From a virus, in IMG/VR virus record IMGVR_UViG_3300027908_000047, positions 1-25,657 of that record: 25,657 nt of DNA; one strand, written 5' to 3'. The notes under the pieces are model-generated. The model was not told where the DNA came from and did no database searches. It was given only the letters and a program-made list of their open reading frames with translations. The translations under genes and the position numbers were made by a program. Positions 1-25,657 of this stretch are shown here, one piece after another. The stretch's first letter is position 1. Each line of letters begins with the position of its first letter.

Positions 1-150
1 CATTAACCACAAGGACATTTTCTTTAGCTCTTTATCAATATCAATGCCGTCGTATGTTTCTTGAAGTTGTTTTAGTATCTGAGAATCAAGACCTTGGAAC
101 TTATTAGATTCACGGTCGAAGAACACAGAATTGCGATTATCTTTAGCCAT
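1..150 (-). CDS. Partial hypothetical phage protein (N-terminal 50 residues)
   Basis: A leftward frame opens at an ATG whose complement is at 148-150 and runs off the left edge, giving 50 residues. An AGGA lies only two bases before the ATG, so the ribosome site is poorly spaced. The peptide begins MAKDNRNSVFFDRE and contains GIDIDKELKKMSLWL near residues 35-49. Segments of the form 'xDVDxELxKMxxWL' recur, as I recall, in phage replication-associated and HNH-adjacent proteins, but too little is visible for assignment. It may be transcribed with the leftward gene at 313-558. I am fairly sure it is a real gene and have no view on its function. Confidence 0.6.
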   Translation of the reverse strand, partial: MAKDNRNSVFFDRESNKFQGLDSQILKQLQETYDGIDIDKELKKMSLWLM

Positions 151-245
151 TTCCTATACACTTTATTTTTTAGGTTGGGATAATTACACACTTCTGGTAG
201 TGTAGAATTGCTTAGTATCTATACCCCCAAGGTGCATGCTATCCT

Positions 246-273
246 AACGAGGAGCATTACAGTGTTCCTCGTT
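246..273. terminator. 8-bp stem-loop between two leftward genes
   Basis: AACGAGGA (246-253) pairs perfectly with TCCTCGTT (266-273) across a 12-nt loop. On the plus strand it is followed by a weak T-rich tract (TTTCATTT). On the minus strand there is no T tract. It may be a weak terminator or a transcript-processing hairpin just past the end of the 313-558 gene. The pairing is certain; the function is inferred. Confidence 0.45.
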
Positions 274-312
274 TCATTTCATCAAGCTATATCATAGTAA
301 AATTTGCTGCAA

Positions 313-558
313 TCATTTTTTGTAATCTTTAGGGATTCGTTTTGTTATATGTTCCCTAGTGCGCCTGAAAACTTCTCTCAACCTTTCGCCATCCTGATAA
401 CAAAATCTACAGGCATTTCTGATTAAATCCTGCGCTGTAACCAATTTTCCACTGTAGCTAGACTCTAATGATGCTATCTCTTGGATTTGTCTGTATTCTT
501 CTTCTTCAAACCTAGTAGAAACAACTAAGCTATTCTTAAAAACTGCCGGCCGTGCCAT
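313..558 (-). CDS. Small ribbon-helix-helix-like DNA-binding protein
   Basis: This is an 81-residue protein beginning MARPAVFKNS, preceded by a strong ribosome site (AGGAGG, 5 nt before the ATG). The stretch around residues 13-30 (VSTRFEEEEYRQIQEIA) has the beta-strand-then-helix pattern of Arc/CopG-type repressors, where a short strand is followed by an acidic 'xxEYxxIxxIA' helix. A second helix (AQDLIRNACRFCY) follows at about 42-54. The tail is rich in Arg and Lys. It lies divergent from the recombination operon starting at 671, and the intergenic space holds a perfect TCTTG-A-CAAGA palindrome over the -35 box. That fits a local autoregulator. The family call rests on pattern only, and an uncharacterised small phage protein is the alternative. 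Confidence 0.6.
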   Translation of the reverse strand: MARPAVFKNSLVVSTRFEEEEYRQIQEIASLESSYSGKLVTAQDLIRNACRFCYQDGERLREVFRRTREHITKRIPKDYKK

Positions 559-602
559 TGAACCTCCTATCTATATGCCAACAAAATAATTAGTATACCA
601 TA

Positions 603-613
603 TCTTGACAAGA
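603..613. promoter_or_regulatory. Candidate operator: palindrome over the early -35 box
   Basis: TCTTG (603-607), a central A (608) and CAAGA (609-613) form a perfect 5-1-5 palindrome. It contains the TTGACA -35 hexamer (605-610) of the rightward promoter and lies between the divergent ribbon-helix-helix-like gene and the early operon. Such proteins bind short symmetric sites, so a role as its operator is plausible but inferred. Confidence 0.4.
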
Positions 614-633
614 ACAATAAGGTGAGCTATCAA
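605..633 (+). promoter_or_regulatory. Sigma70-like promoter of the early recombination operon
   Basis: A perfect TTGACA (605-610), a 17-bp spacer and TATCAA (628-633, four of six matches to TATAAT) give a good sigma70-type promoter. It would start transcription about 30 nt before the first gene of the rightward operon at 671. Confidence 0.65.
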
Positions 634-670
634 TCATTTTATTAAGTTCAATTTTTAAATATGGAGATTT

Positions 671-808
671 ATGGAAAATATTCGCAGCGAAACATGGAAA
701 GAAGTGAAAGAAGGATTGTGGGATGCATTAAAAATAGTAATATATTCGGCTCTGGGATTAGGTCTGTTTTTTGGAGCAGGTTATGTCTACCTCACTTGCT
801 TCCACTAA
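671..808 (+). CDS. 45-aa single-pass membrane protein
   Basis: This small frame begins MENIRSETWKEVKEGLWDAL and ends at TAA 806-808. A GGAG lies 5 nt before the ATG. Residues 1-19 are charged and amphipathic. Residues about 20-41 are hydrophobic with small residues (IVIYSALGLGLFFGAGYVYL) and form one likely transmembrane helix. The C-terminus is LTCFH. It is the first gene of the rightward early operon and overlaps the start of the PD-(D/E)XK nuclease gene, whose ribosome site lies inside it. I do not recognise it. Small membrane peptides in early phage operons often modify the host envelope or block superinfection, but nothing in the sequence specifies this. Confidence 0.6.
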   Translation: MENIRSETWKEVKEGLWDALKIVIYSALGLGLFFGAGYVYLTCFH

Positions 809-1403
809 CATCCCGCGGGTAACAGAGATCCTTCGCCCGTTTACAAGCTACGACCAAGTACCAAAAGAAATCCTCGAGAGAGCTGCCGCAAGGGGAACAT
901 CAGTGCATGCTTTGTGTGCCGGCATCGCTAAAGGTAACTGGATTCCTGATGGCATGATCGGTGAAGAACTGTTCGGTTATGTGCAATCTTTTAAACAGTG
1001 GGCAGCAGCACAGGTCAAGGAATTCGTTATTATAGAAAAGCGATACACAGATGGAGAAAAGCGATTCACAGGACAGTTGGACTTCGTAGTGAAATGCACG
1101 GATGACAAGCTGTACTTGGTTGATTTAAAGACAAGCGCAAGGCCTCAAAAAACGTATCCAATTCAAATGAGTGCCTACGAGGAATTGCTGCTTCAAAATG
1201 GCATACGAGTAGAAGGAACGATGCTTGTTTATCTGAATAAAGAAGGCGAGTTTCCAGATATAGATTTAATGGGAAACCTGCGAAGTGAATTTATGATATT
1301 TTTATGTGCAGTTAAATGTTATGAATATTTTAAAATAAGGAAAAAGAAAGATGGAGCCAACAGTGAAAAATGTATACCAGAGAATCCTAGCAGTGATGTC
1401 TGA
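783..1403 (+). CDS. PD-(D/E)XK nuclease, RecB/Cas4-like
   Basis: From the ATG at 783 the protein is 206 residues. A TTG at 771 is in frame, but the GGAGCAGG just before 783 favours the ATG. Signature residues of the RecB/Cas4-like exonuclease branch appear in order: RGTSVHAL (38-45, conserved His), GQLD (97-100), VDLKTS (113-118, the D-x-K pair) and QMSAYEEL (128-135, the Q-x3-Y motif). This nuclease would resect double-stranded ends to expose single strands for the annealing protein encoded next. The 53-nt overlap with the ERF gene suggests coupled translation. The family call is secure; whether it acts as an exonuclease or endonuclease is inferred. Confidence 0.85.
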   Translation: MSTSLASTNIPRVTEILRPFTSYDQVPKEILERAAARGTSVHALCAGIAKGNWIPDGMIGEELFGYVQSFKQWAAAQVKEFVIIEKRYTDGEKRFTGQLDFVVKCTDDKLYLVDLKTSARPQKTYPIQMSAYEELLLQNGIRVEGTMLVYLNKEGEFPDIDLMGNLRSEFMIFLCAVKCYEYFKIRKKKDGANSEKCIPENPSSDV

Positions 1404-1953
1404 GCTTGATTATATCCAAAAGGGTACGAAAATGTTAAACAATCAATATCGATATGTTTCTCACGACCAAGTCACGGCATCGATTCATCCTTTATTGGTA
1501 AAACATGGCATTGCAGTGATTCCTACCGTTAATAAATACACCCAAGAAGGGAATCGAACTACAGTAGAAATAGATGTTTTTTTTGTTAATGCAGACAATC
1601 CACAAGATCAATTTAGTGTGAAGTCTATCGGTTTTGGTGTAGATCCGTCAGATAAGGGGCCTGGTAAAGCAATATCCTACGCATTTAAACTGGCCTGCCT
1701 GAAGACATTCTGCCTTGAGACAGGTGAAGATAGCGACCATGACCAAAAATCGCGCTACGAGGCTCCTAGATGCTTAGAATTCGATTTAGCGATACCTTTA
1801 TCATTCACAGAAGCAGAAAAGAAGCGATTGAACAAGTTCCTTATCGAATCGGCTGAAGCGCAAGGCAAACATGTAGAAGAAATAAAGGCCAGCGCACTGG
1901 GTAAGATGGAGCAGTTTCTTGAGGTATTTAAAAAATGGAGTGGTAAGAAATGA
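1351..1953 (+). CDS. erf: ERF-family single-strand annealing protein
   Basis: This 200-residue protein carries the ERF-family signatures: NQYRYVSHDQVTASI around residues 31-45, a beta-rich stretch with GIAVIP, and GKAISYAFKLACLKTF at about 105-120 followed by an acidic ETGEDSDHD. ERF proteins bind single-stranded DNA and anneal complementary strands during phage recombination and genome circularisation. The length matches the family. AAGGA precedes the ATG. The gene overlaps the end of the PD-(D/E)XK nuclease gene, forming a two-component recombination module like lambda Red or P22 Erf systems. The C-terminal third (about 150-200) is a charged helical tail that may bind partner proteins. Confidence 0.92.
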   Translation: MEPTVKNVYQRILAVMSELDYIQKGTKMLNNQYRYVSHDQVTASIHPLLVKHGIAVIPTVNKYTQEGNRTTVEIDVFFVNADNPQDQFSVKSIGFGVDPSDKGPGKAISYAFKLACLKTFCLETGEDSDHDQKSRYEAPRCLEFDLAIPLSFTEAEKKRLNKFLIESAEAQGKHVEEIKASALGKMEQFLEVFKKWSGKK

Positions 1954-2075
1954 AGATAATTCTAATGGGTATTTGTATAATGATGTTAGCCGGCTGTGCA
2001 GCAATCTTGCCTCCATTGATAGAGGTTGTCGAAGAAGCCATTGTGTTAGAAGCAAATGAAATAGAATCAAAGTAA
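1950..2075 (+). CDS. 41-aa lipoprotein
   Basis: The ATG (1950-1952) overlaps the TGA stop of the ERF gene, so the two are probably coupled. Residues 1-15 form a short signal peptide (one Lys followed by a hydrophobic run). They end in the lipobox LAGC, with the lipidated Cys at residue 16. The mature part is only 26 residues, CAAILPPLIEVVEEAIVLEA followed by a short acidic tail. A type II signal peptidase substrate of this size could be an outer-membrane spanin subunit or a superinfection-exclusion lipoprotein. It lacks the proline-rich body of classic Rz1-type spanins, and no inner-membrane partner is adjacent. The lipoprotein call is firm; the role is open. Confidence 0.7.
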   Translation: MKIILMGICIMMLAGCAAILPPLIEVVEEAIVLEANEIESK

Positions 2076-2099
2076 GGGGTTTCGCGAGATTCCCCTTTT
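2074..2099 (+). terminator. Terminator of the early operon
   Basis: AAGGGG (2074-2079) pairs with CCCCTT (2092-2097) around a 12-nt loop and runs into TTTTG. The lipoprotein stop codon lies at the base of the stem. On the minus strand the same hairpin follows the small gene ending at 2103, but its T tract there is weaker. Confidence 0.75.
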
Positions 2100-2102
2100 G
2101 TA

Positions 2103-2234
2103 TTATTTCTTGTTTGACTTTCCTGCCTTATTCATTGCGATAGCTATTGCTTGCTTTTCTGGCTTGCCGGCTTCGCGTTCTGTCTTTATATTAGATGAAA
2201 TAGTTTTTTGACCTGATCCTTGTTTTAGAGGCAT
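2103..2234 (-). CDS. 43-aa basic protein, DUF6496-like
   Basis: This leftward frame begins [20 protein letters not shown] and ends [22 protein letters not shown] stands 7-8 nt before the ATG. Small phage proteins with an N-terminal MPLK-G-S-K-T-IS segment and a KQAxAIA-x(3)-AGKSKK tail are common and are often annotated as DUF6496-like or hypothetical. It is the last gene of the late operon and sits just after the fibre gene. No biochemical role is known to me. High Lys, Ala and Ser content suggests nucleic-acid contact, which is inference. Confidence 0.75.
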
Positions 2235-2249
2235 TGTTTTTCCTTTTGT

Positions 2250-3347
2250 TTATGTTCCGATAAAATATCCTGCAAATGAAGAAGAAATATTAGAACCAAA
2301 TGCACCACCACCAACACTTACAGTTTGAGTTGTTTTCGCTGCATTAACTAAAATATTTACCGTGTCTCCTGCCGTCATAGGGATAATCCAAGAAGCTGAT
2401 GAGAAATAATTTCCTGAGCCATTGACTGATCCTGATCCAACACTATAAGTGAATTGATCGAATGCCGAACCTTGAATTGCTATAAGAATTGAAGTAGAAG
2501 TAACATCTAATCCTTCGAGGGCTATATTTGCTGTAAAATTATATAGACCTGTTTTTGGCGCAGTGAAATTACCTGTTCCTGTGTTAAATGCAGTTCCATC
2601 GTTTCTTTGAGTTGAATCGAATAAAACAGTATAACTAACACCATTTCCTGTGACATTTGTTTTATTAGCACTACAAAAAGCATAAAACGCTGTGGCAGAT
2701 CCCCCTGGAATTGGAGCAACACCCATTTGTCCTGTAGTACTATCAATAGTTACCATTTCGCTATTAGAAGTGGTGACACCTACAATACCAGCAATAAAGC
2801 ATTCATCTATTTCGAACTCACCTGAACCTTGTGTGCCTAACCTCATAACATTATTATCACCAGGAACACCAGCATTTCCTACGACTGTATTGTCGGATTC
2901 TGTAGTATAGTTTGATCCAGATTGATTTCCTCCTAGAGTTGTATTCCTAGATCCTGTAGTTAAAGACTGAGCATTTTGTAATCCAAAACTACTATTTCCT
3001 GAGCCTGTAGTTAATAATGGTAAAGTCCCATAACCGTAGCTACAATTTCCTGAACCTGTAGTGATAACATTAAGATTACCATATCCCAGAGAAGTATTTG
3101 AAATACCTGATTGCGTTAAAGAACCTGAATTTTTACCAAGACAGGTATTGAAATTTGCATCAGTTACATTAAGTTTTGATATTGTTCCTGAATTAACAAA
3201 CTCCACAGAAGAACCAGAATTATTGGCTGTATTATCGGCATAGATAGTCACCGTGCTTCCGGTTATTGATCCTGTATCGCCATTGATCGTTTGTATGCTA
3301 CCACCACCTCCGCCTCCTGAGCCTATTAGTGAACCTGATTGACTCAT
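2250..3347 (-). CDS. Receptor-binding fibre with 17-residue repeats and C1q-like tip
   Basis: This 365-residue protein has a low-complexity N-terminus with seven consecutive Gly near residues 10-16. Three clear 17-residue repeats start at 86, 103 and 120, each with an S-[LYF]-G opening and an LTTGSGN-type ending. A fourth, looser copy lies at 137-154. They resemble the head repeats of trimeric autotransporter adhesins. A conserved-looking linker (DNNVMRLGTQG to TIDSTTGQMG, about 164-209) leads to a C-terminal beta domain at about 218-365. Its FTAPKTGLYNFTANI and aromatic/Gly pattern are typical of C1q/TNF-like folds. The whole is probably a trimeric tail fibre or spike tip that binds host surfaces. 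Its start overlaps the preceding stop (TAATG), with AGGAGG inside the upstream gene. Confidence 0.75.
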   Translation of the reverse strand: MSQSGSLIGSGGGGGGSIQTINGDTGSITGSTVTIYADNTANNSGSSVEFVNSGTISKLNVTDANFNTCLGKNSGSLTQSGISNTSLGYGNLNVITTGSGNCSYGYGTLPLLTTGSGNSSFGLQNAQSLTTGSRNTTLGGNQSGSNYTTESDNTVVGNAGVPGDNNVMRLGTQGSGEFEIDECFIAGIVGVTTSNSEMVTIDSTTGQMGVAPIPGGSATAFYAFCSANKTNVTGNGVSYTVLFDSTQRNDGTAFNTGTGNFTAPKTGLYNFTANIALEGLDVTSTSILIAIQGSAFDQFTYSVGSGSVNGSGNYFSSASWIIPMTAGDTVNILVNAAKTTQTVSVGGGAFGSNISSSFAGYFIGT

Positions 3348-3685
3348 TATGACCTCCTCGCGTAGATACCTTCGATATACACTGAGCCTAGACTTGGTGA
3401 ACCGGAAGATTTAACATAAAATTGAGTACCGATTGCCATTACGAAATCATCTAAAGTCGAAACTGGAGGTGCATTCGTAGATAGGTCCCAAAGAAGAAAT
3501 GTCTTGGTAGGCAGATAGAAGTTGTCGGTCGTTCCATCTGCACTAATAGTCACATCTGCATCGGTGGTATTAAGTATGCGAAACTCACGCCAGTTCTGAG
3601 TCAAAGGAGACCCCACTGTTGCGTAAGTTCCGGTAATGCTTCCAAAGGCCAGTGACCTCAGAGCATCGAATCTTGATACTGCCAT
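3347..3685 (-). CDS. Small virion-associated beta protein
   Basis: This 112-residue protein begins MAVSRFDALRSLAFGSITGT, with a strong AAGGAGG ribosome site. It contains REFRILNTTDADVTISADG (about 33-51), then FLLWDLSTN and a C-terminal strand SVYIEGIYARRS. The pattern suggests a compact beta-sandwich. Similar short proteins often sit among phage fibre and head-decoration genes. The stop overlaps the start of the fibre gene, so the two are translated together. Assembly factor, fibre adaptor or decoration protein are all possible. Confidence 0.65.
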   Translation of the reverse strand: MAVSRFDALRSLAFGSITGTYATVGSPLTQNWREFRILNTTDADVTISADGTTDNFYLPTKTFLLWDLSTNAPPVSTLDDFVMAIGTQFYVKSSGSPSLGSVYIEGIYARRS

Positions 3686-3694
3686 ATAGCCTCC

Positions 3695-4411
3695 TTAAGT
3701 CAGTGTGATTGTTCCGCTATTGTCAGTAATAACCCATGTGGTGTTTGCAACGACGCATTGGATTGCCATAACCTGAGCTGCTGCGGTTGCTGAAGCTGCG
3801 TTACCTGTTGTGACTGTAGAGCTGCCTGCTGGTCCCCATATGATTTGCCCTGTCGTGTAGGTTACTTTCCATCCGCCAGTGTTCAGAGCACTCCCAACGA
3901 TTTTAATAATGTCTCCTACCGCAGAAGTTGCAGGTAAAGTAAATGTTGTTAGCGACGCATTATTAGCAATGTAGGTATGTCCCGATGTCATGGCTTGTGT
4001 TGTGCCGGCTACTGGGGTTACTATGAGCTGAGGTGTTGCTGTTTGGAAACTTGGATCAGCAGAAGCGCCCCCAGAGACTAAGAATTGACCTACAGTACCT
4101 GCTGTTGTAGAAGCTACGTTAGATGCACCTTCGCCGATAAGAACACCATGAGCAGTGGAACCTGTGATTGCCAAGGTAGTCGCATGAACTGGTCGAGGTG
4201 TAGTGCTACCAAATCCCAGAACAGGTGGAGAAGCAAAGTCTGCTGATGCCGCTGCTGATAAGGTCGCAGGCGAGATATATTTGTAATTGATGGTACCCGC
4301 TTCGGCTTCGGCAATAGTGGCTGCTTGTACTTCGGAAGGTTGTGTATATGGCGTACCGGTAACTCGTGGTGGGTATCCGGCGTGACCTAGTGGATTTGTG
4401 AAAAGTCCCAT
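3695..4411 (-). CDS. Tail fibre / fibre-shaft protein
   Basis: This 238-residue protein begins MGLFTNPLGHAGYPPRVTGT and is preceded by AGGAG. It is rich in Ala, Thr, Gly and Ser. Residues about 26-47 include an AEAGTINYKYISPATL segment of the kind found where fibre shafts join virion proteins. The middle has TAGTVGQFLVSGGASADPSF, a repeat unit seen in many trimeric fibres. The C-terminal half (about 129-238) is beta-rich and ends GTITLT. It is probably a structural part of the fibre next to the receptor-binding protein. It is the first fibre gene downstream of a 42-bp motif (4420-4461) shared with the scaffold promoter region. Confidence 0.65.
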   Translation of the reverse strand: MGLFTNPLGHAGYPPRVTGTPYTQPSEVQAATIAEAEAGTINYKYISPATLSAAASADFASPPVLGFGSTTPRPVHATTLAITGSTAHGVLIGEGASNVASTTAGTVGQFLVSGGASADPSFQTATPQLIVTPVAGTTQAMTSGHTYIANNASLTTFTLPATSAVGDIIKIVGSALNTGGWKVTYTTGQIIWGPAGSSTVTTGNAASATAAAQVMAIQCVVANTTWVITDNSGTITLT

Positions 4412-4419
4412 GTGATTCT

Positions 4420-4461
4420 CCTTTTAAAATAATTTGTTGTCATTTTAGGCAAAATTTTTTT
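4420..4461 (-). repeat. 42-bp motif, copy 1 (upstream of fibre genes)
   Basis: Read on the minus strand this is seven A then TTTTG, a variable centre ending in CAA, four unmatched bases, then TTATTTTAAAAGG. It matches the stretch at 16554-16595 without gaps at about 32 of 42 positions. Both copies are intergenic and end a few bases (here 9) to about 37 bases before a late-gene start. It is a candidate late promoter or activator site. Confidence 0.6.
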
Positions 4462-4463
4462 AG

Positions 4464-4492
4464 TTGCAGTTATATTTGTGTTTTGTTATAGT
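4464..4492 (+). promoter_or_regulatory. Sigma70-like promoter for the 20-aa ORF
   Basis: TTGCAG (4464-4469), a 17-bp spacer and TATAGT (4487-4492) give a good -35/-10 pair pointing right, against the late operon. Transcription would begin near 4499, just before the AAAGGA ribosome site of the micropeptide gene at 4515. Confidence 0.6.
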
Positions 4493-4514
4493 GTTAAAAA
4501 CAAAGGAATTAATT

Positions 4515-4577
4515 ATGTCAATTGTAGGTATTCTTTCTGCTGCGTTCTTATTATGGGTTATGGAAGCTATGGATTAG
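4515..4577 (+). CDS. 20-aa membrane micropeptide, opposite strand
   Basis: The frame encodes MSIVGILSAAFLLWVMEAMD and stops at TAG 4575-4577. AAAGGA (4502-4507) stands 7 nt before the ATG, and a sigma70-like promoter lies at 4464-4492. Residues 3-16 are hydrophobic and could span or insert into a membrane, with an acidic C-terminus. Its last bases overlap the stop codon of the leftward 877-aa gene by 3-4 nt. It is the only rightward frame between 2100 and 21000 with its own promoter and ribosome site. The late transcript would be antisense to it. It could be a lysis or holin-like peptide, an exclusion factor or a type I toxin-like peptide. None of these is established. Confidence 0.5.
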   Translation: MSIVGILSAAFLLWVMEAMD

Positions 4578-7207
4578 TCTTCTTCTTCGTCTAGTACATC
4601 TCCCAAGTGTTCCCATGCTGCTAAGAACTTAATAGGATCATTCTGATGCTTTGCTGCCTGTTTCCAAGCTCTGCGCACTGCTGGACTGGTTGCCATCTTG
4701 GTTAATAGCTTCCTGCCTACAAGGGTAATTACTGTGTTCGGTAAACCAAGTTTCATAAGAGCAAATACACCCATTGCAGCCTTCGGTGTTAGACCTAATG
4801 CATCGGCAAACCAAGCATTCCATTTCTTCATCTTTGCTTGAACTGGAAAGTCTTTAGCCGCCATTCTTTCTAATAACTTCTGTCCTTTCTCGCCGGTTGT
4901 TTCCTTCTTGCGACGTACACCTGTTTCAATGGCTTCTTCGCCTGCTTTTGCTACTTTTGGCTTTTTAATATTTTTTGCTTTGGTCTTAGCTATTAGATCT
5001 TTTCCTCGTTTGGCTTCACTTTTAGTTGGAATTCTATCAAGCATTTTTACATTTTTATCTAATACATTCACTTCAGCTTCTAATCCTCTAAAGAATTGGA
5101 CTGCTTCTTCGCCTCCTAATTCTCTAAGGTTATTCATTGCTGCTGCATCTTTAAGAAATGGTTTTAGCTTTTTAACATCAATCACGCCGGAAGGAGAAGT
5201 AATAGAAGAAATCATGTCGTTTAATGTCTGCTTTTCAAGATATTCTTTTACTGGCGTCCAATTAGGACTGTCTTTAAATGTGTCTTTTATTATCTTTTGA
5301 CCTTTCTGAGTCTTCCATAAGTTCAATGTTTTCTCTGGTCTTGCGCCGGTTGTAAATGCATTACTCATGTCATTAAGAATACCCTCTTGCGTTTGTTTTT
5401 TGCGGAACTGAAGATTATGAGGGTTCTTTGACTCGACAATATCCTTGGCTATCTTCCTTGTATCGGCTGATAATTGCTTCTGCATTTCTCGGTATGTCTT
5501 TGCAGCTTTCTCGTAGTTCATTTCATTCATTTTCTCAAGGATTTCGCGCTCAATCTGTAGCATTTGTTTCGGAGATAACACATTGCGCATATCTTCCACT
5601 GCTGTAGGTGACTTAATCGCTTGTGCAGCTCTTTCCCCTGCTTCTTTTTGTCTAATAGCTCTTATCGAGTCCTTGTTATACAGATTAGCTACTCTCGCAT
5701 GTTCAGCTTCAGCAAGTTCATATGCAGTTAAGGCATCAGGGTTTGCTTTCAGTCCTATACGTACATCCTGTTTAATTGCTGCTGCAACAGGTTTAAGTAT
5801 GTTCTTCACAGTAGGATCAATTGTTTCATAATTAATTAAATTATTTACTCTGCGTCCAAGTTCAATACTATTAGCCACTGGAACTTCACCATTCTGTACT
5901 ATTAATTCAATTGCCCCTCTCTGACCTTTAGGTGCTGGCGCTCTTTGAATCGTATAACCAGAATCTTCGAGAATTCCCTCTAACTTATTCATAGTTGATT
6001 CGTATTCGGGCGGCTTAGTTTTTAATGGTTTACCTGCTGTAGGGCTTTCTAATTTCTTTAATTTGTTTCCTGCTTCTTTTGCAGTACCTTCAGGATTATG
6101 CATTATTCCTTCTGCTGCTTCTTCTGCTTCGGTATATAACGGCTTGTAACCTTCTCTAGCTTCATGAAGGTTTTTTTCTATATCTTCTTTGATCCCAGTA
6201 CCTAATTCTTGCTCTGAAGGCGCTCTTTCTCCGATTGTCTCTATCTGTTTCTCTATTGCGGAATTTTCCAGTGCTTCGGCTTCGTAAACAAAATTTATAT
6301 TCTCTGGTTGGTATGCTTCGGCGTTGTATCGTGTTTCCTGAATCAATGGGGTTAATTTCTCTTGTGTGATCTTCTTACCCTTGAGATCTTGTGGTGAGAC
6401 CGCCTCTTGTGTGAAACGCTCTTGTGCTAGGGTTTCTATTGGTTCTTGAGCCTTAGATGCTACTTTCAGTTCTCTCGTCGCAAGCTCTGGTTCTTTCTCA
6501 AGGATTTCAAGCGCTGTCTGTGCTACTTTTTCTGGCTGGTTAAGATCAACACCCGAATCCTTTATCTTTGTAACGACATTATCTAAAACCTCATAGGCTC
6601 CTTGCTTTCCACCTTTGCTAAATAATCCTTTAGTGAACTGATAACTTTTACCTAATATACCTAAACCAATGTCGATAGATGCCCATTCCAAGCCTTTATC
6701 TAATAATTCCTCTGCACTTGGCTGCCTACCTTTTACAAGTTCTTCTGCTTCAAAGTGTGCAACTCCGGCAGTAGTAATACCTAAAAGATTCGCGAGTCCC
6801 GTAGCTTGTTTCTGTAATATAGGACTCTTTGCAGCTAATTTAGTAAGAGCACCGCCAAAGAAATTATATAATTTTGTAATAGGAAGAAGTGCACCAACTG
6901 CTTTACCTGTTCCTGAAGCAATATTCTCGCCTGCTTCTAATCCTGGCACTTTTTCAGATAAACCAAATGTAACTCCTGATAATAATCCTCGTATCCCTTC
7001 AGCAGTTCCTAATTCGGCAGCTCTTTCAAATTCCCCTTCAGCTTCCGGTTCAAATCCCTTCTCTCTAGATTCTTCTGAAATAACATCATGCACAGGAGAT
7101 TTCTTAGGTTCTTCTACTGTCCAGCCTTCAGTCAATGTATTCTCTTTTTTCTTTGGTTCCTCATCGACTGTCCAGCCTTGAGTTAAACCTTTTACTTCTT
7201 CAGCCAT
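4574..7207 (-). CDS. Large internal virion / DNA-ejection protein
   Basis: This 877-residue, strongly helical and charged protein starts with a tandem repeat: LTQGWTVDEEPKKK (8-21) and LTEGWTVEEPKK (25-36). A Gly/Ala-rich hydrophobic region at about 75-150 (FGLSEKVPGLEAGENIASG, then GALLPITKLYNFFGGAL) could contact membranes. The middle is long coiled-coil-like helix. The C-terminus (about 795-877) has another apolar helix (AAMGVFALMKLGLPNTVITL) and an acidic end. Position, size and composition match the ejection proteins of podoviruses (P22 gp16, T7 gp15/gp16 class), which leave the capsid to form the channel for DNA entry. No lytic transglycosylase motif is evident. It overlaps the upstream gene by 16 nt. 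Confidence 0.65.
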   Translation of the reverse strand: MAEEVKGLTQGWTVDEEPKKKENTLTEGWTVEEPKKSPVHDVISEESREKGFEPEAEGEFERAAELGTAEGIRGLLSGVTFGLSEKVPGLEAGENIASGTGKAVGALLPITKLYNFFGGALTKLAAKSPILQKQATGLANLLGITTAGVAHFEAEELVKGRQPSAEELLDKGLEWASIDIGLGILGKSYQFTKGLFSKGGKQGAYEVLDNVVTKIKDSGVDLNQPEKVAQTALEILEKEPELATRELKVASKAQEPIETLAQERFTQEAVSPQDLKGKKITQEKLTPLIQETRYNAEAYQPENINFVYEAEALENSAIEKQIETIGERAPSEQELGTGIKEDIEKNLHEAREGYKPLYTEAEEAAEGIMHNPEGTAKEAGNKLKKLESPTAGKPLKTKPPEYESTMNKLEGILEDSGYTIQRAPAPKGQRGAIELIVQNGEVPVANSIELGRRVNNLINYETIDPTVKNILKPVAAAIKQDVRIGLKANPDALTAYELAEAEHARVANLYNKDSIRAIRQKEAGERAAQAIKSPTAVEDMRNVLSPKQMLQIEREILEKMNEMNYEKAAKTYREMQKQLSADTRKIAKDIVESKNPHNLQFRKKQTQEGILNDMSNAFTTGARPEKTLNLWKTQKGQKIIKDTFKDSPNWTPVKEYLEKQTLNDMISSITSPSGVIDVKKLKPFLKDAAAMNNLRELGGEEAVQFFRGLEAEVNVLDKNVKMLDRIPTKSEAKRGKDLIAKTKAKNIKKPKVAKAGEEAIETGVRRKKETTGEKGQKLLERMAAKDFPVQAKMKKWNAWFADALGLTPKAAMGVFALMKLGLPNTVITLVGRKLLTKMATSPAVRRAWKQAAKHQNDPIKFLAAWEHLGDVLDEEED

Positions 7208-8280
7208 CTGACACCATCGCTATAGTATTTCTGACCATCAGGCGAAGTAATTGTCTTGCCTTTAAGTTCTTTTACATTCTTCATTTCTTGTTCTGGAATT
7301 GTACCTTTCGGTGCTTCTTCTCCGGCTAAATCATAATCCATCATTGCATCGCTAAGTGTTTCAGATTCTCTATCGAATTTAGAAACAACATCTTTGGGAG
7401 GAGTACCATCATATTTATCGTATAGAGCCATTCTAGCTTGTGCTCTGTTAAGTGCTTGAGTAGCGAAATGTTTTAAGGCTTTGATTTTACCTGGAATTGA
7501 CCAAGGTGCGTCTGTAGCTCTAATCTGGTATTTATCTTGGATGATCTTCAGCTTTTGAGTAGCTATAGGACCAGAAGGGTTAAATGTCTTCACGATAGGC
7601 TCGATCAATGGAAAGGAAACAGCCTCTAATTCGGCAGCTTTCTCGGTGTTCAATAAACCTTTAAGAGGACCATATACTCCTAATTCTTTGGCTAGCTTCG
7701 AAGCATATTCAATGTTTTCGACGGTTGACTGAAGCTTAGGAATTTCTTTGGTTAGATCGATATAATCTTCTGCTTGCTTTTCCTGAATTTTCTTATCAAA
7801 TGCGCTTACCTTTCCGCCGGCAGTAACTTGATGTTTGTATAGATCTGTCGCTTGCTGAAGAGGTAGATTTCCTTTGAATTTTCCTTTGGTTTCATCGTCA
7901 ATATCGAGTTTATCAATCAAAGTATCGGCAGCTACTCTTTCGGAATCTTCTTTAGCTTGTTCTTTATTAGCTTTATTTGTTGTAATAGTATTCTTTGCTG
8001 CGGAATTTCCTTCAACGGCTTGGGCACGTCTCTTCGTTTCGGCAAATTGGGATGCACCTAAATAATTCTTAAATGCAGTTTGTTTAGCTTGAGGATTGTA
8101 TGTTTTAGTTCCTGTCACGGCATCGAGTATCTGCCTTGGTGATGCATCCGGCGGTAAACTACTAATTGATTTCTGTAGCGCCATCTCATCTGCACGGTTC
8201 TGGTATCCTTCAGATACACCTTTACCTATAGATTCAAATGCACCTGACCAGTCGTTTTCTTTAGGAAGAATTGTTACCAT
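7192..8280 (-). CDS. Ejection-type internal virion protein
   Basis: This 362-residue, largely helical protein begins MVTILPKENDWSGAFESIGK. It has many Lys, Glu, Gln and Ala residues and a coiled-coil-like stretch around 165-205 (EKQAEDYIDLTKEIPKLQST). The C-terminus is TITSPDGQKYYSDGVRWLKK, a short beta motif that often ends virion proteins. It lies between a 177-aa Gly-rich protein and the 877-aa protein. This three-gene set matches the three ejection proteins of P22-like phages (gp7, gp20, gp16) by position. The equivalence is inferred from order and composition, not sequence identity. Confidence 0.6.
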   Translation of the reverse strand: MVTILPKENDWSGAFESIGKGVSEGYQNRADEMALQKSISSLPPDASPRQILDAVTGTKTYNPQAKQTAFKNYLGASQFAETKRRAQAVEGNSAAKNTITTNKANKEQAKEDSERVAADTLIDKLDIDDETKGKFKGNLPLQQATDLYKHQVTAGGKVSAFDKKIQEKQAEDYIDLTKEIPKLQSTVENIEYASKLAKELGVYGPLKGLLNTEKAAELEAVSFPLIEPIVKTFNPSGPIATQKLKIIQDKYQIRATDAPWSIPGKIKALKHFATQALNRAQARMALYDKYDGTPPKDVVSKFDRESETLSDAMMDYDLAGEEAPKGTIPEQEMKNVKELKGKTITSPDGQKYYSDGVRWLKK

Positions 8281-8283
8281 TGT

Positions 8284-8817
8284 TTACCCCGCGATGATGC
8301 TTTTAGCTGCATTTAGTATTCCTGTTCCTGCACCTGGGATTGCTCCACCTATTGCGTTTCCAGCACCTTGACCTATACCTTTAACAAGTCCTTGCAATGC
8401 GCCCTCTGTTCCTGGCTTGTAGATATTCTCAACGCCTTGTCTTCCAATAGCCGTATTAAGACCACTGATCCTGTTTTGCTTCTGATTCTGCTGTGCACCA
8501 TACATTAACTCTGCTAGTTTCGATTGTAGGTCTCCGCCTGCTTTGGTTGCTGCATTGACGTTAGCTGAACCAAAACCTTGACCTGCGAATTTCTCTAGAA
8601 TGCCTGGTAGTATCTTCTCTTGGAAATTCTTCAGTGCCGGCTCAGATACACCTTTTTCGAATTCTTCTTTATTAAACTCACCAAAGATATCTTTCAATGG
8701 TCCTTCGCCGCTTGTGATTCCTTCTTTGATAAGACCCAGCAATTCTTCTTGATCCGGCGTTAAGGTAGAAGCACTCTTGATCTTTCCTTTAGTTCCTGTT
8801 AAAAACCCTTTAGGCAT
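8284..8817 (-). CDS. Small ejection-type protein with Gly/Ala-rich tail
   Basis: This 177-residue protein begins MPKGFLTGTKGKIKSASTLT, with AGAGGAATT before the ATG. Residues about 18-130 are helical and polar. Residues about 130-177 are a Gly/Ala/Ile-rich apolar segment (GIGQGAGNAIGGAIPGAGTG) typical of membrane-seeking ends in P22 gp7-like ejection proteins. It stands first in the putative three-gene ejection set and is followed after 3 nt by the next member. A minor internal head protein is the alternative. Confidence 0.6.
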   Translation of the reverse strand: MPKGFLTGTKGKIKSASTLTPDQEELLGLIKEGITSGEGPLKDIFGEFNKEEFEKGVSEPALKNFQEKILPGILEKFAGQGFGSANVNAATKAGGDLQSKLAELMYGAQQNQKQNRISGLNTAIGRQGVENIYKPGTEGALQGLVKGIGQGAGNAIGGAIPGAGTGILNAAKSIIAG

Positions 8818-8826
8818 AATTCCTCT

Positions 8827-9297
8827 TTATTTTGTATATTCAAGTGTTATATTAACTATGTAATTCAACCATGCTCCGTTAGTTGTATAAACATAAACAT
8901 TAGTTGGATCTAGCAATAAACCAATTCCATTAGCAGGGGCAACCGGATCATTGTAAGGTAAAGGCAATCCAAGAGCTGCTATAGGATGCGCGTCTTGTGC
9001 TGTTCCGCTAAAGGAAACCAATGTGTCTATCGAAGCTATCCCGTGCGCAATAGGTGTCAATCCTGGTATCACTGTGATTGTACTTACTAATGTTTTTGTC
9101 CATATCGGCTTGCCATCTACCCATCTAAAGCTTGTCTGCCGCTCTGTAAAAAAATGGCTCTCGTCATCAATTGTTGCGTTTATTGCGTTTGCTAATACTA
9201 TATGGTTTTGTTGAAGCTGATATTGAAACTGTTCTTTCTGGTCTTCTTCTTTGCCTTCATACTTCTGCCAACTAAAATTAGGTTGTACTTTGCTCAT
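8827..9297 (-). CDS. Virion protein of unknown role
   Basis: This 156-residue protein begins MSKVQPNFSWQKYEGKEEDQ. The helical, charged N-terminal 50 residues lead into a beta-rich part with RWVDGKPIWTKTL (about 57-69) and a C-terminal NVYVYTTNGAWLNYIVNITL. The motif of a requested-change strand plus 'xVDGKPIWxKT' and a 'Y-x-AWLNYIVNIT' ending is common in phage virion proteins found next to fibres or tail tips. The start shares TAATG with the tail-hub stop. I cannot assign a family. Confidence 0.6.
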   Translation of the reverse strand: MSKVQPNFSWQKYEGKEEDQKEQFQYQLQQNHIVLANAINATIDDESHFFTERQTSFRWVDGKPIWTKTLVSTITVIPGLTPIAHGIASIDTLVSFSGTAQDAHPIAALGLPLPYNDPVAPANGIGLLLDPTNVYVYTTNGAWLNYIVNITLEYTK

Positions 9298-11630
9298 TAG
9301 TTAAATATCCTTCCGGCAGGTTTGAAATAAGGCACCATCGCATGAATATAAATCGGTTGGTCAGTCTCATCTTCAATTGTGTAATTCTGATAAAACCTTA
9401 TTGTGTGCTCTTTTCCTACTGCGCCTACATATATCCTTTTCCAGACTTTAGTTTGATTTGTTGTAGGACTCATTGCATCTTTAGTATTGAATGTTAGTAT
9501 GTTCTCTTGATAGAAGCCTGCTGGATTACCTGACCCATCTATATAGAGCTGATCGTTGACATAGAACTGCACTCTTAAGGTTGAATTCTGATTAGCAGAT
9601 ACGAACAAATCCACATATCCTAATCGAGCAAATTGACCTGTCTCTATAAAAGGATTGAAGTTCTTCGTTATTACATTCATCAGCACAGGGACATAATCAC
9701 CAGCTACGTTTGTCTGTAAATTATCACTGTTAAGTTCAAATACTCTGTCAAACTGGTCGCCCCCGAGATCTAGTAATGCATTCTTCTGAAGCTGATATGA
9801 ATCCCATGTGTCCAGCATGTCTTCCCATCGAGTAAATGTAGTGCTCCAGGTAGGCACATTAGTCACTTGTCCGAAACCAATACAGCTAAGAGGAAATGAA
9901 TATATTGCATAAGTCCCATCGAGATAGTTATATGCCAATACATTATCTGACGCAGTATTCGTTGTCTGAGCTTGAGGACCACTATTGTAGCAAAGCCAGC
10001 CTTCCTTGATGTCGTCGAATCTCTCACCGTAGGATTGCTGTATGCTTGTCTGATTTAAGAATGGTACCGGAACCTGTTGAGATAGTCTTGTTGGGTCAGT
10101 GAAGTCAGGAAGGTGGTCATCTGCTCGTTTTATGTTAACTCCATCAGAACCGACAATCCCAGGTTTACCCACTGTAGAGAACCAAGTATCATAGTTTATG
10201 TCACCGAAATCAGAATCACAGTCCCAGACATTATTTGTTGAGTCCCACCTAAAAGGATCATTCTCATCTGCGGTATATCTAAACACTCTTTCTGATGAAG
10301 CAAATCTTACTATAAGGTCAGTATTGATATATCCGAATGTACGTATTGCCTCACTTGTTGGAGCTTGACGGAACCCACCATTGACAAAAATAAGTGGCTG
10401 AAGAATGACTGACCAGTATATAGTATTAGGTTGCTGACCATTAGCCTGAGTTGTGACATTGATAAGAAGAAGCCTGTCTCTATATGCAAAGACATGAAGG
10501 CAACGAGTTATATCATAATTTAATGGAATACCACCCGAAGATGTTGTTAACTTTAATGTAAGACTTGTATTAAGATAATGTATTGATATTCCGTCATAGT
10601 AAAATATTGGATCTACATTGTTAGTAAAGAATGCTTTGAATTGAAAATTAGTTAATGAAAAGAAGTTAGTTATTGACCCATGAAATAATTGACCATATAT
10701 ACCAACTGTTGCATCAAAGACATCCCCACTTGCAGGAGCTGTTGTAAATGTGACTGTGTAAGCCCCTGTGACATAATTTATGCTGCCGGTGACAAAACCT
10801 ACTACATTAAATCCACCAACCCCATTATCTGTGAACGAAGTGACCAATGAATTTAAAGGAGGAGGAGGTGTACCACCAAAATATTCCGAAATTACAACTG
10901 TGCCAGGCACTAATGGATGACCTGATAATGTTCCTGAGAATGTCTGAGTAGCTCCGTCGCCTGTAAAGATTGCTGATTGATAGTAGTCATGCGGTATCTC
11001 ACTTATTCCATTAATTGCTTGAGCTTGCATTGCTAATATACCCGAGATTGGAACTATGATACCTACGCGGTGCTGATCGAATACCATTACTTGCTGGATA
11101 CTGTTCTGCGCGAAGTACTGCTTGATACCCATGATTGCTAGATTCCCAGGAGATGCGCTGTCCCAAATGATAAATATAGAGCTGTATGTATTTGATGGTG
11201 GTGCTGTATTAAATGTTATAGAATAAGCTCCAGTAACAATATTGACAGTACCTGAACCGCCTGCACTACCTATGAGATTTATGACAGTAGAAGATGCATC
11301 AGATAAATATGAGAATGTCTCTGCTGAAGTTCCTACAACAATAGTCCCATATGCAAAGAAGTTAGTCGTTGTTGGGAGAATCGGAGATAGCATTGTACCC
11401 AGATAACCAGTGAATGTCTTTGTTACCCCATCAGGAGTTCCAAGGCTTTGAATGTTTCTGTAGCTCATAGTTGCAAAAAGACGGTATCCTTCGATCTTCT
11501 CAAGAACTCCACGATACAAGTGAGCATTAATCATGACTTGGTATGCATCACGAGGTAATAGCCATGGTTCAACCCCTTCGTCAAAACCAGTACGGAAGTT
11601 AGATATAGGGAAACCTTGATACTCTTTCAT
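9297..11630 (-). CDS. Tail hub / packaged-DNA stabilisation protein, P22 gp10-like
   Basis: This 777-residue protein opens with DAYQVMINAHLYRGVLEKIEGY (about 28-49), a signature seen near the N-terminus of gp10-like hub proteins. Two related beta insertions follow at about 67-156 and 225-313. Each opens with DG-x-T-x-TF-x-G and closes with (G)S-x-N-x-VTGAY-x-x-TF-x-TAP. The centre has propeller-like blades such as RDRLLLINV and SERVFRYTADENDPF. The C-terminus is a beta-sandwich. In P22, gp10 plugs the portal after packaging and binds spike and needle. It is flanked by the small tail protein (11630-12205) and another virion protein, all coupled by TAATG. The function is inferred from this family resemblance. 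Confidence 0.7.
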   Translation of the reverse strand: MKEYQGFPISNFRTGFDEGVEPWLLPRDAYQVMINAHLYRGVLEKIEGYRLFATMSYRNIQSLGTPDGVTKTFTGYLGTMLSPILPTTTNFFAYGTIVVGTSAETFSYLSDASSTVINLIGSAGGSGTVNIVTGAYSITFNTAPPSNTYSSIFIIWDSASPGNLAIMGIKQYFAQNSIQQVMVFDQHRVGIIVPISGILAMQAQAINGISEIPHDYYQSAIFTGDGATQTFSGTLSGHPLVPGTVVISEYFGGTPPPPLNSLVTSFTDNGVGGFNVVGFVTGSINYVTGAYTVTFTTAPASGDVFDATVGIYGQLFHGSITNFFSLTNFQFKAFFTNNVDPIFYYDGISIHYLNTSLTLKLTTSSGGIPLNYDITRCLHVFAYRDRLLLINVTTQANGQQPNTIYWSVILQPLIFVNGGFRQAPTSEAIRTFGYINTDLIVRFASSERVFRYTADENDPFRWDSTNNVWDCDSDFGDINYDTWFSTVGKPGIVGSDGVNIKRADDHLPDFTDPTRLSQQVPVPFLNQTSIQQSYGERFDDIKEGWLCYNSGPQAQTTNTASDNVLAYNYLDGTYAIYSFPLSCIGFGQVTNVPTWSTTFTRWEDMLDTWDSYQLQKNALLDLGGDQFDRVFELNSDNLQTNVAGDYVPVLMNVITKNFNPFIETGQFARLGYVDLFVSANQNSTLRVQFYVNDQLYIDGSGNPAGFYQENILTFNTKDAMSPTTNQTKVWKRIYVGAVGKEHTIRFYQNYTIEDETDQPIYIHAMVPYFKPAGRIFN

Positions 11631-12205
11631 TATATCGGCCAGTATATGTATTTATATGAGGCACTGTATGAAGATGAATCTGTAGTAGCTACCTGAAAGT
11701 TATTACCTACGATCGCTACTGATAATGTTACCTGGCTACCTGTCACTGGGTAAGGTTGCTGCCAGAAAGGAACTCCACCAACCATGTTAAAACTGAATGT
11801 AAGCGACTGATTTGTTAATGCAGGAATACGGCCTTGAATCATCACAAAACCGATACAATCATTAGGTACTGCGAAAATAGTGGTAAAAGAAGGAGTTAAG
11901 GCTGCTATGGCTGTGGCACTGATTCCTGAAACTGGTCTCTTTGCTCCATTCCAACTAAAGATATTATTTCCGATTGTATAAATTACGGCTGCAATACCAG
12001 TTCCCATTGATATAATGTCACTACCTTGATTAGGCATAGACATCTTATTATGTGACCCATCTGTAGGTGTATTAGCTAGATTATCAGTCCAGATATGATC
12101 GACTTGCATTGCAGTGTTTATATATTGGAAGTTATTCAGTATCGGTACTTGAGTTGATGCTATCTGCTGGTTTCCCTGTGGAACGTTAGGTGTATAGATT
12201 GTCAT
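11630..12205 (-). CDS. Virion protein, probable tail accessory
   Basis: This 191-residue protein begins MTIYTPNVPQGNQQIASTQV and has AGGAGACTC before the ATG. It is beta-rich, with a helix-free pattern such as GIAAVIYTIGNNIFSWNGAK (about 70-89) and a C-terminal SYKYIYWPI. The N-terminal 'NVPQxxQxIAxTQxPIxxNF' pattern is typical of small virion proteins that precede tail-hub genes. The stop overlaps the start of the 777-aa hub. A minor tail or decoration role is likely, but I recognise no specific family. Confidence 0.6.
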   Translation of the reverse strand: MTIYTPNVPQGNQQIASTQVPILNNFQYINTAMQVDHIWTDNLANTPTDGSHNKMSMPNQGSDIISMGTGIAAVIYTIGNNIFSWNGAKRPVSGISATAIAALTPSFTTIFAVPNDCIGFVMIQGRIPALTNQSLTFSFNMVGGVPFWQQPYPVTGSQVTLSVAIVGNNFQVATTDSSSYSASYKYIYWPI

Positions 12206-12213
12206 TGAGTCTC

Positions 12214-13206
12214 CTAAAAAGTTGGAACTGATCTTGTATAAATCAGCTCTTCGTATGTGTCTTGCATGCAGATGTCTTTGAATCTCAGAAACTCAGGCAT
12301 GTATTGATCGTATTGGTCCATCTGGTTGAATAGCTTGAATCTGTGAAGCGCTGCACCCAAAGCAATCAAAGGACCTAGATCAGGACGAAAAGGGACGTCT
12401 GTGTAATTGATGAAAGCCAGCGGTATCTTGATTCCTTGCATCTTGATGACGTAGACTTGATCAGGAATTGGCCTCAGTACGTACATATTTACTGCATTGA
12501 GTGTTGCCTGCGTCGCGTCTGTGATAGCTTGCTGTGGAAAGAATAAGATGCCTTGCGGACGATTTGAGAAATATGTCTGGGATGTTGCCGTGATTGTTGT
12601 GTTTGCTGCCGGTATATTAGGAAAAACTAAAGAAGAAACTACGCCACTAGAATATGTAACTGTACCGCTGCCGCCAGTAAAAGGAGAAATAGCATTAACA
12701 AGGTTTCCCGTGGTCGCATTGATTGGGATATCTTGCATGACTTGAGTGCCATCTGTGACATATAAACTCCTTTGTATGATTGGGTATGCTGATGTATTAA
12801 AACTGAAACTATTAAGAGTGCCGTTTCCATTGCCTACTACGATCTTATTTTCATTCTGAGGGTAATCTTGATAGAATGTGTCAGGACTTAGATACCATTC
12901 AATAGGGAAACCGTCAGCCCATACACTAGGATTTACTGTTTGAAACCCTGCCGGAGCTAAATATTGGTCAACCCCCTCTTGTGTAAAGAATTCATAGAAT
13001 GTGTAGCCCCAGAAGATCTTTAACTCCTTGGGCAACACATATTGATAGTAATAATTGATAAGAGTCGCGCATTGGGCATCTGAATACATGGAAGCATCAG
13101 GGATACCACAAATCGAACGGAACTCACTCAGGATGGCATTGAAGTTCCAGCCGGCAGTAGAGTTGGTATTTGTTAAAGGATAGCCACTGATAGGTCCAAT
13201 GCTCAT
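12214..13206 (-). CDS. Head-tail adaptor-like protein with beta insertion
   Basis: This 330-residue protein has a helical N-terminus (NFNAILSEFRSICGIPDASM, about 21-40) of the type seen in podovirus adaptor proteins. A beta insertion lies at about 122-212 (VGNGNGTLNSFSF to TTITATSQTY). A helical C-terminus includes FLRFKDICMQDTYEELIYTR near the end. The insertion resembles the beta modules inside the 777-aa hub. It lies between the coat-protein block and the tail genes, where P22-type genomes carry the gp4-like portal adaptor. Its start overlaps the preceding stop (TAATG). The adaptor role is inferred from position and helical architecture. Confidence 0.55.
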   Translation of the reverse strand: MSIGPISGYPLTNTNSTAGWNFNAILSEFRSICGIPDASMYSDAQCATLINYYYQYVLPKELKIFWGYTFYEFFTQEGVDQYLAPAGFQTVNPSVWADGFPIEWYLSPDTFYQDYPQNENKIVVGNGNGTLNSFSFNTSAYPIIQRSLYVTDGTQVMQDIPINATTGNLVNAISPFTGGSGTVTYSSGVVSSLVFPNIPAANTTITATSQTYFSNRPQGILFFPQQAITDATQATLNAVNMYVLRPIPDQVYVIKMQGIKIPLAFINYTDVPFRPDLGPLIALGAALHRFKLFNQMDQYDQYMPEFLRFKDICMQDTYEELIYTRSVPTF

Positions 13207-13601
13207 TATGCAGCCCTCTCACAGACAAAGTGTGTTTTGTAGCCGGCAATGTATATCTCTGGTAAACCGGTTTGTGCATTCTTTCGGTATTTCTCGATAT
13301 TCTCTCTGCAACCTTCTAGATTCTTTATTACCTCTCTTGGAAGCGGATACTCTTGACCGTCTACCAATGTATAATTCTTAAAAGGATGCGTCTTGCTAGC
13401 ATAATGAAACTCAAGTGGATACCCAGGATCGCGTTGGTTTCTGAATGTAATCTTCTCATACTGTGGGACTTCGTTAGCAATTACAACTTTCTTGTCTTGA
13501 AGCTTTTCTCTTACTTCCTCTATCGATTCATTAGCTGGACCTGTTAAGTGATCCTCTTGCAATTTCTCTACTGGAACTTTTTTTACTTTTTTAAATGCCA
13601 T
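13206..13601 (-). CDS. Small head/connector protein (131 aa)
   Basis: The best start is the ATG at 13599-13601, preceded by AGGAAATAT, giving MAFKKVKKVPVEKLQEDH. A longer frame reaching 13727 would overlap the upstream gene without a ribosome site. The N-terminus is basic. The middle has KITFRNQRDPGYPLEFHYAS, and the end has LPEIYIAGYKTHFVCERAA. It could be a head-completion or connector protein because it sits between coat-associated and adaptor genes. I do not recognise a family. Confidence 0.65.
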   Translation of the reverse strand: MAFKKVKKVPVEKLQEDHLTGPANESIEEVREKLQDKKVVIANEVPQYEKITFRNQRDPGYPLEFHYASKTHPFKNYTLVDGQEYPLPREVIKNLEGCRENIEKYRKNAQTGLPEIYIAGYKTHFVCERAA

Positions 13602-13608
13602 ATATTTC

Positions 13609-13974
13609 CTAAACGTTAATTGGTTGTGTGTTGTACATGAGACCAGGTGGTTGCCCAGCCAAAGGAGGGTATGATATAATGTTGATCTGACCGCCTCCCA
13701 CGTACGAATTAAATAAGCTTGTATCAATCGGGAAACCTTGAATATCGTAGAGCGCGAAAGTCATTGCAATCGTGTCTAAGCTTCCCATGATGTATCTATT
13801 GCGGTTCACCTGGTACATGCCTAGCACGCCAGAGAAAGTTATCGTCATGCCGGTCACCAAATAGAATGCGCCAGTCTCAGCAACAGAGGAAACGGTCACA
13901 ACGCCTGGCTTACCTTGCGTGATGTTAGTTACCATGTAGACTGTCTCTGGGGGGAATCCAACGGGTGATGTCAT
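13609..13974 (-). CDS. Virion protein with FCCH-like beta domain (paralogue of next gene upstream)
   Basis: This 121-residue protein has AGGTAAAC before its ATG. Nearly all of it (about 13-104) aligns with residues about 97-192 of the neighbouring 248-aa protein. Shared elements are PGVVTV, GMT-[VI]-T, SGV-x-GM, NRYI, F-x-LYD, G-x-P-[VI]-x-T and ISYPP. This order (VT...SGV.GM...N.R.Y....F.LYD..G...DT) resembles the FCCH-type beta domains I know from many phage virion proteins. It probably decorates the capsid or connects to the coat. The two genes arose by tandem duplication. Confidence 0.65.
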   Translation of the reverse strand: MTSPVGFPPETVYMVTNITQGKPGVVTVSSVAETGAFYLVTGMTITFSGVLGMYQVNRNRYIMGSLDTIAMTFALYDIQGFPIDTSLFNSYVGGGQINIISYPPLAGQPPGLMYNTQPINV

Positions 13975-13995
13975 GTTTACCTATTTTATTAATAA

Positions 13996-14016
13996 GGAAG
14001 GGCACTGCACCCCTCC
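13996..14016. terminator. 7-bp hairpin in the coat/decoration interval
   Basis: On the minus strand GGAGGGG pairs with CCCTTCC (one G-U) around a 7-nt loop, followed by TTATTAATAAAA rather than a clean T tract. It sits between two virion genes and could attenuate or stabilise the transcript. The hairpin is seen; the function is uncertain. Confidence 0.35.
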
Positions 14017-14027
14017 TCAATTGTTTA

Positions 14028-14774
14028 TTACCAGCCAGTCGGTGTTTGCCAGATTGCTTCCCACCACAAGACGTTTCCATTAGCACCAAGAACAGCAGAA
14101 CCAAGAGTAAGTCCTTCGTAACCCATGTCGTATTGCAAGCCCGCTGGGGAACCTGGAATAAGTACTTGGCCATTGACCGGATTTAATATTGGAGCCGTAG
14201 GAGGGTAAGAAATAACGTCAAGCTGCGCATTAGGAGATGTAGTGAACGTCCCAAGAGCAGTTGTGTTTACAGGATTGCCAAAGGTGTCGTACAAGTTGAA
14301 TGTCTGACTACCTGTAGCACCAGAGATGCCAGCGACGATATAACGATTGGTGTTTAACCCTGTCATTCCATTCACGCCGGAGATCGTCACTGTCATACCG
14401 TTAACCAGAACCATTGAATTAGCTGGATTAACCGGGTTGACTGTCACGACACCAGGATTTGCATTAGAAATACCTGTAACCGTGTATGTGGTATTCTGCC
14501 AATCAGCACCTAAGATGACGGGCGTGATACCATTGGTTGTGATATAGGAAACAGCAGGGGCGCCAGCAGTATATGTAGTCTGAAGAGCGCTACCACTAGG
14601 CATCGGCTTCAACCACAGAGATTCGGCTACTGTTGCACTGTTCGGTGGGTTCACTTCTAGGATAGTTAAATTGTATAACTGAAACCTGTCTGGAACGAAC
14701 CCTAGCATTAAATTCACTCCACTAGCGATTAAAGCAGTCGTAGAGTTGATGATTCCGCTTCTATATTGACTCAT
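14028..14774 (-). CDS. Coat-associated virion protein with FCCH-like domain
   Basis: This 248-residue protein begins MSQYRSGIINSTTALIASGV, with AGGAG before the ATG, 16 nt after the coat gene. Three parts can be seen: an N-terminal beta part (1-90) with LWLKPMPSGSALQTTY, the FCCH-like domain (97-192) shared with the 121-aa neighbour, and a C-terminal QYDMGYEGLTLGSAVLGANG-x-WWEAIWQTP segment. Its location directly after the coat gene suggests a decoration, stabilisation or head-fibre protein. Family-level identity is not certain. Confidence 0.65.
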   Translation of the reverse strand: MSQYRSGIINSTTALIASGVNLMLGFVPDRFQLYNLTILEVNPPNSATVAESLWLKPMPSGSALQTTYTAGAPAVSYITTNGITPVILGADWQNTTYTVTGISNANPGVVTVNPVNPANSMVLVNGMTVTISGVNGMTGLNTNRYIVAGISGATGSQTFNLYDTFGNPVNTTALGTFTTSPNAQLDVISYPPTAPILNPVNGQVLIPGSPAGLQYDMGYEGLTLGSAVLGANGNVLWWEAIWQTPTGW

Positions 14775-14790
14775 TTGTTTCTCCTATTGA

Positions 14791-15735
14791 TTAAAGATTC
14801 TGTGTTGACAAGAGGCGTGTGATCCAGTTGTCATTCAATAGGCGAGTAGCAAACGGATACTTGTAACCCACTGAGCCTCTTTGGTTTAATGGATCAGATG
14901 TACCGCTAGAACCTAAAGGCTTAACGATGAATTCGGCTTCTTTAGAACCAAGCTTGACTACCCCGTACGCTTCTTGACCTAGAATGATATTTGACCAAAC
15001 AGGGATCGAAGCACCATTGTTGTAACCATTCGTTGATAATAACCATCTCACGTTGTTTGTGGAACCCCATTCAGCCTCTAGAGCATCCATAGGGTTAGGA
15101 TAGTTAGCGGCAGATAGGAAGTCAGCGCATGCTTCTAAGTCCACTTGCAGGTTAACATCCATAAAGCCCCAGTAAGAACTACGCACTGGACTAGTTGCAA
15201 AGCGGTTTTCACCAGGAATTGGCTTAGTCATCAGCCTTGCATTACCAAGACGAAGGGCTCGCACCGCTGTCTTAATATCTGCAGTCGTTATTTCTGTTGG
15301 AGTATTGCCATTTGTGCCCTGTGAACATAGTATAGAGCTTGCGGTAGATACCATCATATTTCGAATTAAAGTATCAATGGTCAACCCTAATTGCAATGAA
15401 AGTACCCTTGTAGCCTCATTGAGGACCCGATCTTGCACTGTGAACTGGACTTGATCGGTAATAGTGACGAAGTTTCCGTACCATTTGATCTGTGTTGAGA
15501 AGTCAGTAACGCTGAGGCTATCTCCTGGGGGCGATGTGCCATCAAGAATCGGAACCGTGGCTGCTGAAAGCGTTGAATAGCGTCTGAAGACCATCTGATC
15601 GCCAGAGTTCAATGGAATAGTTCGCTTTTGGGCAAACATGTCGTAAATGTAATAAGGTCGTGCTAAGGTCAACAGAAGGCGGTCAAAATATGTACGTACT
15701 TCTGGTGGCACTTGTGCGGTTGTTGTGATTGGCAT
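14791..15735 (-). CDS. Major capsid protein, N4-gp56 type
   Basis: This 314-residue protein has AGGGAAGAT before the ATG. The N-terminus PPEVRTYFDRLLLTLARPYY (9-28), the FRRYSTLSAATVPILDG segment (about 50-66) and KWYGNFVTITDQVQFT (about 84-99) match the layout of N4-gp56-family coat proteins. In that family an 'A-x-PEV..YF....L' opening leads into an HK97-fold shell domain. The length is in the family range. The scaffold-like protein stands immediately before it, and coat-associated proteins follow. Confidence 0.9.
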   Translation of the reverse strand: MPITTTAQVPPEVRTYFDRLLLTLARPYYIYDMFAQKRTIPLNSGDQMVFRRYSTLSAATVPILDGTSPPGDSLSVTDFSTQIKWYGNFVTITDQVQFTVQDRVLNEATRVLSLQLGLTIDTLIRNMMVSTASSILCSQGTNGNTPTEITTADIKTAVRALRLGNARLMTKPIPGENRFATSPVRSSYWGFMDVNLQVDLEACADFLSAANYPNPMDALEAEWGSTNNVRWLLSTNGYNNGASIPVWSNIILGQEAYGVVKLGSKEAEFIVKPLGSSGTSDPLNQRGSVGYKYPFATRLLNDNWITRLLSTQNL

Positions 15736-15752
15736 ATCTTCCCTTTATGGGT

Positions 15753-16517
15753 TTAGATATTCGCCAGATTCTTCCCTGCAATCTTCATAAAATCATCATC
15801 AGACATGCTTGCGTAATAATCAGCCGAGCTTAACGTTCCTTGACCACCGATCGAATTGATTGTCTGTGGTTTCTGAGAGTTAGCGATTGCTCTCTGCGCA
15901 TCACTGTTTTGTGGGAATTGACCCTGGTGAGTTTGCTGTTGAGTTTTCGAGTTCAGTTCGGCTAACAAGTACGCAGCTTCATATGGATTGCTTGAGTTCT
16001 TAATCATCTCTGCGAATATCGGATTTTTACTTGTTAACTGCGGTACATGCTGAGTGACCAAGTTGTTCCAGTCCGAGTGTTGGCTCTTCGTCTGAACTGC
16101 TGCTAATTGATCCCTAAACTCATCTCTAAGTCTCTGGTTGTCATTGCGCATAGTTTCAAACGCTTGCTTAACATTGCTCGAATCGCCCCAGTCTGCCTCG
16201 TCCCACTTACTCGTAGGGTCCGGTTGCTGTTGCGGTGCTGGAGTCGGAGTTCTCGAATAGGCTTCTGCTTGGCCTTTCCAATACTCTCGCTCTTCCTTCA
16301 TCTTGCTTACTTCACCACGTAGTGCCTCGAAGTTCATTTCCTTCTGAGACATCTGACCTTGACTGGCGACTTCAGGGTTTTGTTTTACGCCCATATCTAA
16401 AGGATTCCCGACGTCAGAACCAACATTTACGTCTTGATAAGAGTTGTATTTCGTTGCTGTAACCGCGGCATCAGGGAACAACTCATTTCCTGGTCGCGAC
16501 ATATCCAATTCGTCCAT
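15753..16517 (-). CDS. Scaffolding-like protein
   Basis: This 254-residue protein is preceded by AGGAAATGA. It is hydrophilic, rich in Gln, Asn, Asp and Ser, and mostly disordered or helical. A coiled-coil-like helix spans about 63-90 (FEALRGEVSKMKEEREYW), then a Pro/Gln linker (about 92-102), then a second helical part with DNQRLRDEFRDQLAAVQTKS. The C-terminus is acidic then basic (YYASMSDDDFMKIAGKNLA), a common ending for scaffolds that bind coat subunits. It lies just upstream of the coat gene and would direct procapsid assembly. The promoter-like 42-bp repeat precedes it. Confidence 0.75.
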   Translation of the reverse strand: MDELDMSRPGNELFPDAAVTATKYNSYQDVNVGSDVGNPLDMGVKQNPEVASQGQMSQKEMNFEALRGEVSKMKEEREYWKGQAEAYSRTPTPAPQQQPDPTSKWDEADWGDSSNVKQAFETMRNDNQRLRDEFRDQLAAVQTKSQHSDWNNLVTQHVPQLTSKNPIFAEMIKNSSNPYEAAYLLAELNSKTQQQTHQGQFPQNSDAQRAIANSQKPQTINSIGGQGTLSSADYYASMSDDDFMKIAGKNLANI

Positions 16518-16553
16518 TCATTTCCTTTGATCCCGGCGACAGATCTAATTACG

Positions 16554-16595
16554 CCCTTTAAAATAAAAACTTGACATTCAGGACAAAATTTTTTT
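16554..16595 (-). repeat. 42-bp motif, copy 2 (upstream of scaffold/coat)
   Basis: On the minus strand it reads seven A, TTTTG, a variable centre ending in CAA, then TTATTTTAAAGGG. It matches the copy at 4420-4461 at about 32 of 42 positions. It begins at the stop of the 136-aa gene and ends about 37 nt before the scaffold start. Either a phage-specific late promoter or an activator site would fit. Confidence 0.6.
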
Positions 16596-17004
16596 ATGCA
16601 AGCAATATCGATCCTGATTTCTTTGCTGCTTGTGCGATTGTAGGGATGAAATCTTCCTTGCGATGCGACAACTCGATACCACTGATCGGAATATCATACG
16701 GAAGGCTTAAGTCAGTCTCTACTTCGAGATTCTTATCCACAGAGTTCCATTTAAAGACCATAACACCTACCATTGCTGCCGGAGGTCTTTTTGCTATCAC
16801 TTCCCACCCCATGACCAGTGCATTTGCTTGCTTCACGTGTGGTTTAGCTGCAAACAGTATCCAAAAGTGGCCCTCAAGCTTTTCTGCATACTTCTCGGCT
16901 AAACGTTGCGCATCGGACCAACAGTCTTTAGCCATCGGTTCTCTCGTCTCGCCCATCTCCTGCATATTAGAGTTGCGTGTCTGACCTATTAATGTTGTCT
17001 GCAT
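16594..17004 (-). CDS. 136-aa structural-region protein
   Basis: This protein begins MQTTLIGQTRNSNMQEMGET, with AGGTGA before the ATG. A middle helical region has SDAQRLAEKYAEKLEGHFWI (about 30-49), then LFAAKPHVKQANALVMGWEV and a beta pattern GVMVFKWNSVDKNLEVE. It ends in a helix-rich KKSGSILLA. It lies just before the scaffold gene. No known family comes to mind; a head-assembly or regulatory role is plausible from position alone. Confidence 0.65.
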   Translation of the reverse strand: MQTTLIGQTRNSNMQEMGETREPMAKDCWSDAQRLAEKYAEKLEGHFWILFAAKPHVKQANALVMGWEVIAKRPPAAMVGVMVFKWNSVDKNLEVETDLSLPYDIPISGIELSHRKEDFIPTIAQAAKKSGSILLA

Positions 17005-17011
17005 TATTCAC

Positions 17012-17254
17012 CTAAGCCCATGGGTATTCTCTGAACTGAGAGTGCGCCATACCGTTGCTCTTCTCACAGCCGCGTTTACCAGCTAGTCCATAAGCTTCAT
17101 CCATAGCTTCCTCTTTCATTTCCATGACCGCATTCCAATTCATCGCTACTGTCTCTGGAGTTGTCTCTGATTGATGACTTACCATTGGACTGCGTTCGTT
17201 GTAGTGCTCCATGCTTTCGAATCCACCTTGACGGCCTGACGGATTTTCTTTCAT
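17012..17254 (-). CDS. 80-aa hypothetical protein
   Basis: Its ATG is preceded by AAAGGAG with 6-7 nt spacing, an excellent ribosome site. The sequence begins MKENPSGRQGGFESMEHYNE and is polar, with many Glu, Met, Ser and Gln, and a helical stretch around 44-56 (AVMEMKEEAMDEAYG). It is followed after 7 nt by the 136-aa gene. A perfect 11-bp inverted repeat lies about 30 nt upstream. I do not recognise the protein. Confidence 0.65.
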   Translation of the reverse strand: MKENPSGRQGGFESMEHYNERSPMVSHQSETTPETVAMNWNAVMEMKEEAMDEAYGLAGKRGCEKSNGMAHSQFREYPWA

Positions 17255-17284
17255 GTAATTCTCCTTTGTGTTACATTGATTACT

Positions 17285-17347
17285 TACACGATTGGGAATT
17301 ACTAAAATCTGTTACTAGCTTGTTTTTTTTCAGCTTCCAATCGTGTA
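17285..17347. repeat. 11-bp perfect inverted repeat with 41-nt loop
   Basis: TACACGATTGG (17285-17295) is the exact reverse complement of CCAATCGTGTA (17337-17347). The loop on the minus strand contains AGCT, eight A, AGCT and two TAGTAA repeats. It lies in a non-coding gap between small late genes, about 30 nt upstream of the 80-aa gene. It might fold as an mRNA hairpin or serve as a protein-binding site. Confidence 0.5.
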
Positions 17348-17357
17348 TTTTTATTTG

Positions 17358-17480
17358 CTAGCCATCTTTTTTAGGATGACTCGCCTTCTTTAACCTCTTT
17401 TTGATACTAGAGGGTGTATGTGCATGCTCTGCTTTCTTCAACAGACTGCGTGCTTTTTCTAATGGGTTCTTCTTCTTCAT
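17358..17480 (-). CDS. 40-aa Lys-rich basic peptide (overlapping ORF)
   Basis: The frame gives MKKKNPLEKARSLLKKAEHA followed by a 20-residue tail with SIKKRLKKASHPKKDG. It is highly basic and helical in look, with only a weak ribosome site. It overlaps the 3' end of the leftward 79-aa gene by 74 nt in another frame and ends just before the 11-bp inverted repeat. Codon use looks normal. It may be a small DNA- or RNA-binding peptide, or the overlapping gene may be the real one and this frame incidental. Confidence 0.4.
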   Translation of the reverse strand: MKKKNPLEKARSLLKKAEHAHTPSSIKKRLKKASHPKKDG

Positions 17481-17646
17481 CTATTTGGTATCTCTCTATT
17501 GTCATTGTATAAATCGAAGGCGACCAGAAAGAACGAAATTGCATCTTATCTTTTTGTTCAAACTCTTCCCGTACACTTGTTTCGCTCATACACATTACTC
17601 TTCTTTTTGCAGCTTCCAGGAGATGTAATACTTTTTCCCTATCCAT
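17407..17646 (-). CDS. 79-aa hypothetical protein
   Basis: The start at 17646 (MDREKVLHLLEAAKRRVMCM) overlaps the stop of the 108-aa gene and has AGAGG just upstream. A GTG reaching 17676 is possible but has no better site. The protein is charged, with a helical N-terminus and an acidic run of four Glu near residue 60. A 40-aa basic ORF overlaps its end in a different frame. No family is recognised. Confidence 0.5.
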   Translation of the reverse strand: MDREKVLHLLEAAKRRVMCMSETSVREEFEQKDKMQFRSFWSPSIYTMTIERYQIDEEEEPIRKSTQSVEESRACTYTL

Positions 17647-17965
17647 AACCTCTTCCTTCAGTCCCGTATTTCGCACTTGGAAGCAATGTGTTCTGTAGCT
17701 CTCTTGGGTTCTCGTATACTGCTTTACCTGGCTTCACACCTTGCCACTCTTCCCAATATTCATGTTGTGCCCTCTCACTTGCTAAGGCTCGCTGTATTTC
17801 AGTCTGTCCCGATGTAGATGACTTCTCCGGTGATTGTGACCTGTCTACCGTACCATTCAATTGTCTCTGAGCCCACACTCCCGGAAGTGGATGAAACTGT
17901 GGATTGTAGCTGTTCGTCTGACCCGGCTGCGGCTTCAGTGTGTTCATTGGTTCGTTTCCGCGCAT
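17639..17965 (-). CDS. 108-aa hypothetical protein
   Basis: It begins MRGNEPMNTLKPQPGQTNSY, with the start sharing TAATG with the previous stop. The N-terminal half is rich in Pro, Gln, Asn and Ser and looks disordered. The second half has QTEIQRALASERAQHEYWEE (about 53-72) and KPGKAVYENPRELQNTLLP. It belongs to a block of small polar proteins between the portal and scaffold genes. No known family is recognised. Confidence 0.55.
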   Translation of the reverse strand: MRGNEPMNTLKPQPGQTNSYNPQFHPLPGVWAQRQLNGTVDRSQSPEKSSTSGQTEIQRALASERAQHEYWEEWQGVKPGKAVYENPRELQNTLLPSAKYGTEGRGYG

Positions 17966-18198
17966 TAGAATGATCCTTTGCCAAGGGGGCTGCTTCCATC
18001 GTTGTGACCGTTTTCATATATGTAGGTCTGCTCATGTTGTTTCCGTTCGTTTTCCTGCATCACCTGCATGTCGCTCATCGGTTTGTTGGGTTGCCCTTGG
18101 ATTATCGGCTCAATAGCTGGTCCTGGTATTTTCGCCTTTGTCTGTGGGCCGACCACTGCTACGTAACCGCCTTCTCCTTGGAACATGCTTGCTGTCAT
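17965..18198 (-). CDS. 77-aa hypothetical protein
   Basis: It begins MTASMFQGEGGYVAVVGPQT and ends SSPLGKGSF. The start and stop both use TAATG overlaps with neighbours, the strongest sign that this frame is translated. It is Gln, Met and Pro rich with a short apolar motif YVAVVGP. A role in the head or in regulation is possible; nothing more specific can be read. Confidence 0.55.
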   Translation of the reverse strand: MTASMFQGEGGYVAVVGPQTKAKIPGPAIEPIIQGQPNKPMSDMQVMQENERKQHEQTYIYENGHNDGSSPLGKGSF

Positions 18199-18530
18199 TA
18201 TGGCATCCCTGAGAACTGAATCCCTTCGCAGTAATCAATCTCTTGCCCTGCAATCATTGTGTATTTCCGTGCACTGCGCATCGATGTCTCGTCTCTTTCT
18301 AGGTACTCTCGTGCGTGCGGCTGCATCCCTGTTGTATCCAATTGCGTCGCCCAACTCGGAAGCAGTTCATCAGTTTCGTATTTGTCTAGCCTTCGTGTTG
18401 GTTCACTTACTAAGAAATCATTGGCGTGACTTCGATTAGCGTCATTCATTCCCTTCTGCTCTTCTGATCTGGATGTTCGAAACTCTTGCTTGATTGTCTC
18501 GTCATCACCTTTCCATCTCTGATTCTTCAT
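18198..18530 (-). CDS. 110-aa hypothetical protein
   Basis: It begins MKNQRWKGDDETIKQEFRTS, with AGGTAGCA before the ATG. It is polar and rich in Arg, Glu, Asp and Thr, with ERDETSMRSARKYTMIAGQE near residues 78-97. It lies two bases after the previous gene and shares TAATG with the next. It belongs to the small-gene block after the portal. No family is recognised. Confidence 0.55.
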   Translation of the reverse strand: MKNQRWKGDDETIKQEFRTSRSEEQKGMNDANRSHANDFLVSEPTRRLDKYETDELLPSWATQLDTTGMQPHAREYLERDETSMRSARKYTMIAGQEIDYCEGIQFSGMP

Positions 18531-18532
18531 TG

Positions 18533-18754
18533 CTACCTCTTGTAATGTTGAGCCAAATCATACAAACGTCTCTCTCTGGCTTCTTTATGCTGCGCTGCTT
18601 CGTTCATTATTGCCTCATGCACTTCGATCTGGCTAACTGGCGTGCTGTGTTCTGCTGCGTTCCCTGTGCGTTTCTGCCGGTTGTGCTGTAAGTCATTGCC
18701 GGCTATTCTCATATCTGACTGCCCTGCGCCCATCTGTCCTATGCCGTCTTGCAT
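18533..18754 (-). CDS. 73-aa hypothetical protein
   Basis: It begins MQDGIGQMGAGQSDMRIAGN directly after the TAG of the preceding gene. The first 30 residues are Gly/Gln-rich. The rest is helical and charged (HEAIMNEAAQHKEARERRLY, about 46-65). No family is recognised. Confidence 0.55.
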   Translation of the reverse strand: MQDGIGQMGAGQSDMRIAGNDLQHNRQKRTGNAAEHSTPVSQIEVHEAIMNEAAQHKEARERRLYDLAQHYKR

Positions 18755-18997
18755 CTAACGCGAAGCCTCTTGTACATGCCGTGTATGTGTAGCTAATTTG
18801 TGTCGGGCTTCTTCGGCTCTAATTGCTTTTTTTAATTCACTGATTTCGCTTTTTTCATTTTCAGCTTTTTTTTGTTCCGCTCTTTTACGTTCACTATCAT
18901 TCGCTAAAACATTCCCATAAATTCTATTTGAAGATTCTTGGGATTTAGCTTTTGATTCAGACTTTCTTAATTGTGCTTTGTACTCTTCTTTACTCAC
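18755..18997 (-). CDS. 80-aa helical protein, GTG start
   Basis: The start codon is GTG (complement at 18995-18997), sharing one base with the portal stop (TAGTG), so it is probably translated by re-initiation. The protein is almost entirely charged helix: MSKEEYKAQLRKSESKAKSQ then a long EKSEISELKKAIRAEEARHK stretch. It looks like a coiled-coil continuation of the portal's own C-terminal helix. A small scaffold-like or portal-associated factor is possible. Confidence 0.55.
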   Translation of the reverse strand: MSKEEYKAQLRKSESKAKSQESSNRIYGNVLANDSERKRAEQKKAENEKSEISELKKAIRAEEARHKLATHTRHVQEASR

Positions 18998-20994
18998 TAC
19001 TTCACCTTTGTTTTAGTTTTTTCTTTGATTGCCGGCTGCGGAACCACTGTATCTGCTGCATTCAATCGCTGGTTCTCTTCAATCGCCAAGATCATGTTTA
19101 ATATCTTCTCTGCGTGTTCGACACCCTTACCGTGCAAATTAGCGTCCATCTCTTCGAATTCCTTGCTAGCCCTGACGATATCAAGTACACTTCTTGCTCT
19201 CTCTTCCTGCGCTGCTGCCAATCTTTCTTCTGACAAGGCTGCATCGTATTTGATTCTGCTGAGCCTTTCTTCTCCCAGTGCGACATCTCCATATGCTTTT
19301 GCTTCGAGTAGCTTGTTGACCCGCTGCTTGTCTTCCATTTCCTGCTGATGCTCTTCCTTCGCTTGCTCTGTTTGCTGCTCGATCTTCTCCATGAATTTCT
19401 TGTTGATCGGAAACGGTGATAACTCCCAAAGCATCTCGTCTGGTACAGCAACTCCACCGGCCTTCATTGTCCATGCCTGTAGGAATGCGCTCTGCTTCTG
19501 GTTCTCTGTCATCACTGCTGGAACAATATCAACATCATACTCAAGAAATGTCCTGTTGTAGAACTCTGGTGTCGGCTGTTGCTTAATGATTCGCTGCACC
19601 TTTTCCGGCGTGTAGTTCTGTATCATCTTGAGCACTTTCTTACTCAACAGGTATTGTGACTCGCGCAGGTTCTCAAATATCGGTCCCAGTCCCATCATTC
19701 CCAAGGCTTGCTTCATTTGGAATAGCACGGAACTCATTCTATCTGTGTCGTCTACGGTCAAGCTGCTCAGGTCCACCATATCTGTCATGTCTTTATCGAA
19801 ACTGTCGGACAAGGCGAACAAACTCTCTGGTATCGAAGGAGCATCTATTCTTTCGGCATCACTCACTTCGTAACCAGGATTGAAGAATATCACCTTTCCC
19901 TGCCCTGATTGAAACAAGGACTTCGGATTAGATACTGCGCCAGATTTAACCTTCCAGCCACTTCCTATCTGAGAATCGACGATGTCCAGTAGCTTGGAGC
20001 GCCTCATATTTAATTCTTCCTGGGGGTCTCTGAGTATCCTGACGAGGCCTTGTATCTTCCACTGAAATAGATCGTAGGACCCGTCGTAGAGGCAGTAGAA
20101 GGGCACAAAAGGGTACTCGCCTATGCCCCAAGGATCGTCACCACTGTAAAGGAGCCTGTTCTCAACTATTACATTATACTCGACTGTTTTGTAGTAGCCC
20201 TCTATCACAGCAAGGTTTGGAAAGAATCGCTGCATCATTGCCAGTCTTTTCTTGTCTCCCTTCCATGGCTTCTGTTCCCCTGTGGTCTTGTCTATAAGCA
20301 GTGAACCCTTCTTGTACCGCTGTTTCCAGTACTCATTGTATGCTAAAAGTTCCTGTAGACCCCACTGGCGGGCATATGGCTCATAGGTAAACTTTTCGTC
20401 CCTGTTACCATATCCCATTGCATCGATCTCACGCTCACACCCGGGGACCATTGACTTGATCACATCCTTGGCTAAATACTTCCTGCGGGCTACAAAGGTA
20501 CAGTCTTCCAAGTCACAACGAGTGCTGAATGGGTCCCAGATCACATCATTCCAATTATCCAAGTGAAAACTGATTTGTCCATTTACATAATCTTTTCTAT
20601 AATCTACCCAAGGAGAAACCCAACAAACACCTGTAATTAAGCTCTTTAGAAATGCTTCACTGATAATTCGATACCCATTGGGCTGCATTACATGGCGAAG
20701 AAGCTCGGTCAATTGCTCTGCTGTTTCCTCGTTACCTGTTTCGAATGGAAGAACTACACTGGAATTGGCATGCGCTTTTTGATAGCCGGATACCATGTTG
20801 ATAATCTTGCGGATCTTGTTGAAGGTAAAACTATTTCGTCTCTCTTCATTTAGATACCGCATTTGCTCAAGACTCCACTGATTTCCCAAGTAAAAGCCGG
20901 TGTCTCTGTATGCTTCGGCGTAGTAAGTGTTAAGCAACATGTAGGCTCTGTTATAGTCTTGGGTGAAGTCGGAGACGATATCGTAATCTGGCAT
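18997..20994 (-). CDS. Portal protein, P22-like
   Basis: This 665-residue protein has ATG at 20992-20994 with AGGA a few bases upstream. It has the P22-type portal layout: an N-terminal helical part with YYAEAYRDTGFYLGNQW (about 24-40) and NKIRKIINMVSGYQKAHANS (about 59-78), then DVIWDPFSTRCDLEDCTFVA (about 149-168), a stem and wing region with PFVPFYCLYDGSYDLFQWKI (about 301-320), and a crown helix. The C-terminal 130 residues (535-665) are a long charged barrel-like coiled coil (KEEHQQEMEDKQRVNKLLEA) ending in a Lys/Thr-rich tail. The portal forms the dodecameric DNA channel and nucleates assembly. Confidence 0.88.
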   Translation of the reverse strand: MPDYDIVSDFTQDYNRAYMLLNTYYAEAYRDTGFYLGNQWSLEQMRYLNEERRNSFTFNKIRKIINMVSGYQKAHANSSVVLPFETGNEETAEQLTELLRHVMQPNGYRIISEAFLKSLITGVCWVSPWVDYRKDYVNGQISFHLDNWNDVIWDPFSTRCDLEDCTFVARRKYLAKDVIKSMVPGCEREIDAMGYGNRDEKFTYEPYARQWGLQELLAYNEYWKQRYKKGSLLIDKTTGEQKPWKGDKKRLAMMQRFFPNLAVIEGYYKTVEYNVIVENRLLYSGDDPWGIGEYPFVPFYCLYDGSYDLFQWKIQGLVRILRDPQEELNMRRSKLLDIVDSQIGSGWKVKSGAVSNPKSLFQSGQGKVIFFNPGYEVSDAERIDAPSIPESLFALSDSFDKDMTDMVDLSSLTVDDTDRMSSVLFQMKQALGMMGLGPIFENLRESQYLLSKKVLKMIQNYTPEKVQRIIKQQPTPEFYNRTFLEYDVDIVPAVMTENQKQSAFLQAWTMKAGGVAVPDEMLWELSPFPINKKFMEKIEQQTEQAKEEHQQEMEDKQRVNKLLEAKAYGDVALGEERLSRIKYDAALSEERLAAAQEERARSVLDIVRASKEFEEMDANLHGKGVEHAEKILNMILAIEENQRLNAADTVVPQPAIKEKTKTKVK

Positions 20995-21096
20995 GAGTCC
21001 TACTGGTTCAAATAAATTGTATATATACTTATTTATTTAACCACATAGACTTTATTTTAATTTTTTACAAGAAGAATTTTCATTTCGTTTAATATT

Positions 21097-21125
21097 TTGA
21101 CAATAAGGGGAAAAAGGAGTAATTT
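21097..21125 (+). promoter_or_regulatory. Candidate promoter of the replication operon
   Basis: A perfect TTGACA (21097-21102) with a 17-bp spacer is followed by TAATTT (21120-21125), a weak -10 with three of six matches. If used, transcription begins at about 21132, at the left end of the inverted-repeat-bounded element. It is the best rightward candidate in this intergenic region. Confidence 0.4.
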
Positions 21126-21130
21126 GACCT

Positions 21131-21166
21131 AGAAAAAGGAAAGGGCCGCCCCGTAAAAGCAGCCCT
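21131..21166 (-). terminator. Leftward terminator upstream of the portal
   Basis: On the minus strand AGGGC pairs with GCCCT (with an inner GC/GC pair past one mismatch), and the hairpin is followed by TTCCTTTTTCT. The same 'GGCCTTTCTTTTT' ending closes the tRNA array at 24235-24283. It would stop leftward transcripts running through the replication genes from the terminase side. Confidence 0.6.
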
Positions 21167-21199
21167 ACATGTTTGATAACCCTATGCCCCGCACTTCAC

Positions 21200-21233
21200 C
21201 TCAGAACATAGAACTCAGGAACTATAGCCTCAG
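21200..21233 (+). repeat. Imperfect direct repeats (iteron-like)
   Basis: CTCAGAACATAG (21200-21211), CTCAGGAACTATAG (21214-21227) and CTCAG (21229-21233) are spaced 14-15 bp apart, just upstream of the replication genes. Tandem repeats in this position are a hallmark of initiator-binding sites. Only two full copies are present, so the call is weak. Confidence 0.35.
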
Positions 21234-21278
21234 TATCTAACTTTTCTAGGTTTTAGTGCAAGCAAAACTTAGGAAATT

Positions 21279-22136
21279 ATGAACTACCAGAAGTGTGAAA
21301 CTCAAAACTCCCCAAGAATCCATCATCACCGCCTCGATAAAGACTACTCAGTTCTAGCTAATCATGGCGTAGAAAACCCTAATCTTTCCTATGCAGCCAA
21401 GGGATTACTTTGGTATATGCTAAGCAGAGAATCAACTTTTGAAATCCATACATGGCATTTATCTAAAATCTATATTGGTAAGAAAAGAGGTAACAGTAGA
21501 GATGCAGTACAAATACTTTTAAAAGAGCTTCAAGAACAAGGATATCTTACTCATCAAGTCTATAAAAATGAGAAGGGACAATGGCAGCATAGATATGATA
21601 TTTATCCCCTTCCTCACAGTGAGTTTAAAATAAAGTTTCCCGAACAGGATAAGGCGTTGCCGGATAAGGCGGTGCCGGTAAACTGCCATGTATTACCTAT
21701 TACTGAGTTACCTATTACTGAACAACATGTTTTGTTTGTTAAGGAATCGTCGCCTGTTGCTCCTCTTCCGATGAAAAAGAACACAAAAAAACAAGGACAA
21801 GAAGAACAAATGCCTAGAACGAAAGAGAATCTATATGCTCAATGCGTATTAAATAAAAAAGACTGGGTCAAAGAAGAGATCGAAGAAGCTTGGAAAATCC
21901 TTGAAGAATATCCATCTCCTGTGACAAACTGGTTCAACTTTTGCGATGGTACTATAAAAAACCTCCGAAAGATGCATAAAATAAAACAAATAGATGAGAA
22001 TAAATCATGTCAGAATTCAGAAGAAAAATTACCCTTGAAAAAGCCATTATTCAATATCAAAGAAAAAACTTCGGAGACAGATACTGCGGCGCATCCCTTA
22101 GCCAATTGGAGGCAGGAGATGGGGTGGGAGAAATAA
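21279..22136 (+). CDS. Winged-helix phage replication protein
   Basis: This 285-residue protein has AGGA about 7 nt before its ATG. Residues about 20-105 form a winged-helix-like domain: LDKDYSVLANHG, then LSYAAKGLLWYMLSRESTFE and SRDAVQILLKELQEQGYLTH, ending in a strand RYDIYPLP. The helix-turn-helix plus 'AAKGLLxYML' opening is common to phage replication-initiation proteins. A Pro/Ser-rich linker with a duplicated LPITE motif (about 139-148) leads to a C-terminal helical part (about 185-235, VKEEIEEAWKILEEYPSPVT) resembling the DnaT/DnaD helper type. It probably binds origin DNA and recruits the loader encoded next. Confidence 0.75.
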   Translation: MNYQKCETQNSPRIHHHRLDKDYSVLANHGVENPNLSYAAKGLLWYMLSRESTFEIHTWHLSKIYIGKKRGNSRDAVQILLKELQEQGYLTHQVYKNEKGQWQHRYDIYPLPHSEFKIKFPEQDKALPDKAVPVNCHVLPITELPITEQHVLFVKESSPVAPLPMKKNTKKQGQEEQMPRTKENLYAQCVLNKKDWVKEEIEEAWKILEEYPSPVTNWFNFCDGTIKNLRKMHKIKQIDENKSCQNSEEKLPLKKPLFNIKEKTSETDTAAHPLANWRQEMGWEK

Positions 22137-22618
22137 TATTAGAGTTTATGAAAAATCCAAAAAATATGTTAATTTATCATGGAAATCCTGGAATCGGTAA
22201 AACTTATCTATGTGCTGCGATGACTGAATGGGCTTTACGAGTTTTTGATACAAGAAGATACCACCGCGAAGAAAGCATTTTAAGGCGGCTACGTTGCGGT
22301 ATCAGTGATGGGCAGGGTGATTACCTTGTCGCGCTAGAATATCTCATTGACGACGAACTGGTGATGCTTGACGACGTAGGATCTGGTATTAACCCAAGTA
22401 AATTAACTTATAGAGATTTGGAATTCCGAAGAGAAGTATTTTTTAGCTTTTTAGATTATCGCTACAACTCCGGAAAGCCAACGATTATCACAAGCAATTT
22501 TACTAAAGATGAATTTGAAAAAGTTTACTCAGAAAGAATATGTGATCGATTATTTGCCAAAGAAAACACTATAATAAGTATATTTGATCAAGAAAGTAAG
22601 CGAAAAATAGGAAAATAA
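22007..22618 (+). CDS. DnaC-like helicase loader ATPase
   Basis: This 203-residue protein has AAA+ motifs in order: Walker A GNPGIGKT (59-66), Walker B LVMLDDVG (118-125), sensor-1-like TSNFT (162-166) and box VII SERICDRL (175-182). The N-terminus includes GDRYCGASL, matching the region before the ATPase core in DnaC-like loaders. It would load the host replicative helicase at the phage origin. The start lies inside the preceding gene, a 130-nt out-of-frame overlap, with only a weak AGATGAGA site. It ends about 100 nt before a third rightward frame. Confidence 0.88.
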   Translation: MSEFRRKITLEKAIIQYQRKNFGDRYCGASLSQLEAGDGVGEIILEFMKNPKNMLIYHGNPGIGKTYLCAAMTEWALRVFDTRRYHREESILRRLRCGISDGQGDYLVALEYLIDDELVMLDDVGSGINPSKLTYRDLEFRREVFFSFLDYRYNSGKPTIITSNFTKDEFEKVYSERICDRLFAKENTIISIFDQESKRKIGK

Positions 22619-22725
22619 TTCACTTAACCTTTAGCAAGATATCAAGGACGCCATCGCACAATTGAGGTGAAAAAACCTTGTTATGCGAAGTAAAAACAAA
22701 CATGCAACCAAACCTATAGGAAACC

Positions 22726-23316
22726 ATGACAAATTCAGATACCCCTGCCGGAGCCAATCGAAATTCGAAGACTTCTGCACAAATAGAATCAGACATTTTA
22801 CGTGACCTTATTTATTCTTATATTAATGATTATTTGGATACTAAACCTTCCAACCCCACCGCTCCTTCATCTGCCCATACTGAGAATCCGAAACGCCGCC
22901 ATCAGGACGAAAGTCGCTCTCAGTTATCGCTAGATACCGAAATGCATCACTCCCGTGGCTCGTATAATCATGAAATGGCTTGTCCCCGTACACCCGAAAC
23001 TTCTCATTGTAGGACTTCCGGTAATTCTCCAGACACTTCAAACCATGCTTACACTTCTCCTCGTCAAACCAGCAGCGACTTAAAAGCATACGTACAGATT
23101 CTATACCAGATTCAAGACTTAATCGAGGAGCTACACGAAAATTTAGACCCAACCTTCGCGCAGTCTCAAGTCTTGTCTTCCCTGTTGTCAACTCCCTCGC
23201 TTGAATATCGTGTGGTGCTACGTGAAGATCATATACACATCCGGTTTCGCGACGGTAATCATCCAGAACACGTGCATAGTGAGCTAATCCTTCACCGCAA
23301 TTTTCATAGTAATTAA
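22726..23316 (+). CDS. Candidate 196-aa protein antisense to terminase
   Basis: The frame opens at an ATG with AGGAAACC just before it, 107 nt after the DnaC-like gene and in the same direction. Its first 38 codons lie outside the terminase gene. The remaining 476 nt run antisense over the last third of terminase, including the nuclease domain. The protein is Ser, Thr, Pro, His and Arg rich and lacks recognised motifs. Its C-terminal stretch (DLKAYVQILYQIQDLIEELH, about 118-137) looks helical. Long antisense frames in conserved genes are often incidental, so this is a low-confidence call resting on start site, context and an open length of 197 codons. Confidence 0.3.
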   Translation: MTNSDTPAGANRNSKTSAQIESDILRDLIYSYINDYLDTKPSNPTAPSSAHTENPKRRHQDESRSQLSLDTEMHHSRGSYNHEMACPRTPETSHCRTSGNSPDTSNHAYTSPRQTSSDLKAYVQILYQIQDLIEELHENLDPTFAQSQVLSSLLSTPSLEYRVVLREDHIHIRFRDGNHPEHVHSELILHRNFHSN

Positions 23317-24172
23317 TTAAATGTATCTCTTTTTCAACAAATTGTGCATACCATATTGCAGTGCTGTCCCCTACCCCCAGGTCCCAGTAAGTTCGAACAG
23401 GAACTGCTGGGTCAAATGGCACTTTACATATTTGGCCTTTTATGCGAAGCTGTTCCATCTGCCTACCATAATAGGAGCCTTCTTGTCCTCTGTTAAAATT
23501 GCAGTAAAATTCCTGTTGTATCATGTCATCTGGCATACCTTTGCGGCGCTCAGACTCAATTTGCTCCGTAGTAAGCACACCCGTTTCTTTCACTGTAAGA
23601 ATTTCAAAGAACCATTCATCAGGATTGCGCTTGGCAATTTCAGCAAGTTCCTTACCATGATTGGCACCACGCGGAGTGTAAATGAATGCGGCCCACCCAC
23701 CATTAGCAGCAAGAATAGGCTTAATGAAGTCGTAAGCCATCGGATCCATCAAGGACCACTCGCTAAATACTACACCCCTAGGATTTGTACCCATGATGGC
23801 ATCGTAACTGTCCGCACCTATCAATTGTATCAGGGATTGTCCTTTGGCACCATTGATCCAGATCTTCATTTCTGTGTTATTTGGGTTCCCGTCTATAATT
23901 GCCTTTGGAATATAGTCGAGCATCCTTTTGCCATCGTTCGTCATACCATCCCAAATAACCCTCTTGGCTTGCGCGAAACTAGGAAGGAAGTAGTAATATG
24001 TCCCCGGCTCTAAATATGCCCGCTTGATCATATAGTTCCACATCGTAGTGTCTTTACCACCTCGGCGATGGACAACCCAGCATACGTTCCGGCAGCCGTT
24101 GTCTAGTGCTTGTAATACTTTTTCTTGATATGGTCGAGGTTCGTACCCGTAAGGAAGCGTAATTGTTGTCAT
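22841..24172 (-). CDS. terL: Terminase large subunit
   Basis: This 443-residue protein has the motor and nuclease signatures of large terminases. Walker A is VHRRGGKDT (34-42), in the R-R-x-G-K-D-T style. Walker B is GVVFSEW (133-139). Motif III is FIYTPRG (163-169). In the nuclease domain, YWDLGVGDSTAIW (262-274), DLHVAPHD (315-322) and HDYTSHGSDAFRY (401-413) carry the metal-binding Asp residues. It packages DNA through the portal. AAAGG stands about 9 nt before the ATG. Two 10-bp direct repeats and the tRNA-array terminator lie upstream. No small subunit is visible beside it. The 3' third is overlapped antisense by a 196-codon frame. Confidence 0.93.
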   Translation of the reverse strand: MTTITLPYGYEPRPYQEKVLQALDNGCRNVCWVVHRRGGKDTTMWNYMIKRAYLEPGTYYYFLPSFAQAKRVIWDGMTNDGKRMLDYIPKAIIDGNPNNTEMKIWINGAKGQSLIQLIGADSYDAIMGTNPRGVVFSEWSLMDPMAYDFIKPILAANGGWAAFIYTPRGANHGKELAEIAKRNPDEWFFEILTVKETGVLTTEQIESERRKGMPDDMIQQEFYCNFNRGQEGSYYGRQMEQLRIKGQICKVPFDPAVPVRTYWDLGVGDSTAIWYAQFVEKEIHLINYYENCGEGLAHYARVLDDYRRETGCVYDLHVAPHDIQARELTTGKTRLETARRLGLNFRVAPRLSLESGIESVRMLLSRCWFDEEKCKHGLKCLENYRKSYNEKFRVYGDKPFHDYTSHGSDAFRYLAITESDFRPDGGVSDSQYGQMKERWGWKV

Positions 24173-24202
24173 TTGTAAAAGCCTTTTTTTAGAATCTTAC
24201 CC

Positions 24203-24234
24203 ATAACTTATTCTTGAATTATGTACAACTTATT
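24203..24234. repeat. Two 10-bp direct repeats, 22 bp apart, upstream of terminase
   Basis: ATAACTTATT (24203-24212) and ACAACTTATT (24225-24234) differ at one base and start 22 bp apart, about two DNA turns. They lie between the tRNA terminator and the terminase start and may mark a regulator or RNA-polymerase-specific site. Confidence 0.35.
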
Positions 24235-24283
24235 TGAAAAAGAAAGGCCAGCTATATGGATACCTACTTCCACATAACCGGCC
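24235..24283 (-). terminator. Terminator of the tRNA array
   Basis: On the minus strand GGCC (rc of 24280-24283) and an adjacent 8-bp stem with one mismatch pair around TACCTACT-type loop bases, closing with GGCC and then TTTCTTTTT. It follows the last tRNA-like gene and precedes terminase. Confidence 0.7.
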
Positions 24284-24319
24284 ACATCTCAAACGGAATT
24301 ATTATTATGCAATAAAGTG

Positions 24320-24384
24320 GGCCGAAGCTAGGAATCGCACCTAGAACAGAGATTTTTTACATCATCTTGCTTTCTTTCTTCGGT
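24320..24384 (-). tRNA. Degenerate or D-arm-less tRNA-like gene
   Basis: The acceptor strands CCGAAG/CTTCGG pair six bases (the outermost A-C pair does not), and the T arm CTAGG-TGCGATT-CCTAG is intact. Only 33 nt separate acceptor and T arm, against about 42-45 in a normal tRNA. No D arm forms. The only anticodon-like stem is AGAT/ATCT with a 10-nt loop. No anticodon can be assigned. It is probably a decayed tRNA, or a tRNA-like element at the end of the array. Confidence 0.4.
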
Positions 24385-24388
24385 ATAT

Positions 24389-24459
24389 GGTGATAGGAGA
24401 GAATTGAACCCTCATACTACGAACCACAATCGTCTGCATTACCATTATGCTACTATCAC
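24389..24459 (-). tRNA. tRNA-His(GTG)
   Basis: This 71-nt gene has a perfect 7-bp acceptor (GTGATAG/CTATCAC), D arm GCAT/ATGC, anticodon loop TTGTGGT with GTG, and T arm GAGGG-TTCAATT-CTCTC. C73 is present as expected for His. The base at -1 is T, so the usual G-1 is not encoded. The 3' CCA is absent. Confidence 0.85.
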
Positions 24460-24460
24460 A

Positions 24461-24531
24461 TGCTCTCTGAAGGAATCGAACCTCCGCAACTTGAGTACAA
24501 AACAAGAGGACTACCATTATCCTAAAAGAGC
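24461..24531 (-). tRNA. tRNA-Thr(TGT)
   Basis: This 71-nt gene has acceptor GCTCTTT/AGAGAGC, D arm GGAT/GTCC, anticodon loop TTTGTAC with TGT, and T arm GGAGG-TTCGATT-CCTTC. The 31-39 pair is T-T. Discriminator A; no CCA. It abuts the His gene with one base between. Confidence 0.8.
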
Positions 24532-24601
24532 TTACGGGCCATCAAAGAAAGGACTACTGTGTCGTGTGGGTCTCTGGCATTAGCACCGTACACATGTCCA
24601 T
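24532..24601 (-). other. 70-nt tRNA-sized spacer without a tRNA
   Basis: The gap between the Thr and Ala tRNAs is the length of one tRNA but has no T arm or anticodon arm. On the plus strand GGAC and GTCC can close a bulged hairpin. It may be a decayed tRNA or a processing spacer. Nothing else is seen. Confidence 0.3.
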
Positions 24602-24672
24602 TGGAGAAGGCAGGAATCGAACCTACACCTAGTACTTGCAAAGCACCAACACTACCATTATGCAACATCCCC
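24602..24672 (-). tRNA. tRNA-Ala(TGC)
   Basis: This 71-nt gene has acceptor GGGGATG/CTTCTCC, including the G3-U70 wobble that identifies alanine tRNAs, with one T-T mismatch. The anticodon loop is TTTGCAA with TGC, and the T arm is GTAGG-TTCGATT-CCTGC. Discriminator A; no CCA. Confidence 0.88.
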
Positions 24673-24675
24673 GTT

Positions 24676-24746
24676 TTGCCTCGCAACGACTCGAACCCCA
24701 TCTAATAGAATCAAAGTCTACTGTGCTACCATTACACCACAAGGCA
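24676..24746 (-). tRNA. tRNA-Gln(TTG)
   Basis: This 71-nt gene has acceptor TGCCTTG/CGAGGCA with the U1-A72 pair typical of Gln, D arm GTG-x-GCAC, anticodon loop CTTTGAT with TTG, and T arm TGGGG-TTCGAGT-CGTTG (one G-G mismatch). Discriminator A; no CCA. Confidence 0.85.
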
Positions 24747-24749
24747 GCT

Positions 24750-24932
24750 CTAATCTTTTGAAAGCAACTTAAGCATCTCTTGAAAGGCACCTCGATCACA
24801 CTCTAAAAACTGCGACCAACTTTCATCATAAGTCAGACCATCATCGTATTGATTTTCCTTATACCATCTTATTTGACGATACAAAATTCCTTTCAATCTC
24901 TGAAGTGTATCTGAATCTTTGCAAGGACACAT
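24750..24932 (-). CDS. 60-aa protein inside the tRNA array
   Basis: It begins MCPCKDSDTLQRLKGILYRQ and ends EMLKLLSKD. AGG lies about 8 nt before the ATG. It fits exactly between the interrupted tRNA-like gene and tRNA-Gln. The protein is helical, with a Cys-Pro-Cys start and an acidic, Tyr/Trp-containing middle (YDDGLTYDESWSQFLE). No family is recognised. Its placement within the array suggests co-transcription with the tRNAs. Confidence 0.55.
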   Translation of the reverse strand: MCPCKDSDTLQRLKGILYRQIRWYKENQYDDGLTYDESWSQFLECDRGAFQEMLKLLSKD

Positions 24933-24949
24933 AAATCAACCTATCTAAA

Positions 24950-25077
24950 TGAAGAAGGAGGGACTCGAACCCCCGCGCTGCACGAAAACGATACCAGGTT
25001 TATACTATTACGCACAGGCTAGGTATTCCCCACACCACCATCGCTCGTCCCGGCTCTACCAACTGAGCTACTTCTCC
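24950..25077 (-). tRNA. Interrupted tRNA-like gene (128 nt)
   Basis: The acceptor arms GGAGAAG and CTTCTTC pair along all seven bases (one G-U), D arm GCTC-AGTTGGTA-GAGC and T arm GGGGG-TTCGAGT-CCCTC are normal, and discriminator A follows. The part that should be a 21-22-nt anticodon arm and variable loop is about 77 nt. Within it ACGAGCGAT and ATCGTTTTCGT can pair imperfectly, and ATACC pairs with GGTAT. No anticodon loop with T33 can be placed. It could be a tRNA with an insertion, a fusion of two tRNA halves, or a tRNA-like RNA. Confidence 0.5.
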
Positions 25078-25134
25078 TTAAAAAGCGGTCTTACATCAGG
25101 ATTCCTCACTTAAGTGGACCCATCTAATGCCGCA

Positions 25135-25209
25135 AGCCGGATGCAGGAATCGAACCTACCCATGGCCTCCTTGTTAGGGAAGCTGCTTTCACCAGTTAGC
25201 TAATCCAGC
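25135..25209 (-). tRNA. tRNA-Val-like with anticodon AAC
   Basis: This 75-nt gene has acceptor GCTGGAT/ATCCGGC and anticodon arm CTTCC-CTAACAA-GGAGG. That arm closely resembles bacterial tRNA-Val (CCTCC-CTTACAA-GGAGG) but carries A at position 34. T arm GTAGG-TTCGATT-CCTGC. Discriminator T is unusual for Val. No CCA. Confidence 0.65.
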
Positions 25210-25213
25210 ATAT

Positions 25214-25286
25214 AGGCTCATGATGGAATTGAACCACCGACATTTTGATTAACAGTCAAATGCTCTAACCACTGAGCTAATGAGCC
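25214..25286 (-). tRNA. tRNA-Asn(GTT)
   Basis: This 73-nt gene has a perfect acceptor GGCTCAT/ATGAGCC, D arm GCTC/GAGC, anticodon arm TTTGA-CTGTTAA-TCAAA with GTT, and T arm GGTGG-TTCAATT-CCATC. Discriminator is T rather than the usual G. No CCA. Confidence 0.85.
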
Positions 25287-25288
25287 GA

Positions 25289-25360
25289 TGACCCTAGTAG
25301 GAATTGAACCCACATCCCTCGTTTAATAGACAAGTGCTTTACCCAGTAAGCTATAGGATC
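25289..25360 (-). tRNA. tRNA with anticodon ATT (Asn-like)
   Basis: This 72-nt gene has acceptor GATCCTA/TAGGGTC, D arm GCTT/AAGC, anticodon arm CTTGT-CTATTAA-ACGAG with ATT, and T arm GTGGG-TTCAATT-CCTAC. The anticodon loop differs from the neighbouring Asn tRNA only at position 34 (A for G). Discriminator A; no CCA. Confidence 0.65.
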
Positions 25361-25370
25361 AATATCTAAA

Positions 25371-25499
25371 CTAACACTTGCCTTTCTTTTCCATCTTGTC
25401 CATCTTCTTATCTTGCACCTTATCAGCTTTCAATAATACTTTGTTATCTTTTTTTGCTTTGTCGATGTCTTTTTCTACTTTATTGATCAATTTGTCCAT
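25371..25499 (-). CDS. 42-aa Lys-rich helical protein
   Basis: It begins MDKLINKVEKDIDKAKKDNK and ends KKMDKMEKKGKC. AGGAG stands 6 nt before the ATG and overlaps the stop of the preceding gene, so the pair is probably coupled. It is a single charged helix of the kind often seen as small Lys-rich phage proteins near tRNA arrays and head genes. The function is unknown. Confidence 0.75.
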   Translation of the reverse strand: MDKLINKVEKDIDKAKKDNKVLLKADKVQDKKMDKMEKKGKC

Positions 25500-25508
25500 G
25501 TTTTTCTC

Positions 25509-25657
25509 CTATTTGATTTGTTTTTCTAGCTCTTCGATTCTTTGTGACAACTTGTAAATTTCATAAGCAATGTCAGCATGGTATCTATCTTGATTATCCG
25601 GCCATTTAAACTCATCTAATTTACCATATATCCATGACTTACGAAACTTCTCTTTTT
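25509..25657 (-). CDS. Partial hypothetical protein (C-terminal 48 residues)
   Basis: The open frame enters at the right edge and ends at the TAG at 25509-25511. The visible part has KSWIYGKLDEFKWPDNQDRY followed by a helical, Glu-rich end with RIEELEKQIK. The AGGAG for the downstream 42-aa gene overlaps its stop. No start is visible. It is supported by codon continuity and coupling only. Confidence 0.6.
   Translation of the reverse strand, partial: KEKFRKSWIYGKLDEFKWPDNQDRYHADIAYEIYKLSQRIEELEKQIK

Follow-up and report, generated by a model that had tools for sequence, protein, structure and literature searches.

A probable membrane micropeptide gene in the sieA-type slot of a P22-like phage group, and its possible role in superinfection exclusion

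The whole stretch of viral DNA analysed here, referred to as the window, is a 25.7-kb fragment (25,657 nucleotides) that encodes a P22-like portal, major head protein, terminase, Erf and exonuclease. Its gene order (portal, scaffold-position gene, coat, tail genes, a 362-aa gene, an 877-aa gene, a gap and a 238-aa spike gene) matches the P22 order 7-20-16-gap-9, with the ejection and spike roles assigned purely from synteny. The ejection- and spike-position proteins of the window gave no family match, and the 877-aa gene had no homologue among GenBank phages at the DNA or the protein level. The gap between the last-ejection-position and tailspike-position genes holds a very short gene on the opposite strand, with the following features in and around it.

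4464–4492, + strand: predicted sigma-70-type promoter TTGCAG-17-TATAGT, start at about 4499; best-scoring site upstream of the ATG
4502–4507, + strand: ribosome binding site AAAGGA, 7 nt before the ATG
4515–4577, + strand: micropeptide gene, 20 aa, MSIVGILSAAFLLWVMEAMD, one hydrophobic core and an acidic C-terminus
4574–4577: 4-nt stop-to-stop overlap of the micropeptide gene with the convergent 877-aa gene
4574–7207, − strand: 877-aa gene at the position of P22 gene 16 (last ejection protein), by synteny only
3695–4411, − strand: 238-aa gene with conserved N-terminus MGLFTNPLGHAGYPP, at the position of the P22 gene 9 tailspike, by synteny only
4416–4475, − strand: conserved late-strand element before the spike gene, probable late promoter or leader; second copy at 16551–16596
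14791–15735, − strand: major head protein, the query used to fetch relatives
18997–20994, − strand: P22-like portal protein (PF16510, E=5e-66)

The promoter comprises a −35 box TTGCAG at 4464–4469, a 17-bp spacer and a −10 box TATAGT at 4487–4492; the ORF runs from an ATG at 4515 to a TAG at 4575–4577, and its 20 codons include an uncharged run of 16 residues. An earlier note on this DNA had described the promoter, the AAAGGA site, the 20-codon frame and their spacing within 4464–4577, all of which were confirmed to the base, and the overlap that it reported with the stop of the 877-aa gene proved to be 4 nt long. A 37-aa frame starting with TTG and spanning 4464–4577 was rejected, as its start is the −35 box. 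No terminator-like site was found on the plus strand downstream of the micropeptide before position 6391.

The promoter matches the consensus at 8 of 12 positions and is absent from the list produced by a generic scan, which returned 30 promoter-like sites in the window against 34.7 expected, no more than chance. With a weight matrix, TTGCAG-17-TATAGT scored highest of the sites before the ATG (P=0.025 relative to shuffled sequence), although the host may not follow sigma-70 rules. Dinucleotide shuffling of the window gap produced a hydrophobic ORF of similar kind, ribosome site included, in 3% of cases. Given this rate and the chance-level number of promoter-like sites, the window alone is not proof of a gene and is only suggestive of one. 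The 20-aa peptide had no match in Pfam, PHROG or NCBIfam and no close homologue was found; a search for the exact peptide pattern across IMG/VR gave nothing.

The stronger evidence comes from relatives, which were retrieved with the head protein and the conserved N-terminus of the spike gene and supplied the orthologous gap from about 23 distinct phages. The set analysed consisted of 14 gaps that were 60 bp or longer, that of the window among them. We counted ORFs on the strand opposite the late operon that had an ATG start, at least 14 aa, a Shine-Dalgarno core and a hydrophobic stretch; these thresholds were chosen after the first sequences had been seen, and the same thresholds were used for the controls. 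Antisense hydrophobic ORFs with ribosome sites were present in 12 of the 14 gaps (28 ORFs in total), against a mean of 0.53 positive gaps, and a maximum of 3 of 14, in 300 rounds of shuffling. The sense strand of the 14 gaps contained no qualifying ORF, and neither did 42 other late-cluster gaps (6.6 kb) of the same phages. Because 12 of 14 gaps are positive where 0.5 would be expected, the micropeptide gene is convincing and very probably real. The set of about 23 relatives thus supports the proposal that a membrane micropeptide is encoded against the direction of the late operon, behind a predicted promoter of its own.

The same comparison shows that the content of the slot is present in some relatives and missing or replaced in others. 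The earlier note had suggested searching related phages for the promoter-RBS-ORF block: relatives with long gaps keep an ORF of diverged sequence, whereas about 11 relatives have short gaps of 12–72 bp and nothing of the block, which is the pattern that a moron would give. The gap is empty in about half of the relatives, several of which carry similar genes elsewhere; in short-gap relatives these lie behind erf (G013), behind the integrase gene (G005, G010) and behind tail genes (G009). As a separate observation, a 41-aa lipoprotein-like ORF, MKIILMGICIMMLAGCAAILPPLIEVVEEAIVLEANEIESK, occupies 1950–2075 (+) in the window, starting inside the erf stop (ATGA) and followed by a terminator-like hairpin at about 2073–2100; short lipoproteins (QNISTHGTATDLVDE) occur at the same place behind erf in relatives.

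Eleven gaps end, next to the ejection gene, in a single-TM micropeptide of 16–28 aa. The terminal micropeptides of the relatives are as follows.

L094: MGTFISVILFFIVCFFLGGNRV
L103: MTLGFWVVMTIAIVSIFWDPT
L105: MSGFWVFVLGYLLFSMSFNGKER
L112: MHFLYCLFVLAAIWIFIEN
L157: MFLTALSLMFIWWVYE
L111: MENFLTYAIIIILMFATSD
L108: MHFIVEVIGLAIIYFFMSRGD
L151: MNFIKEFFVGFILFLIYGD
L100: MIGFFACFIGTFLFGWLFLSDG
L099: MIIFLLGSALVLGVKATVIGALWAWNSD, without a good ribosome site

In six cases (window, L094, L099, L103, L105 and L112) the micropeptide gene shares exactly 4 nt with the upstream stop. The terminal micropeptides resemble one another more than do shuffles that keep core and tail composition (score sum 1210 against 876, sd 52), a similarity of which shared membrane-helix rules could explain part. 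One relative (L102) has a 17-aa micropeptide internal to its cassette, and another (L093) a 49-aa hydrophobic ORF unlike that of the window. Larger cassettes add proteins of 55–90 aa with an N-terminal TM segment and a charged helix, carrying the motifs DFHGRL or GHAQRIDQLY (seven in L100), and operons reach up to eight such membrane ORFs. Between genomes, cassette homologues differ at codon positions 1, 2 and 3 in the proportions 113/70/174, and from this third-position bias it follows that the antisense cassettes are truly coding. No convincing family match was found for the cassette proteins in Pfam, PHROGs, NCBIfam or GenBank phages. The 4.4-kb antisense cassette between the ejection and spike genes of relative G002 (L178, 1791–6283) combines seven TM-plus-helix ORFs with DFHGRL/GHAQRIDQLY motifs, a terminal micropeptide and an AbrB-like small gene.

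Across the gaps of the relatives and the window, predicted promoters upstream of the first ORFs beat shuffles (combined P=9e-5), the best being those of the window, L093, L099, L111 and L151, with leaders of about 15–23 nt. The window promoter recurs in L093/L068 with identical hexamers and spacing, and the L068/L093 contig was the only one to match its exact pattern across IMG/VR. The sequence beyond it, which in L093 leads to the 49-aa ORF, diverges completely from the window, as though a single promoter had acquired different genes. On the late strand, the conserved element has a consensus of roughly TTTTGN5AAATGTAAAGAAATTATTTGAAAAGGAG and is also found in G001, G005, G016, G020, G022 and G026; its second copies precede the scaffold-coat genes (16551–16596, −, in the window). 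It partly overlaps the micropeptide promoter, back to back with it. Relatives that lack the micropeptide block keep this element, and the spike gene can thus do without the block.

The relatives have genomes of 38–41 kb. An integrase is present in G001 and homologues of it in nine other near-complete relatives examined, and the group is therefore probably temperate. A host search with the head protein and terminase against 84,980 species genomes gave no match. Among the matches listed for the pooled unknown ORFs of relatives were single ones to Surface_Ag_2 (a family associated with Rickettsiales), an opacity-type porin, a DXD glycosyltransferase and GroES, which are possible hints of the host and of other morons. 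Further features of the group lie outside the slot. Genes for a replication initiator and a DnaC-like loader (21279–22618, +) sit between portal and terminase on the opposite strand, an insertion present in only one or two of ten relatives. At 24950–25077 (−) the window has an eighth tRNA-like gene of 128 nt, which Rfam finds and ARAGORN misses: a tRNA carrying an insert of about 55 nt. The window carries a tRNA array, and its close relative G001 has an RNA-repair module (L119, 13059–17077) of an RtcB-like tRNA ligase, an RNA ligase and phosphoesterases.

What might a single predicted membrane helix do at this site? The earlier note had offered lysis, exclusion or a type I toxin-like peptide. 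Exclusion is the best fit, in view of the sieA slot and the integrase in relatives, and the other two are disfavoured. By analogy, superinfection exclusion at the level of DNA entry is the likeliest role of the micropeptide, and one that we propose tentatively: where the gene lies and which way it faces, its predicted promoter, its membrane nature and its variability all make sieA-type exclusion the most likely. Inserted between the genes for the last ejection protein and the tailspike, and facing against the late operon, the gene would be transcribed by host RNA polymerase independently of late activation, in the prophage or early in infection. The 20-aa peptide would enter the inner membrane as one helix and would then most likely hinder the entry of related short-tailed phages, for example through contact with the membrane-spanning conduit of ejection proteins, in the manner of P22 SieA, which is encoded in that slot. 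Against this, the functions of small membrane proteins are many, and position by itself fixes none of them; the peptide lacks a close homologue and SieA is unrelated to it in sequence; and half or so of the relatives do without anything in the gap. Our preferred reading, held with rather less than even confidence, is that of a minimal one-gene moron, most likely for exclusion, in a P22-like and probably temperate phage.

The strongest rival, a somewhat unlikely one in our estimate, is a membrane micropeptide made in the prophage or early in infection that does another job, such as modulating a host membrane protein, a stress response or some other form of lysogenic conversion. Of the known small single-TM proteins of bacteria, most act as regulators of membrane partners. 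Such proteins have been linked to stress responses (PMC7549839). The evidence for a real gene, namely the excess of gap ORFs, the similarity of the micropeptides and the control gaps, serves this reading equally well; it leaves unexplained the preference for a slot beside the ejection genes, for which insertion at a neutral site could nevertheless account. Rightward transcription may also act in antisense on the 877-aa gene or the spike gene, a possible effect because no terminator-like site closely follows the micropeptide. Antisense RNA is likely given the plus strand's lack of such a site before 6391, and the back-to-back arrangement with the late element points the same way. As a rival explanation, however, this is improbable: it would not predict recurrent membrane-type ORFs with ribosome sites, and the spike's late element is retained in relatives without the block.

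A type I toxin-like peptide that is kept silent by late transcription from the antisense strand is improbable: its size and hydrophobicity fit the IbsC/TisB class, but the generic scan found no minus-strand antitoxin promoter over the ORF (4500–4700), Rfam and NCBIfam gave no match, and relatives hold operons of up to eight such ORFs. Lysis, by a holin-like or single-gene-lysis-like peptide, is slightly less probable again. No lysis gene was recognised in the window, nor among the matches listed for the pooled unknown ORFs of the relatives; the statement that none lies elsewhere in the window is true, and uninformative for a 25.7-kb fragment of 38–41 kb phages. The gene stands outside the late transcript and opposite the late operon, no endolysin partner was recognised nearby, about half of the relatives have an empty gap, the sequences vary greatly, and the larger cassettes contain several paralogues unlike holins. 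Equally improbable is an ORF that arose by chance, the gap having no content but the spike promoter; the 3% of shuffles and the lack of a detectable homologue of the exact peptide would allow this, but it sits badly with 12 of 14 positive gaps against 0 of 42 control gaps and with the identical promoter in L093.

Returning to exclusion, a wider and more speculative form of the proposal, which we consider somewhat unlikely as it stands, is that the 16–28-aa single-helix peptides form a new, fast-evolving family of very small superinfection-exclusion proteins in an uncultured P22-like group, expanded in some members into TM-plus-helix operons that would guard the membrane against sister phages. 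If true, a single helix of 20 residues would be enough to stop the DNA entry of a short-tailed phage. Genes this short escape gene finders, and here it is the positional signal of the sieA slot that reveals them; the result is a set of phage membrane micropeptides without counterpart in the family databases searched.

Three known systems invite comparison. The type I toxins of the IbsC, TisB and Fst class resemble the window peptide in length and hydrophobicity, but the window gene differs in having no antisense antitoxin promoter and no Rfam match, and genes of its kind often lie within multi-gene cassettes. Bacterial small single-TM proteins of the YohP class (PMC7549839) are alike in their 16–28 aa and one hydrophobic helix with little else, whereas the window peptide is phage-borne, lies in a moron slot and has no family match. 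The closest parallel is positional. In P22, sieA follows gene 16 after 23 bp, ahead of gene 9, and is read from the opposite strand by a promoter of its own; the slot is recognised as a moron site (the 'ant moron'; PMC2629481), and escape mutants cited beside P22 SieA map to gp16 and gp20 (PMC10883804). The window gene occupies the same place in a syntenic late operon as this Lederbergvirus slot, also on the opposite strand and behind a promoter that is predicted, and shares with it a product of inner-membrane type and content that is variable or absent among relatives. Unlike that of P22, the window slot has no mnt, arc or ant genes. SieA is a protein of about 160 aa with three TM segments, whereas the window peptide has 20 aa, one predicted TM segment and no sequence relation to it; size, topology and sequence thus place the window peptide outside the SieA family. 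A known moron slot is here filled by an undescribed class of micropeptide.
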